DNA of 64,000 nucleotides, taken from IMG/VR virus record IMGVR_UViG_3300025030_000038, positions 372,001 to 436,000 of that record; one strand, 5' to 3'. Shown piece by piece: positions 1 through 64,000 of this stretch. The stretch is from a virus. The notes under the pieces are model-generated. The model did no database searches, had not been told where the DNA came from, and saw only the letters and a program-made list of their open reading frames with translations. The position numbers and the translations under genes were made by a program. Every line of letters begins with the position of its first letter. Positions within the stretch are counted from its first letter, which is position 1.

Positions 1-1
1 G

Positions 2-670
2 ACCAATGAGTATTCAGATCTGGCCGATGCCATGGCAACTGGCAAGGTGGATACACGGCTGTCCTACAAGATCAATGTGGGGGTGCCAGAGTTGACATCG
101 GTGTCCAAGCTCAAGTCAGGGAATGAGTACCTCCAGAGGCGGTTCACCCTGGGGGTTGCCGGAAAAGCAGTCGAGAAGGCGACTGTAGGGCAGCTTCTGA
201 CCCCCAAAGCTAAGTGGGACATCAAGAAGCTTTCATCTAAGACTGTGTTGGATGCAGTGGATACTCTCTCCTATCCCATTTACGAGGGGGTCCTCGGGCT
301 GGGGGGTGGTGCAGATGTCAAGACTGTCCTCAAGGTGGCCGGTGTCACTGACCCGGACACCTTCCTGAAGACTCTCCATGGGGGGGACAAGGATGCCATC
401 GTGGCAGCAGCTACAGATGCCAACATCCAAGTCAACAAGGCCATCGAGGGTATCTATGATCGGGTTCGGCCACTGGCCTTCTACGTCGGGGCAACCGGGC
501 TGGTTCCAGATTCCCTCAATGCCAAGTCCATGACGGCCGAGCAGTTCGCCACCGCCTACCCGAATGCCAAGCTCTCCAAGGACGAGACTGAAGAGGGTAC
601 CTTCTTTGTCCTGCCTGATGGGGTGGTCATTACCGTCTACGTCAAGGGCGAAAATTTCACTCGAAACTAG
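2..670 (+). CDS. Unidentified phage protein, 5' end outside the window
   Basis: The reading frame is open from base 2, so the gene most likely begins before the window. An internal ATG at 32 is available but has no convincing ribosome binding site. The visible 223 residues are soluble, mixed alpha/beta in character, rich in Gly, Val, Lys and Asp, with no signal peptide, membrane segment or cysteine. The protein ends FTRN just before a short 37-base gap. Its position directly upstream of connector-like genes suggests a virion protein (capsid-related or scaffold-related), but this is inferred from context only. I do not recognise the family. Confidence 0.7.
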   Translation, partial: TNEYSDLADAMATGKVDTRLSYKINVGVPELTSVSKLKSGNEYLQRRFTLGVAGKAVEKATVGQLLTPKAKWDIKKLSSKTVLDAVDTLSYPIYEGVLGLGGGADVKTVLKVAGVTDPDTFLKTLHGGDKDAIVAAATDANIQVNKAIEGIYDRVRPLAFYVGATGLVPDSLNAKSMTAEQFATAYPNAKLSKDETEEGTFFVLPDGVVITVYVKGENFTRN

Positions 671-707
671 CCCAATCTCGGTATCCCACCTTTAAGCCAT
701 ACCTCAT

Positions 708-1226
708 ATGGCCGACCCGGTTTCCCCCTCCATACCACGTATTGTTGAGGCGTTTCAACGCCAGCACAGACAGCGAGGTATGGCACGGACGCAAACTAAG
801 CGAAACTACAGGAAGAATCGGGTTAAGAACCTTCAACGGTCCCGCAAGCGGTATCGCCGGATGAAGAATAATCCGATGTTCAAGCGGAAGCAAAAGCTTC
901 GGCGCCTACATCCAGAGCGGTTCCATAGGATTATGGGGTCCTTGTCTGTTCAGATCCCATTCTGGTCCCACAACTGGGGGGATGGGGTTCTGACGGGTAT
1001 TGAGGGCCAGGAGGTAGTCTATTGCCTGCTGTCAGAGCCTGAGGAGGACCTGAGGGCTGACTATGAGGACTTCCTGAAAGATGTGTACTTCCTGGAGCCA
1101 CAGGATATTGAGACCTTCTTCGCCCTATTGGATGACGAGGCTGGGTTGGACATTTCCGAGCGGGTGGTTTCGGACATGATGTCGGAATTCAATGACCCTC
1201 CTATTAATATAGAGGGATGGGACTAA
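708..1226 (+). CDS. Hypothetical protein with a very basic N-terminal half
   Basis: This 172-aa protein splits into two parts. Residues about 20-75 are extremely rich in Arg and Lys (repeated RNYRKN, RSRKRYRRMK and KRKQKLRRLH-like stretches) and could bind nucleic acid. Residues about 95-172 are acidic, with many Glu and Asp. Such a charge-split protein fits a virion or DNA-packaging accessory role, but I do not recognise a family. The stop overlaps the next start as TAATG, so the two are probably co-translated. A second in-frame ATG at 780 is a possible alternative start within the basic region. Confidence 0.65.
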   Translation: MADPVSPSIPRIVEAFQRQHRQRGMARTQTKRNYRKNRVKNLQRSRKRYRRMKNNPMFKRKQKLRRLHPERFHRIMGSLSVQIPFWSHNWGDGVLTGIEGQEVVYCLLSEPEEDLRADYEDFLKDVYFLEPQDIETFFALLDDEAGLDISERVVSDMMSEFNDPPINIEGWD

Positions 1227-1537
1227 TGGCACCTCCTGCAAACCAGTCGGTCAATTGGGTAGACCTCGGGTTCAAATTCCTGTCTATCCTGATTATCCCC
1301 ATTATGGCGATGGGTATCTCCGTGTACACGGATGTCTCGGTCCAGAAGGAACGAGTTGCCCAGGCCCAACACCGTCTGGACGAAAACCAACAACAGATTG
1401 AGGCCATCACGTCCAGGGTTAATCAGGTGGCGATCACAGCGACCGACACTAATGCCCAAATTCGGGAGCTTCGCACAATCCTGGAGTTCATTCGGGAGCG
1501 GATTGCGGCTGACACACGTTCTGGAGTACGTCAATGA
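1226..1537 (+). CDS. Small membrane-anchored coiled-coil protein
   Basis: This 103-aa protein starts at the ATG that overlaps the previous stop (TAATG). An upstream ATG at 1217 is also in frame but less likely. Residues about 12-33 (FLSILIIPIMAMGISVY) form one hydrophobic transmembrane helix. The rest is a Gln/Glu/Arg-rich helix with heptad character, so the topology resembles a single-pass anchor with a long coiled coil. The gene end overlaps the next ATG (ATGA). A spanin-like or envelope-associated role is conceivable from the architecture, but its position among neck genes does not support it specifically. Confidence 0.65.
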   Translation: MAPPANQSVNWVDLGFKFLSILIIPIMAMGISVYTDVSVQKERVAQAQHRLDENQQQIEAITSRVNQVAITATDTNAQIRELRTILEFIRERIAADTRSGVRQ

Positions 1538-1890
1538 CTTTCCATGGTAAAACAACATTGGGGATACTTTTTTCCCTGGGTGTGATCCTTTCAGTGGTTT
1601 CCGTGCCCATGTATGCCACTTCTCGAAGTGCAGATGCCTCCAGTCGGGTCCCACAAGTTCGTTCCGATGACGCAATGCGAGAGAATGTGGTGAGGCTAGA
1701 TCAGGTGACCCGGGATCAGAGGGGCCAAGTCGCTGGGCTCAGAGCAGAGATTTCTGATCTTTCCATTCGTATGCGGTGCTTCAGAGGCTCTTTTCGGGGT
1801 AAGGTGCTGGTAACCGCAAACGCGGTAACACCACCCGAGAGGAATGAAGCCGATGACGAATGCTACGGAACTGAACACAGAAGTTACTGA
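1534..1890 (+). CDS. Small protein with N-terminal hydrophobic segment and coiled coil
   Basis: The ATG overlaps the stop of the preceding gene. Residues about 8-29 (LGILFSLGVILSVVSVPMYA) form a signal-anchor or a signal peptide. This is followed by a helical segment (residues about 45-82) with coiled-coil spacing. The final 35 residues look unlike the rest, lie over a small hairpin-forming stretch (about 1800-1835), and overlap the next gene by 38 bases. It pairs with the preceding gene: both are single membrane segment plus coiled coil. I do not recognise a family. A two-component spanin pair is possible but not demonstrated, because no lipobox is present. Confidence 0.55.
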   Translation: MTFHGKTTLGILFSLGVILSVVSVPMYATSRSADASSRVPQVRSDDAMRENVVRLDQVTRDQRGQVAGLRAEISDLSIRMRCFRGSFRGKVLVTANAVTPPERNEADDECYGTEHRSY

Positions 1891-2209
1891 AACGCCCGTT
1901 GAGATAGAGATGAAGTTGAGCCCAGAGGAAGTTAGCTCGCTAGTTAACTTCCACAAGGAAGCCCAGGAACTGGTTTCCATAATTGGGCAAACAGAAGTTC
2001 GCAAGCAACGCCTGATTGTCCAGCTGGGTGGCATTGAGGACCGTGCTCAGCAAGTGATGAATGGGGCGGGAGCCCGGTTGAAGATTCCAGCTGGTACCCC
2101 CTGGCAGATGTCCCAGGATGGCACTGTCGTGATTCTGGATCCCAAGACGGGCCAGCCTGTCACAACGGTGACCCAACCCTCCGCCTCGCCTCCTGTCATT
2201 CAGCCTTAG
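1853..2209 (+). CDS. Hypothetical protein, probable virion accessory
   Basis: I place the start at ATG 1853, because the GAGAGGA about 9 bases upstream is well spaced. The ATG at 1844 is too close to it. The 118-aa product has a Glu-rich helical N-terminal half (residues about 18-65, with EEVSSLVNFHKEAQELV) and a C-terminal half rich in Pro, Gly and Thr (IPAGTPWQMSQDGTVVI). There is no signal peptide or cysteine. It is transcribed with the surrounding connector-like genes. No family is recognised. Confidence 0.6.
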   Translation: MTNATELNTEVTETPVEIEMKLSPEEVSSLVNFHKEAQELVSIIGQTEVRKQRLIVQLGGIEDRAQQVMNGAGARLKIPAGTPWQMSQDGTVVILDPKTGQPVTTVTQPSASPPVIQP

Positions 2210-2248
2210 GCGGTATTCAGGCTCTAGTCCGTTAGTCATGGGACCCCT

Positions 2249-3637
2249 ATGACCGAAGGATGGATAGCAGCCCTATACCCCTCTCCACCAACCAATGTGT
2301 TGGTAGTATCCCCCTTTGAAAAGGGGGTTCTGGACATCCGTTGGGATGACCCCTCTCTATTGGGGGCCAACTCCGGGTGGTCCGTTCTGGGGGTCAACGT
2401 ATATAAGTCTATTTCTTCAGATCGTGGCCCGTTCCGGAGGTTGAACTCCTACCCGGTGAGTGGGTCCTTCTTCAGGGACTTCACTGATGTGTCTCTGGTA
2501 AGTCTGGAGACCATTCTGTGGGATACAGGATGGCAAGCAAAGGGGGATGCTGCCAATCTGGGTCGGTGGACCCTAAAGACTAGATTGCCAATCTACAAAC
2601 CACGCACTCAAGGGGTCCTGGCCAATGCCCCACAGGACGTTCAGGTGATGGTGGATGGGGTCCAGGCTTGGGTGGTAGATGTGTTTGGGCCGACTGGGGA
2701 AGTCACCCTGGATACTACGATTCAGATAGACCCCCAGAGTGACCGCTACGTGAGGGCACCACTGCCTATTAGTGTGGACAGCGTAGTAACTATCACCTAT
2801 TACACGTTGCAAAATATCGTGTCTCCGGGGGTGGACAAGAAGTCATTCTACCGAGTCACAACTGTGGCAGAGGATGCCACCCAGCCCGGGGGCCTAGTAG
2901 AGACCCCCTTGAATGTCACGGCCCCAGCTTCCGATATGCAGATTGAGCAGCTGGACTACATCTGGCGGGAGGGGATTAGGAGGAATAGGTGGATTCTAGA
3001 GCAAGGTGGGGAACGGGTGAAGCTGTTTGTAATGAAGGTTAATGGGGTTCCCTGCTTGTGCCGATTGAATGAGGATGAGCGGTCTCGGACCTACAACAAG
3101 CAGCCCAGTAATCGGTGCACCATATGCTACGGTGTAGGATATGTGGGGGGGTATGAGGGGGGTTATGACATTATCATTGCCCCCGATGATGCTGAGAGGC
3201 GGATCTCACAGACCCCTACTGGCCGCAGGAAGGAACATACCTACGAAGTATGGATGTCTTACACCCCAATTGTTTCCCAGAGGGACTTCATTGTCAAGCA
3301 GAACAATGACCGCTATTCGATTGGTCCAGTCCGCAGGCCAACCAATCGAGGGAACGTGATGCAACAGCATTTCAACATCCAGTATTTGGACTCTCCAGAT
3401 GTCAGGTATTCAGTGCCTATTGACGGCACACTAGTGTCCCCGAACCTGCCTTGGCCACAGACTCGGTACACGTATTCCCCTCTCCGGGAGACCTATGATG
3501 CTCGTGAGGATCCAGCATGGCCAGTTACGCCAGATGCTGCGTTGCCAATGGCTACGGATGAGGCAGGGGTAACGGAGTCCCTACAGGTCCGATTCAATAC
3601 CGGGACCGGGGCTAACATCGCGGCGAGGCGACCCTAG
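2249..3637 (+). CDS. Virion structural protein, neck or connector type, with zinc-knuckle-like cysteines
   Basis: The N-terminal ~60 residues (residues 1-60, PPTNVLVVSPFEKGVLDIRW...) read like a fibronectin-III-type beta domain. The middle repeats beta-rich segments with VQVMVDGVQAW-type hairpins, as seen in tail and neck proteins. Residues about 270-300 hold four cysteines (CLCRLNEDE ... CTICYGVGY), a potential metal site. The C-terminal third is rich in aromatic and Arg/Asn residues. The stop shares a base with the GTG of the next gene. Family resemblance to structural proteins of large myoviruses is an impression. The gene neighbourhood (head-tail joining genes, then sheath) supports a neck or head-tail role. 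Confidence 0.7.
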   Translation: MTEGWIAALYPSPPTNVLVVSPFEKGVLDIRWDDPSLLGANSGWSVLGVNVYKSISSDRGPFRRLNSYPVSGSFFRDFTDVSLVSLETILWDTGWQAKGDAANLGRWTLKTRLPIYKPRTQGVLANAPQDVQVMVDGVQAWVVDVFGPTGEVTLDTTIQIDPQSDRYVRAPLPISVDSVVTITYYTLQNIVSPGVDKKSFYRVTTVAEDATQPGGLVETPLNVTAPASDMQIEQLDYIWREGIRRNRWILEQGGERVKLFVMKVNGVPCLCRLNEDERSRTYNKQPSNRCTICYGVGYVGGYEGGYDIIIAPDDAERRISQTPTGRRKEHTYEVWMSYTPIVSQRDFIVKQNNDRYSIGPVRRPTNRGNVMQQHFNIQYLDSPDVRYSVPIDGTLVSPNLPWPQTRYTYSPLRETYDAREDPAWPVTPDAALPMATDEAGVTESLQVRFNTGTGANIAARRP

Positions 3638-4137
3638 TGGCGATCTCCAATAAGCCCAAAGGGAGGGCACCCAAGCCCTCTCTGGAAGATACCCTTAAGG
3701 CCGATCGTAGGGACCTTATGGTTTTTGGCAAGGCATGGGTCAAGTACATTAAAGAGGAAGCCCACAAGGATGCTGCAAAGAGCACATTCATTCCTAGGGA
3801 CCAGGATTTCTACTCCAGTTTTTCCTACAAGGTAGAGGATGACATGGTGGTCATCTACTCGAATTGGGAGTGGTTGGGTATCATCGTAGAGGGGACGAAG
3901 GGTCCCTACAAAATGGCGTGGCTAACACAGGAGAAGGGGGTCAACAAGGTCCCGTTGCGGAATAGGGATGGGTCCATCTCGATCCGAACGGCCCCCTTGA
4001 CCACGGCAACGGCTTGGATTCACCCCAAAATTGCCAAGCACAGCTTCATTCAAAGGGCCTTTCGACGGGCCAAACAGGAATGTGTCAAGAACTTCATTGG
4101 GCGAGCATTGCCAATGGCGTTCCAGAACCTTCGGTAA
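3637..4137 (+). CDS. Head-tail joining (neck) protein candidate
   Basis: The 166-aa protein starts with GTG, sharing a base with the previous TAG. It contains an N-terminal basic segment, then an alpha/beta core in which WEWLGIIVEGTKGPYKMAW and the later WIHPKIAKHSFIQRAF resemble the pattern seen in HK97 gp10-like and neck-type proteins (an acidic VEEGT-like turn followed by a P-x-P helix). Those proteins complete the head-tail junction after packaging. The assignment rests on this weak pattern and on position between a structural protein and the tail genes. Confidence 0.55.
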   Translation: MAISNKPKGRAPKPSLEDTLKADRRDLMVFGKAWVKYIKEEAHKDAAKSTFIPRDQDFYSSFSYKVEDDMVVIYSNWEWLGIIVEGTKGPYKMAWLTQEKGVNKVPLRNRDGSISIRTAPLTTATAWIHPKIAKHSFIQRAFRRAKQECVKNFIGRALPMAFQNLR

Positions 4138-4143
4138 ATCCAC

Positions 4144-4767
4144 ATGACTACAAATTCACCTGAAGTCACAATCACTTGCATTACAGATGCTGTCCATTTG
4201 AGGGACTTGGGGATCCATATGACTCGGGGATCCCGGGCCTATGTCTCCCTGACCGCAGCGGAGCAGTCTAGAGACCTGAAGAACGCCAAAATCGATGGAA
4301 CCGTAGTAACCCAGACCCTTCGGTTTGCGGCCATACGGACACAAGAGAATGTGTCCTCAGATACGGTGACATCTCAGTCTCCCAGGGCCCGACCCGTGGT
4401 GCCCCAAGTTGTGGTACCCCCTCAGGTGGACATGACCCCTTTTGTGGGGGTTATGGGTGACTTGGTGGCAGAGATTAGGGGTCTACGTCAAGATTTGGCC
4501 AAAGCCCCTAGGGCGACTCCCGTGGATATGGGACCCGTCCTGGCATTACTGCAACAAGTGCAGGGGATGGGACCTATCAGTAAGCCACAGGGGGATAACA
4601 ATGCTGGGGATGATGTGATGTTCATTCCTTCAAATCTGACGGGCAGTGGGACTCAAGATGTGTCTTTGACGGTATTGTCAGAGAGTGCTTCCGATGTCGG
4701 GGTATCCGATGCAATGGGTGCACTGAAGGCAGTACGGAAGAAGAGCCATGGCACGACCAAAGAATGA
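4144..4767 (+). CDS. Hypothetical virion-module protein
   Basis: The 207-aa protein begins with a compact beta region (residues about 5-55), including DLGIHMTRGSRAYVSL, followed by a Glu/Lys helix. This resembles a small domain seen in many phage structural genes in which a dorsal loop reads DLGL-x-L-x-PG. The middle is Pro/Val-rich and probably flexible, and the C-terminus ends in a Lys-rich tail. The 3' end overlaps the start of the actin-like gene by 20 bases, so both are likely translated from one message. No enzymatic motif was seen. Confidence 0.55.
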   Translation: MTTNSPEVTITCITDAVHLRDLGIHMTRGSRAYVSLTAAEQSRDLKNAKIDGTVVTQTLRFAAIRTQENVSSDTVTSQSPRARPVVPQVVVPPQVDMTPFVGVMGDLVAEIRGLRQDLAKAPRATPVDMGPVLALLQQVQGMGPISKPQGDNNAGDDVMFIPSNLTGSGTQDVSLTVLSESASDVGVSDAMGALKAVRKKSHGTTKE

Positions 4768-5791
4768 CATCCTGGAGAGCATTGCAGGGGACCTGGGTGA
4801 AAAGACCAATTTATCCGCGGGTTTAGACGTGGGGACCATGAATATTGTGGCTGCCCGTCGTACGGACAAGGGCATTGAGACCCGCCGTATTCGGGATGCC
4901 TTCCTGGAGCTTCCTCTGGAATCCAAGAAGATGCTGAAGCTCGCTAACGTGAGCTATGTGGAGCGAGATGATGAGCTTCTGATTTTGGGGGATGCCGCCC
5001 TGGACACAGCCAACATTTTCGGCAAGGAGGCTCGTAGGCCCCTTGCCGCTGGGTTGATGTCCTCGTCAGACATTGATGCCATGGAAGTGCTAGGGCTCCT
5101 GATCAAGAATGTCTTGGGGGAGCCTAAGGTACCAAACGAGCATTGCTACTTCTCGGTTCCTGCCGCCCCTGTGGACCGTCCCGGACAGGATGTGATCTAT
5201 CACCGTGGTGTCCTGGAGAAGATCGTTCGGGAATGTGGCTACACCCCTACGGCGGCGAATGAGGCCATGTCTCTGGTTTTTGCGGAGACAGCTAAGGAGA
5301 ATTTCTCAGCAGTTGCCCTAAGTTATGGATCCGGTATGACAAATTGTGCTCTCGCAATCAACACGATTGAGGGGCTGTCTTTTTCGGTTGCCCGGGGAGG
5401 GGACTTTATCGACGCAGGGGCGGCAAAGTCCATTGGTGGCACTCAAGCCAGGATGTGTGCCATCAAGGAAAAGGGCATTGACCTGAATGCTCCTGTGGGC
5501 CGTGAGCAGGAAGCCTTGGTCTTCTATTTTCGGAACCTGATTGAGTACACCATTGATCAGATTGCTCTTCAGTTTCAGACCATTCAAGGCAGGTTTGCGC
5601 TTCCGAATCCCATCCCAATGGTCGTGTCGGGTGGCACATCCAAGGCAGGGGGGTTCCTGGAACTGTTCAAGTCAGTGTTTGACCGGAAGAGGAAGAAGTT
5701 CCCCATTCAGATCAGTGAGATTCGAGCAGCCAGTGACCCCCTCAATGCAGTGGCACATGGACTCTTAGTGCAAGCCAGCCAGGAATATTAA
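4748..5791 (+). CDS. Actin/ParM/MreB-fold ATPase-like protein
   Basis: The 347-aa protein shows the actin-fold signature in order. Phosphate-1 loop is GLDVGTMNI (residues 25-33). The connect-1 region is NEAMSLVFAE (171-180). Phosphate-2 is ALSYGSGMTNCA (190-201), the adenosine motif is VVSGGTSKAGG (292-302), and connect-2 is DPLNAVAHGLL (330-340). The length matches MreB/ParM-type proteins (320-350 aa). In phosphate-2 the usual Asp of DIGGGT-like loops is Ser192, so hydrolysis may be altered. The gene overlaps the end of the preceding gene and lies inside the head-tail module, which points to a role in virion assembly, DNA positioning or host cytoskeletal interaction. That role is inference; the fold assignment is the firm part. 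Confidence 0.8.
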   Translation: MARPKNDILESIAGDLGEKTNLSAGLDVGTMNIVAARRTDKGIETRRIRDAFLELPLESKKMLKLANVSYVERDDELLILGDAALDTANIFGKEARRPLAAGLMSSSDIDAMEVLGLLIKNVLGEPKVPNEHCYFSVPAAPVDRPGQDVIYHRGVLEKIVRECGYTPTAANEAMSLVFAETAKENFSAVALSYGSGMTNCALAINTIEGLSFSVARGGDFIDAGAAKSIGGTQARMCAIKEKGIDLNAPVGREQEALVFYFRNLIEYTIDQIALQFQTIQGRFALPNPIPMVVSGGTSKAGGFLELFKSVFDRKRKKFPIQISEIRAASDPLNAVAHGLLVQASQEY

Positions 5792-5804
5792 GTAGTCGAA
5801 ACCT

Positions 5805-6923
5805 ATGTACTTTTTTCTGTCCTCCGCCACGAAGAAACTGATTATCCGGAACCTTAGGGCGTACTGGTCTACACACCCAGAGTATCAGGATCTGGTTGAC
5901 AACATCCAGGGTAAGTACTCTTTTGAGGAGCGCCCCCAGTATGGAATCATCGTCAAGACGGGATCTGCCAGTAAGGTGCAACTGTCTCCAGACAACTTCA
6001 TTGGAGTGCAGCAGAGCCATGTGACCCTTGCCAAGATCCCAGGGTATCCCGGGTCCTCAGTGGAGTGGGTTCGAGAAGATGGCATAGCAATTGAGCAAAA
6101 TGGAGCCCTGTTCCCGTCGGAACCCGGCATCTATTACTGTTCCGTTGAGGAGGGTCCTCAGCTCTTCATAGATCCCCTGTTGGAGGTACGGAATGAGCCT
6201 CTGTCCATGGTGACCAATGCCGAGGCAGTGCTTCAGCAGGTCCCATATCCAGGTAGCTTGAGGCTGTTTGAGCAGCCCAGTGGAAAGTTGCTCCGGCCGG
6301 AGACGGACTACACCATCGGTGAAGACGGGGTTACCATTTTGTTGCGGACCCCCATCGTGCGTGGGATCTCAATTGTGGTGGACTATAGATATCCTGGAAC
6401 TGCCACTGGACCTTGGGATATTGAGACTTTGAAGGGGTACAACAAGCCTATTCCTGGATGTGTGTTGGTTTTCGGAAGGAAGCTTCAGGTAGGCGACCGG
6501 TTTGCGGTGCTGGTATCCCGTAAGAGGGAGGATGCCTGTCTGGAGTATGGCGGGCGGTGGGAAGTGTCTGTGGACATTGACATCATTGCCCGGGATGTGG
6601 AATCCCAGATGGAGATTGCGGACCAGACGGCCATGTACCTTTGGGCCAACCTCAGGCCCAATGTGGTGGATCAGGGGGTAGACATTTCCGATGTCACCAT
6701 GAGTGGTGAGAGTGAGGAAGTCTATGATGAGAATGGGGATGACTATTTCTACAACTCCACCTTGTCAATGACCATGCAGACAGACTGGTTCCTGTTTGAG
6801 CCGATCCTCCCAAGAATTCTCTCCTATGATGAAACGGTAGCCACTCTTCCACCTGAGCTGACCTTGGCAGGGTTCCGGGATCCCTTCTTTACCACCAAGT
6901 TTGCCTACCCAACGGTGGCCTAA
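5805..6923 (+). CDS. Virion structural protein, probable neck/tail terminator class
   Basis: The 372-aa protein has an N-terminal helical/beta region, a central domain of roughly 150 residues with hairpins such as TDYTIGEDGVTILLRTPIVRG, and a C-terminal alpha/beta section (GGRWEVSVDIDIIARDVESQ ...) in the style of tail-terminator or neck proteins. That C-terminal part (strand, then a helix with an acidic stretch, then ANLRP) resembles the fold that closes the tail tube. It is followed directly by a GTG-started zinc-ribbon gene. The role is inferred from the pattern and from its place just upstream of the sheath. Confidence 0.55.
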   Translation: MYFFLSSATKKLIIRNLRAYWSTHPEYQDLVDNIQGKYSFEERPQYGIIVKTGSASKVQLSPDNFIGVQQSHVTLAKIPGYPGSSVEWVREDGIAIEQNGALFPSEPGIYYCSVEEGPQLFIDPLLEVRNEPLSMVTNAEAVLQQVPYPGSLRLFEQPSGKLLRPETDYTIGEDGVTILLRTPIVRGISIVVDYRYPGTATGPWDIETLKGYNKPIPGCVLVFGRKLQVGDRFAVLVSRKREDACLEYGGRWEVSVDIDIIARDVESQMEIADQTAMYLWANLRPNVVDQGVDISDVTMSGESEEVYDENGDDYFYNSTLSMTMQTDWFLFEPILPRILSYDETVATLPPELTLAGFRDPFFTTKFAYPTVA

Positions 6924-6925
6924 CC

Positions 6926-7366
6926 GTGCCTACCTATCGTTTTCAATGCAATGCCTGCGGGTTGAGCTTCACAGCAAGAGCAGGGGCTGAGGTCCTGGAG
7001 TACAAGTGTGACTGCGGGAAGGTAGCTAAGCGAACACTGCCCCAAGGGATCCATGTCTCGGTGTCAGGTAACGTTCAGGGGCTAGGTCCTCCGACTACGG
7101 GTCTATCTGGGGTGGACTACAACTTCGACCGGGCGGTTGGGGAGTCATCCAGGAAGAACTGGCAGGGGATTGCTGCCAGACAACGGGACAAACTGGACGT
7201 GATTAGCGCCAACAAGGGGGCCACAGGGTTCGACCTGTCCAAACAAGCCGATGGTAGCTATCGGGTGATGGCCCCCGAGGAACGGGCTGCCAGTGAGCGA
7301 TCCAGGGAATTCCACTTCAAAGTGTTAGACGCCCATCCGATTCTGAAGAAGGTTCCTTTCAAGTAG
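6926..7366 (+). CDS. Zinc-ribbon protein with FmdB-like N-terminus
   Basis: The GTG start lies two bases after the previous stop. The N-terminal ~45 residues (PTYRFQCNACGLSF ... CDCGK) match the FmdB-type zinc ribbon: MPTYxFxC-x2-C, then a second Cys pair. The remaining ~100 residues are Arg/Lys/Glu-rich and helical, with no known domain. FmdB-like ribbons occur as small regulatory or chaperone-like modules, and several large phages carry them next to tail genes. The next gene is another Cys-rich protein, so this looks like a paired metal-binding cassette upstream of the sheath. Function unknown. Confidence 0.7.
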   Translation: MPTYRFQCNACGLSFTARAGAEVLEYKCDCGKVAKRTLPQGIHVSVSGNVQGLGPPTTGLSGVDYNFDRAVGESSRKNWQGIAARQRDKLDVISANKGATGFDLSKQADGSYRVMAPEERAASERSREFHFKVLDAHPILKKVPFK

Positions 7367-7377
7367 GGGTGCAAGTC

Positions 7378-7728
7378 ATGGAAAAGTGTATGGTTTGTGA
7401 TGGTTATGGAACTCGTCCTCATCGGGCGAAGCCCAGTAAGTTCACCAAGTGTAAGCCATGTGGAGGTCTCGGTGTGGTTGAGACACAGGTAGGCCCACAG
7501 GATGACTTTTGGTACTTGAAGTACCAAGCATTTCCGGTGTCACCTACTTCTGTGCAGTTGACGGGATGCCACTGCGGGACCGTATGCATGTGCGTGTGTG
7601 CACAGTGTAGGCCAGCGGTATATACTGGGGACACAACTGGAAGCATAACAATTATTGGAACCGAGATCCCCACCATTCTCTACCAACAAGTTCCGGTCCC
7701 GGTATCCAGTATATACTGGCGAGTCTAG
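7378..7728 (+). CDS. Small Cys-rich protein with DnaJ-type zinc motifs
   Basis: I prefer ATG 7378 to the GTG at 7369. The 116-aa product opens with CMVCDGYGT and CKPCGGLG, two CxxCxGxG motifs of the type found in DnaJ and related zinc domains. A second cluster CHCGTVCMCVCAQC follows, so at least nine cysteines are present. The C-terminal part is Thr/Pro/Val-rich. A metal-binding or chaperone-like role next to tail genes is plausible, but no family is recognised. A gap of about 95 bases separates it from the sheath start. Confidence 0.65.
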   Translation: MEKCMVCDGYGTRPHRAKPSKFTKCKPCGGLGVVETQVGPQDDFWYLKYQAFPVSPTSVQLTGCHCGTVCMCVCAQCRPAVYTGDTTGSITIIGTEIPTILYQQVPVPVSSIYWRV

Positions 7729-7822
7729 TAGAGCGGTTGTGTCGTGAGCTTTCCCTTGGACCAGGATTCTCCAGGTCTACCATTTGAGCTTTCGCCGCTT
7801 TCCTTCCCTCTGGAGACTCCCA

Positions 7823-10800
7823 ATGCCAAGTTTGCTAAACGGCGGTTATGCCCCTCCCGGTGTCTACACACAGACCTTTTTCGGGGCTCCTCCAGTTCCT
7901 CCCTCGGTTCCTCCAGTTCTTCCCCTGTTCATTGGAACGGGATTGGAGACACTGTCACAGAGCAACCTCCCAGTAGTTCGTGGGAGTTCCTCGACGGTGG
8001 ACCAGCAGATTGTCAGCGAGGATGAAGCCGATAGGATGGTGGTTTCTGTCAACCCCGATGGGTCAATTACCCTTGGGGCGTTTGACGGGACGTCCAATCG
8101 CTTCCAGGTGAAGAACTTCCCGATCGTCTCTGGGGACGGTACGGGAACAGCTGCAACGGATACCTCGGCCGTGTCCGTCACGGTGAATGGTGACGCCATT
8201 GTGGTGCTAGGTCTGGACTCAGCAACGGGTTTGGTTGAGATCTCTGAGTACCCACTTGCAACGGATGTGGTGCTCTGCACCTACTTCTTCGACCGTACGG
8301 ATACACAGGTGACCGATGACGTTTCGTCTCAGGTGACCACAACCGCAGCTATTCTAGATGGCCAAACGGGAGAGAACTTCGCGTTTGTGCTGAGCACGAC
8401 AGATACCTTCAAGGTTGCCGTGGATGGTCTGGCCCAAGTCAGCATCACGATGCCCACGAGTGCTGTCAGTTTCACAGCGGCAGTGGTGGTGGCAACGATC
8501 AACGGTGCCTCGGGTATCGGGTCCCTGGTAGCAACAGCCTATACCAACTACCTTGGGCGGGTTTGCATTCGTTTGACCGCGGATGTTTCGATTGTTCTGG
8601 GTGACGGGAACGCGAATGGGGTTCTCGGTTTCGTGGCCAATCAGTCGACGGCTCGAAACCGTACCTTCTACGTGTTCAATGGCCCAATTGTGACCGGCGA
8701 CGGTGGTGGCGTTACTTCCACGAATCCAGCCGATCTGGTGGTCGAAGTGGACGGGGTGGCAGTAACGGCCACTTCGGTTGATGGTCGTACCCGAGCGGTG
8801 ACCCTTCCTGCGGCTCCAGTTGTGGGCAGCACGGTCACCATCCAGTACTACTTCAATACGTGGCAAGACACTTTCGATTACTTGGCAAACACAGGGATCT
8901 CAGCAATCACTCGTGCTGCAATTACTCCCAACAGCAACGGTGCTGGTGTTTTCATCCAGGGCTCGGACTACATCCTCAAGAATGACACAATCCTTTGGGG
9001 AACAGCTTCCCTGGTGTCTTCAGGCTTGCACACGGAAGGGTTTACGGCTTTCGGTTCGACCCAGGTGACCGCCAGCCTTGTGGACAATCGGGCATACCTC
9101 TCTCCATGCAGCACGGTACTGGTAACCTCTGGTAACGTCTCGGTTGAGAGCCGCACACAGTTCCAGCTTGCTTTCCAGCCCACGACAGGAAACGGCCGGA
9201 GCAATCCCCTCGGATCCTCGATGTACCTGACAGTGGCCAATGACCGGATGGACCTCCCGACCGATCAGCCAGAGCTGGTAACAGCTTACTGGGGCTTTGG
9301 GGTGCTGGATGCCCTGAATCGTGGTGCAGTCACGGTTCTCAAGGTTGACAGCGAAACGTCGACAATCACCCTGGGTTCTGAGGTTCCTGAGGGAGCCACG
9401 GTGTACGCCACCTTCTACTACAACACCCTGGTTGATCAGGCGTTTGTAGGGTCGTCTCGTGGATACACACTGACCTGTGTGACTCCTGGTACTTCGGGAG
9501 TGGGTACCTACTCGCTCGTAGACGGTCTCAGCCGCTCAAAATACGGCGTGACTCTTACCTCAAAGGGCACCGACCTTGCAACGGTAACAGTGAATTTCCC
9601 TTCGGGATCTGAGCTGTTCCCAGATGCCCGCATCGAGGGGGGTACACCAATCGACGAGACTGTGGTGGTCCGGTTCGAGACTTCCGATACGACTCCAGCC
9701 CGGTTCACATTCCCAGCATCCGGGCCCTACTTCACGGTTCCTGGACAGTCCAGCAACCTTCGAGTTACCATCGATGGTGTCGCAGGCAGCACGGGTGGGG
9801 TGGGTGGTATTGATCTGACTCTCCCCTCGGGTGTTGGACGTGCGGGAGCTTTTGCTTCTCTTCTGGGTGGTGAGGTTGCCTACACTGCGGCATCCGGTGA
9901 GACCACTTACACTGTGGTGGCCGGTGTGGATGACGTGGTCTCGGTGCTTGTGGATGGGGTTTCCCTCACGGCTACCTCAGCCGCAGGTGCTGTGACGGTC
10001 GCGGCATATGCTACTGCCATCAACGCAGCAGCTATTGCGGGTGGGGCAGCGGACCCCTACTACACGGCAGCGGGTAGTTTCGCACAGGGGTACACGGTTA
10101 CTATCAACGAGTATGACCGTCTCATGTTTAACTACACGGGTGCCACATCGGGTACTTCGGGTAGCCAGACAGTGACCCTGACCCCAGCCACCTACACCGC
10201 AGCCACCTTGGCGGCAGAGATATCCGCTCAGATTGCAATCGCAGTGGGTCTCTTGGCAGCCCCCTTCCTGGGGTTGGCCATCGTGTGTACGGCAACCGCA
10301 GACAGCAAGATGCGGTTCACCCTCACCCAAGCAGCCGGTGATGCCTCGGGTGTTCTGGAGTTTATCGTTGGTGGTACTCCTGCCCGAGACTTCGCAATTA
10401 TCGCTGGTATCGATACAGCGGCAGCTGCCGCCGGAGCACAGACCAAGCTCTACAGTGGTCCAATTGCTACCCGACACACAGTTGCAACAACGGGTGGGCG
10501 ACTTCCATACGATCGCCTGATCCTACGCAATCGTATCATGCCCGGTGCCGGATCCCTTGCACCATTCCACGCCCTGTCCATTACAGGCCTTGCCTCACAG
10601 GGTGGGACAGGGGCAGTAAAGGCGGGTCTACCAGCAGGAGCAACCGGGGAGGCAGCCTATCGAGGAACAGCCTTGGGGCCAACTTTCCTGGGAGTGCCAG
10701 GATGGGTTGATGGAATTGGAACCGGCTTCGCGGATGCCAGAGATGGCATGCCAGTGGTTCGCTTCTATGATGGCAGCGATCCTAGCTTCCCGGCGAATAA

Positions 10801-12781
10801 TGTCTTCAATATCACCGTCAATGGGGTGTTGGTCGCCGTTACGTTCACTGGATCTGGCGCAGGAACTCTAACGGCCCTTGGTCCCAAGACCACAGCTGGT
10901 TCAATCCTCAATACCATCCAGGCAGCTTTTTCGGCAGTGCCGGGAACCATCACCCCAGTTGCAATTCAAGAGGGGGCTGGTATCCGAATCTACGGGGCAG
11001 GGACAGACTCCTTCTCACAGACGGCAACCTTCATCATCGGTAGTGGCTCTGCCAATGCCACCCTTGGGTTCACCACAGGTGCAGTGGCAACCGCAACGGG
11101 TGTCACGGCCAAGCAGGTTGCTTCGACCCTGATGTCTCACGTTCAGACCTATGCTTCATGGGTTCTCGACCCTTCAGCGGTGGGTGCAGGATACTTCGCC
11201 AGCAAGGCAATTGCGGGCGTCGAAGTGGGTCTCACGAACAAGGAGTACGTGTACATCCAGAGCAGGACCCTGGGCACAGCATCAAGCTTTGCCTTCGCGA
11301 ATGCTACAACCCTGGACGCACTTCGAACCGGAACAGGCCTGGGTCTGGTATCCGGTGATGGGGCGAACGGTGAGGCAGCCATCAATGGCTTCTTCGTCAA
11401 GTCCTCAGATCCAACAAATGGGTCGGGATCCGCAAACACCTCGGTCCTCAATACCGCAACCGCAGGTACAGGCCAGGATGGGTCGGTTGGACAGACTTAC
11501 GTGGACGATGTGACGGGCCTCACCTTCACAATACTTCCACGAGACGGTGGCCTAGACTACCCAACGGGATCAAATGCCACCCTGACCTTCCGGTCCTCCA
11601 CAACTATCCTCACGGATAGCAACATCCCAGTCCTGGCCATTCCTGGCCTGGAGCTGACAGTGTCCAACACGGTTGATGTCCCAGCAGGGGATACCGCCTT
11701 GGTGGAGACCTTCAAGCGTGGTGGGTCGGAGCCCTCAATTGGGGAGGCCTACTACGTCAGCTACAACTACACGAAGACGGACTTCACTCCTAAGCTCTTC
11801 GCGAAGCTGTCTGACGTGGTCAACGAGTATGGCCCCGTCTCTCCAGATAACCCCCTCTCGCTGGCCGCACACCTTGCCTTCCTGAATGGGTCAACAGTCA
11901 TCGGTACCATGCAGGTACAGAAGACCACCGGTTCCTCACAGGCATCGGAAGCAGCTTACCTGACGGCAATGGATGACTCAGCGGGGGATTGCCTCCCAGG
12001 GTCACTCAGCCCCACAGTGTTGGTGTTCCTGACCCCAGCAACCGCGAACCTTGTCAAGAACGTGTCTATCCACTGTGATGTGCAATCGTCCATCCGGTTC
12101 AAGGCAGAGCGTACCGCAATCTTCGGGTTCGCAGCAGGTACCAGGGCAGACCAAGTGGGCCTAATCGCCCAGACCGCGGGCTCCACCCGTGTCCGGTTTG
12201 TCTACCCAGAGATCGCAACCGTGTCTCTCACGGATGTTTTTGGGAAGGTGAAGAGTTACTTGGTGGATGGTCGGTACCCAGCTGCGGCTCTTGCAGCGGC
12301 AACCACCTCCCCAACCATTGACCCGGCAACCCCCTGGGAGAGCCGCCAACTGGTTGGCTTCACCCTTAGCCGTCGCCTCAGCACGACAACGGCAAACCAG
12401 ATCGCGATCAAGGGCATCACAGTCCTGGAAAATAAGCCCCCATTCGTCAAGGTCCGCCACGGTCTGACATCGGATATGTCCAATATCCTGACCAAGACCC
12501 CAACGGTCATCCAGATCACGGACGAGATGCAACGTCGCGTCAGGGCAGTCCTGGACCCCTTCAAGGGCCAGAAGTTCCTGCCACAAGTTCTCGGACAGAT
12601 CGAGGGGCAGCTCTCGGAGATGTACAAGAGGGCAGTCGCTGAGCAGATCATCGCAGCCTTCAAGGGCATCTCGGTCATTCCAGACCCGGAGGATCCAACG
12701 GGTGTGCTGGCGGATTCGTACTTCGCCCCAGTCTTCCCACTCCTCTACATCCAGGTCACACAGCGCGTCACCAGCACCTGA
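7823..12781 (+). CDS. Contractile tail sheath protein, unusually long
   Basis: I start at ATG 7823, which has GGAG 8 bases upstream. In-frame TTG 7784 is less likely. The ~1650-aa product starts with a sheath-type N-terminus (residues about 11-20, PPGVYTQTFF). It ends with a domain of about 250 residues (FTLSRRLSTTTANQIAIKG ... LYIQVTQRV) resembling the conserved sheath C-terminal core. Usual sheaths are about 400-700 aa. The excess lies in the middle and consists of repeated beta modules. Some carry YYFN- or YYYNT-type ends (residues about 155-360 and 520-560), others GDGNANGVLGF near residue 265 and GSGSANATLGF near residue 1075. The sheath surrounds the tail tube and contracts to drive it into the host. 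The downstream tube gene agrees with this. Confidence 0.85.
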   Translation: MPSLLNGGYAPPGVYTQTFFGAPPVPPSVPPVLPLFIGTGLETLSQSNLPVVRGSSSTVDQQIVSEDEADRMVVSVNPDGSITLGAFDGTSNRFQVKNFPIVSGDGTGTAATDTSAVSVTVNGDAIVVLGLDSATGLVEISEYPLATDVVLCTYFFDRTDTQVTDDVSSQVTTTAAILDGQTGENFAFVLSTTDTFKVAVDGLAQVSITMPTSAVSFTAAVVVATINGASGIGSLVATAYTNYLGRVCIRLTADVSIVLGDGNANGVLGFVANQSTARNRTFYVFNGPIVTGDGGGVTSTNPADLVVEVDGVAVTATSVDGRTRAVTLPAAPVVGSTVTIQYYFNTWQDTFDYLANTGISAITRAAITPNSNGAGVFIQGSDYILKNDTILWGTASLVSSGLHTEGFTAFGSTQVTASLVDNRAYLSPCSTVLVTSGNVSVESRTQFQLAFQPTTGNGRSNPLGSSMYLTVANDRMDLPTDQPELVTAYWGFGVLDALNRGAVTVLKVDSETSTITLGSEVPEGATVYATFYYNTLVDQAFVGSSRGYTLTCVTPGTSGVGTYSLVDGLSRSKYGVTLTSKGTDLATVTVNFPSGSELFPDARIEGGTPIDETVVVRFETSDTTPARFTFPASGPYFTVPGQSSNLRVTIDGVAGSTGGVGGIDLTLPSGVGRAGAFASLLGGEVAYTAASGETTYTVVAGVDDVVSVLVDGVSLTATSAAGAVTVAAYATAINAAAIAGGAADPYYTAAGSFAQGYTVTINEYDRLMFNYTGATSGTSGSQTVTLTPATYTAATLAAEISAQIAIAVGLLAAPFLGLAIVCTATADSKMRFTLTQAAGDASGVLEFIVGGTPARDFAIIAGIDTAAAAAGAQTKLYSGPIATRHTVATTGGRLPYDRLILRNRIMPGAGSLAPFHALSITGLASQGGTGAVKAGLPAGATGEAAYRGTALGPTFLGVPGWVDGIGTGFADARDGMPVVRFYDGSDPSFPANNVFNITVNGVLVAVTFTGSGAGTLTALGPKTTAGSILNTIQAAFSAVPGTITPVAIQEGAGIRIYGAGTDSFSQTATFIIGSGSANATLGFTTGAVATATGVTAKQVASTLMSHVQTYASWVLDPSAVGAGYFASKAIAGVEVGLTNKEYVYIQSRTLGTASSFAFANATTLDALRTGTGLGLVSGDGANGEAAINGFFVKSSDPTNGSGSANTSVLNTATAGTGQDGSVGQTYVDDVTGLTFTILPRDGGLDYPTGSNATLTFRSSTTILTDSNIPVLAIPGLELTVSNTVDVPAGDTALVETFKRGGSEPSIGEAYYVSYNYTKTDFTPKLFAKLSDVVNEYGPVSPDNPLSLAAHLAFLNGSTVIGTMQVQKTTGSSQASEAAYLTAMDDSAGDCLPGSLSPTVLVFLTPATANLVKNVSIHCDVQSSIRFKAERTAIFGFAAGTRADQVGLIAQTAGSTRVRFVYPEIATVSLTDVFGKVKSYLVDGRYPAAALAAATTSPTIDPATPWESRQLVGFTLSRRLSTTTANQIAIKGITVLENKPPFVKVRHGLTSDMSNILTKTPTVIQITDEMQRRVRAVLDPFKGQKFLPQVLGQIEGQLSEMYKRAVAEQIIAAFKGISVIPDPEDPTGVLADSYFAPVFPLLYIQVTQRVTST

Positions 12782-12797
12782 TAGTGACCGCCAGGAA

Positions 12798-12831
12798 GGG
12801 TCCTATAGCGCATAACCGCCCTATAGGACCC
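12798..12831 (+). terminator. Strong inverted repeat after the sheath gene
   Basis: An 11-base arm (GGGTCCTATAG at 12798-12808) is exactly matched by CTATAGGACCC (12821-12831) with a 12-base loop. No U-rich run follows, so it may be an RNA stability or attenuator hairpin rather than a classical terminator. It lies between the sheath stop and the lipoprotein start, where transcription could be tuned. Confidence 0.55.
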
Positions 12832-12839
12832 AGACCATT

Positions 12840-13412
12840 ATGAAGCTCTCAATCCTCGCCTTTGCACTGTCCACTCTAATAGTTGCCTGTGTGGCACCCT
12901 CCCAACATGACGAGACTCGTTATGGTAGGGTTACCGTCGCCTTCGGGCCATCCCTTGATGGGGCATGGGATTGGTCCACCGATCAACTGGTAGACCTTCG
13001 GACCGAGCTTACAGCCCTAAACGCCCTAGGCCCAACGTTTGTTGAGGTTCCAGAGTGGTCCTCGCCAGATCTAGTGGTCAGGGATTGGTACTCAGGCCCT
13101 CACTGTGAACATGGTGGTGGACAATACACAATTGGAACCCACTTTGTAGAGGTAGATCCTGCTTGTACGGGTGGTGGATTGGGCCTCCGAGCAGCCGTAG
13201 GACACGAGTTGGGCCACGCACTAGGATTACAACACATCTGCATGGAATCGGGGGAATTGCCCGTCTGTAGCCCCGTGGGGATTGGTTCTGCTGTTATGAA
13301 CCCAGAACTTCTCTATGGGGACCCCGTATCTGGATCCACACAGTACACGGGAATCTCACAGGACACCCCCACTGACCTAGACCTCGCCGAATGGCGAAGG
13401 TTGCATCCATAG
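12840..13412 (+). CDS. Metzincin-type zinc protease, predicted lipoprotein
   Basis: The 190-aa protein has a 16-residue signal peptide ending in a lipobox-like IVAC, so Cys17 is a candidate for lipid attachment. It carries the metzincin zinc motif HELGHALGLQH (residues 122-132) with the catalytic Glu123, and a Met-turn sequence AVMNP (residues 151-155). Several further cysteines lie around the catalytic core. Metzincins are extracellular or periplasmic metalloproteases. The gene sits between the sheath and tube genes, which is unusual. It could be a host-modifying moron, or act on envelope proteins in lysis or infection. Catalytic assignment is well supported by motifs; the biological target is not. 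Confidence 0.8.
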   Translation: MKLSILAFALSTLIVACVAPSQHDETRYGRVTVAFGPSLDGAWDWSTDQLVDLRTELTALNALGPTFVEVPEWSSPDLVVRDWYSGPHCEHGGGQYTIGTHFVEVDPACTGGGLGLRAAVGHELGHALGLQHICMESGELPVCSPVGIGSAVMNPELLYGDPVSGSTQYTGISQDTPTDLDLAEWRRLHP

Positions 13413-13461
13413 ATGCTCAATGTTTCCCCTATCACACGCGATTAGGTAAGGAAGACACAAG

Positions 13462-14259
13462 ATGCCAAATCAGGACACCAATCATTCACACGGGGCACAG
13501 GGCTCAAGTTACCTGTATGACTACGGGACTTCTCCCAATACCCGCGTGGCAGTGAGCCAGAAGGTCCGTCTTCTTGCCCCTGTATTCGGGTCGGGAACAA
13601 CCAGCCTGTATCAAATGGGCGTGGTCAGTTCCTTCTCTCCAAGCCAGAGCCGAAATGTCGATGCCGTTCGAGGAATCGGCATGGGTGACGTAATTGCTGA
13701 ATTAGTTCCATCAGTTACAGAACCTGTCACTGGATCATTGGAACGGGCTCTTCTGTATTTGTCGAATCTTTGGCAGGCAGTGGGCTATGCGGCTGGCGTT
13801 GACGGCCCGGTCAGGTCACTGGCCCATCACCGTTGGCCATTTGACATTGAGCACCAGCTGGTCTTCTCGTCCCTTGCGGACAATGACCTTGGTGCGGCTA
13901 ACCTTGGTACCCACATGCCCACGAGCGGGTTTGCACAGGGCGTCCAGCCAGTGCGATATCCCAATGTGTCCCCTGGGGTGTCTGCCTCAGCTACAGGGGC
14001 TACAGGGTATGCTGCCTCTCCTGGCCACTCCGCAATCATCACGATGTATGAGGCATGCTGGTTTACGAGCTGGTCGGCCACCTACTCGCAAGACCAGGGT
14101 CAGATTATGGAGTCCGGGGACGTCACCGTGAGCGATGTGCACGATTTTGCTTCGACCTACGGGGAGCAACTTTTGAGCGGTGGGGATCCCACCGTGGGCC
14201 AACTGGGCTCAATCCGGTATGGTACCAGTACAGTCGGAACAGCTGGTGGCGCAATCTAG
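13462..14259 (+). CDS. Tail tube protein candidate
   Basis: The 265-aa product follows the sheath, as tube genes usually do, though separated by the lipoprotein. It has a beta-rich centre with VRLLAPVFGSGTTSLYQMG, GVVSSFSPSQSRNV and RGIGMGDVIAELVPS. This resembles the tube-type pattern of a reference-position residue, an I-x-E strand, then an I/L helix (SLERALLYLSNLWQAVGY). The C-terminal third has Ser/Thr/Gly-rich strands. Tube subunits stack as hexamers around the tape measure. Assignment is from position plus pattern. An upstream AAGGAAG, 6 bases before the ATG, supports the start. Confidence 0.65.
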   Translation: MPNQDTNHSHGAQGSSYLYDYGTSPNTRVAVSQKVRLLAPVFGSGTTSLYQMGVVSSFSPSQSRNVDAVRGIGMGDVIAELVPSVTEPVTGSLERALLYLSNLWQAVGYAAGVDGPVRSLAHHRWPFDIEHQLVFSSLADNDLGAANLGTHMPTSGFAQGVQPVRYPNVSPGVSASATGATGYAASPGHSAIITMYEACWFTSWSATYSQDQGQIMESGDVTVSDVHDFASTYGEQLLSGGDPTVGQLGSIRYGTSTVGTAGGAI

Positions 14260-14274
14260 TCTCTGAAATAAGAC

Positions 14275-14309
14275 GGGCCAGTGAAGCGCAACGAACGCCT
14301 CACTGGCCC
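14275..14309 (+). terminator. GC-rich hairpin after the tube gene
   Basis: A 10-base arm GGGCCAGTGA (14275-14284) pairs exactly with TCACTGGCCC (14300-14309); three further inner pairs (GCG/CGC) follow one mismatch. It is followed by TAACAATCCC without a T run. The tube gene stop at 14257-14259 is immediately upstream, so a terminator or processing role is likely. Confidence 0.6.
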
Positions 14310-14338
14310 TAACAATCCCACCTAACAAACAGGTCGAA

Positions 14339-15520
14339 ATGCTAACTCACCCTACCACTACCAATAGTGGTCTTTACGTCATCCGTCTCTCTGATGTCCA
14401 TTATTACGGGGGCCGCTCCGTCCACTGTAAACGTCGGTGGAAGGAACATCTGTGGGATCTTCGTGCAAACAGACACGTTAACAAGCGCATGCAGGCTGTG
14501 TTCAATATCCATGGTCGATTCGAGCCTGAGATCGCCATCCCATGGGAGGAAGGAATGGACCTGGAGGCAGTAGAACAGAAGTGGCTTGATGAGCATTTCC
14601 GGAAGCCGGGTTGCGTGAATTTGAGTAGTACCTCAGATGGTGGTGGCGGGGAATGGTCTGAGGAATCTCGTCAGAAGTCCAGACTTACCTATAGGACCAA
14701 ACCAGGATTGGCTGCAAAACAGAGGGAGATCCTGGATAGGATTCGTCCACAAGCACACCTCGCGCTTGCCGCCAAACGGGGTCCAAAGAGGCCAAAGCCC
14801 ATTGCCAAAATGGTGAAAACCACTCTAGGATTAAGGCACCCCCCCGAGACCATCAAGCAGATGTCAGAGTCCGCCAAGGTTCGTTGCGTAGCTCACCCAC
14901 AAGCCCACGACCAAGATACCCGCACCCTTATTTCCACCCAGCAAAAGGGGAGGATATGGGTTCATAACTCCACCACAAATCGCCGGTTGTGGCCCAAGGA
15001 GGCAGAGGAACTAATCGGCCAGGGATGGGTGTTGGGCAAAATCAATTTTAAGGCTATCCCAGATAAGCAAAAAGGGCGGATAGGAATTCGCAAGGGCCTT
15101 ACCAGTCGAAAGGTGTGGCCCGATGAAGCTGAGGAACTCCTCAAGCAGGGGTGGGAGTTGGGGGACCAGAAAAGTGGGCAGGTGTGGGTTCACACCACTA
15201 CTGGGGAGAGCCGTCTAGTATGGCCCCAGGAGGCCGAGGAACTCATTGCCCAGGGATGGCTAGCAGGTAATGGGCAGACCCTGCAAAAAGGACTGCTCTG
15301 GATTAATGATGGCTATACAAGCCGGAAGGTCTGGCCCAATGAGGTTGAGGAACTAACCAAGCAGGGATGGGAACGGGGTAAGACCCACCACTCCACGGGT
15401 ATCCCCTCTCAGCAAAAGGGGCTTGTGTGGATCAACAATGGGACCAAGAATCGCCGCGTACAACCTGAGGATGTCAAGGGACTTCTCGATCAGGGATGGG
15501 TGCAGGGATTTCTAGGGTAG
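14339..15520 (+). CDS. Free-standing GIY-YIG homing endonuclease with five C-terminal repeats
   Basis: The N-terminal ~90 residues form a GIY-YIG nuclease: GLYVIR (residues 11-16), then YYGGRS (22-27) and an Arg-rich KRRWKEHL. Residues about 105-185 hold NUMOD3-like segments (SEESRQKSRLT, HPPETIKQMSESAK). From about residue 201 to the end there are five imperfect copies of a ~34-residue unit, each with a KGxxW-type start and a W-P-x-E-A-E-E-L-x-x-Q-G-W core (the last copy diverged). Such units are DNA-recognition modules in homing enzymes. The gene is a mobile insertion between tube and chaperone genes, and should cut an intein/intron-free allele nearby. Target unknown. Confidence 0.85.
   Translation: MLTHPTTTNSGLYVIRLSDVHYYGGRSVHCKRRWKEHLWDLRANRHVNKRMQAVFNIHGRFEPEIAIPWEEGMDLEAVEQKWLDEHFRKPGCVNLSSTSDGGGGEWSEESRQKSRLTYRTKPGLAAKQREILDRIRPQAHLALAAKRGPKRPKPIAKMVKTTLGLRHPPETIKQMSESAKVRCVAHPQAHDQDTRTLISTQQKGRIWVHNSTTNRRLWPKEAEELIGQGWVLGKINFKAIPDKQKGRIGIRKGLTSRKVWPDEAEELLKQGWELGDQKSGQVWVHTTTGESRLVWPQEAEELIAQGWLAGNGQTLQKGLLWINDGYTSRKVWPNEVEELTKQGWERGKTHHSTGIPSQQKGLVWINNGTKNRRVQPEDVKGLLDQGWVQGFLG
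14939..15517 (+). repeat. Five tandem ~105-120 bp repeats within the endonuclease gene
   Basis: The protein units are IWVHNSTTNRRLWPKEAEEL, IGIRKGLTSRKVWPDEAEEL, VWVHTTTGESRLVWPQEAEE, LWINDGYTSRKVWPNEVEEL and VWINNGTKNRRVQPEDVKGL, each followed by an xxQGWxxG close. The DNA is diverged, so these are old duplications held by selection on the protein. Confidence 0.8.
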
Positions 15521-15532
15521 GTGGTAGCTCCT

Positions 15533-15550
15533 ATTTGGTTGGTATGGTGA
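15533..15550 (+). promoter_or_regulatory. GTTGGTATGGTG motif before the chaperone gene
   Basis: The 69-base gap between the endonuclease and the chaperone candidate contains TTGGTTGGTATGGTGA on the coding strand, about 40 bases before the ATG. A closely similar GGTATGGTG core occurs in front of reverse-strand genes at 36484, 42595 and 61594, always in the direction of the gene. It may be a phage promoter element. No start site is known. Confidence 0.35.
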
Positions 15551-15589
15551 GGGGTACCACATCACACGCCCCTATCGGAGTCCCCAAAC

Positions 15590-16699
15590 ATGGCCCTCAC
15601 CCTAAAAGATCTTGAAACCATAATGGCCCCTCTTTCCCTGGTGGGGAAACAGGAGGACACTTTTGATGTTAACGGGTTGGCGGTTACGCTGAGGACGTTG
15701 ACTCCGGAGGAGGAGGTATTCATTCAGAGGTATGCCCGGGCAGCTTTTGCCGAGGGGGATACGACGGATCAGACGGGGGCACTAGACTTCCTGGACCGGC
15801 TTCGTAACTGCACCCTTGGGCATGCAATCACCCAGATTGGGACCATGGATTTTCGTGGGGTGGAGTACGTGGAGACTGGGGAGAAGTTGGCCAATGGGAC
15901 TGCGGTCAAGGTCCGCAAGCATGAGGCCCTTATGGGCATTATCCAGACGTGGAGTCGGGGGATGACCACTTCGGTGTTCAAGAAGTTCAGTGAGTTGGTT
16001 GATAAAGTGGAGAAGGAGGTTGAAACCACCATTCACTTCGATGATGTTGACTATGATGCGGAAATTGCCAGATTGGAGGAAAAGATAGGGGATCTGAAGA
16101 TTCAGAAGTCCCAGAAGGACCTTGGGTCGAATGATCTTCGTTCTGGCCTTGTAAAGAGAGCCGCCATGGACAGGCCATTTGCTTCTACCAAAGAGGACCT
16201 TCTTCCGACAGATGACGGAGCTGTTCCCGAAGCCCCTTCGAAGGAACCATTTGGCCAGGGGGATATGGTAACTGAGGAGGGGTCTTTTGTTGCAGTCCCC
16301 TCCGATGTGAAGAAGAGTGTTGAGCTCCCGGAGGAGCATCCTAAGCAAGTGGTCCCACCGGTCAGGAAGCCCCTTTTTGATATGGTGAAGCCCATGACAC
16401 CAATCCCTGTTCGGGTCCCTCAGGTTCCCGCTCAGGCCCCTCAGGATCCGTTAGAATCTTCATTCGTTGATACATCAGATCCAAATGTGATTGAAGCTGA
16501 AAATCACAGGCTTATGGAGCTACGTAGCCGAACAGTTGTAAAGCCACCACATTTTTCGGCCAGAGAGGCATTTCAGGAAGTACAAAAGACGGAGCATCAG
16601 GTTGAATCCACTGAACCCCCTGTTGCCTCTGTGGTGCTTCCCAAGGTAGTGAAGAGCAACCTCAATCCCAGGTTTAAGCCGCCAGTAAACAAGGGATAG
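15590..16699 (+). CDS. Tail assembly chaperone candidate (first of two)
   Basis: The 369-aa protein begins with LTLKDLETIMAPLSLV and a beta/helix region (residues about 20-135) typical of tape-measure chaperones of large myoviruses: VTLRTLTPEEEVFIQRY, then a domain ending in helices. A heptad-rich helix (EIARLEEKIGDLKIQKS) follows at 152-170. The C-terminal half (about 190-369) is Pro/Glu/Ser-rich and disordered-looking. It sits directly upstream of a second chaperone-like gene and the tape measure, which is the standard order. No frameshift-like slippery site was evident at its end. Confidence 0.6.
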   Translation: MALTLKDLETIMAPLSLVGKQEDTFDVNGLAVTLRTLTPEEEVFIQRYARAAFAEGDTTDQTGALDFLDRLRNCTLGHAITQIGTMDFRGVEYVETGEKLANGTAVKVRKHEALMGIIQTWSRGMTTSVFKKFSELVDKVEKEVETTIHFDDVDYDAEIARLEEKIGDLKIQKSQKDLGSNDLRSGLVKRAAMDRPFASTKEDLLPTDDGAVPEAPSKEPFGQGDMVTEEGSFVAVPSDVKKSVELPEEHPKQVVPPVRKPLFDMVKPMTPIPVRVPQVPAQAPQDPLESSFVDTSDPNVIEAENHRLMELRSRTVVKPPHFSAREAFQEVQKTEHQVESTEPPVASVVLPKVVKSNLNPRFKPPVNKG

Positions 16700-16704
16700 G
16701 GTGC

Positions 16705-17886
16705 GTGGCTACCACCACCCAGGATCCGTATGTGGATTTGCGGCAGCTCCTCACCCCGGGGTTTCTATCCACGACTGTTAACGTGGGGGGGCATAGGTAT
16801 GGGCTGAAGTCCCTATCACATGGGGACTTGTTCCTACTGGACCAAGCAGTCAATGAGAATGACCCTACGTGGAAGCTTTGGATTGTTGCTCATAGCCTTT
16901 GGGTGGCGGATGGCATTTTTCTGTTAGAAGACGTGGTATATGCCCCAAAGGTAGTTTTTGAAGCCCTTTCCCGATCCAACCGAGCGTTGATCTCAGACCT
17001 GTTTGGGACGGTCTTGTGGTTGTTCAGACGGGTCAGGAAGGCTAACCTTTTTCTGGAGGCCTTCCTCTATGAGGAGGAATCCAGGCGCCTATGGGGGGCC
17101 GTTGGAAGAGGGGCTGTGCCACTATGGAGAAAATCTCCTGTGCCTGGGCTGGAGAGGCTGGGGTTGAACTCCCTACAGTCGGCGTGGATGTCCTGGAACC
17201 AGCTTGAGGATACCCGGGAGGAACAGGAGTACATTTGGTCCAACACGAAGGTGATGGTGTCTCTTCAATCTCACAAGTCCTATCAGAAGATGGACAATCG
17301 AGACAAGTCTCGTATTGAGACCGAGAAGGGTCGCCGTCGGGCTGTAATTGATCGGGTTGGGGCTATATATCGAGGGGAGCTTGATGATGCTGGGAACTCT
17401 AAGTTGCCTAATGGTGTTCGTTCGGCCAGAACTGACCAAGAGTTGGCGGATGAGATGCGTAGGTGGGTGACTGGGGATATGGATAGTCACGATAAGATCA
17501 TCGCAGACTACAAAGACAGGATTAGGACGCAACAATTAGAGCAGGAAGGGGCCCGGGAAGAGGCCCTACGAAAGGTTCAGGCTAGAAAGCTGCAAGAGGC
17601 ACATGTGCTAGGAGTCAGGAAGCCAGCCTTGGTGGGTCTCACTCAGGAGCAAATGGAGCAAAAGTTCAAGGGTGCAAAGCCGGGGGCCAAGTTCATCATT
17701 GAGGCGGATCCCGTTAGTCGGACTTTCAATCGCTACCTAAGACACGATGTAACTCCAGGGAACCTGAAAGTAGACCCAGACGGGAGGGTTGTGTCGGCGG
17801 ACATGGCACAAGGGACATCCCAGGACCCCAAACCCAGCCTCCAAGAACTGATTGCAACTAGGAAGACCATTCTCAATGGGCAATGA
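16705..17886 (+). CDS. Tail assembly chaperone candidate (second of two)
   Basis: The GTG start lies 5 bases after the previous stop. Residues about 5-120 (DLRQLLTPGFLSTTVNVGG ...) pair a start-like beta segment with a helical region (ALISDLFGTVLWLFRRV). Residues about 165-330 are long charged helices, with RTQQLEQEGAREEALRKV and similar. The end overlaps the tape measure start by 11 bases. Two-gene chaperone systems often sit upstream of the tape measure and bind it during tail growth. The assignment is from position and from structural resemblance to the previous gene in its N-terminal part, not from a family match. Confidence 0.55.
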   Translation: MATTTQDPYVDLRQLLTPGFLSTTVNVGGHRYGLKSLSHGDLFLLDQAVNENDPTWKLWIVAHSLWVADGIFLLEDVVYAPKVVFEALSRSNRALISDLFGTVLWLFRRVRKANLFLEAFLYEEESRRLWGAVGRGAVPLWRKSPVPGLERLGLNSLQSAWMSWNQLEDTREEQEYIWSNTKVMVSLQSHKSYQKMDNRDKSRIETEKGRRRAVIDRVGAIYRGELDDAGNSKLPNGVRSARTDQELADEMRRWVTGDMDSHDKIIADYKDRIRTQQLEQEGAREEALRKVQARKLQEAHVLGVRKPALVGLTQEQMEQKFKGAKPGAKFIIEADPVSRTFNRYLRHDVTPGNLKVDPDGRVVSADMAQGTSQDPKPSLQELIATRKTILNGQ

Positions 17887-20800
17887 CCAGAAATACAAGG
17901 TCTCGTTTGAGGCAGACTTCAAGGGTCTTGTCAAGAACGCCCAAGAGGCGTCCTCCAAGATGGAGGACTTGTTTGCAGCCGCCATTAAACAGGGGGTCAA
18001 TAGCAAGGGGCTTCAGACCCTTGCTAGGGATCTGGAGAAATCTGCGAAGAAAGAGGCTGAGGTAAAAGAGAAGATTGAGAAGCGGTTAGCTGTCAAGAAA
18101 CTTCGGGACCTTGGAAGGGAGGCTGAGGTAAAGGAAGAACTGGCTGAAGAACTGGCTGACTTGGAGAAGAGGCTTAACAATAAGACCATAAAGGTGAAGG
18201 AGAAGATCCAGCTCACATCACAGAAAAAGGTGGCCCAACAGCAGTTGGCTTTGTTTACAGAATCCGCTGAGGCACTTGAGAAGGGGCTCAATAAGGCATT
18301 TGAGGAACTTACGGATGTAGTCCATGGCATGAAGAAGGCTGAGAAGTCCTCAAAGGTCATGGCTTGGTACCTGGAGAAGACATCGAAGGAGTTCGCGGAG
18401 ACCATTACCGGGGTAGCTGATAACTTCGGTTCCAAGCTGACAGGCAGTATTGATTCAGGGGCAATTGCCCGGAGTCTAGGGGCCGCTTTGGGGAAAGGTC
18501 TGGGGTCTATAGGGGATAAGGCCGGTGGGGCATTCAAGATGCTCCTGGGTCCGCTTGGGGCCATCATTGGGATGCTTGGTGTTTTTGCCGGGGTGATGTT
18601 TGACACCGACAAGAAGATCAAGGAATTCAATAGGTCGACGGTAAAGACCTTTGGGGCTCTTACCTTGGCCAGTTTAGGGTCTGGAGATCTGTCCAAGGGT
18701 CTTCGCATCTTGAACCATACTGTTACCGACCTGATGACTAACTTCGGGGTTAATCAAGAGGAGGCAATGGCTCTTTTTGACGCCTTGGACAAAGGGGGTA
18801 TCACACTCGATAGACTTACCCGCGGCTCAACCAATGCTGCGGTAGCCCAGAGGGAGTTGTCCACGACACTGGCAGATATCCATAGGGTTGCAAATGCGAC
18901 AGGTGTGGGGCTCACAGAGTATGCTGATAATCTGACCAACTATGTCAATGACCTTGGTATGAGTCTGGAGACGGTCAACAACTCTTTTGCCACCATCTCG
19001 AAGATGGCATCACAGAGTGCTTTTGGAACCAGACGCTTCTATTCGATGGTTGTCCAGGCAACAGCTGGCCAGTCTTCCCTGAATGTTAGGTTGGAGGATA
19101 CTGCCGACCTTCTTATGAAGATGACGAAGATCATGGGGGCCAAGAAAGCCACCGAGATGGTTGGTCAGTATGGGGGTGACCTAAGCCAGATGAACACCCA
19201 AGAGAGAATGCGGACGGCTTTGGTGGGAGGTAGGGCAACCAGGAGAGTTATTGGTAGGGAGGCAGTTTCACAAGCCAGATCCCTTGGTACAACAGCCACC
19301 TCCGGAGGTACTGGGGGGAGGTCCATGATCAATGACCTTACTGTGGCGTTGGGAAGTGGGCCCCTTGTAGATGCAATAGAGCGGGCAGGCACAGCATCCT
19401 CGGATCAAGCAGAGGAGGCATCTCAAAACCTGATTCATCAGATGAACTCGATGTCACATGGTCAGCAAGCAGCCATGGTGAATACCCTTACTAGCAGTTC
19501 CAACCCACAACTATCCAACTTGGGTAGACAGATGGAACAAATGGTGAAGCTCGCTCGCGCCACTCAGGGGGGGATTGGGGCACAGACAAACGCCTTCCAG
19601 GCCCTTGGTCCTAGGGGGTCAATTGCACTACGTTTGGCCACTATTCAGGAGCATTTTGGTAGAGGATTTGATGAGTTGTCTGGTGCAGAGAGGGCGGGGG
19701 CTGAGGCATTCATTGGTGTATCCGGTCCTCAGTCCGATGCTTTGTCTACACTTGCCTTCAACATGAGGGGGGGATTCACTCGACTGCAAGCCCTTCAGGC
19801 CAGGGGGAATGTAACCGCTGAGGAAAACTCCCGGATGGCAAGTGAATTGGGGGCAGAGATTAACAGTAGCGGGGAGGTGGTGTCCTCTAGTACAGGGCAG
19901 GTGATCTCCGACTCCAATGGGCTTCTTCTGTCCTACATGCAGCAATCGGGGGCGGATGAGATAAAGACCCGGGATGAGCAAACGGAACTGGCTTTTCAGA
20001 CGATGGAGGCTACAACCTCTCTCGCCGATGTTGTTGAGAACAAGCTCCTATACTACACGCGATCCCTGTATGAAAATGTTGGGGAGCCTTTGATCCAATG
20101 GCTCGGCAAGCAATTGGATCCGGCTGGGGAGGCAAGGAGAGCCGCAGCTACAGAGATCCGTGGGGGAATTCGTGAAGAGTTGGGGCATGAACAGGAAGCT
20201 GCCTCCAATATCTCCGGTCAGATAAAGACGCGTGAGCGGGAGGCTTCATCCGCAGATACCACGATAGCTAGGAAGAGGGTGCTTCAGGGAGAGCTGACTG
20301 GCCTTCGGGGCAGGTATGAGGAGTCCAGAAGAAGGAGAGACACCTTAACAGATGCCCAACGGAGATTGTCTACTGGGGATATGACGGGGGTTGAGCGGAC
20401 CGTAACGGTAGCTCCTCAGCAACAGGATTCCGAATTGCTTGAGGGGGGTGGTGGGGTAATTACCAGATTGGAGAACATGTTTGGGGTTGGGGATGCCGCA
20501 AGAACCCCGGGGCGGCCTACGACTCGCACAACCACTGCTTCTCCCACGGAATACCTCAGAAACCTAATGTCTGGGGCCGGGGTGTCTGGGAGAACTGTGG
20601 CTGATGTAATGCCTGGGGGAGGTGCCCCCTCGGCAACTCCAGAGGCTTCAAATCGGCCCTCAGCAGATGCCACAGCTATTACGGATACCGCCCAAGCCCA
20701 GGGTGAGCGGGCACTAAGAGAAACAAAACGGGTGGCACGAGCACAGACAAGATTGTTCACAGGAAATGCCGTCGGTGATGCCCTTGGCAATAGTAGTTTG

Positions 20801-21235
20801 CCTATGGATCTCGGGAGAGCAAACGCGCAAGCCAACTATGAGCTCCAGTTGCGGGACACCCTTGTGGGACAAGATATTGACCCGGACACTATTAACAGGA
20901 TCATGCAGACCGGCTCGGCGGCTGGGACCAATGTGGCGGGTGATGCCAATATCACTAGGATGCTCGGTACCCTGAATTCGGCCCGTGCCTCAGTGGCCCC
21001 TGCTGCCCATGACTTCGTCTACCAGAACGGTGGCGGGAGACCCATCATTACTCCAATTGATAGAGAGGATCAAGTGGTTGGCTCGAAGCCTGGGGGTCCA
21101 ATTGCTAGGTCAGGTGGTGGTGGCAACGTTCACGTCAATATCTACGGTGGGGACGAGCGTAGAGTGTATGACGTAGTGCGAAGGGTCCTCCAACAATCTG
21201 GAATCCAGCCTAACCGGGTTGGGTCTAACGCCTAG
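17876..21235 (+). CDS. Tape measure protein
   Basis: I start at ATG 17876 (MGNDQKYKVSFEADFKGL), not the upstream in-frame position 17852; it overlaps the previous stop. The 1119-aa product begins with a short beta segment, then a long coiled-coil region (about 20-200). One strong transmembrane-like segment, LLGPLGAIIGMLGVFAGVMF, lies at about residues 223-242. The rest is helical with Gly/Ala/Ser-rich segments, and it ends with the short beta GNVHVNIYGGD-type closing segment typical of tape measures. It sets tail length, and its hydrophobic part can enter the host membrane. Size and neighbours agree. Confidence 0.85.
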   Translation: MGNDQKYKVSFEADFKGLVKNAQEASSKMEDLFAAAIKQGVNSKGLQTLARDLEKSAKKEAEVKEKIEKRLAVKKLRDLGREAEVKEELAEELADLEKRLNNKTIKVKEKIQLTSQKKVAQQQLALFTESAEALEKGLNKAFEELTDVVHGMKKAEKSSKVMAWYLEKTSKEFAETITGVADNFGSKLTGSIDSGAIARSLGAALGKGLGSIGDKAGGAFKMLLGPLGAIIGMLGVFAGVMFDTDKKIKEFNRSTVKTFGALTLASLGSGDLSKGLRILNHTVTDLMTNFGVNQEEAMALFDALDKGGITLDRLTRGSTNAAVAQRELSTTLADIHRVANATGVGLTEYADNLTNYVNDLGMSLETVNNSFATISKMASQSAFGTRRFYSMVVQATAGQSSLNVRLEDTADLLMKMTKIMGAKKATEMVGQYGGDLSQMNTQERMRTALVGGRATRRVIGREAVSQARSLGTTATSGGTGGRSMINDLTVALGSGPLVDAIERAGTASSDQAEEASQNLIHQMNSMSHGQQAAMVNTLTSSSNPQLSNLGRQMEQMVKLARATQGGIGAQTNAFQALGPRGSIALRLATIQEHFGRGFDELSGAERAGAEAFIGVSGPQSDALSTLAFNMRGGFTRLQALQARGNVTAEENSRMASELGAEINSSGEVVSSSTGQVISDSNGLLLSYMQQSGADEIKTRDEQTELAFQTMEATTSLADVVENKLLYYTRSLYENVGEPLIQWLGKQLDPAGEARRAAATEIRGGIREELGHEQEAASNISGQIKTREREASSADTTIARKRVLQGELTGLRGRYEESRRRRDTLTDAQRRLSTGDMTGVERTVTVAPQQQDSELLEGGGGVITRLENMFGVGDAARTPGRPTTRTTTASPTEYLRNLMSGAGVSGRTVADVMPGGGAPSATPEASNRPSADATAITDTAQAQGERALRETKRVARAQTRLFTGNAVGDALGNSSLPMDLGRANAQANYELQLRDTLVGQDIDPDTINRIMQTGSAAGTNVAGDANITRMLGTLNSARASVAPAAHDFVYQNGGGRPIITPIDREDQVVGSKPGGPIARSGGGGNVHVNIYGGDERRVYDVVRRVLQQSGIQPNRVGSNA

Positions 21236-21238
21236 CCA

Positions 21239-22018
21239 ATGCCATCCCAGTACACAGTCAAGTCGGCCTTCCAATCCCCCCTGGACGAGTTTACGGGGTC
21301 AGGGAAGCGTCCTGTTGTGTTTGACATCCTTGGGCCCGACCGGGAAACATCGCTTCTGCCAATGGACCTTAAGATGGTTCTGCATGTGAACCCCACCTCC
21401 ATGCAATTCACTTATGCCAAGACCATCGAGAGGACACAGACTCTCGGGGGGTTCGTGGAGTTCCACTGGGGGGAGAACCCCACGGAGATCAGTTTCAATA
21501 TCGCCACAGGGGGGTTTGTACGCCTCTACAGTGGACTCTCGAACGTCACGGGACCAACCCCATCCAACGATCTCATCCAGCCTGCCAGTGCCCGTGCTAG
21601 GTCGGTCAATGGCACCCGTAGGGATACCATCGCCTATGACAAGTTCCTGGACCTGCTGGCCCTGTTCCACAACAATGGGGCCATCTATGATAGCCAAGGG
21701 AACCTAGCCATGCAGGGCTGCATTCGGATCCTCTATGATGGTGGGGCATGGTGGGGGTGGTTCGACGGATTCTCGGTTGAGGAGACTGCTGACAAGCCCT
21801 ATCAGTTTAGCCTGACAACCAACTTCATCGTGGAAAAGGAACGCTTCCTGATGAAGTCCACGAACTCAATTCTGCCAGTGGTGCCCAACACAACTCTGGC
21901 CACTCCTCAGACTCCTACGGCACCTGTGGCCCCCCCCAGTGCGCCACAACCATTTGCCTCCCCAGATCCTTCTGTTGCAGAACAGCAGGCCATAGCCCGA
22001 GACTTGGCAGGATTGTAA
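21239..22018 (+). CDS. Baseplate/distal tail protein, paralogue of the next gene
   Basis: The 259-aa protein carries a central block VNPTSMQFTYAKTIERTQ (residues about 50-67) followed by a W-G-E-N-P-x-E-I-S-F-N-I strand. The same arrangement appears in the next gene (INPTSMQVQYKKIGQFQ and WGEELPKLTFTFKIG), so the two are paralogues. The C-terminal segment is Pro/Thr/Ala-rich. Proteins with this N-P-x-x-M-Q-F-pattern are common in the baseplate/tail-tip of large myoviruses, next to the hub. The gene follows the tape measure by 3 bases. Confidence 0.65.
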   Translation: MPSQYTVKSAFQSPLDEFTGSGKRPVVFDILGPDRETSLLPMDLKMVLHVNPTSMQFTYAKTIERTQTLGGFVEFHWGENPTEISFNIATGGFVRLYSGLSNVTGPTPSNDLIQPASARARSVNGTRRDTIAYDKFLDLLALFHNNGAIYDSQGNLAMQGCIRILYDGGAWWGWFDGFSVEETADKPYQFSLTTNFIVEKERFLMKSTNSILPVVPNTTLATPQTPTAPVAPPSAPQPFASPDPSVAEQQAIARDLAGL

Positions 22019-22022
22019 GCCA

Positions 22023-23240
22023 ATGCCAAGAAACCCAGTTCAGCCAGCCAGCTTCTTCAAGGGCATCCCGGATACCAACAACACGGCCCGTGACTATGTG
22101 GTCCAGGATGGCATTCCTATAGATGGCAGCAATGCCCAACTCAGGAGCCTGTCCCCATTCCTCATACGGGTGTTGCTCCCTTCTATTCTCGGAGACAATG
22201 GGTCCAACCTGCTTGCTGCACCGCAACCCCACAACAGGAACCCTCCACCTGGGTCGGTTCGGGAGGACAACAGGAGTCTCACCAACTATTCGCAACCGGC
22301 TCAGACCGTTTCGGCCGATGCGGCTGTGGAGTATAGGAAGCTGACTCAGTTGGGGGGATCCCTTCCGGGTCTGTCTACCACATCCACGGCACAACTGGAA
22401 ACCCAATATAACCAAGCAGTCTTCAATCAGGTGTTCGGACCAGCGGTTCGGGGAGCCATCCCTAACAGAGACCCAAACCACAGACCTGCTATTGTCCCGG
22501 CGATGACCAATGACATTTCCGCCCTGAGCCTTGCCCTTCAGCTCAAGAGGATGTCTGAGATCCCTCCGTTGCTATTGCTGATCAACCCTACCTCAATGCA
22601 GGTACAGTACAAGAAGATTGGACAGTTCCAGGAACGCAACCGCTACGGGTATATCTACCAGTCTTGGGGAGAGGAACTCCCCAAGCTGACCTTCACGTTC
22701 AAGATAGGGGCCTATGTGGCCGGACACGCATCATTGACTCAACAGGCGGTGTCAGGGGTCCAGAGGGCGTCCAGGAACGATAGTGCTTCTTTCCAGCAAC
22801 TCCAGGCATTGCTGATGCTTTTCAAGAGTGGGGCCTATTTGCAGGACATGGTCCAGAACTCCAGGGCCTTCCCGATGATTGGGAACTTGGCCATCGAGTA
22901 TGACCAAAAAACTTATGTTGGACACATGGACACCTTTTCATTTGGGGAGGAGGAGTCTCAACAGCATGGGGGGTTGGAGATATCGGTTGACTTCACGGCC
23001 ATCAAGGAGTTTGATTTCGCTCCTCAGGTTTCTGTGGTGTCCCCTATGACCCGGCCGGATTCACTCTACAGGGGGGTGTCCGGTGGGTCTTTGAATCGTA
23101 GTGGCAGGGGGGGGTCTCAGTTCTTTACGGCCCCCACTATAGGCATAGAGAGCCAACAGGCCCCAGCCCAGCCTTGGGCAGGTGCTGCGGTAACTACTGC
23201 TGGTGTGCAGCCCGCAACCGTTTCATCACGGAGGCGGTAG
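22023..23240 (+). CDS. Baseplate protein, longer paralogue of the preceding gene
   Basis: The 405-aa protein shares with the preceding gene a central INPTSMQVQYKKIGQF block, a W-G-E-E-L-P-x-L-T-F strand and the acidic loop that follows, with a later GNLAIEYDQKTYVGHMD segment paralleling GNLAMQGCIRILYDGGAW. The N-terminal ~170 residues are extra, Asn/Pro/Gln-rich and may be an interaction extension. The C-terminus is Ser/Gly/Arg-rich. It sits between that gene and the hub. A ring-forming role in the tail tip is plausible. Confidence 0.65.
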   Translation: MPRNPVQPASFFKGIPDTNNTARDYVVQDGIPIDGSNAQLRSLSPFLIRVLLPSILGDNGSNLLAAPQPHNRNPPPGSVREDNRSLTNYSQPAQTVSADAAVEYRKLTQLGGSLPGLSTTSTAQLETQYNQAVFNQVFGPAVRGAIPNRDPNHRPAIVPAMTNDISALSLALQLKRMSEIPPLLLLINPTSMQVQYKKIGQFQERNRYGYIYQSWGEELPKLTFTFKIGAYVAGHASLTQQAVSGVQRASRNDSASFQQLQALLMLFKSGAYLQDMVQNSRAFPMIGNLAIEYDQKTYVGHMDTFSFGEEESQQHGGLEISVDFTAIKEFDFAPQVSVVSPMTRPDSLYRGVSGGSLNRSGRGGSQFFTAPTIGIESQQAPAQPWAGAAVTTAGVQPATVSSRRR

Positions 23241-23243
23241 GAC

Positions 23244-26200
23244 ATGTCCATAGTCAATCGACCTTACGCTGGAACCTGGGCTCCCAACAAGAGGGAGGTT
23301 GTGCAAACGGTCTGCGATTTTCTTGTGTACCTCAACGGGGACACTTCTCTTCCAGGTTGCAGGCAATGCCGTAGAAATATCGACATCCAAAAGTTCGTGA
23401 CATCTGTCTCGATTGACTGTGGGGTCGAGCCCGGAGCCTCCAACTCCAGCATCTCCCTGGCAGTCCCACGGACCTATGGGGACTCCATTTTCAGGGATGG
23501 GAACACCCTCTTGAGGACGGGGCTGGAGGTACATATCTATTTCCGAGGGTACTTCCCCGTAAAGGGAATGACTACCTCCAATGCCCCCACAGCGGTTGGT
23601 GGCATCAACCTTGGAGACATCCCCCAATATCCCTACTACCCAGTGTTTCACGGGGTAGTGACTTCGGTTGGCTATGAGTATTCGGGGGGATACTACTCGG
23701 CCACCCTGACCTGTAACGGGATGCTCCATTTCTGGCAGCACCTCAAGTTTTCCACCTCTGGTTCGTTCTTCGGGGCAAGACCCACAAACAGCGGGGTGCA
23801 CACCACCGTTACAGGGCATCCCCTGTCTGGCAAGTCCCCTTATTCGATCATGTACTCCCTCTACAGGGATACTGCGGGGGCCGCAGCCGGTGTGGGGTTT
23901 GCCCTGTCTAGCAGGTCCAACTATGGGGCTGTCAATGCGACTACGGGAGACTCCCTGTATGCACTGACTATCCGTTACTGGGAGCAGCGGTTCCGCAGCC
24001 GTATCTATGGGCTCCGTATGCACGGGGCGACGGGAGAGCTTTTCACATCCTCCCAACAGGCATTCCTGTCCCTCTATGGTTCAGGGTCTAGTGCCCAGGG
24101 GGGTCACCAGCACATTGCTGGACACAGTGCTGCAACGGCCCGCCCATCTGGGGACCCATTTGCCCAGGACATCCCTCTCAGTTCTTTGGTTGATAGTCGG
24201 GTCCTCAGGCAAGCAACTCGATTGCTGCCTTCGGAAAATGGGAGCCGCCTCAGTACGAATGCCCAACAGCTTCAAGCTTTCGCCACTGACTATGGTAGCT
24301 ATGGGCAGGTGAACTTGTTTGAGTCCACCTATGAGTCAAAACTTGACATTGCTACCTCGGTGACGGGGGTCACGGGCTATGAGTTCTACCAGGATGTGGA
24401 CGGGGACCTTGTCTTCAAGCCCCCACTGTTCAACCTGGATACCAGCTCCTCGCGGGTTTATCGTATCGAGCCCATTGACATCATCTCCATCTCGTTTACG
24501 GAGACCGAGCCGGAGGCCACATACATCATCATCAAGGGAGGGGCTTTCCAGAACACCCGTGGGTTGGTGGACGAGAGTGAGTGGGGTACCCGGTCCACAT
24601 ACGTAGACTACAAACTCGTGGCCCAATATGGGTGGCGCGAAAGTTCCATCGAGTCAACCTACTACAACAATGCCAAGTCAGCCTTCTTCTTTGGCATCTC
24701 ACAGCTAGACCGGATCAATGCGGGGGTGAACGCTTGTTCGATCACGATCCCACTTCGGCCTGAGATTCGTCCAGGCTACCCCGTATACATCCCCCACATT
24801 GATTGTTACTACTATGTCCAGTCCATCTCGCATGCCTTCAATTTTGGGGGCCAGTGCACCACGACCCTGTCGTTGACGGCTCGCCGAAGGAAGTTCATCC
24901 CACCGGGAGACAACTCAGGGGCATCCGTTGGGGCAGACCTTCCCCAGGTGCAGTTGGATAAGACCAACATGTCTCCCCGGCCTCTCCAGGTCCTTGACAA
25001 TAGTGGGATCCCACGGCTAATAGGGTTCCCCAACGTGGTCATGGCGCTTGACCCTATGCACATCAACCCGATGTTCTACTCGTATGGGTTTGGAGCGGAG
25101 TCTAGAAACCTCACAGCCACCACAGGTACCAATCGACGGGAGGTAACAGATGCCCGGCGTCAGACCTTCATTGGGGGATTCATTCAAGCCCTGTTGGAGC
25201 GTGGTGTGCTTATATCCCCTGGAAATGAGGGGGCCTCAACATCCTCAGCGAGGGGAAATACCGATTATCGAAGTACTGGCAACTCAACTACCCAATCATG
25301 GGGGGTCGCTATTGGAAGCCAATTTAGCACCTTCACGGTGAATGAGGCCGACCTTACTAGGGCTCTGGGCACCTTCATTACCACCAGAGACCTCACGCAG
25401 ACCAGCATCACAACACTCAGTGCCACGGTGGAGAGGCTTGAGCGTCAAATTCAGGCGGCTGAATTGGCAAACATTGGGGGGGTGCAAGCACCGGCTACAA
25501 CGACACCGACGAGACCCCGCACGGGCACCCATCCGGCCCCAGCTACACCCGCAGCTACCCCAGCGGCCCCAACGCCTCCGGCCACACCACCGGCCACCAC
25601 TCCTGCAACGGCCCCTCACCCGGCACCCAGGCCCCGGGCCCCTTCGCATGTGGATGTTGCACACCTTCAATCTGAATTGGATACCGCCCGACAACGGCTT
25701 ACAACTCTGACCACAAATTTTGACTCCCCCCCATCGGACCCATCTGGTACACAGAATGACATTTTGCTTGCCTATGCCAATCAGTTCACTGCGGTGGAAC
25801 ACATTCTTCATGAGGTGAATGGCAACCACACAGCCCATCCGAGCAGCCTATCTAGTCATGCGACCACATTGCAGGACAATGACAAGGTGGTATTGCTTTC
25901 CTACCTGATCCAACAGCTTCAAACCCGCTCGACCGGAGCAGTTCAAAGGGATATGGACTTCGACCCCACCGGCACCATCAACCTGTCCTCTAATACTTTG
26001 GAGCTACTGTCAGACCGTAAGGCATCAATGTCGGTCAACACCCCAGGACAGTACCGCTATTATTCCGCCTCCCACCCCAATCCGGCTCAACAAGGGGATG
26101 CTGATATCACTAGGCCGACAACGAGTGGTGGGACTACCACGACCCCCACATCGGACTCACCCACCCTATCTGGGGATCAACGTGCAGAGCACACCCAGAT

Positions 26201-28301
26201 GAGCCCACAGGAAGCTGTGCGGTATTTGCGGCAGGCATACATTGCAGAGCGGGGGCAATCTCCTCCAGATGCTGTATTGGCTGTAATGTCAGCCCAGTGG
26301 GCGCTGGAGAATGGTGCTCGTGGTCAGGGTATGTATAACTTCAATTTTGGAGGGGTGAAGGCAGGAAACCGTTGGGTGGGTGGGAGAGTACATCTTGGAA
26401 CCCAGGAGGGAACCACAAATGCGGATGGTACTGTAACCCTTCATGATACTAATGCTTGGTTTAGGGCATATGGGTCAGCAGAAGAGGGGTCCAGAGACTA
26501 CTTGCGAAACCTCCTGCATAACCACGGAGAGGCAATTGATCAGGTACTGACCACAGGGAACATTGACCTGTATGCCCCGCAGTTATCGAGAAGTGGATAT
26601 TCCACCGGGGATCAGGGGCAGTATGCCCGTAACATCCACAGATTGGCGACAACTTCCCTTAGGGAGTGGATCCCTCAGAGCCAGACAACGGAGGATACAG
26701 CCCCAACCCCAGGGACCCAGAGTAGTAGCACCCATGTGAACCCGGAGGAGGACTTGACCACAACGGTGGTTCGTCAGGCGTCAAACATTGAGGGGCTTCC
26801 TGAGGATAGGCGCCAGGACTTCGTGGAAATAGGCACCAAACACCGTCCTACCAAAGGGTTGCGGGTCCGTACCTTCACTAACACCAGGATCGTGCCTACC
26901 AGTGAGATTGTGTCCCTTACGTTTGGTACCAGTCAGATCAGTAGGCCCACGAGGGGAACCTCCACGGTTCTCGCCGTTGGGCACACCCCACAGTCGGCCA
27001 TTGTTTTCATTAACAGTTGCCTCGCAGGCACTGCAACATCCCTTGTCCGGGCTCTAACCAACAACATGGCGGCCGTGTTGGGGAACATGACAATGATTAG
27101 GCCCCCCTCCGAGGCAATTCAGGGGGCCATCACAGGCATCGCCAACCTCAATACTGCTACAGGTCCCATTGATGGAACCCCCAATATCTCAAATGGTACC
27201 CCGAATGACGTGGACCCAAGCAACACCGGGATGCTGACCAACAGGCATCATACTATGACGGTGCTAGGTGCCAAGGCCCATGCTTTGGTGCAAGAGGTGA
27301 GTCAGGCAAACAGTGAGGCTCTGGCCCAAGCTATTTCTGCATTGCAGGATCTCCCCTCAAGAACCACTCAGATCCCAGCCACAATAACACAGCTTCTTCG
27401 TCCCTGGGAGGATTCCATCACGGCATTGTTTGCTGGGAGGCCCCTTCCAAACAGCAGGCCCTTCCAGAGGTCCACAGAAACCCGGTTCGCCTCTGTGGAC
27501 AACGCTACTTTTTCCCCTGTGTTTCCCGTGTCCGACGCCAAGGGCTATGAGCATTATGGGTCCTACCAATATGGCCGGGGGCTCTCCATCGAGCCGGGGG
27601 GCAACTACGAGCGGTTGATGTCAAGTGACCCCCTTCGTTTTGCCAACCCGGCAGACCTGGAAGCTCTGTTGAGGGCAATGCGCAGGCAGGATGCGGATAC
27701 TGAAGCCAGGGTCTTGGCTCGAATTGCGGCCGACCCTCAATTCGCAGAAGGTGCCCAAAGGGTATTGCAGTGGGCAGAGAACCCAACAGCCGGTGCCACG
27801 GGGACCCGTACAACCCAGATCGCTAATGGGCTGCGTAACTACATCATGTCGGATCGTGATGCCGTGATGAAGCTCCCGGTCAATAACGCAGCTTTCAACC
27901 TCACCGACCTGACTCCAATGGGGGACCCATTGGGGGGCCAGGATTCCTGTGCTTGTCGTGGGGCTGAGGCGGATCTGCTTCTAGCGGCCTATATGTCTGG
28001 AGCTGAGAACACTACCTTCGTGAGTGTCCAGACTCCGGATGATGCGGCTCGATGGGTGGCGGGGCAGATGGTACAGGCGGCACCTGCCTGGGCAGCCGCT
28101 CAGTCGGCTCTACGGGGTATTACCACAGGCAGTGGGCGCCGCTCCCTCTTGGATAGTGTGTCGGGATGGCAGTCAATTGCGAGCGGGGTTCAGTCTCAGG
28201 CGGATAGTCTGGCGAGCAACCTGACGAACACAACAGGAACCAACCGGCTCAATTCGCAGGCTGCCCAAGTTGAAAGGGCATCCAATAAGATCGGCCGATG
28301 A
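23244..28301 (+). CDS. Baseplate hub protein with a glucosaminidase-like cell-wall hydrolase domain
   Basis: The 1685-aa protein starts with a hub-like N-terminal part (residues about 1-560): VNRPYAG, a CRQC motif near residue 40, and beta segments of gp27-like style. A very Pro/Ala/Thr-rich linker covers about 745-800. Residues about 985-1150 form a glucosaminidase/FlgJ-like domain: AVLAVMSAQWALENG, YNFNFGGVK, then TNAWFRAYGSAEEGSRDY. Glu and Asp in that block are plausible catalytic residues. A C-terminal part (about 1400-1685) holds helical repeats and one Cys pair (CACRGAEA). The hydrolase would open peptidoglycan at injection. The gene end overlaps the reverse-strand gene below by 53 bases. 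Confidence 0.75.
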   Translation: MSIVNRPYAGTWAPNKREVVQTVCDFLVYLNGDTSLPGCRQCRRNIDIQKFVTSVSIDCGVEPGASNSSISLAVPRTYGDSIFRDGNTLLRTGLEVHIYFRGYFPVKGMTTSNAPTAVGGINLGDIPQYPYYPVFHGVVTSVGYEYSGGYYSATLTCNGMLHFWQHLKFSTSGSFFGARPTNSGVHTTVTGHPLSGKSPYSIMYSLYRDTAGAAAGVGFALSSRSNYGAVNATTGDSLYALTIRYWEQRFRSRIYGLRMHGATGELFTSSQQAFLSLYGSGSSAQGGHQHIAGHSAATARPSGDPFAQDIPLSSLVDSRVLRQATRLLPSENGSRLSTNAQQLQAFATDYGSYGQVNLFESTYESKLDIATSVTGVTGYEFYQDVDGDLVFKPPLFNLDTSSSRVYRIEPIDIISISFTETEPEATYIIIKGGAFQNTRGLVDESEWGTRSTYVDYKLVAQYGWRESSIESTYYNNAKSAFFFGISQLDRINAGVNACSITIPLRPEIRPGYPVYIPHIDCYYYVQSISHAFNFGGQCTTTLSLTARRRKFIPPGDNSGASVGADLPQVQLDKTNMSPRPLQVLDNSGIPRLIGFPNVVMALDPMHINPMFYSYGFGAESRNLTATTGTNRREVTDARRQTFIGGFIQALLERGVLISPGNEGASTSSARGNTDYRSTGNSTTQSWGVAIGSQFSTFTVNEADLTRALGTFITTRDLTQTSITTLSATVERLERQIQAAELANIGGVQAPATTTPTRPRTGTHPAPATPAATPAAPTPPATPPATTPATAPHPAPRPRAPSHVDVAHLQSELDTARQRLTTLTTNFDSPPSDPSGTQNDILLAYANQFTAVEHILHEVNGNHTAHPSSLSSHATTLQDNDKVVLLSYLIQQLQTRSTGAVQRDMDFDPTGTINLSSNTLELLSDRKASMSVNTPGQYRYYSASHPNPAQQGDADITRPTTSGGTTTTPTSDSPTLSGDQRAEHTQMSPQEAVRYLRQAYIAERGQSPPDAVLAVMSAQWALENGARGQGMYNFNFGGVKAGNRWVGGRVHLGTQEGTTNADGTVTLHDTNAWFRAYGSAEEGSRDYLRNLLHNHGEAIDQVLTTGNIDLYAPQLSRSGYSTGDQGQYARNIHRLATTSLREWIPQSQTTEDTAPTPGTQSSSTHVNPEEDLTTTVVRQASNIEGLPEDRRQDFVEIGTKHRPTKGLRVRTFTNTRIVPTSEIVSLTFGTSQISRPTRGTSTVLAVGHTPQSAIVFINSCLAGTATSLVRALTNNMAAVLGNMTMIRPPSEAIQGAITGIANLNTATGPIDGTPNISNGTPNDVDPSNTGMLTNRHHTMTVLGAKAHALVQEVSQANSEALAQAISALQDLPSRTTQIPATITQLLRPWEDSITALFAGRPLPNSRPFQRSTETRFASVDNATFSPVFPVSDAKGYEHYGSYQYGRGLSIEPGGNYERLMSSDPLRFANPADLEALLRAMRRQDADTEARVLARIAADPQFAEGAQRVLQWAENPTAGATGTRTTQIANGLRNYIMSDRDAVMKLPVNNAAFNLTDLTPMGDPLGGQDSCACRGAEADLLLAAYMSGAENTTFVSVQTPDDAARWVAGQMVQAAPAWAAAQSALRGITTGSGRRSLLDSVSGWQSIASGVQSQADSLASNLTNTTGTNRLNSQAAQVERASNKIGR

Positions 28302-28737
28302 TCTCCGGGTCGGTTTGGACGACAACAAGTAGCCGGAGGTCGAGAGTCCAGTCATGTGCGGATCGTTCCATCCACACGTCAAATGCCTTTTCAATTTGGG
28401 CGTCAAGTTCCTCTGGCGACCATCGGTTAAGAGCTTGAAGGTGAGATGCTACCCGTTTTCCATCGCCCCTGGAACAGGCACGGCCCAAGTCTCTTACTTC
28501 ACGGCAGGCGGGGCATAGAGCCTTGAAGCCTACCAGAGTTTGGGTGTGGGTGGTGTCGTTGTATTCCCATTGCTCCAGGCATTCGATTTGGGAGGAACAC
28601 AGGCATTCCTCACAGCGATTGCTGGCCCGTTGGCACACAACCTGATTGAGTAGGGTCCATTGCTTGGCTCCCAGTTCCGATTTGAGGCTCCAACTTTTGG
28701 TGGGTTCAGGTACCATTTCCAGGTGCATGCCAACCAT
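28249..28737 (-). CDS. HNH-derived zinc protein with lost catalytic histidines
   Basis: The 162-aa protein on the reverse strand has two Cys pairs in the HNH-like arrangement (C42-x2-C45 and C75-x2-C78). It contains WEYNDTTHTQTLVGFKALCP between them, matching a widespread HNH-type family that reads CHEVWEYDD...LxALCPxCHEVKHIG. In this copy the key histidines are gone: IECLEQWEY replaces ECHExWxY, and CPACREVRDLG replaces CPxCHEVKHIG. The C-terminal part (WSPEELDAQIEKAFDVWMERS) matches the family too. So the fold may be kept for binding rather than cutting. It lies 12 bases downstream of a secreted-protein gene in the same operon. My recall of the family is moderate. Confidence 0.65.
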   Translation of the reverse strand: MVGMHLEMVPEPTKSWSLKSELGAKQWTLLNQVVCQRASNRCEECLCSSQIECLEQWEYNDTTHTQTLVGFKALCPACREVRDLGRACSRGDGKRVASHLQALNRWSPEELDAQIEKAFDVWMERSAHDWTLDLRLLVVVQTDPEIIGRSYWMPFQLGQPAN

Positions 28738-28749
28738 ACCGTGGGATGG

Positions 28750-29277
28750 TCAGTCTACTTCAACATGCCATGCTTCCGTTCCGGGAATGGAGAGAGTTTC
28801 CGTGGGTGGGATGTCCAGGGTGTCCAGGACGAACTCCTGGCTTTCGGCGATGACGTGAATGGTCAGGTGCCCAGGGCCTGTGCGGAAAATGGCTACCGCG
28901 GTGCTGACGTTGTTGCCCATGGCACAGGCCACCCCCATCAGGGCGGGGGTACGGCTGGCACGCCACGCTCCGGGATTGGTGAGGGGGTTGCAGAACTGGT
29001 ACCCACGGGCTTCACGGATCTCGATGCGAGCCAACAGGTCTGGCTCTCTGAAGGCGTCGTGGAGTTCCAGGTACAGTCGTGATTCCACTCTTGGACCGAT
29101 GCGAACCACCTCTTCAGCCCACAGGAGGCGGAAGTCGTTGTTACCCGTGGTGGGGACGGGGGATTCATGGACCGTCCTTGAAACGACCACAGGGGGGACC
29201 CTGGCGGCGGGCTGGCTGAGCCCGGGGACTGGGACTAGCAGGGTGGCAAGGCAGAGCAGAAACGTTGCGGTCTTCAT
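28750..29277 (-). CDS. Secreted/periplasmic hypothetical protein
   Basis: The 175-aa reverse-strand protein starts with a clear signal peptide (MKTATFLLCLATLLVPVPG, likely cut after LSQPAA-like residues at about 22-25). The mature part is small, beta-rich, with two cysteines (Cys96 and Cys117-type positions in QFCNPL and VACAMG) that could form a disulphide. A GAAGGA site lies 11 bases before the ATG. It is cotranscribed with the HNH-derived gene and inserted between the hub and the next structural genes, so it resembles a moron. Forward-strand frames across it look like shadows. Confidence 0.65.
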   Translation of the reverse strand: MKTATFLLCLATLLVPVPGLSQPAARVPPVVVSRTVHESPVPTTGNNDFRLLWAEEVVRIGPRVESRLYLELHDAFREPDLLARIEIREARGYQFCNPLTNPGAWRASRTPALMGVACAMGNNVSTAVAIFRTGPGHLTIHVIAESQEFVLDTLDIPPTETLSIPGTEAWHVEVD

Positions 29278-29427
29278 TGGGGATGTCCTTCATAACCCTA
29301 TCGGCATGGGGCACCTACTTTTTAGAGAAATCGGCAAATCAGCATATGGGGTCATGTATGGTCACACGTTGTTGAGTCAGATAGGCGGTGGTCATCGGTA
29401 GAGTAGCTATCCCCCCAGGAGGGTAGC
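29278..29427. promoter_or_regulatory. Divergent intergenic region with unassigned promoter content
   Basis: This 150-base segment separates the reverse-strand secreted gene from the forward structural gene. It is relatively A/T-richer than its surroundings and includes CTACTTTTTAGAGAAATCGG. It contains CGGCAAATC, which also appears in the divergent region at 42621. An AGGAGG-type site lies just before ATG 29428. Promoters for both directions are likely here; I cannot assign -35/-10 boxes. Confidence 0.4.
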
Positions 29428-30222
29428 ATGCGGATTTATGCTGACGTGAATCGGTTCCCGGACTTGCTGGCCGGGGAGACAAGTTCTGTTATCATTCAGG
29501 TGGCTGGAACCCCTGAGGTAAACACAGCCACGCCTATTAACGGCAAATTCGTGGTGGGTATCCCCGATGGGGTCACCCCACCAGTAATTACCTCGGCGTC
29601 CAGGTTGCTGGACCCATCGGTTCCTCCTGGCATCCTTCCTACGATCTACAATAGTTTGCTGGCCCAGTACCCAACATATGGCAATATCCTTTACAATCCG
29701 ATACTTAACGCATCGGATATCGCAAAACTCGATGCCACTGCGGTTTTCCCTTGGGATCCTGGGCCCCCTATAAAAACGTGGTCCTCACGGTTTCAGACGG
29801 GAACCCCACTGGGGGGCACGAAGGGGGTGGCCCCCAACTCGGTGGCAGTTCTTCCTGAGAACTCCACAACCACCCCGATTCGTCCTGGGGTATTGATTAC
29901 GGACAAGATCGATATTGCTGCCTACACCGGGGGGCTTGGCGCTAGTTCCTTCGTGGTTTACTGGAAGGTCTATCAGATGTCAGTCACCAATGACGTGATG
30001 AACTACACGTCAGGAGTGAACACCCCAGCCCTCAAGAACCTGATTGAGGTGGATCAGGACATTTTGGATGTGTTCCTATCCTGTGACAACGGGGTGGGTT
30101 ACACACAGGCTTCTAGATTGGCTACAGTTTCGACAGGTGTTCCAGGGAATGATGTGCGACTCGCGTTCATCAACCATACACGCTCAAAAGTCTACGTTAC
30201 TGCTTACGCGGTGATGTTCTAA
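29428..30222 (+). CDS. Tail/baseplate structural protein
   Basis: The 264-aa product is a beta-rich, Thr/Ser/Val/Pro-rich protein without cysteines other than one near residue 219, no signal peptide and no enzyme motif. It has VGIPDGVTPPVITSASRLL and PLGGTKGVAPNSVAV in its body. The strong AGGAGGG 5 bases upstream fixes the start. It lies between the hub and the giant protein that follows, so it is probably part of the baseplate wedge or fibre attachment. No family recognised. Confidence 0.6.
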   Translation: MRIYADVNRFPDLLAGETSSVIIQVAGTPEVNTATPINGKFVVGIPDGVTPPVITSASRLLDPSVPPGILPTIYNSLLAQYPTYGNILYNPILNASDIAKLDATAVFPWDPGPPIKTWSSRFQTGTPLGGTKGVAPNSVAVLPENSTTTPIRPGVLITDKIDIAAYTGGLGASSFVVYWKVYQMSVTNDVMNYTSGVNTPALKNLIEVDQDILDVFLSCDNGVGYTQASRLATVSTGVPGNDVRLAFINHTRSKVYVTAYAVMF

Positions 30223-30236
30223 TGGTAAGGTAAGTT

Positions 30237-33200
30237 ATGACTGCTGAAAACTGGGGTCCTGGGGTTTCTCGTGTGCTTTCTGCCCTCGCTCGGCAGTTCA
30301 CATCTGTGGTGTGGCAGGCAGACAAGCCGCCAACCGATGCCGAGTTGAACCTGATTTCTCAGGTGGAATTTGAGGCTCTCTCCCAAACAGTTCGTGCACA
30401 GGTTCATTCTGGATTCTTCCTTGATCCCACGCGGACCGAACAGGACTATCTGACGGACCCTCTGTATGCCAACCAGTTTGTCATTGCTCCACCGGCCACA
30501 GTCGGTGGCACCGAAGAGGCATCCCCGGTCCTTCTGGCAGCGGTCAATGGGTGGGTTATCCCTGTGGCAGGCTCCTATCTTCCCGAGTCCGCTGGTCCGG
30601 ATGAAGTCGCAAATCGTGTGCGTCTTTTTCCGCCACCGACGACTGACGCTCGTTCTGACCTAGTATTCCTGGAGGTCTGGCGTGCTCTAGTATCGGCAAA
30701 TCCATCCACGACCAATAAGCCTTCGGCTGGCTTCATTTGGAAGAATGGTAACACACAGTACGGCGGGACTAATGTCACAGATGACCTTGAGGATCCCTCG
30801 CTTGGATTTGAGACCACGAAAAGGGTCCAACTTCAATACCGGATTCGTGTGGTTGGGTCCGGTGATGCTGGTGGTACCTCGGTCGATCTAGCAAACTTCC
30901 CAGATGGCCTGACAGACCCTCAGGTTCTGGCACAAGGCACCACTGTGGCCCCTGTGGGTGGGGCGGTGTTTACCAACATGCGCCAAGAGCTTGGGGACCC
31001 CTCCCTGTGGAGGGCTGGTAGCGGTGATCCAGCCAATGCTCTCGGAACGGTTGATGGCTATGTTTATGCCATTCCAATGTGTGCCGTGTTTCGACGAAAC
31101 ACCGGGGCCTTCACGGCTGTAGCTAACGCTGGCAACCCAAATCAGAATGGGGCTGCAGAACGTACTCCGGCTTCTCATGCCCTGGCAGACCCACAGAGTG
31201 GGGCCCGAACTCTGGCCCTTGCTTCCTTGACGGCTGCCTTGTTGGATACAACGACAGGGTGGGTTACGCTCACCAACTACAGCACATCAGCATTGGGTGA
31301 TGCCGACCTTTTTCCCATTGGGACAACCCGTAGGTATCTCGTCATTGGTGAAGGAATTGATGCCGAGGTCATCGCCATCAATGTGAACTCCGATCCGGGG
31401 GGGCATCCGAGTGACATTTTCATTGATGCTGCTGGTCGTGGACGTGCTGGGACGATGGCTAAGTATCATGCCGCTGGCTCGGCCCTTCGGCTGTACAACA
31501 CCAATCCGGACGGTTTGTATGCTGATCAGATTGACATTACAGACATTATTGACCTTCGCCGGTCCGTGAACTTCGGTGACTGGGACTACACCCGTCTTCT
31601 TCAGAATGGTGTGGCGGCACTGGTCCAGAATAACTTGCACTCTTCGTGGAAGAAGGCCGGTACTGGCGGGGATACTGTGGGCACGGTTACCACTGAGGTT
31701 TCTTACCTACAGGCCCCCAGTGCTGTTCCCTTCCCGGCCCCCACACAAGTGGACGTGGTAGATGGGCCGGATGGCATTCGTACGGTGTGGTCAGACAGTG
31801 CAGCAATACAGGGTGACATCACGAATATCCTCGACCCTGGAGTGACTCTGGACGCCAACCACATCACGGCAACAACATTTGATGCAACTGTTTCTTCCAA
31901 GTGGGCTGTGGGGGCAGATTTCCAACCCCATGGGTTCCTCAATTTGGGGGTCGGGGTAGTACAAGGTTGGACCAATGGGTCTGTTATCTTCATGGACATT
32001 GGTGGGGCCACAGGAAATGATGGTGCTCATGCAGGTTTGGTGGGGGGACAGGAGTCCGTTCGTTTCTTGTCTCCCGCTGAAGTATATCTTCAGAACACAG
32101 ACTCCCTCGTCGGAACTCAGTACCCATGGAAGCTACGCTTCGTTGGGGGTGTGTCAGGTAATGGTGTAGGTGGAGCACTTCCCACAGAAAGTCAAAATGG
32201 CTATCGGGCGGCAATGGTTACCTCTCCAGGAGGTTTTGGGGAGGATGCCTTCGAGCATCCAGGCCCAATGTATCCTTTGGCTGCTACGAATTTTGAGTCC
32301 CCCTTCATTGTTCTCGGTGGGATTCTTAATGCAGCGGTGGCCGCGACCGTTGTGGCCAATGCTGCCAATTTCGTTTCTGTTACGGCCGCAATAGGCACCA
32401 TTCGGGCAACGGGGCTAGACTTCAACACCGTCGTGAACCTTCTGCCTCTTGGAAGAAGTGTTCGCACATTGCGGGATATCCTTACCAATGATGGTAAGGA
32501 TATCACTGGAAGCTCATCCGGTCTATACATCGTAGTGTATGGGGACAAGGATTCCCAAGATAACAATGGGGCCTTCCAGGTTATTGGGGCTGGAACAGCA
32601 GCCGCGGATGGCGGTTCCCCCTATACAGATCACGCAGCGGCGGCTAATGCAGACAGTCTGATCGTACGCCCCTTGTCTGCGGATTGGATAGCTTTTGACA
32701 ACACAGGCAATATAGTCACCATTGAGTTCCGTTCACAGGAGATCAATGCCGAGGATGACAACGGGAGTACAAATCCACCTTCTGGCGTAGCGGTGGTTCT
32801 CACGGATATGCGATGGTCTGGAGGGACAGTTTTCCCACCCACAAATCCTATTGCTACTGCGGATGCCCCGGCAACAACGGGGAAATTGGTGCCTATAGAT
32901 AGCAGGGCTGTCATTACGACTAACGTAATGTGGTCCCCTAATCGTGGGGCCAGCACCCGCGTGCCAGATCAGATTGTTCGATTTTCAGCCAAAAATTCCG
33001 CTGCCACCTTCGTGCGGAATGACATTGGATCACTAGACCCTGTGTTTGTCACGGAGACAGGGTACCCGAGTGGGGATAGGGTGTATGGGGCAACACAGGT
33101 CCAACTCTGGAACCGCTTGCCTTCCAAGGGCATGTCAGCTCCCGCACTACCCTCTGGGTCCACCACCTATGGGGGTGTCGTTGTTGGTCTTACAGAGCAA

Positions 33201-35735
33201 GATCGAGAAGCAGAAGTTTTCGTTGACCCTGGGTCGAAGACAGTAATTTTCCGACCCCTGATCAAGAAGCCCATGATCCTCAAGGGACTCAATGCGGTAA
33301 CAACGGTCCCTTCCCTCATTGGGGCTTTGGACTATCCGGGCGGTGGGCCCCTGAAGGACAACCTAGCTCTTTTCACCCCCAACAAGACGTTGGGGTATGC
33401 ACTGCCTCCTGAGTATGCACCGAGGTTTGGTCGTCAAGACATCCCTTACCACACATACACAGGTGGAACAGACCCAATTTATCCAGGTATCAATCATTTG
33501 TTCGCGGATGGCTCTAATGCCAGCTCCCCAACATTCTACATCATTGGCGGAAAGACAAACCCGGGACCTCCAGGCTCAGCATTGGTTCAGTCGATTCTAT
33601 TCTCGACCAACAACGGGGCCATCCTGTATGGTCAGTCGGGAACTGTAGGGGGGGCCCCACATTCTGCCTACGGGGCACGGAAGCAGTTCCTATCGGGGGT
33701 CGTATCTTCTGACCTTGGGGTAGGAATGCATGGCATTGAGCTGCCTCCCTATCATGGGATCGCCCGTCTCTATGGGGTGTATGAGTACAATGACTTCCTC
33801 AACAACCTAGACCCCACCTACATAGGTGGGTTCCAGAATGATCGGCTCACTCGTGTGCTCGGGAGCCTCTCTGGGGTGTCCGCAGTTAATCTCTTGCGTA
33901 CTGGGGCATCTAAGCAGACCCTCTTCATCCGTCAGGGGGGTGGTAATGATACCACGAACCTTCAAGACTCGCATACCTACATCGTCCCCGATTCAGCCAT
34001 CGACATCTCACTTGCCCCAGCATACACAGGTGTCGAGACCTTCGATAGCTTCAACTACGTAGTTGAGTGTGTGGTGTTTGGGTTCGCCGAGGGGTTCATC
34101 AACAAGAACAACTATGTCCTTGCAAGGAGATCAACTGGAACCGGCATCGTGGTGGTGGACACAGATACCTATGAGTTGATTGGCGTGGACATGATTCTCC
34201 CCGCGGCCTCCCCACGTGGGGATGCTCTGTATGAGGTGTACAATCGTACAGTTTATCAGGGAGATCCCTACATGACCAGGGATGGCAGTACCCTCCAGGA
34301 AGCGGATTACATGGCCCGCTATGGCCAGATCCCACAGGCAAGTGCAGTGTCTTTGGGGACCACGATCCAACAGTTCGACAGTGTTTCAGGGGCCATGACG
34401 GTAACACGTCCCAATGCTAGGGCGCTAGAGGTTCTGGCATCCATGGATTTCTATACCACATTGGGTACTGGTAAAATTGGTGGCTCCATGTGGTCTGGTA
34501 CTTCCATTGATTGTGGGTTTACAGATCCCGTGGCAGGCAGGTTGGGAAGGCTGCCAACCTCTGGTTCAGACCCAGCATGGCGTGTGTTGCCCATGGCTTT
34601 CACACAAGGACAAGAGGCTAATGACAGTTTCGCCTCAGTTTCGGTCACGATCCGAGATTACCTGAAGGCTGATACTGGGGACCTTAAGGTGGCCCTGACA
34701 ATGGGTCTTGCGTTCCTTGAGATAACGGCACCCTTTTCGGGACCAGCTCCTGCTTCTAATGAGGACATGGCGAGTAATCTGGCGAACACCATCAATGGGG
34801 ATCTTGTCAACACGGCGCCCTATGTGAGGGCAGAGGTTTCTGGAGCTACCGTCACTATCACCGCAAAGGTAAGGGGCTCCCTCGGTAACACCTATCGAGT
34901 TGCTCTTCGCACGGGTATCGCTCCAACGGCAGCCCCAGTTCTCACTTTGGCAATGGCAGACGTGACAACTGGCCCAACTGCTTACACATCATCCTTCTTC
35001 AGTGGCGGGGTGGACGTACCCGTGAATGGTGGCCTTGGAAACTCGGTGATATCCCTGACGGGTATGACGGAGCGTCTCCCACTAGGAATCCTGGTCTCCG
35101 ACTCGGACTTCCTGTCTGAGAACATCCTGAACGATACCTCAACGTCTCTGAGGTCATACTTCGGAGGAGTCCGATCGGTGTATGCTAACGTGCCCCTCAC
35201 CAGTGGTGGGTTTGAATACACCCGGTTCCTGGGAGAACCCGGGGCCATTCTGGCCATGTCCGATGGTGGGGTGTTGCAGTACACTCCCTACACGCTAGCG
35301 ACCCCAGGTGGCTCCCATGCTTATCGGATCTTCCGTGGGGGAGGGGCAGCCTTCATGCTCTCTGGCGTCGCTCCTGGAGGGCCTTTGACATGGGCCAGTG
35401 ATACATTCCAACCCGCTCTTCAGCCTGTCCTCAAGGGGGCAGTGTTGTCCTGCAAGGCACTCTTGGTCAGGAACTACCATGAGGATGCCTTTGGGGTTGC
35501 CTCCACCAGGACGGAGGGGGATGAGATTCAGATGTTGATTCTCACTCAGGCCATCTATGGCACTCCAAGTACAGCAACCAACGGAGTGGCGCTGTCCGGC
35601 ATCATCTCTCCAACAGGCTATGGCGAGGGGCTGGCAGCATCGGACAGGTACCGGTTGCCAGGACGCCCAATGGATCGCGGCCGGACTCGCACAGCTCCTG
35701 ACCCAACCACCCAACCAGCCCCCTTCACCGTCTGA
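30237..35735 (+). CDS. Giant baseplate wedge or tail fibre protein
   Basis: This 1832-aa product starts with about 60 residues, SALARQFTSVVWQADKPPTD then AELNLISQVEFEAL, that resemble the N-terminus of baseplate-attached proteins of large myoviruses. The remainder is a long chain of beta-rich repeats with many Thr, Gly, Ala and Asp residues. Near residues 1490-1590 there is a segment with the G-D-L-K-V-A-L and I-T-A-K-V-R-G pattern that recalls the modules in the sheath middle. The C-terminal tail is Pro/Thr/Arg-rich. It is too long for an ordinary wedge, so it may carry receptor-binding modules. I cannot delimit a receptor domain. Confidence 0.6.
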   Translation: MTAENWGPGVSRVLSALARQFTSVVWQADKPPTDAELNLISQVEFEALSQTVRAQVHSGFFLDPTRTEQDYLTDPLYANQFVIAPPATVGGTEEASPVLLAAVNGWVIPVAGSYLPESAGPDEVANRVRLFPPPTTDARSDLVFLEVWRALVSANPSTTNKPSAGFIWKNGNTQYGGTNVTDDLEDPSLGFETTKRVQLQYRIRVVGSGDAGGTSVDLANFPDGLTDPQVLAQGTTVAPVGGAVFTNMRQELGDPSLWRAGSGDPANALGTVDGYVYAIPMCAVFRRNTGAFTAVANAGNPNQNGAAERTPASHALADPQSGARTLALASLTAALLDTTTGWVTLTNYSTSALGDADLFPIGTTRRYLVIGEGIDAEVIAINVNSDPGGHPSDIFIDAAGRGRAGTMAKYHAAGSALRLYNTNPDGLYADQIDITDIIDLRRSVNFGDWDYTRLLQNGVAALVQNNLHSSWKKAGTGGDTVGTVTTEVSYLQAPSAVPFPAPTQVDVVDGPDGIRTVWSDSAAIQGDITNILDPGVTLDANHITATTFDATVSSKWAVGADFQPHGFLNLGVGVVQGWTNGSVIFMDIGGATGNDGAHAGLVGGQESVRFLSPAEVYLQNTDSLVGTQYPWKLRFVGGVSGNGVGGALPTESQNGYRAAMVTSPGGFGEDAFEHPGPMYPLAATNFESPFIVLGGILNAAVAATVVANAANFVSVTAAIGTIRATGLDFNTVVNLLPLGRSVRTLRDILTNDGKDITGSSSGLYIVVYGDKDSQDNNGAFQVIGAGTAAADGGSPYTDHAAAANADSLIVRPLSADWIAFDNTGNIVTIEFRSQEINAEDDNGSTNPPSGVAVVLTDMRWSGGTVFPPTNPIATADAPATTGKLVPIDSRAVITTNVMWSPNRGASTRVPDQIVRFSAKNSAATFVRNDIGSLDPVFVTETGYPSGDRVYGATQVQLWNRLPSKGMSAPALPSGSTTYGGVVVGLTEQDREAEVFVDPGSKTVIFRPLIKKPMILKGLNAVTTVPSLIGALDYPGGGPLKDNLALFTPNKTLGYALPPEYAPRFGRQDIPYHTYTGGTDPIYPGINHLFADGSNASSPTFYIIGGKTNPGPPGSALVQSILFSTNNGAILYGQSGTVGGAPHSAYGARKQFLSGVVSSDLGVGMHGIELPPYHGIARLYGVYEYNDFLNNLDPTYIGGFQNDRLTRVLGSLSGVSAVNLLRTGASKQTLFIRQGGGNDTTNLQDSHTYIVPDSAIDISLAPAYTGVETFDSFNYVVECVVFGFAEGFINKNNYVLARRSTGTGIVVVDTDTYELIGVDMILPAASPRGDALYEVYNRTVYQGDPYMTRDGSTLQEADYMARYGQIPQASAVSLGTTIQQFDSVSGAMTVTRPNARALEVLASMDFYTTLGTGKIGGSMWSGTSIDCGFTDPVAGRLGRLPTSGSDPAWRVLPMAFTQGQEANDSFASVSVTIRDYLKADTGDLKVALTMGLAFLEITAPFSGPAPASNEDMASNLANTINGDLVNTAPYVRAEVSGATVTITAKVRGSLGNTYRVALRTGIAPTAAPVLTLAMADVTTGPTAYTSSFFSGGVDVPVNGGLGNSVISLTGMTERLPLGILVSDSDFLSENILNDTSTSLRSYFGGVRSVYANVPLTSGGFEYTRFLGEPGAILAMSDGGVLQYTPYTLATPGGSHAYRIFRGGGAAFMLSGVAPGGPLTWASDTFQPALQPVLKGAVLSCKALLVRNYHEDAFGVASTRTEGDEIQMLILTQAIYGTPSTATNGVALSGIISPTGYGEGLAASDRYRLPGRPMDRGRTRTAPDPTTQPAPFTV

Positions 35736-35750
35736 AAGTAGGCACGTACA

Positions 35751-36242
35751 ATGGACCCGTCTCTCATGGATTCCTTCATCTCCGCGCTTACACACAAACA
35801 GTGGCCCCTTGTGGCTGGGTTTGTGATTGTGTTTCTCGTTCACTTTGCCAACAAGGCAGGCCTGAAAGACAAAGTCGGAGCCAAGTACGTGCCTTGGGTA
35901 GCCCTAGGACTAGGTATGCTTCTCTCGATTGGAAGCAGCCTCATGGGAGGGACTCCTGTAGCCGATGTTCTACAAACTGGACTGCTCTCTGGGGGTCTGG
36001 CAACAGCCTTCTGGGAACTTGCCCTGAAGGACATGCTAGGCATCAAGCCAGTAGTAGTGGCGGCAGGAACCCTCCCGGCTGCAACACCAGTTGTTGAGGC
36101 ACCTGCCGCAACGGTGGTGGTAGTGGCCCCCTCCGTTGAGGCTCCAGTGGCTCCAGTGGTCGCCGCAGAGGTTGCAGTAACAACAACCACAACAACAGAG
36201 GTGGCCCCTACACCACCCGTTGAAGTCCCCACAACGGTCTAG
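35751..36242 (+). CDS. Holin candidate
   Basis: The 163-aa protein has two clear membrane segments, about residues 18-34 (WPLVAGFVIVFLVHFA) and 46-66 (KYVPWVALGLGMLLSIGSSL), plus a shorter hydrophobic stretch at about 75-91. The C-terminal 65 residues are Ala/Val/Pro/Thr-rich, with a strong TTTTTTE run, and lack a coiled coil. It follows the fibre gene and is just before a strong hairpin, a common position for a holin. The lysis partner is not obvious here apart from the hydrolase domain of the hub. A virion or structural membrane protein is the alternative. Confidence 0.6.
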   Translation: MDPSLMDSFISALTHKQWPLVAGFVIVFLVHFANKAGLKDKVGAKYVPWVALGLGMLLSIGSSLMGGTPVADVLQTGLLSGGLATAFWELALKDMLGIKPVVVAAGTLPAATPVVEAPAATVVVVAPSVEAPVAPVVAAEVAVTTTTTTEVAPTPPVEVPTTV

Positions 36243-36263
36243 CCAAGTAGAAAATCAAGCAGG

Positions 36264-36291
36264 TGCTCGGGATGGATTCCCATTCCGAGCA
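36264..36291. terminator. Bidirectional hairpin between convergent genes
   Basis: TGCTCGG-G-ATGG (36264-36275) pairs with CCAT-T-CCGAGCA (36280-36291) with one G-U pair, leaving a 4-base loop. It lies between the stop of the forward holin candidate and the stop of the reverse 54-aa membrane protein. The reverse strand continues into GATTTTC. It should end transcription of both converging operons. Confidence 0.7.
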
Positions 36292-36302
36292 TTGTGCTAT
36301 CT

Positions 36303-36467
36303 TCAGACCGTAATCTCATTCCAAGCATCAATGATGCGCGAGATACCATAGAGGGTAGTGAGCACAAAGAACACCCACTTGGGGGAGTCCTGCGCAAACA
36401 GCAGGGCAAGGCAAGCTATGGACGCAAGCGTGCCTATAAGGGCCAGCAAGACATTGAACCACTTCAT
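36303..36467 (-). CDS. 54-aa two-helix membrane protein
   Basis: A short reverse-strand ORF reads MKWFNVLLALIGTLASIACL, then an ALLFAQDSPKW turn, and a second hydrophobic segment VFFVLTTLYGI before a charged RIIDAWNEITV tail. Two hydrophobic helices separated by a short polar turn make an inner-membrane hairpin likely. It lies 16 bases downstream of the 282-aa gene and so belongs to the helicase operon. No clear ribosome binding site was seen. It could be an antiholin-like or host-takeover peptide, but this is speculation. Confidence 0.55.
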   Translation of the reverse strand: MKWFNVLLALIGTLASIACLALLFAQDSPKWVFFVLTTLYGISRIIDAWNEITV

Positions 36468-36472
36468 AGTCT

Positions 36473-36484
36473 AACCATACCAAC
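36473..36484 (-). promoter_or_regulatory. GTTGGTATGGTT motif before the 54-aa gene
   Basis: On the reverse strand the gap between the 282-aa gene and the membrane peptide reads GTTGGTATGGTTAGACT, then the ATG. It is a near-copy of the GGTATGGTG motif found elsewhere. It may be incidental here because the distance to the start is only about 5 bases. Confidence 0.25.
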
Positions 36485-37332
36485 TAGAACAGGTCTGAAG
36501 CAGGCTTCCCGTTCGAGGGGACCCGGAAGATATCGAGCTTCTTTTTGACCAATAGGATCTGTGGGGCTGAGAGGTTCCTGCCCGATTTGAGCTGTTGTCC
36601 AATGGAGACCGCGAAGTTCTGAGTCCATTCGTCGCCTGACCGTTTGGCAGCAACATACAAGTCCCTAAGGGATTGCACCTTCTGCTCATTGAAGTTGATG
36701 GTTTGCTGGACTTCCTCCCTCTTGGTGATTGGTTCCTGCTGGGGATCACTTGGGGGAGTAGCCTGTGGATTCTCTTTGGGAGCCTGACGCTTGAGGCCAC
36801 CCTCTAGGGCACGCCAGTCCGCAGGCATGAGCACACCATCCTTCTCGACCTTCTGGTGCAGGTTGATGAAGTAGTTGTTGGCCCCCCATCCAGGGACTTG
36901 CTCGATCTTGGCTAGTACATCTTGCTTGTACTTGTCCCTATCGGGAATTGCCGCAATGGCATCATAGAAGTCGGAGGAGGGCATGTAGGCCCGCTTCATG
37001 GTGTCCACACCACGTTCCCAGTTGGTCATCCAACCCTTGGTACGTGCAAAGTGGGACTGGCCTTGGGCCTTCTTGTTGACCACCCGGCCAGTGATCTTGC
37101 TGACCAGTGCCAGCTGCATGGAGGCTTGCCCACGACCCATGGCGTCATCCGTGCTTCCAATCGTTGAGGATAGCTTGATTGCCACACTGTCACTGAGGGA
37201 TATCAGGTAGACGCCAGCCGTTTTGCCATCTCGTTCCCATTTCCCCCGGTAACCAATGTTGTTCAGCCACTCTTCCAGCTCTTCACGGGTGATCTGGACA
37301 TATGTGCTGGCTGCAATGTGTTGAGTTTCCAT
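36484..37332 (-). CDS. Helicase-operon hypothetical protein ending in a clamp-type tail
   Basis: The 282-aa protein has an N-terminal alpha/beta domain of about 120 residues (VYLISLSDSVAIKLSSTIG, then RGQASMQLALVSKITGRVV), and then a region with Gln/Glu-rich helices (QTINFNEQKVQSLRDLYVA). The last residues are NGKPASDLF, the DLF ending seen in several replication proteins here. It begins 3 bases after the UvrD-like helicase stop, so it is probably a partner. No family recognised; a DNA-binding or single-strand-related role is a guess from position. Confidence 0.6.
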   Translation of the reverse strand: METQHIAASTYVQITREELEEWLNNIGYRGKWERDGKTAGVYLISLSDSVAIKLSSTIGSTDDAMGRGQASMQLALVSKITGRVVNKKAQGQSHFARTKGWMTNWERGVDTMKRAYMPSSDFYDAIAAIPDRDKYKQDVLAKIEQVPGWGANNYFINLHQKVEKDGVLMPADWRALEGGLKRQAPKENPQATPPSDPQQEPITKREEVQQTINFNEQKVQSLRDLYVAAKRSGDEWTQNFAVSIGQQLKSGRNLSAPQILLVKKKLDIFRVPSNGKPASDLF

Positions 37333-37335
37333 GGC

Positions 37336-40300
37336 TCAGATCCCCGCTTCCCAAGCTGCGATGAGGTCATCGTCAGCCGTTTTCTCTTCGGGCTCCTCTT
37401 CGGCAATGAGATCATCATCAGCCGTTTTTTCCAAGATAGGCATAAGGAACATGCTGTCCTGGCCAGTACGGAGAGCTTTCTTTACCCTGGCCATCCTGGA
37501 TGTGGGCTCATCCTCGGCATCCCTTTCGTCCACGTCTTCATCTCCAGCAACTTCCTGAGAGGTGGCAGGGACCCCTTGGGACTGAATGCAGGCTTCCCCG
37601 ACAAACTGACTGGGCTCTATAGGTACAACCTTGTCCCCTTTCTGGCGCATGGTGGGCTCGATGATGGTAACGGAATCTCTACCCCGCGTGAAGGCCACAT
37701 AGGCCAGACGACGTTCCGACTCAAGAAGTTTGTCACTTCCCATGGACCTCTTGTGGGGGAACTGTCCTTGGGACATTGGCAGGAACAGGTGGTCACATTC
37801 CAGACCCTTCCAACCATGCACCGTATCGACCGTGATGAGGTTCTTGGTCCCCTCAGCGTCCTCATCATCGGTTTTGTTGTTCCTGTCGTTTTTGATGGAC
37901 AGGGAGTTCACGTATTCCACGAAGTCATTAGCCTGTGGATAACGGGCAGCCACACCGAATAGGGGTGATACTGGCTTCAAAGCCTGTTGGATCAGGATGC
38001 TATCCGTGACTTCGTCCAACTCAGCCTCATCAGCTAGCAACTGTGCCTCATCCATCTGCTCTGGGCTATTCTTGATTTCAATGGCCAGCTGTTCCCCGAA
38101 GTTCTGGCCGTCTGGGCCACGGAAGTCCAGGATGAAGTTCAGGAGAGCTGCACTACCCCCGCTCTCTGAGAGCTTTTTGATTTCCTTGAGGTAATCCAGG
38201 TAGGCCACAAATCGGTCTCTGTAGTCTGATCCGGAGTAGAGTTTCTTGTACCCACCCTCCTCACAGAACCTGTAGAAGTCTCCAGCCCCAAGGTCGGAGA
38301 GCTTCTTCTTTACTGTATGAGGGCTCATTCCAAAGTAGGGGGCCGACATGCCACGGACGAAACTGTCGTTCCGGTCTTTTACTGATGTCCCTGGAAGGAA
38401 CAGCTTGAACAAAGCCACAATGGGGCCGGTGGCTGGACCATCTAGTGGGTTTCGCTTCGATCGGAAGGGGATACCAGCACCAATCATGGCCATCTGGTAA
38501 CCAATCAGCTCACTGTTGGTCCTGGCTGCTAGCCCATACTTCTTGTAGAAGCCATCCAAGTTCTCACCATTGGCCTTGGCTTCCTCATAGGCAGCTTGGA
38601 TGAGTTCCACCATCATGCCTGGGCCTTCATCAGCGAAGCCAACTTGCCTTCGCTGAATGGACCCCTCTCCACGGGAGGGGTCCGTGGTACATGTCATTGG
38701 GATCTGCTTGGAGTTGAAGGATATCAGCTTGTTGGCAGCATCGACGATTTTGCTACCAGAGCGATAGTTCTTCTCCATGAGAAGGGTCTTGAAACCCTCA
38801 CCCCCTGGTACAAGGTCGGATTTGCGGATGAATTCATCTGGTAATGCGCCACGAAACTCGAATATAGCCTGTTTATCGTCGCCTATATAGGCAAATGTAT
38901 CCGCAGATGTTTTTCCATCAGTTCTTGGCTTGAGGTTGGAGGGGTCAATATATCCCGCAATCATCCCGAACATGATGTGCTGGCAGTTGTGGGACAGAAT
39001 GCCATTTCCAAAGAAGTTACCTGCCTTGTCTACTGTGATGTCAAAATATGTACCCCCCTCTATAGGTTCAACAGTTACAATTCCGTCCAGGGATACAGGG
39101 GATCCCTTGATGGGCGGGAGAGGGTTAGAGAGGCATCTCTCTTCCTGCGTTTCCCGGATCCTTTCATGCATTGCAGATTTGGATTGCTTCAGGTCCGAGA
39201 TGTCCAACCCCAATTGGGCAGCCATCTCCCGATATGCCGTAATATGTAGCATATCCTTTATACCCCACGATGCAAGACTTCCGTTTTGAACAGGTACCAT
39301 CATCCCTGGATATAGTGATGAAGCCGTTATGAGTGTCAACTTTTCCTTGTTGAGGTACAAAGTCTCGGTCATTGTGCCGTTAAACTTGGCTGCCAGGACC
39401 ACCGCAAAATCTCTGGCTTCCTGGTAATCTCGGAAATACCTGTTGATCAGCTTCCTTCCGTTCTTCACATTGTAAATGGCTCCACAATCAGGAGGAGCTT
39501 CCCCTGTCCACTCGATGCTTACAAAGCTGCCCCGAGGCAGCTTGCCCCTATGGGCTTGCAAAGTTACAATTCTACGGCTTACTTTCCCCCTGGTATTGGT
39601 GGAGTTGGTCCAATGGGGGAAACGAGGGTCCAGGTCATACTTTTGGAGCAGAGATAACCCATTCTTCCCAAATTCCTGGAAGAGCTTGTCAATTCTGGGC
39701 TGATCACACCCATGGTTGTATCCCTCATAAATGTATGTGGGGACACCATACTTGAGGGAATATGCCTGTTCTTTGTAGAGAATGTCCTCTGGGGTCCCCA
39801 TTTCCAAGATCCACATGGCATCCGCATGCTCGGCAGCAGCCCTACTGTTAGACCCGCCTTTGGTCCGATGGGTGGGCCTAGTTGAGGTTCCTAGCCTGAA
39901 TCCCATGTCCTTCCGGTACATCATGTACAGGGCCATTTGCCCTTCAGGTACCCGCTCAATATCAGTGGCGTATATTTGGTGATCAGGGGACATGGTGAGG
40001 GTGCGGCCAGTTGCCGTGGTTATCCTGTAACCCCGGGTCCAGGAGCTATCGGCTTTCGCCAGTATGCGATGAAATTCTATCCTTCCTGCCTCAAGGGAAA
40101 GGACATCCTCTCCAATGGTCAGATCCTTGACCATTTTAGTGCCACTTCGTGTAGTGACTACCGTGTCTCCGTGGACACATTTGTTGAGATCCTGGGCTTC
40201 ATCGATCAAAACCGTCTTGTACTGCGTTTGCAGTCTCTTGAGGAGCTGTGGGTTCTCACTCAGGACGCGCGCTGCCTGAATGAGCTGGTCATCGTAGTCC

Positions 40301-42561
40301 AGACGTCCCTTGGTGGGGGTTGAGTTGGTCTTCAGCCACTCATAGGCCCCATATACTGCGGCTAGAATACGGGAGGAAACCCCCCCCTCTTGCTCCTCCC
40401 TCTCATCATCCTCAGCACTCGCACCATCCTGGGGTTTCTCAGCATCCACGAAGGTCTGTCCGGGGGCCACCAGGGTGTTTTTGTTGATTCCAATAAACCT
40501 AGCGAACACAGAGAGGGGGACCTTCTTCTTGGTGCCCTTATCATCCTCTTTCTCGAAGTCGCTGGCTGAAGCTCCAATGTTGAACCACTGCCCCGCTGGA
40601 TTGTTGAGCCAGTAGTAGTATGGGTCTGTAGTGTTTTGCTTCATCTTCTGGATGCCTTGAGCCTCATATGCATCCATTTCCCCAGAGTCCTCAAATGCGG
40701 GCTCATTCCCATTCTCATCCGCAGCCGTCTTGACAGCCATGTTGGTGGATTTGAGTTTGCTGGCCACAACTGGCTGGGTCACAATGGTCTGGAGGATACC
40801 CCGCTCACTATCCGTGATGTCCTTGGGGTCCTTGCCCTTGAGACTTAGGAGGGCATCAATGGAATTCTGGATCGTTCCTAGGCCCAGGTACTTGTCAATG
40901 AAGGCACGGGTGGCCTCAATGTTGGCATTGGGGCCTGCCCAGATTTGGAATTGGTCTGGGGTTCTGTACTGTGGGTTGGCTTTCTCATATTTGGTTTGGT
41001 TCCCGTCAGGTGTCCGCATTCGGGACAGCTCATTGTAGAACTGTTTGACGCCCGGACCACGAATGGTGATCAGGGTTTTTGGGCCAAATCTGGTGCTCAG
41101 AGATTTTCCCTCCACCTTGAGAACACCCTGTTGAGAGCTCCTAAGAGCCTGTAGGGCCGTGTCAATCAGGCTGGCATACCCATTGGCATCTTCCAGGTAG
41201 ACCTCGATTGGAGATGGTTCCTGGACAGGCACATCAATGGGTGCTTTTACGTTCGATTCATTGTTGATGGATGGGGTGGCGATGTTCCCCAGGTTGGGAA
41301 AGAAGGTCATGGCATCTTTGGGGATGCTGGGAGTCGAACGGGCCGACATCTTCACCTGTTCGATAGCCACCTTGATGAGTTTGTTGAGTTCCCCACCTTT
41401 GATGGCACTTTCAGACTTGTCTCCACCCCGGTCCCCTGCACTGATCCGGTATCGACCACTGCTATTGAGGACCATTCTGGCAATGGCATGTGTAGTTCCG
41501 AAGCCAGGATAGTCGCCACTCTTGGGGAGGTTCAAGCCAGCTTTTTCAGCATAGTCAAAGACACGCTTCTTCAGCTCTGCGGAGGATTTGATCGAGAAGG
41601 ACACGGCCATCACGCTGCCAGGACCCTGCCCCAACTCCTGCATGTGGTAGACTACCTTGGAGGCCAGGACGCGGGTTTTTCCCGATCCCGCCCCGCTGGC
41701 AATAATCAGCTTCCCACGGGCCATTACCTGCTCCTCTTGGGCAGGGCTCAATCCCCCCTTGATTGCAGCCCCAACTTTGGTCAGGTACGGGGTCTTGGCA
41801 CTGTCATTGATCTGGGTGGCCACGGCTAGTTTTACAGCATTAGGGTCGGAGGACTGCTCAATGGCTTCCTTGAGGGTTGACTTGAGGTCGGCCTTCACCT
41901 CTGCAATTTCTGCGGCTTCCGAGTCCCCAGGGTCGCGGGTAACGAGTTTGCGGTCCGCAGCCTGGATCTCATCCACAAGGCTCTTCACTTCTTGCAGCTC
42001 GTTGGCGAGGACTTCCTCCTCGCTCACGGCATTGCCACAGAGTCCTGATGCCTTGATGGCCCATTGCTTGAGCTTGTTGTTCCTACCGGAGGCAGATTGG
42101 ATTGACGCCACCTCAAACAGCCGAGAAAGGGGGGATGACAGGGATGCCGCCCGGACCAGAGCCGTGGCCTTGGTGCCCACCGCCTCCAAGTCCTCCCGGA
42201 GCTTGTTGTTGTGGGCCTTCATCCGACCCAAGAAAAAGAGGAGGAGATCCCTACGTTTGGCGTAACCCGAGACCGGACTGCCCTTGAGGGCCATGTCAAT
42301 GCGGATTTTGATGCGGAGATTGGCCTTCTCAGCCATGTCTCGGACCAAAATGTCGATGGCCGAGTCCAGGCTGGGGGCAATCATCCGGATGAACCGGTCA
42401 GCATCTAGCCTTTGGTTCTGTAGCACGAGCAGGTCTAACCCACTGTATTCTGTAGGTTTTTCCTCACCAGCCGTGGTGAGGGTTGCAATGAGTTCGTCCA
42501 CAGACGACAGGGCGACGTAGAAGGTGGCATAGTCTACGAAATCTTTGGCGTCAATATCCAC
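37336..42561 (-). CDS. UvrD/Rep-type SF1 helicase interrupted by an intein
   Basis: The 1741-aa precursor starts at a GTG with AGGAG 8 bases upstream. It has an N-terminal helical extension of about 285 residues without known motif, then Walker A SGAGSGKT (Lys295). The motif II sequence VLIDEAQDLNK is interrupted after Lys by the intein. Downstream are motif III GDDKQAIFEFRGA, motif V VDTVHGWKGLECD and motif VI RRLAYVAFTRGRD. The mature protein should be 1343 aa. It unwinds DNA in replication or repair. The C-terminus is acidic with a duplicated EKTADDDLIA. It leads an operon with the 282-aa protein and the membrane peptide. Confidence 0.85.
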   Translation of the reverse strand: MDIDAKDFVDYATFYVALSSVDELIATLTTAGEEKPTEYSGLDLLVLQNQRLDADRFIRMIAPSLDSAIDILVRDMAEKANLRIKIRIDMALKGSPVSGYAKRRDLLLFFLGRMKAHNNKLREDLEAVGTKATALVRAASLSSPLSRLFEVASIQSASGRNNKLKQWAIKASGLCGNAVSEEEVLANELQEVKSLVDEIQAADRKLVTRDPGDSEAAEIAEVKADLKSTLKEAIEQSSDPNAVKLAVATQINDSAKTPYLTKVGAAIKGGLSPAQEEQVMARGKLIIASGAGSGKTRVLASKVVYHMQELGQGPGSVMAVSFSIKSSAELKKRVFDYAEKAGLNLPKSGDYPGFGTTHAIARMVLNSSGRYRISAGDRGGDKSESAIKGGELNKLIKVAIEQVKMSARSTPSIPKDAMTFFPNLGNIATPSINNESNVKAPIDVPVQEPSPIEVYLEDANGYASLIDTALQALRSSQQGVLKVEGKSLSTRFGPKTLITIRGPGVKQFYNELSRMRTPDGNQTKYEKANPQYRTPDQFQIWAGPNANIEATRAFIDKYLGLGTIQNSIDALLSLKGKDPKDITDSERGILQTIVTQPVVASKLKSTNMAVKTAADENGNEPAFEDSGEMDAYEAQGIQKMKQNTTDPYYYWLNNPAGQWFNIGASASDFEKEDDKGTKKKVPLSVFARFIGINKNTLVAPGQTFVDAEKPQDGASAEDDEREEQEGGVSSRILAAVYGAYEWLKTNSTPTKGRLDYDDQLIQAARVLSENPQLLKRLQTQYKTVLIDEAQDLNKCVHGDTVVTTRSGTKMVKDLTIGEDVLSLEAGRIEFHRILAKADSSWTRGYRITTATGRTLTMSPDHQIYATDIERVPEGQMALYMMYRKDMGFRLGTSTRPTHRTKGGSNSRAAAEHADAMWILEMGTPEDILYKEQAYSLKYGVPTYIYEGYNHGCDQPRIDKLFQEFGKNGLSLLQKYDLDPRFPHWTNSTNTRGKVSRRIVTLQAHRGKLPRGSFVSIEWTGEAPPDCGAIYNVKNGRKLINRYFRDYQEARDFAVVLAAKFNGTMTETLYLNKEKLTLITASSLYPGMMVPVQNGSLASWGIKDMLHITAYREMAAQLGLDISDLKQSKSAMHERIRETQEERCLSNPLPPIKGSPVSLDGIVTVEPIEGGTYFDITVDKAGNFFGNGILSHNCQHIMFGMIAGYIDPSNLKPRTDGKTSADTFAYIGDDKQAIFEFRGALPDEFIRKSDLVPGGEGFKTLLMEKNYRSGSKIVDAANKLISFNSKQIPMTCTTDPSRGEGSIQRRQVGFADEGPGMMVELIQAAYEEAKANGENLDGFYKKYGLAARTNSELIGYQMAMIGAGIPFRSKRNPLDGPATGPIVALFKLFLPGTSVKDRNDSFVRGMSAPYFGMSPHTVKKKLSDLGAGDFYRFCEEGGYKKLYSGSDYRDRFVAYLDYLKEIKKLSESGGSAALLNFILDFRGPDGQNFGEQLAIEIKNSPEQMDEAQLLADEAELDEVTDSILIQQALKPVSPLFGVAARYPQANDFVEYVNSLSIKNDRNNKTDDEDAEGTKNLITVDTVHGWKGLECDHLFLPMSQGQFPHKRSMGSDKLLESERRLAYVAFTRGRDSVTIIEPTMRQKGDKVVPIEPSQFVGEACIQSQGVPATSQEVAGDEDVDERDAEDEPTSRMARVKKALRTGQDSMFLMPILEKTADDDLIAEEEPEEKTADDDLIAAWEAGI
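37358..37431 (-). repeat. Short duplication at the helicase C-terminus
   Basis: Two copies of a 29-base segment coding EKTADDDLIA (37358-37386 and 37403-37431) are separated by 16 bases. They differ at a few positions. The result is an acidic double motif at the protein end, which might be an interaction tail. Confidence 0.65.
38986..40179 (-). mobile_element. Intein in the SF1 helicase, motif II site
   Basis: The 398-aa intein begins with CVHGDTVVTTRSGTK (Cys1 and N-terminal Hint features) and has a PDHQIYA block. It ends with GNGILSHN followed by Cys+1 of the helicase (CQHIMFGM). It interrupts DEAQDLNK/CQ, i.e. the start of the sequence after Walker B. Between the splicing blocks I do not see LAGLIDADG motifs. 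The insert is a different domain with ADAMWILEM and a YGVPTYIYEG-like segment. Confidence 0.85.
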
Positions 42562-42584
42562 TTGTGGGCTCCTGTGTATAGCTT

Positions 42585-42621
42585 ACCACCATACCGACCT
42601 ATCAGCCGGATATTGCTTACC
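42585..42621. promoter_or_regulatory. Shared element in the divergent helicase-helicase gap
   Basis: The segment ACCACCATACCGACCTA (forward), followed further on by ATATTGCTTACC, closely matches the segment at 61584-61618, which is two bases shorter in its middle. Both lie in gaps between divergent genes. The reverse strand reads GGTATGGTGGT, pointing into the helicase gene. A phage promoter or operator is likely. Confidence 0.5.
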
Positions 42622-42654
42622 GGCAAATCGTCCACAGTGGTGTAAGGTGTACGC

Positions 42655-45648
42655 ATGGCCGACCCACCTCTGAATCCCGCCTACGAAAAACTCAAGCAAA
42701 TTCGCACCCGTACAGACTTGGAGGCTCGCCAGTCCAAGTACATGAAGGCCACCTTCACTGGATTTGACGGGGTGGAGAGACCCCTGAGACTGAGGTACTA
42801 CCAGATCCAGGGGATCATGCACCTCCTAGCCATGAAACGGTTCCTTCTTGCGGACGACACGGGTTTGGGCAAATGCAAGCCCCTTGATAGTTTGGTTCTG
42901 ACAGATCGCGGGATGCTTAGATTGGGGGATCTGGCCCCAAAAGGAACCCATTTGGAGCCAGATACCTTCTATGAACTTGATGTGCCCACTCAAGTGTGGA
43001 CGGGTTGGAACTGGGCACCCATCCAGAGATTCTATTATGGTGGGCCCAAGCCAGTGCGTCGGGTGGTTACCAGGAGGGGCTATGAGACGGTTGGGTCCCT
43101 AGTGCACCCATTGTGGTCCAGGGATGGGTCAGGGGTAGAGGGGTTCACCAAAATGGGTGATTCACAATTGGGAGACTTCCTGTGTCTTGACAGGTCCTTA
43201 GTGGCTTTTCCAACGAGGGAGCCCGGGCTCCCCATTCCGGTTTTGGCAGATATAGCTCCTCACGCGAAGATTTACACAACACCAGATCATCTTTCCCCAG
43301 GATTGGCAGCTTTTCTGGCTTATGTGGTGGCAGAGGGGCATGCTAGTAGGTGGGCAACCAACATAACACAGTACAGGTCCATCAATCAAGAAGTGCATGA
43401 CCATATCCGGCAACTTGGAAAAGGACTCTTGGGGTGGGAGGGGGACGCAGGAGACAAAAGTAGAGATACAGTGGTTACCATTAGCAGTGTGCATATCCGG
43501 GAGTACCTCCTGGGTTTAGGCGTTGAGATGGGGCTTTCGGCCACAAAGAGGGTACCTTGGCCTATTTTCCAAGGTACCAGGGAATCTGTAATCAGCTTCC
43601 TCCGGGCCTTTTTCGATGGTGAGGCGTCCGTGGATGGAGACATTCTGGAGATCAGTAGTGCTTCAGAATGGCTTCTAAAGGATATTCAGGTTCTGCTGCT
43701 TAGGTTTGGTATTATGGGCTCCCGTAACATCAAGGCCGTCAAAGGATACGAGCACAACACCTATTGGAGATTGACTATTTGTGGAGATGACGCGCGAGCT
43801 TTCCATGACACCATTGGTTTTCTAACTCCTAGGAAACAGGAAGCCCTTGCTAGACTCTTTAACAAGAAATCGAACGCCAATCTGGATGTTATCCCCCATG
43901 CTAAGACAATGGTGGACTCCCTGCGTGCAGAGATTCTATCTAGGTCGACTCGCAAAGGATCTAATGAGAGTAGAACCGGGAGTGGGATCAAACAGTTTGG
44001 GTTATACTTCGAGAAAACTCTGAACAACATCAGGAACCATGGTAGTAACCCCACATACTTTTTCCTCCATCATTTGATGGGGGTTGCCCGTCAGGTACAG
44101 ATAGAGAATACGGATGCCTTCCAGGAGGTACAGTCAATCTGCCACAACCATTTTTTCTACGACCCCATTGAGTCCATACGAGATGAGCTTGCTGATGTGG
44201 CGGATATTGAAGTTGGGGACCCACAGCACTCATTTGTGGCAGATGGCTTCATCAACCACAACACTTTGGAGGTTATCGGGACCCTTTGTTACCTTTGGGA
44301 GAAGACCCCAGACCTCAAGGTGGTGATCCTTACCACCAAGTCCTCAATTGAGCAGTGGTCTGGAGAGTTCCAGAAGTTTGCTACGGGGATTACGACCTTC
44401 CCGTGTAGGGGGGTCCCCGCCCAACGCAAGAAGATTCGAGATGCCTTCTGGGCAGCAACCGGGCCTTCCGTATTGGTCATGGGGTACCGGACTGCGGTAC
44501 AGGATTTCACGGACCTTCAAGACCGTACTGGGTACGTGTTTGTGACCGACGAGGCCAGTGCATACAAAAACTCCGCTACCCAGGTCCACCAAGTGTGTGA
44601 ACATCTCTCTTCCAGAGCGGACAGAACTTGGGCACTTACTGCCACACCAATCAAAAACAACCTCATTGAGGGGTGGGGCATCTACAAGGTGCTGGTCCCT
44701 GGTTTGTTTGGCAACAAGAGCCACTTCCTGGACAACTTCTGTGTCACTCGATTGCAGCAGTTGCCAGGGACCCGTCGTAAGGTGCCCATCATCGTTGGGT
44801 ACCGGGCCAAAGATATCCAAGCATTCAAGGAAACCATTGACCCGTACTATCTGGGAAGGGCGAAGTTCGAGGTGGCGAGTGAGCTGCCACCGCTGATCAC
44901 CAAATACGTCAAGGTCGGGATGACTCCCCTCCAGCGGTCCAAGTACGATGATGCCCTGGCTGGTCTCTTGGAGATCATACGGGACAACAAGTCTGAGGAA
45001 AAGGAAGTCACCAAACTTACCGCGGTGACCTACTGCCAACAGATTGTTAACCACCCCGAGCTGATTGGGTGTGAGGGGGAAAGTGAGAAGCTTGACGCCC
45101 TGATGGAGTTATTGGGGGACGGGGGGGAGCTTGAGGGGCAGCGGGTCATCGTCTTCTCCCGTTTCCGCAAGATGGTGGACATCCTCATGCCCACCTTGAA
45201 AAAGGCTGGCATCAAGGCCGTCAGGATTACAGGAGAGGAGGACGAGAAGGAGAGAAAAACCGCCCAGGACGCTTTCCAGAACCCAAACTCGGATGTCAGG
45301 GTAGTGTGTATCACGACCGCCGCAGCTGAGGCCATCAACCTACAGGCTGCCTCCGCGCTCGTGTTTTTCGATACTCCCTGGTCGGGTGGGGACTACCTCC
45401 AGATTATTGGACGCATGATCCGTATCGGAAGCATCCACGACCGGTGCTACGCAATACACCTGATGGCAACTGGGACCATCGATGAAAGGGTTTTGAAGGT
45501 CCTGGCCAAGAAGATGGAACTCATCGAAAGTGTGCTGGGAAAACGCATCAAGGGGGAGGACACGGGAGTAACTGTGGACGTGTCCAATGACCTGAGCGAC
45601 CTGTTTGACTCACTGGTTCAGGATGCCAGATCTAGGAAAGCGGCATGA
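42655..45648 (+). CDS. SNF2-type (SF2) helicase interrupted by an intein
   Basis: The 997-aa precursor becomes about 534 aa after splicing. The N-terminal part reads LRLRYYQIQGIMHLL and LLADDTGLGK/T (motifs Q/I; Walker A Lys73). Motif II is DEAS (VFVTDEASAYKN) rather than DEAH, and motif III is LTATPIKN. The C-terminal helicase domain shows VIVFSRFRKMVDIL, CITTAAAEAINLQAASALV and QIIGRMIRIGS. The end contains NDLSDLFDSLVQ. Such enzymes remodel DNA-protein or branched DNA (compare UvsW-like helicases in phages). It is the first gene of the forward replication operon, and overlaps the loader gene by 4 bases. Confidence 0.85.
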   Translation: MADPPLNPAYEKLKQIRTRTDLEARQSKYMKATFTGFDGVERPLRLRYYQIQGIMHLLAMKRFLLADDTGLGKCKPLDSLVLTDRGMLRLGDLAPKGTHLEPDTFYELDVPTQVWTGWNWAPIQRFYYGGPKPVRRVVTRRGYETVGSLVHPLWSRDGSGVEGFTKMGDSQLGDFLCLDRSLVAFPTREPGLPIPVLADIAPHAKIYTTPDHLSPGLAAFLAYVVAEGHASRWATNITQYRSINQEVHDHIRQLGKGLLGWEGDAGDKSRDTVVTISSVHIREYLLGLGVEMGLSATKRVPWPIFQGTRESVISFLRAFFDGEASVDGDILEISSASEWLLKDIQVLLLRFGIMGSRNIKAVKGYEHNTYWRLTICGDDARAFHDTIGFLTPRKQEALARLFNKKSNANLDVIPHAKTMVDSLRAEILSRSTRKGSNESRTGSGIKQFGLYFEKTLNNIRNHGSNPTYFFLHHLMGVARQVQIENTDAFQEVQSICHNHFFYDPIESIRDELADVADIEVGDPQHSFVADGFINHNTLEVIGTLCYLWEKTPDLKVVILTTKSSIEQWSGEFQKFATGITTFPCRGVPAQRKKIRDAFWAATGPSVLVMGYRTAVQDFTDLQDRTGYVFVTDEASAYKNSATQVHQVCEHLSSRADRTWALTATPIKNNLIEGWGIYKVLVPGLFGNKSHFLDNFCVTRLQQLPGTRRKVPIIVGYRAKDIQAFKETIDPYYLGRAKFEVASELPPLITKYVKVGMTPLQRSKYDDALAGLLEIIRDNKSEEKEVTKLTAVTYCQQIVNHPELIGCEGESEKLDALMELLGDGGELEGQRVIVFSRFRKMVDILMPTLKKAGIKAVRITGEEDEKERKTAQDAFQNPNSDVRVVCITTAAAEAINLQAASALVFFDTPWSGGDYLQIIGRMIRIGSIHDRCYAIHLMATGTIDERVLKVLAKKMELIESVLGKRIKGEDTGVTVDVSNDLSDLFDSLVQDARSRKAA
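42874..44262 (+). mobile_element. Intein in the SNF2 helicase, Walker A site
   Basis: The 463-aa intein starts at Cys1 (CKPLDSLVLTDRG) directly after the Lys of GLGK. It ends with ADGFINHN before Thr+1 of the helicase, so it splits GLGKT between Lys and Thr. It has two LAGLIDADG-like motifs, LAAFLAYVVAEG and SFLRAFFDGEAS, so a homing endonuclease domain is probably present. Confidence 0.9.
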
Positions 45649-46538
45649 GTGACGAAAAACCCAAGGTTTGCCAGAAGTGCTTTGGAACGGGCTTCGTGGA
45701 TGACGAGAAGACGCATATGGGGATCCCGATGACCCGGGCTTGCTCCTGCTTGTTGGCTAAGGACATCAGTGACCGGTTGGAAAAGGCCTGGAAGGGAATC
45801 GTGCAGGCCGCCAAGATCACTGAGTCCCCCCTTCTGGATTTGTGGGATCAGGATGTTTTCATCACGGCATCAGCAGCCACCCTCAGGTCTCATTTGAGGC
45901 TGGTTGGCATTCATGTCATGCGCCAGTATAGATGGGGGTTCAAGGTGGTATCTGACTCTGATCTCATAACGGCATGGCTGGCCAATGTGGCCGTCTCAGG
46001 TCAAGAGATCTTCGACCCGGATGCCATGAGTGCATCCACCGAAAAGGCGACCCTTGTGGACCTTGTGGATCCACCCCAATTGTTAGTTATCCAATTGGGT
46101 GTTAAGTCGGCCCGCAACAGGGCAATGTGGGAGGTGTTCCTGGAGGCTCTTCAGCATCGTAGGCACGTTCAAAAGCCAACTTGGGTGGTGGACCAGCCTG
46201 ATCACAGGTTCGATGTCAACCATATAGCCTTCTCAGATGCCGCCCTGACCTTCATGGCTGGGTGGGAAAATGTAGCCTTGGACGAGAGACGGCCATCCTC
46301 CGTGAAGGAGGCTGACCCAGGAACCATCGGCCTTGTGGAGATGGGATTTGCTCCTAAAGAAGATGCCCCTGATGAGGGAGAGCCCTCCGCACCCACCCCT
46401 CCTGTTGTGCTCAGTCTATCCACGGGCATCATGACTCAATCTACAGGTACAACCAGAGTGGTGGGGAGACCCCCTAAGGATCCTTGGGAGGACAAGAAGA
46501 AGGCTGACAAGAAAAAGAATAGGGGTGGTGACCGGTGA
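45645..46538 (+). CDS. Helicase loader-like protein with degenerate AAA+ core
   Basis: The 297-aa protein begins with two Cys pairs (C9-x2-C12, C33-x-C35 with CSCLLAKD) like the N-terminal zinc site of DnaC/DnaI-type loaders. The central region has a Walker B-like strand PPQLLVIQLGVKS at about 144-154 followed by a helix (MWEVFLEALQHR) and a sensor-type strand PTWVVDQPD. That is the layout of AAA+ loaders. I cannot find a Walker A GxxxxGK[ST] in the product. It sits between the SNF2 helicase and DnaB genes, with 4-base overlaps on both sides. ATP-independent loading would be inferred, not shown. Confidence 0.55.
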   Translation: MSDEKPKVCQKCFGTGFVDDEKTHMGIPMTRACSCLLAKDISDRLEKAWKGIVQAAKITESPLLDLWDQDVFITASAATLRSHLRLVGIHVMRQYRWGFKVVSDSDLITAWLANVAVSGQEIFDPDAMSASTEKATLVDLVDPPQLLVIQLGVKSARNRAMWEVFLEALQHRRHVQKPTWVVDQPDHRFDVNHIAFSDAALTFMAGWENVALDERRPSSVKEADPGTIGLVEMGFAPKEDAPDEGEPSAPTPPVVLSLSTGIMTQSTGTTRVVGRPPKDPWEDKKKADKKKNRGGDR

Positions 46539-49387
46539 AGATTCTCCTACGATCATCATTCATTGGGTCTACCTCGGATGACCAGGAACTTGCCTTTCGC
46601 AACTACCTCGCCCTGGGGGATGCCTCGCTGGGGTTTGATGTCCCTGAGGACAACACCATTTGGGAGGTCATTCAGAACTTTGCCCGAACTCACAATCATG
46701 TGCCTGACGTTCGGACTCTACGTGCCCATTTTGAGCAGCTACATCAGCCGGAGCCCGTAGACCGGATTGAGATCCTCCTCACCCTCAAGCCCCTGTACAA
46801 GGGGGACTTCCTCCATAGGGTGGAAGAGAGGGCAGAGGAACGAAGGACACGTCTTGTCCAGGAATTACTCCGGGAGGCAGGGCAGATTGTCTCGACGGGG
46901 ATGGAGATCAAAGAGGGCAAACAGAAGAAACTCATTCGCGGGCCCATTGATGCCATCCGGTTTTTGATCACCAAGTCCCATGATATTGTGATGCCCGCAA
47001 CTGGGCAGCGTCTCTCTGGGGAGATCACTTTGGATGGGGAGGACTTCAAACGAGAGTATGATCGAATTGAGAACGACCCTCTAGCAGGATTTGGGCAGCA
47101 TACGGGGATCGAGCAGATAGATACTACTCTCAGCGGGGCTAAGAAGTTTGAGCTGTGGACGCATGCCGCTTGGACGGGAGGGCTCAAGTGCGTTACGGGG
47201 GGGACAAGGCTTTTCGATGTGACAACCGGAAAACTTCGTACGGTCAAAGAAATCTTTGACACGGGGGACCTGCCCACAGTTCATACCCTAGATGAAACCA
47301 AATGGAAAATGACTACAGCACAAGTTTCTCATGTGGCAGAAAGTGGGGTCAGGCCAATCCTGAAGATTGAGAGCGAGACTGGCCGAAGCATTCGTGTATC
47401 TGGAAATCACCCCTTCCGAACTCCAACTGGGTGGGTAAATGCGGAGGATCTTTCCTCTGGAGATTGGGTAGCCGTGCCCAGAGACCTTAGGGTTGGGGCC
47501 AGAGTGAAAAGTCCTTTCACCGATGAGGAGGTTGCAGTTCTTGGATACTTGATAGGGGATGGGGGTATTATCGAGGATCTCACGCTTACGAATAGCAGTG
47601 TCAGGTGCTTGAAGGAGATGGGGATTAAGGAAGCAAAAGGAACTCGTAGGAAACAGCTTCAGGACCCCCCTGTTTTTAGGACGGTGGATAAGAGGGTCTG
47701 TAAGTCGGATGGCAGGAAGCACACGGATGTGATCCGGGTATCCAGATCTCCTGACCGTAAGGGGTACACTCCGTCCCCTGTTCGATTGCTTCTAGAGAAT
47801 CTGGGGCTGTGGGGAGCAGGGGCTCGGGACAAACACATCCCGGGTGATTTGTGGGCTATATCCGATGATCAGGTGTGGGTCCTATTGTCCGCCCTGTGGG
47901 CGACGGATGGCCGAATCGGAATGGAGAAGTCAAGGGGAAAAAGGAAGGGGAAATCCGTCTTCTCATATGGCAGCACAAGCTATCAATTGGTGGTAGATCT
48001 TCAGGCTCTCCTACAGCGGGTTGGGGTTCCCTCTACCGTGAGTAAGGTTTCAGTAACCTGTAATGGGGAGCCCTATGACTTCTGGTCCCTTCTAGTTACA
48101 TCGCGACAAGGTATGGGGCTGTTCTTGTCCAAGATTTCCCCAAAGGGCAAAGAGCCCACTAGGAGAAAAGCAGAGAAGTGGAACCAAACTGCTCTTATCA
48201 AATATGATGGGGATAGGATCCCAGCGTCTTTTCTTGCTGACATTCCCGATCTCACAAGATTCAAGACCCCAACAGGGTTTTGGCGATCCGTCAGGAGGGC
48301 AAAGAAAGGGGCCTGGGTCTCCAGGAATTATGTGAGGAAGTTCGCTGAGGTTGTAGGGGATGAGCAACTCACTCGTATGATGGAGGGGAATGTGAGTTGG
48401 GAGAGGGTTAGATATTCCACATTGGATGGGATGGAAATGACCTATGATATGTCGGTTCCTGGGCATGCCAATTTCGTGGCAAATGGGTTCATCACCCACA
48501 ACAGTAGCTTTGCCATGAACTGGGCATACAACCAAGCAGTCTACCTAAAACATGACTCCCTAATTTTCTCTCTGGAAATGCCCTACATCCAGTGCCGCCG
48601 AATCCTCTACGCGATACACTCTATGCATGGCAAGTTCAGGGAAGCCAGGATCCAACTTGGTATCCAGAAGGACCCGGGTCCTTCCGTGAGCCTGGACTAT
48701 GGCAGGGTCCGAGATGGTCAACTCACACCGGAAGAAAAGACCTTCTTGCTGGACTACGTGATCCCGGACTTCAATTCCGGGCTCTATGGCAAAATACACA
48801 TTGAGGTGTCAGACCCGGACAAGAGCGACTTTAATGTGGCGGATCTACGATCTAGGGCAGAAGTCATTTACTCCAAGTCTCCCTTCAGTTTACTGATCGT
48901 TGACCACGCAGGTTTGCTGGCTCCACGTAAATGGGTTCCGTCCACGACCGAGAGACTCAACGAGATTTTGCGGGACCTCAAGAGACTGGCCATGAACTTC
49001 AATCGGGGGGCAGGAATGGCTGTGGTCAACCTGTTTCAGATTTCCCGTGAGGGGTTCAAGGCAGCAGAGAAGGCTGTAGAGAAATCGGATAATACCTATA
49101 CAATAGGGCCGTATAACCTCACTTTCCTCAGTTATTGCAACGAGGCGGAGAGGAGTTCTGACATCGTGACGGCCACCTATTTGGACGAGACTCTACGAAA
49201 TCAGAACCGTGTTCTGTTCCAGTGTCTCAAGAGCCGTGACCAAGCACCTTTCAAGAACTTCTTCGCACAGGTGGAGTGGTCATGTAGAAGGATCCTGACC
49301 ACCCACGAGGTACCCATGATGGTCCCGAAGAGGGACAATGACAGGTCACAGAATGCACTAGACGACGTTGGAGACCTGTTTACATGA
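46535..49387 (+). CDS. DnaB-type replicative helicase interrupted by an intein
   Basis: The GTG start overlaps the loader stop. The 950-aa precursor gives about 512 aa mature. It has an N-terminal helical domain (about 1-170) and a RecA-like core: FGQHTGIEQIDTTLSGAKK, then the P-loop WTHAAWTGGLK/SS interrupted after Lys218. The sequences FSLEMPY and LLIVDHAGLLAPRK (Walker B, Asp) follow. Before the helix the spliced loop reads AAWTGGLKSS, where the usual Gly before Lys is Leu. The end is DVGDLFT. It drives the fork ahead of the polymerase. The loader and primase-like genes are in the same run. Confidence 0.85.
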   Translation: MKILLRSSFIGSTSDDQELAFRNYLALGDASLGFDVPEDNTIWEVIQNFARTHNHVPDVRTLRAHFEQLHQPEPVDRIEILLTLKPLYKGDFLHRVEERAEERRTRLVQELLREAGQIVSTGMEIKEGKQKKLIRGPIDAIRFLITKSHDIVMPATGQRLSGEITLDGEDFKREYDRIENDPLAGFGQHTGIEQIDTTLSGAKKFELWTHAAWTGGLKCVTGGTRLFDVTTGKLRTVKEIFDTGDLPTVHTLDETKWKMTTAQVSHVAESGVRPILKIESETGRSIRVSGNHPFRTPTGWVNAEDLSSGDWVAVPRDLRVGARVKSPFTDEEVAVLGYLIGDGGIIEDLTLTNSSVRCLKEMGIKEAKGTRRKQLQDPPVFRTVDKRVCKSDGRKHTDVIRVSRSPDRKGYTPSPVRLLLENLGLWGAGARDKHIPGDLWAISDDQVWVLLSALWATDGRIGMEKSRGKRKGKSVFSYGSTSYQLVVDLQALLQRVGVPSTVSKVSVTCNGEPYDFWSLLVTSRQGMGLFLSKISPKGKEPTRRKAEKWNQTALIKYDGDRIPASFLADIPDLTRFKTPTGFWRSVRRAKKGAWVSRNYVRKFAEVVGDEQLTRMMEGNVSWERVRYSTLDGMEMTYDMSVPGHANFVANGFITHNSSFAMNWAYNQAVYLKHDSLIFSLEMPYIQCRRILYAIHSMHGKFREARIQLGIQKDPGPSVSLDYGRVRDGQLTPEEKTFLLDYVIPDFNSGLYGKIHIEVSDPDKSDFNVADLRSRAEVIYSKSPFSLLIVDHAGLLAPRKWVPSTTERLNEILRDLKRLAMNFNRGAGMAVVNLFQISREGFKAAEKAVEKSDNTYTIGPYNLTFLSYCNEAERSSDIVTATYLDETLRNQNRVLFQCLKSRDQAPFKNFFAQVEWSCRRILTTHEVPMMVPKRDNDRSQNALDDVGDLFT
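47189..48502 (+). mobile_element. Intein in DnaB, Walker A site
   Basis: The 438-aa intein starts with Cys1 (CVTGGTRLFDVTTGK), ends FVANGFITHN, and Ser+1 follows. Its centre has VAVLGYLIGDGGI and VLLSALWATDGRI, two LAGLIDADG-like motifs. It splits the Lys/Ser of the DnaB P-loop. Confidence 0.9.
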
Positions 49388-51015
49388 CCAACCACATTGT
49401 GATTCGGGGAGACTCCTTACAGGTTCTCCCCACCCTGGAGGCGGAGTCCTTCGACGCCATCGTGACTGATCCCCCGTATGGGTTGTCAGTCGAGCCGGAC
49501 ATTGCGGAAGTGATGGCTTGTTGGATAGCAGGCAAGCCCTACAAGCATGGGAGGGCTGGCTTCATGTCCAAAGACTGGGATGCCTCAGTGCCTGGACCGG
49601 AGTATTGGCGTGAGGTGTTCCGGGTTCTGAAGCCTGGGGGGCACCTACTTGCCATGTCGTCCTCACGAACGTGGGACCTACTCAGCATTGCAATCAGGTT
49701 TGCGGGATTTGAGAGCAGGGACACAATCGCTGTGCATGGGTCAGTAGTAGTACCTATTGGGGTTCCTGCATTGCATTGGACTTTTGGGTCGGGATTTCCA
49801 AAAAGCCTCAATGTCAGCAAGGCCATTGACAAGCAGGCCGGGGCCGAGAGAGAAGTGGTTGGCCTCTCTCAGTATGCTGCAAGGGCCAATACCCATCCTC
49901 GGGCTATGTCCCCAGGGGACCTGCACAGAGAGGTTGAGGATACCCGTACTGAAACAGCACCCGCTACCGATGCCGCCAAAAAATGGGACGGTTGGGGGAC
50001 GGCACTAAAGCCCTCACATGAAGTGATTCTAGTATTCCGCAGGCCACTTAGGGAGTCCACAGTGGCCGCACAGGTGCTGGCGACCGGTACCGGGGCCATC
50101 AATGTGGATGCTTGTAGGGTGGGCACTCCAGATGACCTGACTGGTAACCATGGCCAGCATGCCTTGGGGAGGATGAATGACGATGGGTGGAAGCCCCCAC
50201 TCATGGTGTCTCCAGGCAATCCTGCTGGCAGGTGGCCTCCAAACACCCTGCTCTGTCATCTCCCATCCTGTAAGCAGGTCGGTACTAACACGGTCAAGGC
50301 CAAGCAACTCACCGCGGGTAGAAGGACTGTGAAGTGGGGGGTAGAAGAGGGGGGCTGTACCTACGAGAAGGGCACCGGGGCGGTTTTTGCAACCGAAGAT
50401 GGCAAGGATGAGGTTCCCGCTTTTGAGTGTGCTGAAGGGTGCCCCATCGCAGAGATGGATAGGCAGAGCAATCAGGCACAGCTTGGTCGGGCTGCCTACT
50501 CGTTTGGGACAGGTCGGGCTGCCTACTCGTTTGGGACAGGGGGTAGGGCAAATCCAAGTGAGGTGAAGAAACCTGGGATGTTCAAGGGAGTGGGTGGTGG
50601 GGGTGAGGTTTATGGGGACTCGGGAGGGGCCTCTCGGTTCTTCCCCAACTTCACATGGGAGCCCGGGGAGATCGAGCATGCCTTCCGGTATGTGGCCAAG
50701 ACATCCAAGGGGGAGCGCAATGCGGGGATGCCTGAGGGGGCCGCTAACAAACATGTCACCGTCAAGCCCTTGAACTTAATGAGATTTTTGGTCAAACTGG
50801 TCACCCAACCAGGGGGCAAGGTTCTGGACCCCTTCTGTGGGTCGGGAACAACTGGAATGGCATGTGTCCATGAGGGATTTGAGTTCACGGGAATTGAGTT
50901 AGAGGAAGAGTCTGCCAACACGGCTCGACTGCGCATTGCTGGTGTAAAGCCACCTGTGGAAGAGGCTCCCGAAGAGGATTCCATATTGGGGATGTTTGGG
51001 GCCACCAATGATTGA
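49384..51015 (+). CDS. DNA N4/N6 methyltransferase, beta-class order
   Basis: The 543-aa enzyme has the catalytic motif IV as DPPYGLS (residues about 34-40) near the N-terminus and the SAM-binding motif I as DPFCGSGTTG near residue 480, i.e. the order found in beta-class enzymes. The central part (about 150-440) is long and includes HWTFGSGFPKSLNVSKAID, a Cys-rich element with CEGC-like CAEGCPIAEMDR, and a tandem GRAAYSFGT duplication. The N-terminus starts in an ATGA overlap with DnaB. The end is SILGMFGATND. It resembles the second methyltransferase at 59710. It may protect phage DNA from restriction; the target site is unknown. Confidence 0.85.
   Translation: MTNHIVIRGDSLQVLPTLEAESFDAIVTDPPYGLSVEPDIAEVMACWIAGKPYKHGRAGFMSKDWDASVPGPEYWREVFRVLKPGGHLLAMSSSRTWDLLSIAIRFAGFESRDTIAVHGSVVVPIGVPALHWTFGSGFPKSLNVSKAIDKQAGAEREVVGLSQYAARANTHPRAMSPGDLHREVEDTRTETAPATDAAKKWDGWGTALKPSHEVILVFRRPLRESTVAAQVLATGTGAINVDACRVGTPDDLTGNHGQHALGRMNDDGWKPPLMVSPGNPAGRWPPNTLLCHLPSCKQVGTNTVKAKQLTAGRRTVKWGVEEGGCTYEKGTGAVFATEDGKDEVPAFECAEGCPIAEMDRQSNQAQLGRAAYSFGTGRAAYSFGTGGRANPSEVKKPGMFKGVGGGGEVYGDSGGASRFFPNFTWEPGEIEHAFRYVAKTSKGERNAGMPEGAANKHVTVKPLNLMRFLVKLVTQPGGKVLDPFCGSGTTGMACVHEGFEFTGIELEEESANTARLRIAGVKPPVEEAPEEDSILGMFGATND
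50485..50538 (+). repeat. 27-bp in-frame tandem duplication in the first methyltransferase
   Basis: GGTCGGGCTGCCTACTCGTT plus 7 further bases occur twice with exact identity (50485-50511 and 50512-50538). They add nine residues (GRAAYSFGT). The perfect identity suggests a recent event or an assembly artefact. Confidence 0.85.
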
Positions 51016-51814
51016 GATCGTCAATACGGCTAAGACGCAATACCGCCTATCCCTGGAGGGATCCCCAGAGAAGGTCTTGCTGGTTGCCAAGGAACCAGAT
51101 GGTTACAAGGTGGTTTACGAGCACAACCATGGGTGGGAGCCCTACGCTGACAAGGTCGATGGTCTCAAGTGGGCCAAGGACATTGCGGCCGACCTGCTGG
51201 CACGGTGGACTGGGTTCAATAACGAGGGGTATCCCATCTTTGCCAAACCCATACTAAAACCTCTTCAGGTGGGAACCGTTAAGGCATGGGGATATCGAGC
51301 CACAGAGGCCAACTCTTCCTACCTGTGTGACCGCCATATGGGATTTGATATTCGCCATGTCCGTCCTGGGGCAGAAGCTCTTCTGAGGGAGCTACAGGAG
51401 CCGGAGCCAGATAGGGTGGTGTTTCTGGACGCATCTGACGTGTTGGTAATACCAGAAATGGCCAAGCCAGCGGAGTTCCTGGGGGCCACAGTGGCTGGGG
51501 TGGCCCTCATCGTGGATGCCCAAGACGTTTTGCATTACGTTGATGCTCGTAAGCTGGCCCTGGCTGTTACCCTGGTGGAGTGGGATACAATCATGTGTGC
51601 CCCGGAGATTTTCCAACCTGTGGCTCTGCTCTATAAGGGGGTGGTAACAGCTGTCATTATGCCCATGCGGGAGCCCCACCTGGACGATCCGGATACCTTC
51701 GCCGATGCTCATGAGGCTCGGAAAGCCAGGATGACAGAAGCAGGTGTTTCCATTTTGGAAATGGTTGCAGTGGTTCCACAGCAGGAGCCTTCTGTGCTGG
51801 ATATGTTTGCCTGA
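51008..51814 (+). CDS. Replication-operon hypothetical protein with a clamp-type tail
   Basis: The start is ATG 51008, which overlaps the methyltransferase stop as ATGA. The product is 268 aa. It has a soluble alpha/beta appearance: KVLLVAKEPDGYKVVYEHN, LKWAKDIAADLLARW, then VFLDASDVLVIPEM and VAGVALIVDAQDVLHYVDAR. Near the end VTAVIMPMREP is reminiscent of the MPMRL ending of DnaN sliding clamps. It closes with SVLDMFA. I cannot place the family. A clamp-related or clamp-binding protein is a hypothesis. Confidence 0.6.
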   Translation: MIEIVNTAKTQYRLSLEGSPEKVLLVAKEPDGYKVVYEHNHGWEPYADKVDGLKWAKDIAADLLARWTGFNNEGYPIFAKPILKPLQVGTVKAWGYRATEANSSYLCDRHMGFDIRHVRPGAEALLRELQEPEPDRVVFLDASDVLVIPEMAKPAEFLGATVAGVALIVDAQDVLHYVDARKLALAVTLVEWDTIMCAPEIFQPVALLYKGVVTAVIMPMREPHLDDPDTFADAHEARKARMTEAGVSILEMVAVVPQQEPSVLDMFA

Positions 51815-51824
51815 GGATGGCCCA

Positions 51825-52040
51825 ATGATAATGACACTCAAAGACCTGATTGCTCAGTTGAGCAAGTACAATCCAGACTCCATCGTGATGTTCTACAACG
51901 ATGGCTACTACACGGAAGTGACGACCTGTGAACGGCAGTTTAGTGTGGGGGGATGGCCTTATGCTACAGAGGAAGAGGCGCAAACTGAATCCTGTGGGGA
52001 CCCGGATACCCCCGTGTTCCCATGCGTGGTGCTCTATTGA
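51825..52040 (+). CDS. Small hypothetical protein, 71 aa
   Basis: The ATG is 10 bases after the preceding stop, with GAGGA placed 7-8 bases upstream. The product reads MIMTLKDLIAQLSKYNPDSI and then an aromatic/acidic segment (VMFYNDGYYTEVT). Such short proteins with LIxxLxxxNPD occur in many phages. The end is PCVVLY. No family function known. It overlaps the next start slightly. Confidence 0.65.
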   Translation: MIMTLKDLIAQLSKYNPDSIVMFYNDGYYTEVTTCERQFSVGGWPYATEEEAQTESCGDPDTPVFPCVVLY

Positions 52041-52645
52041 GTTCAGGCTCGCCAAGTGGTGCGGTGAACCGTACAGAAAAGCGGGTTGGGCGGATTAAGA
52101 CTGACATCCCCATTGATCGGGTTCTGGCCAAGTACGGCTATGCTGTCGAAGAGGGGACGGACAGGGAGCAACAGTTCTCATGTGATCTTCACGGTGATGG
52201 GACCGACAGTAAGCCATCGGCTCGGTGTTATCCAGATACCAACCAGTTCTACTGCTGGGCTTGTGGGATGAGTCGGGATGCCATTCAGTTGGTGAGAGAG
52301 AAGGAGGGTGTTGGCTTCATGGAGGCCATGGACCTCCTGGAAAAACAATACCAGCTACCCCCGATGTCCTGGGAGGGGGAAGAGAAGGAGGAGACCCCTG
52401 AGAGCCTGCTTGAGTCAATCCTCAGGGAACCCCCACGAGATACCCTGGAGATTGAGTCCTCTCGTGCTAAGAGATTGCTGGATGCCATGACGATGGAGAG
52501 GGCTAAACCACTATCACTGGTGCTTCGATTGTGGGAGCAGTTTGACTATTTGACTGTAATGGCTACCACCAACCCCAATGAGGTACATGGTGCAATGAGC
52601 AAGTTGGTCAAGAGGCTGGTTGAGGAATCGGGGAACACGCAATGA
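52022..52645 (+). CDS. Primase-like CHC2 zinc-finger protein without a TOPRIM domain
   Basis: The 207-aa protein has a CHC2-type zinc finger: FSCDLHGDGTDSKPSARCYP, then FYCWACGMSRDAIQLV (ligands about C54, H57, C78, C81). This is followed by a helical segment GFMEAMDLLEKQY, the family pattern of DnaG/T7 primase N-termini. The TOPRIM/RNA-polymerase part is absent; residues 110-207 are Glu/Ser-rich and helical. It may recognise template for a separate catalytic subunit not in this window. The start at 52022 overlaps the previous gene by 19 bases. A GTG at about 52064 is an alternative. Confidence 0.75.
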   Translation: MRGALLSSGSPSGAVNRTEKRVGRIKTDIPIDRVLAKYGYAVEEGTDREQQFSCDLHGDGTDSKPSARCYPDTNQFYCWACGMSRDAIQLVREKEGVGFMEAMDLLEKQYQLPPMSWEGEEKEETPESLLESILREPPRDTLEIESSRAKRLLDAMTMERAKPLSLVLRLWEQFDYLTVMATTNPNEVHGAMSKLVKRLVEESGNTQ

Positions 52646-53070
52646 CAGGAATCGTTACCACCAAGCTGCCAGATCTAGCTTGGGGGGAGCCAACTATAGC
52701 CCGGGTTATTCCTTACGGGGATGACCGGTGGGGGCAGTTTCGGTTTCTAGTGGGCACTGATTGGGAGCCACTGTTTCCGTTGGTCCCTGATGGCATCCTG
52801 GATCAAGCCCTGAGAGGTTATGTCACCCCCTTGATGCGGATACTGGGGCCTCCACCTAAGGCCCTTGTGAAGAGGTTGCCAATGGCGGATACCTTGTGCA
52901 TGAACAGGAAGTCCTGTATCTCCTATGTGCCTTCCAAATGTGTCCCCAGTCCCACCACACCGGACTGCTGGGAGGCTGAAGTGTTCCCTGAGAATAGGAG
53001 CCTCATCAACAACCTAGTAATGCTCTGGCGTGATGGGATTGTGGTCATCATTACGGTCCCGGAAGAGTAA
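52642..53070 (+). CDS. Hypothetical protein
   Basis: The ATG is in an ATGA overlap with the primase-like gene. The 142-aa product is mixed alpha/beta, with VIPYGDDRWGQFRFLVG and several Cys residues (CMNRKSCISYVPSKC) in the second half that could bind metal. It ends VVIITVPEE. It has no signal peptide. It lies between the primase-like and polymerase genes. I do not recognise the family. Confidence 0.6.
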   Translation: MTGIVTTKLPDLAWGEPTIARVIPYGDDRWGQFRFLVGTDWEPLFPLVPDGILDQALRGYVTPLMRILGPPPKALVKRLPMADTLCMNRKSCISYVPSKCVPSPTTPDCWEAEVFPENRSLINNLVMLWRDGIVVIITVPEE

Positions 53071-53090
53071 GCAGAGGAGAGGTTGGCTTA

Positions 53091-53264
53091 ATGTCACAAA
53101 AAGTCGCTTTCACCGTGGTGGCAAGATATCGGGGGGATGCCCCAGACGATGGCTATATTGAGACAATCCGAAGGCACCTGGAGAATGCTTTGGAGGTAGA
53201 GAATGCCCGTCTCAGTATGAATTTCGTACTTCGCATTGAGGAGCAAGAATCCACACATGTCTGA
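53091..53264 (+). CDS. Small hypothetical protein, 57 aa
   Basis: An ORF reads MSQKVAFTVVARYRGDAPDD, then GYIETIRRHLENALEVENAR and a short end. A GAGGAGAGG site lies about 8 bases upstream of the ATG. The stop overlaps the start of the polymerase by 8 bases, which supports coupled translation. It has a beta strand followed by a helix and no known motif. Confidence 0.6.
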   Translation: MSQKVAFTVVARYRGDAPDDGYIETIRRHLENALEVENARLSMNFVLRIEEQESTHV

Positions 53265-56200
53265 CGTTTTCTCGTTTCTGGAGGATGCCAATACCCTCAA
53301 GATCACCCCAAAGCCATGGATGACCAGTGGTAAGTTCCAGTTGGTCCGAGTGACTGCTGATGCCCTACCAGGGGTCATTGATGCCTGTATGGCATCTGGC
53401 CTCTACTCACTGGACCTGGAGACAACTGGGCTTGACACAAGGGTTTTCGATGGGGAGACCAATTCCAAGATCGTTGGGTGCTGTCTTTCTCCTGACGGTA
53501 AGACCGGCTACTACATCCCCCTTCGGCACAAGAAGGGGGTCGAGCACAATATTCCCTGGTCCGCGTTCCGCCGGGAGTTGTCTCGTCTAGTTGCAAGTCC
53601 CGCCAGGGCTATTTTCCATAATGGTAAGTTCGACCAGGAGTTCCTTCAGTTCAATGGTGGGGAGCCTATTGGCGAGTGGGATGAGGCTGGTAAGTGGGAG
53701 GACACGCTCATCCTGGCATACTTGAGGGATACACGGGCTAAGAAGAAGGGATTGAAGCACCTAGCTCAAACCGAGCTGGGTATGGAGATGTTGGAGCTTG
53801 AGGAGCTTTTCCCAGAGGGCACCAAGAATTTGGACTTCTCAGAGTTGGACCCCTCGTGGGAGCCGATGATCTGGTATGCTGCATCGGATGCAATCTGTAC
53901 ATGGCTCCTGTATGAAAAGCTGGCCCCACAGGTATTGACGCCGGACGATGGGGTCAAAGGTCAGAAGTTCATCTACGACGTGGAGAGGCTCTGTGTGGCA
54001 GCTACCCGGTGGATGGAGCGCCCCAGGGTTCTAATGGACCAGGAGAAGGCCCGGGAGTTGATTAGAATTGGCCAGCGGGAATGGGTCTCATCTCTCCAGG
54101 AGGTGTATGGGTCGGCATCGGAGATTGTTGGCCGGGATATTAGGCCCGGGTACTACAAGCTCATGATGGGCACCATTGAGGCCAAGGAATCGGATCTCAC
54201 TTCTTGGAGAATGACCCTCGCATCCCTCAAGTTTGATCCAGATGTGGTGAGCCCCTCCTATATGGAGTTGGTCATTCAGGCTCGGTCAGAGTCGGACAAG
54301 CATGAGTTGGATCCCGTGGTCAAGGAGGGCAAAAAGGTCAAAGTACAGACCCTCACGAAGAGGGTCCTGTCAATGGTCAACAAGGGAGCCATGGAAGAGG
54401 TTGACTTCCCATTTGTGTATGATGTGCTCTCACCGGAGCAACTGGGCAGTCTCCTACGTGAGTGCAAGGTTCCTGGATTGACTGCTACGGAGAAGTCCGG
54501 TCAGGTGGCTACCAATCAGGATGAACTGGAACGTGTGCTTGAGGAAGCTGGGGACAAGTTTCCTTTTGCCACCAAGATCAAAAGGTTCCGGGAAATCTCC
54601 AAGGCCTTGTCGACCTATTTGCTCCCAATCATTGAGGATTGTGCTCCTGATGGTAGTTTGAGGGCTCACTTCAATGCGCACAAGATTGACACTGGCAGAT
54701 TCTGTGTTTCAGCCACCAAAGACAAAGATAAACGGGCACTTGATGGTGGGACGAGATTCCCCTTCCATGGCACACCAGCCACCTATGACCCGAAGCGGCC
54801 CGAGTGTTTGGCCCGCATTCGAGAGTGCATTATTGCAAGGCCCGGGAAGATTTTGTGCGCGATCGACTATTCTGGAGTCGAGCTGCGGATAGTAAGTAAC
54901 TTGTCCTATGAACCCAAGTGGCTCCGAGAGTTCTTCCACTGTTCTGGATGTGACCATATGTTTGCGGGAGGAGACGGGACATGTACCCCTGAAGCCCCAC
55001 CTCCATATTGTCCCACCTGTGGTAGTGACAAGATAGGGGACCTCCACACCCTTACTGGATTGGCAATATTCGGAGCGGACGCTATTAACCGGGCTGACTG
55101 GAAGAAGCTGAGGGGAGATTCCAAATGTGTGCACCCAGATACTTTAGTGGTTCGTCCGGAGGGGGTTCATACTATTGGAGGGGTGGTGGGTGTGGGAGCA
55201 CCAGACACCTTTGTGTCTTCATCCGGGTCAGTTTGGGCAGGGGAAACTTGGGCCCCAATAATGGAGAATTACTACGGGGATGTCAAGCCCTTATATCATG
55301 TGGTCACAACTCATGGTATCTTGACATGTTCCGATAACCATGGCATCAAGTTGGCCGATGGGAGTGTGAAGACGCTGCATGAGGGGTTGGGGAGGGGGGA
55401 CTATTTAGCAGTGCCTACAAGTATGCCCCTGATTTCTGACCTTCCATTCGAACCCATTCAGATTAAACTGAACGAGTGTGTCCCGCCTTGCATATATACC
55501 CCAAACTACGCAATGGCATATTTCGCTGGGCTGATATCAGGAGACGGGGCTACTCGCACCGCAAGTAGCATGATTGTTCATGGTCATATTGATAAGGTAG
55601 ACCGGCTGGGGGTACCTTACCGGCTGTGGCAGGACATTCTTGTGGGTACCTGCAATGATTTGGGGCTTAAACCGGTTAGACGACCCGAAGGTGTCTATCT
55701 GGGTAGTGCCATTTTGGCTAGATTTTTAGAACACCTTGGTTTGGTGTTTGAGTGCCAGGGGGTTGGAAAGGGTAAAGCAAACCGGACACTCCGTATTCCA
55801 CCTTGGGTGCTAAAATCAGGGCCTAAGGCTATATACCGCTTCCTTGGTGGTCTGATGGATACAGATGGTACTGTGGCCGTGGACGGGGCGGCATCTATTA
55901 CCACCAAGGACGCCATCTTTGCCGGTCAGATAGCGGCAGTGCTGCAAGCCTGCGGTAAGCATGTCGTGGTAGAGCCTTCCTGGAACAAAACATATCGGCG
56001 GTGGTATTATCGAGTCCACCTTCCAACGTCACACTCGTATTTTCTTAAGCAGTATATGAAGCACCCGGGAAAGATTGCTCGATTGCGGAAGATTCCCATA
56101 GGGAGGTTGAAGGTTACAAATCAGATCATCAGGGTTATTCCGGCAACTAAAGGGCTCTGTGTGGATTTTCATCTGGGTACTAGTTCTCATCTCTATTGGG

Positions 56201-58512
56201 CCAATGGGATCATAACGCATAATAGCTGCAATTTTGCCCTCTGTTACGGGGGTGGTGGGAATGCTGTAGTCAATGCGGTGGGGTGCGACAAGAACGAGGG
56301 CTGGCGCATCAAGAACGAGTTTGACAAAACCTACAAGGTGCTTGCCGGATGGTGGGTAGAGAAGCACAAGTTTGCCAGAAAACACAAATTTGTAACCACT
56401 GCATTTGGTCGGCGTCTTCCGATGCCAGACATTGATCATGCTATGGGTGGGATCAAGTCCAAGGCTGAGCGAAACTCAGTGAACAGCCCCGTTCAAGGCT
56501 GCCTCCATCCCGAGAGCAGAATTCCAACGTCCCTTGGTCTGCTCACCCTCCAGGAATTGTGGGATAGGCAGTCCGCAGGAGAGTTCAATGGGTTTGATGT
56601 CTGGACAGGAAAGGCATGGGCACCTGGAAGAGTGTTGTTCTCGGGGGAAAAACTCCTCAGGACTACAACTTTTGAAAGTGGGAAGATAACCCAGACCAGC
56701 CCTGAGCATCTGTTTAGGGTATGGGCATCCCAGGGATTTAAGTGGGTACCCCAGGAAGACCTCCAGATAGGGGATTGGGTAGCTACAGGGGCAATGCCAA
56801 TAGAGTGGGGTGTCCCTAAGTATCAATATAGGTCGGAGGCCCGACCGCAAGAGGGTCACCTGTTCAACAAGGGCATGACGGCCCACAACTCCAAGTCTTT
56901 CTTAATTGATGGAAATCACCCAGACTTGTGGGAGTTTCTGGGGATGGTTTACGGAGATGGGTCGATTGGTAAAGAGAATCTGATCGTACATGTGGGGGAG
57001 AACCGAGATTACCCGGAGTTCTCATCTCAAGTATATGCAAACTCATGGGTAGTGCGACTCAATCAATTTTTGAATGCAGGCGCTATTGCCCGTAAGAAGG
57101 TGACTAAAGAAGGAACCACAAAAAAGGGTGCTCCCTACCTTCCCATGTGGGAGATAAAGGTCCACAATAAGGAATTCCGCACCTTCTGTAGGGATGTTTT
57201 GGGGGTATTAGACCAAAATACCTACACCAAGCGGTTCCCCCGTGCTGTGTGGTCTGAGTCAAAGGAGAACCGGGCAGCATTTCTACGGGGATACTTCAGC
57301 GCAGATGGGACAGTGAGCGAGGACACAAGGGGGTCCTTGGACAGCTCTATTGGATTTTCGGTAAGGAGCACAAACCAGGGCTTGCTCAAGGACACACAGG
57401 ATCTATTGGGTACCCTAGGAATACGGGCAAATTATACCCCCAGATCTTTGCGCACAACTGTTCTGGATAGATGGGCATTTAGAGAGCAGGTGGGATACAA
57501 CATAGACTTCAAAACAGAACGGGCCATGGACATGGTATTGTGCCCACAGTCGTCCAACAAATACTTCATGCCTCCTGATTTGACTAGTTGGATTGGTGGG
57601 GTAGTGAAGGCATCCACTGTGGCCTATGGCCCTTTGGCTTCCGATAAAAAGTCCGCAGTTCTGAGGCTAGTGGCGGGGTCCGGGAGTAAACCACAGTGCC
57701 TGAAGTACCTGGATATGGTTCCTGAGGTGGAGGTTCCAACAGGGATGCAATTTGCCCTGGGGTATAACTATGAACGAGTCACCAAGAAGTCCAATGACAT
57801 GGGCCTAGTCACCATGTATGACATCGAAGTGTTTGATGATGACCATGCTTTCGTGTGTGATGGGGTGATTACTCATAACACAAGTGCTGACATCACCAAA
57901 CTGGCAATGGGGCTCATCTATAAGGAGTGCAAGAAGCGAGACTGGCTTGAGAAGGTCCACATGCTTCTCACGATGCATGACGAGCTTGTATTCGAGATTG
58001 ATAAGGACATCCTAGAAGAGGCCCTTGACACGTTTGTGCCTATTATGTGTCGCAACAAGGCTATCCTGAACCTCAAGTGGCCCGTCCCATTGACATCCGA
58101 TGTAGAGATGGGGATGGATTGGACCGTGCATTGGAACCTCAAAGAGATGCGTAGGGATGGGGTCTGCCCCCCTGAACTAGAGGGCTGTTTCAAGGGGTTG
58201 GTCCCGAAGGATAAGAAGGTGGTATCTCCTCCTGAGGCTCAGGGGACCACTTTGGAAAGGGCATCGTCATCCCCGAAGACAACCACACCCCAGTCCAAGC
58301 CACCTTCCTCGCCCCCCAAGGATGGTCCAGTCAGGATCTATCAGCTCAAGTCCCTTGGGTTGAGTGAGTTGGAGCCTTTGGCCAGGATCATGGCGGGCGG
58401 GTCCCCCAATGCACCAGCCAGACTCAGGGTGCTGGATCCAGAGGGGGGGGACATTACAGGGGTACTGTCTACCGTGTGGGGCGGTACAATACCTAACGTG
58501 GAGCTAGAATGA
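53257..58512 (+). CDS. Family A DNA polymerase with two inteins
   Basis: I start at ATG 53257 (MSDVFSFLED), upstream of which GAGGAG lies at about 53238. The precursor is 1751 aa and mature about 925 aa. The 3'-5' exonuclease shows Asp53/Glu55 in SLDLETTG, then NGKFDQEF and YAASDAICTWLLYE. Motif A is AIDYSGVELRI (Asp537), the O-helix is RGDSK/SCNFALCYGGG, and motif C is MHDELVFE. The inteins sit in the O-helix and the PVQG/TSAD site. Between motif A and the O-helix there is an extra zinc-ribbon-like insert CSGCDHMF ... YCPTCGSDK. A ~110-aa Pro/Ser/Thr-rich C-terminal extension follows. Confidence 0.9.
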   Translation: MSDVFSFLEDANTLKITPKPWMTSGKFQLVRVTADALPGVIDACMASGLYSLDLETTGLDTRVFDGETNSKIVGCCLSPDGKTGYYIPLRHKKGVEHNIPWSAFRRELSRLVASPARAIFHNGKFDQEFLQFNGGEPIGEWDEAGKWEDTLILAYLRDTRAKKKGLKHLAQTELGMEMLELEELFPEGTKNLDFSELDPSWEPMIWYAASDAICTWLLYEKLAPQVLTPDDGVKGQKFIYDVERLCVAATRWMERPRVLMDQEKARELIRIGQREWVSSLQEVYGSASEIVGRDIRPGYYKLMMGTIEAKESDLTSWRMTLASLKFDPDVVSPSYMELVIQARSESDKHELDPVVKEGKKVKVQTLTKRVLSMVNKGAMEEVDFPFVYDVLSPEQLGSLLRECKVPGLTATEKSGQVATNQDELERVLEEAGDKFPFATKIKRFREISKALSTYLLPIIEDCAPDGSLRAHFNAHKIDTGRFCVSATKDKDKRALDGGTRFPFHGTPATYDPKRPECLARIRECIIARPGKILCAIDYSGVELRIVSNLSYEPKWLREFFHCSGCDHMFAGGDGTCTPEAPPPYCPTCGSDKIGDLHTLTGLAIFGADAINRADWKKLRGDSKCVHPDTLVVRPEGVHTIGGVVGVGAPDTFVSSSGSVWAGETWAPIMENYYGDVKPLYHVVTTHGILTCSDNHGIKLADGSVKTLHEGLGRGDYLAVPTSMPLISDLPFEPIQIKLNECVPPCIYTPNYAMAYFAGLISGDGATRTASSMIVHGHIDKVDRLGVPYRLWQDILVGTCNDLGLKPVRRPEGVYLGSAILARFLEHLGLVFECQGVGKGKANRTLRIPPWVLKSGPKAIYRFLGGLMDTDGTVAVDGAASITTKDAIFAGQIAAVLQACGKHVVVEPSWNKTYRRWYYRVHLPTSHSYFLKQYMKHPGKIARLRKIPIGRLKVTNQIIRVIPATKGLCVDFHLGTSSHLYWANGIITHNSCNFALCYGGGGNAVVNAVGCDKNEGWRIKNEFDKTYKVLAGWWVEKHKFARKHKFVTTAFGRRLPMPDIDHAMGGIKSKAERNSVNSPVQGCLHPESRIPTSLGLLTLQELWDRQSAGEFNGFDVWTGKAWAPGRVLFSGEKLLRTTTFESGKITQTSPEHLFRVWASQGFKWVPQEDLQIGDWVATGAMPIEWGVPKYQYRSEARPQEGHLFNKGMTAHNSKSFLIDGNHPDLWEFLGMVYGDGSIGKENLIVHVGENRDYPEFSSQVYANSWVVRLNQFLNAGAIARKKVTKEGTTKKGAPYLPMWEIKVHNKEFRTFCRDVLGVLDQNTYTKRFPRAVWSESKENRAAFLRGYFSADGTVSEDTRGSLDSSIGFSVRSTNQGLLKDTQDLLGTLGIRANYTPRSLRTTVLDRWAFREQVGYNIDFKTERAMDMVLCPQSSNKYFMPPDLTSWIGGVVKASTVAYGPLASDKKSAVLRLVAGSGSKPQCLKYLDMVPEVEVPTGMQFALGYNYERVTKKSNDMGLVTMYDIEVFDDDHAFVCDGVITHNTSADITKLAMGLIYKECKKRDWLEKVHMLLTMHDELVFEIDKDILEEALDTFVPIMCRNKAILNLKWPVPLTSDVEMGMDWTVHWNLKEMRRDGVCPPELEGCFKGLVPKDKKVVSPPEAQGTTLERASSSPKTTTPQSKPPSSPPKDGPVRIYQLKSLGLSELEPLARIMAGGSPNAPARLRVLDPEGGDITGVLSTVWGGTIPNVELE
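55126..56223 (+). mobile_element. Intein 1 in the DNA polymerase, O-helix site
   Basis: The 366-aa intein begins at Cys1 (CVHPDTLVVRPEGVHT), ends WANGIITHN and is followed by Ser+1. It splits the polymerase O-helix after RGDSK. It contains YFAGLISGDGAT and FLGGLMDTDGTVA, the two LAGLIDADG-like motifs. Confidence 0.9.
56500..57879 (+). mobile_element. Intein 2 in the DNA polymerase, PVQG/T site
   Basis: The 460-aa intein begins at Cys1 (CLHPESRIPTSLGLLT), ends VCDGVITHN and is followed by Thr+1 (TSADITKLAMG). It splits the conserved NSPVQG/T motif. It has FLGMVYGDGSIG and AAFLRGYFSADGTV. Confidence 0.9.
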
Positions 58513-58835
58513 CCATCGAAGAGCGATTGGATGAGTTGGAGCGGAATGTCCATAGTGTGGCCGAAGTGGTTGCCGGAACTGCCGACGACACTTTGCGGGT
58601 GTGTATCGCCATGGAGGAACTCTCTAATGCGGGGGCCATTCCGGAGATCCCGTGGGACCTAGCCACTGCAATGGTGGAGTTGCATCATGCCCGATTTGCC
58701 AAGGACAATGGGGGGGAGTCCACAACTGATGTGCCCCTGGAGGCTCAGATTGAACAGATAGAGGCTCGGATTACAGAGCTTCGGACGGAATTGGTCAAGC
58801 GGTTGACCCCAAGGGAGGATGCCCTCAATGAATAG
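58509..58835 (+). CDS. Small coiled-coil hypothetical protein
   Basis: The 108-aa protein begins in an ATGA overlap with the polymerase stop. The start is IEERLDELERNVHSVAEVV and the end has QIEQIEARITELRTELVKRL, so both parts have heptad-like spacing. It may be a polymerase-associated or structural helical protein. Nothing enzymatic was seen. It overlaps the following small gene by 8 bases. Confidence 0.6.
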   Translation: MTIEERLDELERNVHSVAEVVAGTADDTLRVCIAMEELSNAGAIPEIPWDLATAMVELHHARFAKDNGGESTTDVPLEAQIEQIEARITELRTELVKRLTPREDALNE

Positions 58836-59046
58836 GTGTGGACAGAAGCCACTAGATGGTATTGGTGGCAGGTGCACTCGTATGCCTCACAGCACTGGAC
58901 CTTGTGCCCATCCTGCCCATGAGGAGTCCTGGAAACGACGTGCCAATCGATGGCTTCTTGACCAATGGTTTGATGGGGGCACTATTCGTTTAGGGATCGC
59001 CAAGGCCGTGTGGTGTATAGCTGATACTCGTGGTTGGTGGTCCTGA
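58828..59046 (+). CDS. Small Cys-rich hypothetical protein, 72 aa
   Basis: I choose ATG 58828, which overlaps the previous stop. An ATG at 58819 is also in frame. The product has CGQKPLDGIGGRCTRMPHST and then CAHPAHEE, with Cys and His that may form a metal site. The C-terminal half is Trp-rich (RANRWLLDQW, AVWCIADTRGWWS). It precedes a TGATG overlap. The gene is small and unassigned. Confidence 0.55.
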   Translation: MNRCGQKPLDGIGGRCTRMPHSTGPCAHPAHEESWKRRANRWLLDQWFDGGTIRLGIAKAVWCIADTRGWWS

Positions 59047-59708
59047 TGCCAGATCCAAAGCGTAAACTGGACCTGCTGTCCGAATGTAACGACCAGCACG
59101 TCCCCCCAAATGACTTCAAGCAGACATTCTGCAAGCGGTGTCGGAACCCCACTTGTGTCAATGCGGGCTGGCAAGGCTCAAATTTCCAAGAGAGAATTTC
59201 TACGCAAAAAGACCGTCTAATCATCAATCCCCAGTTTGCCAGCCCTGAGGATCATCAGTTTGATCCCTTTCGGGCCATGCACTTCCTTGAAGTCGCCGCA
59301 GAGGCCTTGTCAATCAGGTCTCCCGGGTCTGACTCATGGGATGCTCCTGGGGTCCATCTGGCAAGCCCAGATCAGAGCACCAATACCTCACAGGTGGTGG
59401 AGGATGCTGTTTCGAAGCTCAATGAGGCCAGGGGGAAGCCAGCTAAACCAGCAAAGCCTGTCAAGGAACGTTTGCCCCCAGCAGCCCCAGAGCCGGAGCG
59501 GGTCCTCAAGCCTGTAGTCAAGCCCTTGTCGGCGGAGACAAGGGTGGCCAATACCGCCTTCCCTGATGAAGGTGTAATGCTGGATGGTTCACCACCCCCG
59601 TCTCCTGTAGGGGCGGCCAGGGGTGCCCTTGTGGCGGTAGACCCATGGGCACCTGTTGTGGTGGAAAACAAGGTTCCTGTGGGAGCCAAAATCAAGATGG
59701 GTCAGTGA
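59046..59708 (+). CDS. Hypothetical protein with a Cys cluster and Pro-rich tail
   Basis: The ATG at 59046 shares a base with the previous TGA. The 220-aa protein begins MPDPKRKLDLLSE. It has a compact Cys motif FCKRCRNPTCVNAGW (residues about 28-42) and a Pro/Ala/Lys-rich low-complexity region (residues about 125-165), ending in AKIKMGQ. A zinc-binding N-terminal domain with a flexible tail is the best description. It lies directly before the second methyltransferase. No family recognised. Confidence 0.6.
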   Translation: MPDPKRKLDLLSECNDQHVPPNDFKQTFCKRCRNPTCVNAGWQGSNFQERISTQKDRLIINPQFASPEDHQFDPFRAMHFLEVAAEALSIRSPGSDSWDAPGVHLASPDQSTNTSQVVEDAVSKLNEARGKPAKPAKPVKERLPPAAPEPERVLKPVVKPLSAETRVANTAFPDEGVMLDGSPPPSPVGAARGALVAVDPWAPVVVENKVPVGAKIKMGQ

Positions 59709-59709
59709 C

Positions 59710-61257
59710 ATGAACGTGAATGAACGATGCAGGCTTGAGTTGGGGGATTGCCTGGAAGTCCTCAAGACCCTTCCGGATGACTCCGTGGACTCTGTTGTGA
59801 CTGACCCTCCGTATCTCATTTCGTTCATGGGGTCAAAATGGGACACTGACAAGGGCAACATTGCAGCTGACCCTAAGTTCTGGGCCGAGGTGTTGCGGGT
59901 CCTGAAGCCTGGGGGTTATTTGTTGGCCTTCGGTGCCACTAGAACTTATCACCGTATGACCTGTGCCATAGAGGGCGCTGGATTTTCCATAAGGGACTCA
60001 ATTCATTGGACTTTTGGGTCAGGATGGCCGAAGGGAATTGATGTCAGCAAGGCCATTGACGGCTACCTTCAACAGGGGCGGTCGGATAGTATTGCTCTTC
60101 GGGAAGTGAACGAAACTCGACCTGGGGAGGCTGATACTCGTCCCTCAACTTTGAATGGCCATAGGGGATATGTCGGGGCTGAGGATGAAGGTCCCTCAGA
60201 GAAGAGGGATGAGCCCTCTACTCCCGAGGCCAAGCAATGGGATGGATGGAATAGCAGCCTCAAGCCTGGACATGAACCAATAGTCATGGCTCGCAAGCCC
60301 CTAAGAGAACTCACCATAGCCGCTCAGGTCCTCAAGACAGGAACGGGGGCACTGAACATTGATGCCTGTAGGATTGCTGGTCAGCCAAGGGCCACGGGAA
60401 CCGTGGCCCTGCATAGGGATAGCAGTGGGGTGAATGGCATCTATGGGCTGGATAAGAGGTTGGATAGGAACCAGACATATGACGCCAATTTGCCCAATGG
60501 GAGATGGCCAACCAATTGGGTAATGACTCACTCCGCTGATTGTCAATGCGTGGGTACAAGGAAGGTGAGAGATGGCGGTGGTGGGGTGGCACCCCATAAG
60601 GATCCTGGGGTCATTGCGGGGAACCATTCTGGCTTCCATGAGGTGGCTGGGGAGAGGACTAGGGCCCGTTTCAATTACATAGGACCAGATGGGACCGAAG
60701 AGATAGAGAAGTGGGACTGCGTGGAGGGATGCCCGGTTGCAGAGATGGATAGGCAGAGTGGCACTTTGACCAGTGGATCTAAGTCCGGGCATCGTAATGA
60801 ACCCAAGACGAAGAATGCCTTTGGGAAGTTTGAGCTACGGGATGAGGCCCCCAGCGAAGGAGACTCCGGGGGGGCCAGCCGGTTCTTCCCTGTGACATCC
60901 TGGGAGCCTGAGGATTTTGCGGTGTTCCGGTATGTGGCCAAGGCATCCAGGAGTGACCGTGGGGAGGGGAACAATCACCCCACCGTAAAACCAAAAAGCC
61001 TAATGATTTGGCTTACTTCTTTGGTCACACAGCCGGGGGGAACTGTCTTGGACCCTTTTCTGGGCAGTGGCACCACGGGTGTGGCGGCACTACAAGCAGG
61101 CTTCCAATTCATTGGGATTGAGAAGGAGGAGGAGTACTTCGGGATCGCTAAGGAACGTATTGAGAACTACAACAAGCCAGCCGTCAAACCACCCAAGGCT
61201 CCCAAGGGACCCGATGCGGAGGAACTGATTGGCGGGTCCATCCTCGACCTGTTCTAA
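59710..61257 (+). CDS. Second DNA N4/N6 methyltransferase, paralogue of the first
   Basis: The start at ATG 59710 follows the previous stop directly. The 515-aa enzyme shares its plan with the protein at 49384: DPPYLIS near the N-terminus, HWTFGSGWPKGIDVSKAID, the CVEGCPVAEMDRQSG element, SGGASRFFP, VFRYVAKASRSD, NHPTVKPKSLM and DPFLGSGTTGVAA. The order is IV before I, i.e. beta-class. The C-terminus is GGSILDLF. Two methyltransferases with the same plan suggest different target sites. The gene end overlaps the reverse-strand gene by 4 bases. Confidence 0.85.
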   Translation: MNVNERCRLELGDCLEVLKTLPDDSVDSVVTDPPYLISFMGSKWDTDKGNIAADPKFWAEVLRVLKPGGYLLAFGATRTYHRMTCAIEGAGFSIRDSIHWTFGSGWPKGIDVSKAIDGYLQQGRSDSIALREVNETRPGEADTRPSTLNGHRGYVGAEDEGPSEKRDEPSTPEAKQWDGWNSSLKPGHEPIVMARKPLRELTIAAQVLKTGTGALNIDACRIAGQPRATGTVALHRDSSGVNGIYGLDKRLDRNQTYDANLPNGRWPTNWVMTHSADCQCVGTRKVRDGGGGVAPHKDPGVIAGNHSGFHEVAGERTRARFNYIGPDGTEEIEKWDCVEGCPVAEMDRQSGTLTSGSKSGHRNEPKTKNAFGKFELRDEAPSEGDSGGASRFFPVTSWEPEDFAVFRYVAKASRSDRGEGNNHPTVKPKSLMIWLTSLVTQPGGTVLDPFLGSGTTGVAALQAGFQFIGIEKEEEYFGIAKERIENYNKPAVKPPKAPKGPDAEELIGGSILDLF

Positions 61258-61538
61258 TTGAGGACGTTGCTGCCTGACCCGGGAGCAGCCTCATATTCCT
61301 TATTGTGCTGCTTGAACAGTTCCAGGCACTCTTCACTGTCCAGGACGAACCGGATGTATTCGGCCAGACCCACGGCCTTCTCTAGTTGGTCTTGATCCTT
61401 CTCTTCAGTTTCCCCCTCTGTCACCATAATCTTGATGTCTCCGTCACTTTTGAAGACGACAGCAAAGTCCCCTTCCTCAAGGACTACATCCTCCTCTTGC
61501 TCCTGCTCTAGTGCTGGATTCTTCTCAAGATCACTCAT
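61254..61538 (-). CDS. Small acidic hypothetical protein, 94 aa
   Basis: I use ATG 61538, where an AAGG lies about 12 bases upstream on the reverse strand. The product is very acidic, with LEQEQEEDVVLEEGDFAVVF, then EGETEEKDQDQLEKAVG and a helical end (LAEYIRFVLDSEECLELFK). It may be a DNA-mimic or protein-interaction peptide, but this is only suggested by charge. It runs opposite to the methyltransferase gene and its end overlaps it. Confidence 0.55.
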   Translation of the reverse strand: MSDLEKNPALEQEQEEDVVLEEGDFAVVFKSDGDIKIMVTEGETEEKDQDQLEKAVGLAEYIRFVLDSEECLELFKQHNKEYEAAPGSGSNVLN

Positions 61539-61583
61539 TGGGACTTGCCTTCTGTGGGGTTGAGGATTTTTTTCGTGGCCTAC

Positions 61584-61618
61584 ACCACCATACCAACATA
61601 GCCGTGGTATTGTTTGCC
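61584..61618. promoter_or_regulatory. Second copy of the shared divergent-promoter element
   Basis: ACCACCATACCAACATA and then GTATTGTTTGCC line up with the segment at 42585-42621. The two bases missing in the middle apart, most positions agree. The reverse strand has TTGGTATGGTGGT facing the 94-aa gene; the forward element ends at the start codon of the next gene. Confidence 0.5.
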
Positions 61619-61927
61619 ATGGGTAACTGGTGGCTTGATAGTCAGGGCAGGAACAACTTGGCGGGGATACCGGGGGATGCAACCAATCCAGCTGTCCTCC
61701 CCGACTACCTGATTGTGGATTTATTGATTCGCAACCAGCGGGCTAAGGAGGATTTCCTCGCCATGCTCCCCAGTATGACGGCGGATGAACAGGTCCGGTT
61801 GAATGCCTTGACGGATGCCAATCCGGCTACGCTTCTACCGTTCCCCTTCAATGATCAAGCTGTAGAAGACCAATTCATGCATACCCTGAACTCTCGGGGC
61901 TTCAGAGACCCAAACCGTAAACGCTAA
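61619..61927 (+). CDS. Small hypothetical protein, 102 aa
   Basis: I use ATG 61619, as the upstream reading frame crosses the promoter-like element. The product starts MGNWWLDSQGRNNLAGIPGD, has PDYLIVDLLIRNQRAKEDFL (a helix), and a C-terminal basic end (RGFRDPNRKR). No signal peptide and no known family. Confidence 0.5.
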   Translation: MGNWWLDSQGRNNLAGIPGDATNPAVLPDYLIVDLLIRNQRAKEDFLAMLPSMTADEQVRLNALTDANPATLLPFPFNDQAVEDQFMHTLNSRGFRDPNRKR

Positions 61928-61942
61928 AGGAATCAACTCAAA

Positions 61943-62314
61943 GTGAAAAATCTCGCAATCGTTCTCACCCTCGTCCTCTCATCTTGTGTCACCCTGCGCA
62001 ATAGCTCGGTGTATCAGGCAGAAATTGCTTTTGCCAACCGGGTGGTGCACCTGAGTGCACCTGAGGTTCGCCACGCAATCGCCACTGAATGCACGTGTGC
62101 TGATGGCCATTGGACCACGGCAGCTGGCTCTTCGGCTAGCCCCAGCACGGTCTGTAATGATCGAGTGGAGTGGTGGCTGATGTACGCCGCTCGCTGGCCA
62201 TGGCACAACGCTATGATGCGTTACAATGGTTCGCTGACGAACACGAACCCCGGGGCGGCACCAGCTATCCCAGCTCAGACATGTGACCTGCCAGCCGACC
62301 CCGGGGGCAACTAA
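61943..62314 (+). CDS. Small lipoprotein
   Basis: The GTG start gives MKNLAIVLTLVLSSC, with a clear lipobox (LSSC) at residue 15. The mature protein of about 109 aa holds Cys residues (CTCADGHW, CNDRVEWW and CDLPADP) suited to disulphides. It is likely outer-membrane-anchored and could be a superinfection-exclusion protein or o-spanin-like, but the body lacks known motifs. It follows the small hypothetical gene and precedes a helical protein. Confidence 0.65.
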   Translation: MKNLAIVLTLVLSSCVTLRNSSVYQAEIAFANRVVHLSAPEVRHAIATECTCADGHWTTAAGSSASPSTVCNDRVEWWLMYAARWPWHNAMMRYNGSLTNTNPGAAPAIPAQTCDLPADPGGN

Positions 62315-62317
62315 GCC

Positions 62318-62749
62318 ATGCCATCCATTCAAGACACCATCCTCAACCTCCTGGAGACTCAGGCCCTTCCAGTGGCACTGGCTCAGCTTCAGGCGGTTAG
62401 GGACAATGCTAAGAAGGATTGGGAGAAGTCCCTGGTGGACATCACAATCAACTTCGCATCTCGTGAGGGCCATGAGGCGATTGGCTACCTGAAGGGCCTG
62501 ATTGCTGATCTCATTAAGGGAAAGATCGACATCTCCCTGTTTGAGAGCAAGCTTACTCTCAGGGAGGCCAGTGACCTATTGGCAGTCCTCCAGCAGCATG
62601 AGGCAGATACGAAGGATCAGGTTCACGTGATTCTTCAACAGATTGTAGACGCTTTGGTGGCAATCGGTCAAACGATGCTCAAGGTGCTCCTACAAGGTGC
62701 CGCTGGTGCAGTTGGCAATACAGCCCCAGTAACTACCCTTCTCCCTTAA
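62318..62749 (+). CDS. Helical hypothetical protein, 143 aa
   Basis: The ATG lies 3 bases after the lipoprotein stop. The product is helix-rich: LNLLETQALPVALAQLQAV, then LREASDLLAVLQQHEAD and QIVDALVAIGQTMLKVLLQG. The last segment (about 112-130) has a hydrophobic face or could be membrane-associated. No signal peptide. It may be an accessory to the lipoprotein. No family recognised. Confidence 0.6.
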   Translation: MPSIQDTILNLLETQALPVALAQLQAVRDNAKKDWEKSLVDITINFASREGHEAIGYLKGLIADLIKGKIDISLFESKLTLREASDLLAVLQQHEADTKDQVHVILQQIVDALVAIGQTMLKVLLQGAAGAVGNTAPVTTLLP

Positions 62750-62778
62750 CAGAGGGTGATGGGGCCTAAAGGAAAGCG

Positions 62779-63957
62779 ATGCTAACGCAGACCAACAGGA
62801 GAAAACGGTTGACTAGACAGGATGGCGCCGTGCCATCGGCTGAATCTACTGCCCGTGGCAGGGCGAGCGACATGCAGGGTGCCCCACTAGCCTTGCTTCC
62901 CTCGGTAGATCAGCGTCGAAGTGGTGTACACACCCTCGAAAGAGGGCCTTATCAGGTAGTTCCAGTCGTAGATAGCAATCAAAAACCCTTGATGCCAACA
63001 ACCCCAAGTAGGGCTCGACGTTGGATCAAGAACAAGGAAGCCACCCCGTTCTTCAAGCGGGGGATCTTCTGTGTCCGCCTCAATCGGGAGCCCTCCGCCC
63101 AGGAGAAACAACCAATAGCAGTAGGGATTGATCCTGGGTCCAAGAAGGAAGGGTTCACAGTTAAGTCAAAGGCCCACACCTTCCTCAATATTCAAGCCGA
63201 TGCCGTCCAGCATGTCAAGGATGCAGTGGAAACCCGACGGATGATGAGGAGAACCCGGCGATCCAGGAAGACCCCCTATCGAGCATCCAGGATGAATCGG
63301 AAGCAACGTGGGAGCTTAGCTCCAAGCACCAAAGCTAGATGGCAGTGGAAGATAAGAATTGTGGCTCAATTGGCCAAGATGTTCCCCATTACTGATCTGG
63401 TTGTGGAGGACATCAAGGCACGAACCGTCAAAGGGGTCCGGAAGTGGAACAAGAGTTTCTCCCCTTTGGAGATTGGAAAGACGTGGTTCTACAAGGAACT
63501 TGAGCAATTTGGGAAGGTGCATCTCAAGCAGGGATGGGAAACCAAGGCTCTTCGAGATGCCGTTGGATTGAAGAAGAGCAAAGCCAAGTTGTCTGAGGTA
63601 TTTGCAGCTCATTGTGTGGATAGCTGGGTCCTAGCCAATTGGCTAGTTGGTGGGCATACCCTCCCTGAGAACACCAATATGTTGTGTATCTCTCCTATTA
63701 GGTTCCATCGTAGGCAGTTGCATGTGATGGTTCCTGCCGTCGGGGGAATCAGGAAACCTTATGGGGGGACGAGGAGTTCTGGGTTTAAGCGGGGTTCTTT
63801 GGTGTCCCATCCCAAATATGGCCTGACTTACGTTGGAGGGGTTAGTAACAAAGGTCTAATCACCCTACAGACACTAAAAACAGGGGTCCGGGTTTATCGG
63901 AATGCCAAACCGGAAGATCTGGTGTTTCGGAGCTATAATGTTTGGAGGGTATGGTGA
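62779..63957 (+). CDS. isrB-like: IscB/IsrB-like RuvC nuclease (RRXRR type), no HNH domain
   Basis: The 392-aa frame has the IscB superfamily layout without HNH. A PLMP-type motif VVPVVDSNQKPLMPTTPSRA lies at about 59-78. RuvC-I GIDPGSKKEG has Asp118. An Arg-rich bridge helix MMRRTRRSRKTPYRASR spans 155-171. RuvC-II VVEDIKA has Glu210, and RuvC-III HCVDSWVLA has Asp281. A C-terminal RRQLH ... YGGT-type region follows. Lengths and order resemble IsrB, an RNA-guided nickase. AAGGA six bases before ATG 62779 supports that start, but the first ~55 codons overlap a hairpin-rich segment and may be untranslated; an in-frame ATG at 62872 is the alternative. Confidence 0.75.
   Translation: MLTQTNRRKRLTRQDGAVPSAESTARGRASDMQGAPLALLPSVDQRRSGVHTLERGPYQVVPVVDSNQKPLMPTTPSRARRWIKNKEATPFFKRGIFCVRLNREPSAQEKQPIAVGIDPGSKKEGFTVKSKAHTFLNIQADAVQHVKDAVETRRMMRRTRRSRKTPYRASRMNRKQRGSLAPSTKARWQWKIRIVAQLAKMFPITDLVVEDIKARTVKGVRKWNKSFSPLEIGKTWFYKELEQFGKVHLKQGWETKALRDAVGLKKSKAKLSEVFAAHCVDSWVLANWLVGGHTLPENTNMLCISPIRFHRRQLHVMVPAVGGIRKPYGGTRSSGFKRGSLVSHPKYGLTYVGGVSNKGLITLQTLKTGVRVYRNAKPEDLVFRSYNVWRVW
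62821..62946 (+). ncRNA. Candidate structured RNA (omega-RNA-like) overlapping the nuclease 5' end
   Basis: Three small hairpins can be drawn: GATGGC/GCCATC (62821-62837), CTGCC/GGCAG (62849-62861), and CCCTC-GAAA-GAGGG with a GNRA tetraloop (62933-62946). Such structure is expected upstream of IscB-family genes, whose guide RNA often overlaps the gene start. I could not find the conserved omega-RNA consensus from memory, so this is a candidate. The guide boundary is unknown. Confidence 0.4.
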
Positions 63958-64000
63958 TAGGGTCCATTAGACGATATCTGGCCGAGAAGAATTACGGGTT
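63954..64000 (+). CDS. Start of a further gene, cut by the window end
   Basis: After the nuclease frame, GTG (63954, with an ATG at 63951) begins an open frame reading VIGSIRRYLAEKNYG. GGAGG lies about 5 bases before the GTG. The overlap with the nuclease stop is typical of this genome. Only ~16 codons are visible, so the gene call is tentative. Confidence 0.4.
   Translation, partial: MIGSIRRYLAEKNYG

What the first reader, a model, noticed from the sequence alone, without database searches (positions are those of the whole stretch)
62779..63957. IsrB-like RuvC nuclease with a candidate guide RNA in a large phage
The frame shows PLMP, RuvC-I, Arg-rich bridge helix, RuvC-II and RuvC-III in order, with the HNH domain absent, i.e. 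the layout of IsrB. IscB and IsrB are RNA-guided; a copy inside a phage genome without a visible TnpA could be a selfish homing element or be co-opted against competing phages. A hairpin-rich stretch lies at its 5' end.
Basis: partly seen in the sequence, partly recalled or inferred. Interest (0 to 1): 0.8.

Follow-up and report, generated by a model that had tools for sequence, protein, structure and literature searches.

The report
Stranded RNA-guided nickase in huge phage
A 485-kb phage carries a small RNA-guided DNA-nicking enzyme (IsrB) with its guide RNA, left by a jumping element that has lost the end it needs to jump, so it now looks like a fixed RNA-guided homing gene rather than a mobile one.

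Summary
The finding holds and can be sharpened. Frame 62779-63957 encodes a true IsrB: Pfam RRXRR, full-length match to solved DtIsrB by sequence and fold, catalytic D/E/D present, no HNH. A guide RNA (omegaRNA) lies at 62729-62936. Rfam finds nothing, but a covariance model built from 27 relatives without the window hits it at E 4.6e-31. The guide is the 20 nt before it, the last codons of the upstream gene. Near-identical relatives at different sites fix the element ends, and one cyanobacterial empty site reads guide|ATGA. Against that template the window copy has lost its right-end hairpin and ends at GTGA, which holds its stop codon. The phage has no Y1 transposase, so this copy looks immobile. 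The protein still shows strong purifying selection. Three oddities (exploratory): the ORF has no start codon near the conserved N-terminus and runs open through the omegaRNA; the residue reading the fourth TAM base is Arg, a change that relaxes the TAM in DtIsrB; and IsrB elements in general sit just before start codons. Function (homing onto empty alleles) is inferred, not shown.

The parts
62709..62728 (+). predicted guide segment CAGTTGGCAATACAGCCCCA (last codons of the upstream gene)
   Evidence: directly 5' of the omegaRNA scaffold; element left end fixed by near-identical relatives and an empty site; 20-nt guide length from DtIsrB (PMC9581776). Its last 18 nt (GTTGGCAATACAGCCCCA, 62711-62728) occur once in the phage genome at up to 3 mismatches
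62729..62936 (+). omegaRNA scaffold = left end of the element
   Evidence: covariance model R1, 118.7 bits, E 4.6e-31; two-sided pair changes in 24 of 30 pairs of the family and 13 pairs within the window's own clade
62779..63957 (+). open frame of IsrB; only in-frame start codons before the conserved N-terminus are ATG 62779, TTG 62809, GTG 62830, ATG 62872, TTG 62893, all inside the omegaRNA
62956..63957 (+). conserved IsrB protein (PLMP, RuvC-I, bridge helix, RuvC-II, RuvC-III, C-terminal TAM-interacting part); no HNH
   Evidence: purifying selection
63954..63957 (+). GTGA: predicted TAM side of the insertion; its TGA is the IsrB stop codon; right-end hairpin of the family is missing before it
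62318..62749 (+). upstream gene of unknown function; its stop codon lies inside the first omegaRNA hairpin
   Evidence: no relatives outside this phage
63951..64000 (+). start of downstream cold-shock-domain gene (continues to 64364 outside the window, L017:4951-5364); its ATG overlaps the IsrB stop codon

Best explanation
This is an IsrB-omegaRNA (OMEGA nickase) locus derived from an IS200/IS605-type element. It is stranded in a huge phage: it keeps guide RNA and nuclease but has lost its right end, and the genome has no Y1 transposase. Transcription from upstream is expected to give an RNA whose 5' guide is the end of the upstream phage gene. The complex would bind that sequence when NTGA (for this copy probably NTGR) follows, and nick the non-target strand. 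In the occupied allele the motif is no longer next to the guide, so it is spared. The expected target is the same locus without the insertion, in sister phages during co-infection; repair by recombination would copy IsrB in (RNA-guided homing or drive). Shown here: identity, RNA, element boundaries, loss of the right end, absence of TnpA, purifying selection. Inferred: activity, TAM, target, homing.
For: IsrB identity by sequence and fold. OmegaRNA by an independent covariance model. Left end and guide position from copies at different sites and from an empty site guide|ATGAAA. Right end absent from the window copy. No Y1 transposase in the genome. Third-position bias in IsrB codons, pN 0.20 against saturated pS. 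Guide matches nothing else in the genome. Neighbouring homing-type genes: DNA polymerase with LAGLIDADG/Hom_end domains, GIY-YIG gene. A TnpB of an IS200/605 element acts as a gene drive in plasmids (PMC11870625).
Against: No empty allele of the window locus was found, so target and homing are untested. Nick-driven homing by IsrB has not been shown in anything read here. The first hairpin is altered and one base of GTCAAC is missing, though that hairpin is dispensable for nicking in DtIsrB (PMC9581776). The purifying selection may partly predate the loss of the right end.
Confidence: 0.5

Rival explanations
1. A decaying remnant: the element was inserted with a transposase from elsewhere, lost its right end and is drifting without function.
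For: Right end lost, no start codon near the conserved N-terminus, first hairpin altered.
Against: ORF intact with all invariant residues; strong third-position bias; a compensatory U-A pair private to the window's omegaRNA; other right-end-less phage copies also keep the ORF, although loci were selected by homology.
Confidence: 0.25
2. Co-opted by the phage as an RNA-guided regulator or weapon against competitors, its guide chosen by selection rather than by insertion.
For: Fixed, non-mobile copy; phage-encoded TldR proteins show that relatives of TnpB can be co-opted as RNA-guided regulators (PMC13418256, abstract).
Against: The guide is still exactly the insertion flank; no other target found: two IMG/VR exact 18-mers lack TGA and are about what chance would give; nuclease residues intact.
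Confidence: 0.12
3. An ordinary mobile IsrB element that can still be moved by a transposase acting in trans.
For: Relatives clearly move: near-identical copies at different sites; several copies in one phage that has a Y1 transposase.
Against: Window copy lacks the right-end hairpin; no Y1 transposase in its genome.
Confidence: 0.08
4. About the start: translation really begins at an unusual codon just before the conserved N-terminus, and the open frame through the omegaRNA is chance.
For: Substitutions in the overlapping part show no codon-position bias (diffs 8/19/19 and 13/16/17); that part is predicted disordered.
Against: No ATG, GTG or TTG lies there in the window. Loci without a near ATG have the frame open for at least 218 nt in 14 of 25 cases, against 6 of 121 with one. 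In-frame starts with Shine-Dalgarno-like AAGGA or AGGAG before them lie inside the RNA (sequence).
Confidence: 0.4

Closest known systems
DtIsrB of Desulfovirgula thermocuniculi (PDB 8dmb, PMC9581776)
   Same: Domain order without HNH, full-length homology and fold, omegaRNA directly upstream with the guide at its 5' end, NTGA on the far side of the insertion in relatives.
   Different: About 30% identity in the structural alignment. Window residue at the Q326 position is Arg. Frame continues into the omegaRNA. Sits in a phage without a right end.
IscB (OgeuIscB, HfmIscB, TbaIscB)
   Same: PLMP, RuvC, bridge helix; omegaRNA upstream.
   Different: HNH domain and its insertion are absent here; sequence match only over the first 120-155 residues.
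RRXRR protein gp171 of Microcystis phage Ma-LMM01 and relatives
   Same: IsrB-like gene (37% identity) in a phage, with LE-like and omegaRNA-like sequence upstream by eye.
   Different: Right end present by eye and a Y1 transposase in the genome. Model R1 did not report its RNA at E 0.05.
TnpB gene drive of IS200/605 elements in plasmids (PMC11870625)
   Same: Insertion site recorded in the guide; empty copies are the target; multicopy replicons.
   Different: TnpB cuts both strands and sits in a mobile element; here a predicted nickase in an immobile one.

Membership tests
IsrB (OMEGA nickase) | PLMP domain, RuvC split in three with Arg-rich bridge helix, C-terminal TAM-interacting part | tested here: met
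IsrB (OMEGA nickase) | no HNH domain | tested here: met
IsrB (OMEGA nickase) | cognate omegaRNA upstream of the ORF | tested here: met
   covariance model from relatives, E 4.6e-31
IsrB (OMEGA nickase) | RNA-guided nicking of the non-target strand next to NTGA | not testable with these tools
   TAM side inferred from one empty site of a relative
Rfam RNA families (HEARO expected) | match to a curated Rfam model | tested here: not met
   no match at gathering threshold; none relevant at E up to 5
Mobile IS200/IS605-type element | left end of the family | tested here: met
   62729 onward; SL1 hairpin altered
Mobile IS200/IS605-type element | right-end hairpin | tested here: not met
Mobile IS200/IS605-type element | Y1 transposase in the same genome | tested here: not met
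   0 matches to PF01797 in 485 kb; record may be incomplete
IscB | HNH domain between RuvC-II and RuvC-III | tested here: not met
Homing gene | empty allele exists and is a target | tested here: inconclusive
   no relatives of the flanking genes found

The most novel reading that the evidence does not exclude
Phages repeatedly turn IsrB transposons into fixed RNA-guided homing genes: the right end is lost up to the TAM, TAM reading is relaxed (Gln to Arg or Lys), and in some lineages the guide RNA itself becomes the 5' coding part of the nuclease message, so that one transcript serves either as guide or as mRNA.
Probability: 0.25. Interest if true: 0.8.

Novelty: new variant of a known kind. 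Interest (0 to 1): 0.55.

Why it matters
OMEGA nucleases are thought to serve their own transposons. A conserved IsrB with an intact guide RNA but no means of transposing is a natural test of what the RNA-guided nick does by itself, in a setting (many phage genomes per cell) where allele drive would pay. Cultured Microcystis phages with and without IsrB at the same site make this testable. If the omegaRNA is really translated, it would also be an unusual case of a structured guide RNA doubling as coding sequence.

Tried and rejected
Rfam at gathering and relaxed thresholds gave no omegaRNA; a model from relatives succeeds, so this reflects the library. A second omegaRNA in this phage: none convincing (the 10-bit match near window 53005 is weak). 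Guide targets elsewhere: none in the phage; two IMG/VR exact 18-mers without TGA next to them, about as many as chance would give. Empty site of the window locus: no relatives of either flanking gene in IMG/VR, none of the upstream gene in phage records. Protein-level selection on the omegaRNA-encoded extension: not seen. That the upstream gene and the cold-shock gene were once one gene: they would join in frame, but that has a one-in-three chance and there are no relatives, so it cannot be told. Model R1 on Ma-LMM01: no match at E 0.05, so its RNA is claimed by eye only.

Full report
WHAT IS THERE. The window is 372001-436000 of a 485,040-bp virus record; the same phage is GenBank LR745208.1, 'uncultured phage'. 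The frame 62779-63957 matches Pfam RRXRR at E 5e-40, and NCBIfam IscB only over residues 63-213 and below its cut-off. Its best solved relative is DtIsrB, 8dmb, over nearly the whole protein. An AlphaFold2 model of the frame has pLDDT below 50 for residues 1-56 and is mostly confident from about residue 61; Foldseek ranks DtIsrB first, E 4e-27, TM 0.83 normalised to the target. RuvC residues D118, E210, H278 and D281 are invariant over 59 relatives.

THE GUIDE RNA. Close relatives in IMG/VR share about 210 nt upstream of the ORF. An alignment of 27 of them, without the window, gives 30 consensus pairs, 24 with two-sided changes. The model built from it finds the window at 62729-62936 with 118.7 bits, E 4.6e-31, and no other convincing copy in the phage genome. 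Among the four members of the window's own clade, 13 pairs change on both sides against 0-2 for slid controls, including one U-A pair private to the window. That alignment was fitted to the structure, so the count leans towards it; the E-value does not depend on it.

ELEMENT ANATOMY. Pairs of near-identical copies at different sites show where homology stops: on the left at the first base of the RNA (GTCAACTACC...), on the right after a hairpin followed by TTTCC...RTGA. A Microcoleus genome with the element (L042) and another without (L221) align so that the left flank joins the right flank directly, giving guide|ATGAAA with no target duplication. This agrees with the NTGA TAM and 20-nt guide reported for DtIsrB (PMC9581776). 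It is one empty site in a cellular relative. By this template the window's guide is 62709-62728 and its TAM side is GTGA at 63954-63957.

THE WINDOW COPY IS STRANDED. Relatives have the right-end hairpin roughly 950-1000 nt after the PLMP methionine; the window has TGGAGGGTATGGTGA there and then the next gene. With a profile of right ends, 46 of 65 phage and 64 of 78 cellular copies score above the highest shuffled control (threshold 5 bits); the window scores 2.8, below it. No Y1 transposase is found in its genome, while several phages with IsrB, including those with two to five copies, have one. Yet the nuclease codons differ from those of relatives mainly at third positions (87/56/185; pN 0.20, pS saturated), so the protein has been kept. 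When the right end was lost is unknown, so part of that selection may be older.

THREE FURTHER OBSERVATIONS. These are exploratory: thresholds were chosen after looking and relatedness is not corrected for. (a) In most relatives an ATG lies 36-48 nt before the PLMP methionine. In the window and its three nearest relatives (one clade, 98% SH-aLRT) there is none, and the frame stays open through the omegaRNA. Over 146 loci with enough upstream sequence, the frame is open for at least 218 nt in 14 of 25 loci without a near ATG and 6 of 121 with one (Fisher p 9e-9). Most of the 11 closed ones have a TTG or GTG at the usual place. The pattern recurs in several branches of the tree. The extension itself shows no codon-position bias, so its sequence is not under visible protein-level selection. 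(b) The residue aligned with DtIsrB Q326, which reads the fourth TAM base and whose change to Arg also admits TTGG and ATGG (PMC9581776), is Arg in the window. It is not Gln in 9 of 18 phage copies without a right end against 5 of 47 with one (Fisher p 0.001). The mapping of the residue is mine, from the profile alignment. (c) In 23 of 32 phage and 20 of 27 cellular insertions the NTG of the TAM opens a frame of 40 or more codons, against 10 of 118 for the other two frames: these elements sit immediately before start codons. In the window the GTG of the TAM is the second codon of the cold-shock gene if that gene starts at ATG 63951, or could have been its original start.

INTERPRETATION. The safest statement is that this is a genuine IsrB-omegaRNA locus that can probably no longer transpose. 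What it does now is inferred. Its guide matches only its own left flank in the phage, so the natural target is the same locus without the insertion. Nicking that allele in a co-infected cell, followed by recombination, would copy IsrB in, by analogy with the drive reported for an IS200/605 TnpB in plasmids (PMC11870625). The neighbourhood holds other homing-type genes: a DNA polymerase with LAGLIDADG and Hom_end domains and a GIY-YIG gene. Decay and co-option remain possible and are listed as rivals.

Noticed in passing
IMG/VR contig 3300023213_000432 (327 kb), loci L214-L218: Five IsrB genes but 14 matches to the omegaRNA model, among them three full-length orphan omegaRNAs (contig 73379, 75938, 99327) in elements of about 460 bp without an IsrB ORF, each with a different guide; plus left-end fragments. 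They could supply extra guides in trans.
   Followed up: partly
L219 (Microcystis phage Ma-LMM01) versus L231 (MaMV-DL01): At the same locus MaMV-DL01 and DL02 have an HNH-like endonuclease ORF (200L) in place of most of IsrB and the 3' part of the RNA region; flanks are 98% identical and the IsrB tail and right end remain.
   Followed up: partly
L232:2500-2830 (Microcystis phage Mic1): By eye a complete small element with left end, omegaRNA-like region and right-end hairpin but no ORF, inserted directly before the ATGA start of Mic1_19. Not scored with the RNA model.
   Followed up: no
L219:2170-2310 (Ma-LMM01) and L009:5711-5790: Tandem partial copies of the left-end sequence GTCACTAACCCC / GTCAACTACCC directly before the omegaRNA.
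   Followed up: no
window 53236-58512: Family A DNA polymerase frame of 1758 aa interrupted by LAGLIDADG and Hom_end domains, consistent with inteins, probably two.
   Followed up: no
L017:13614-14552 (+), 9632-10372 (-), 11524-12306 (-): GIY-YIG/NUMOD3 gene and two related HNH-like proteins by eye without Pfam match, within 9 kb downstream of IsrB.
   Followed up: no
L010:5700-6000 (411-kb phage contig 3300033489_000001): IsrB whose omegaRNA keeps the 3' half but whose 5' half does not align with the usual left-end hairpin, and which has no right end. It may be another fixed copy with a changed guide region.
   Followed up: no
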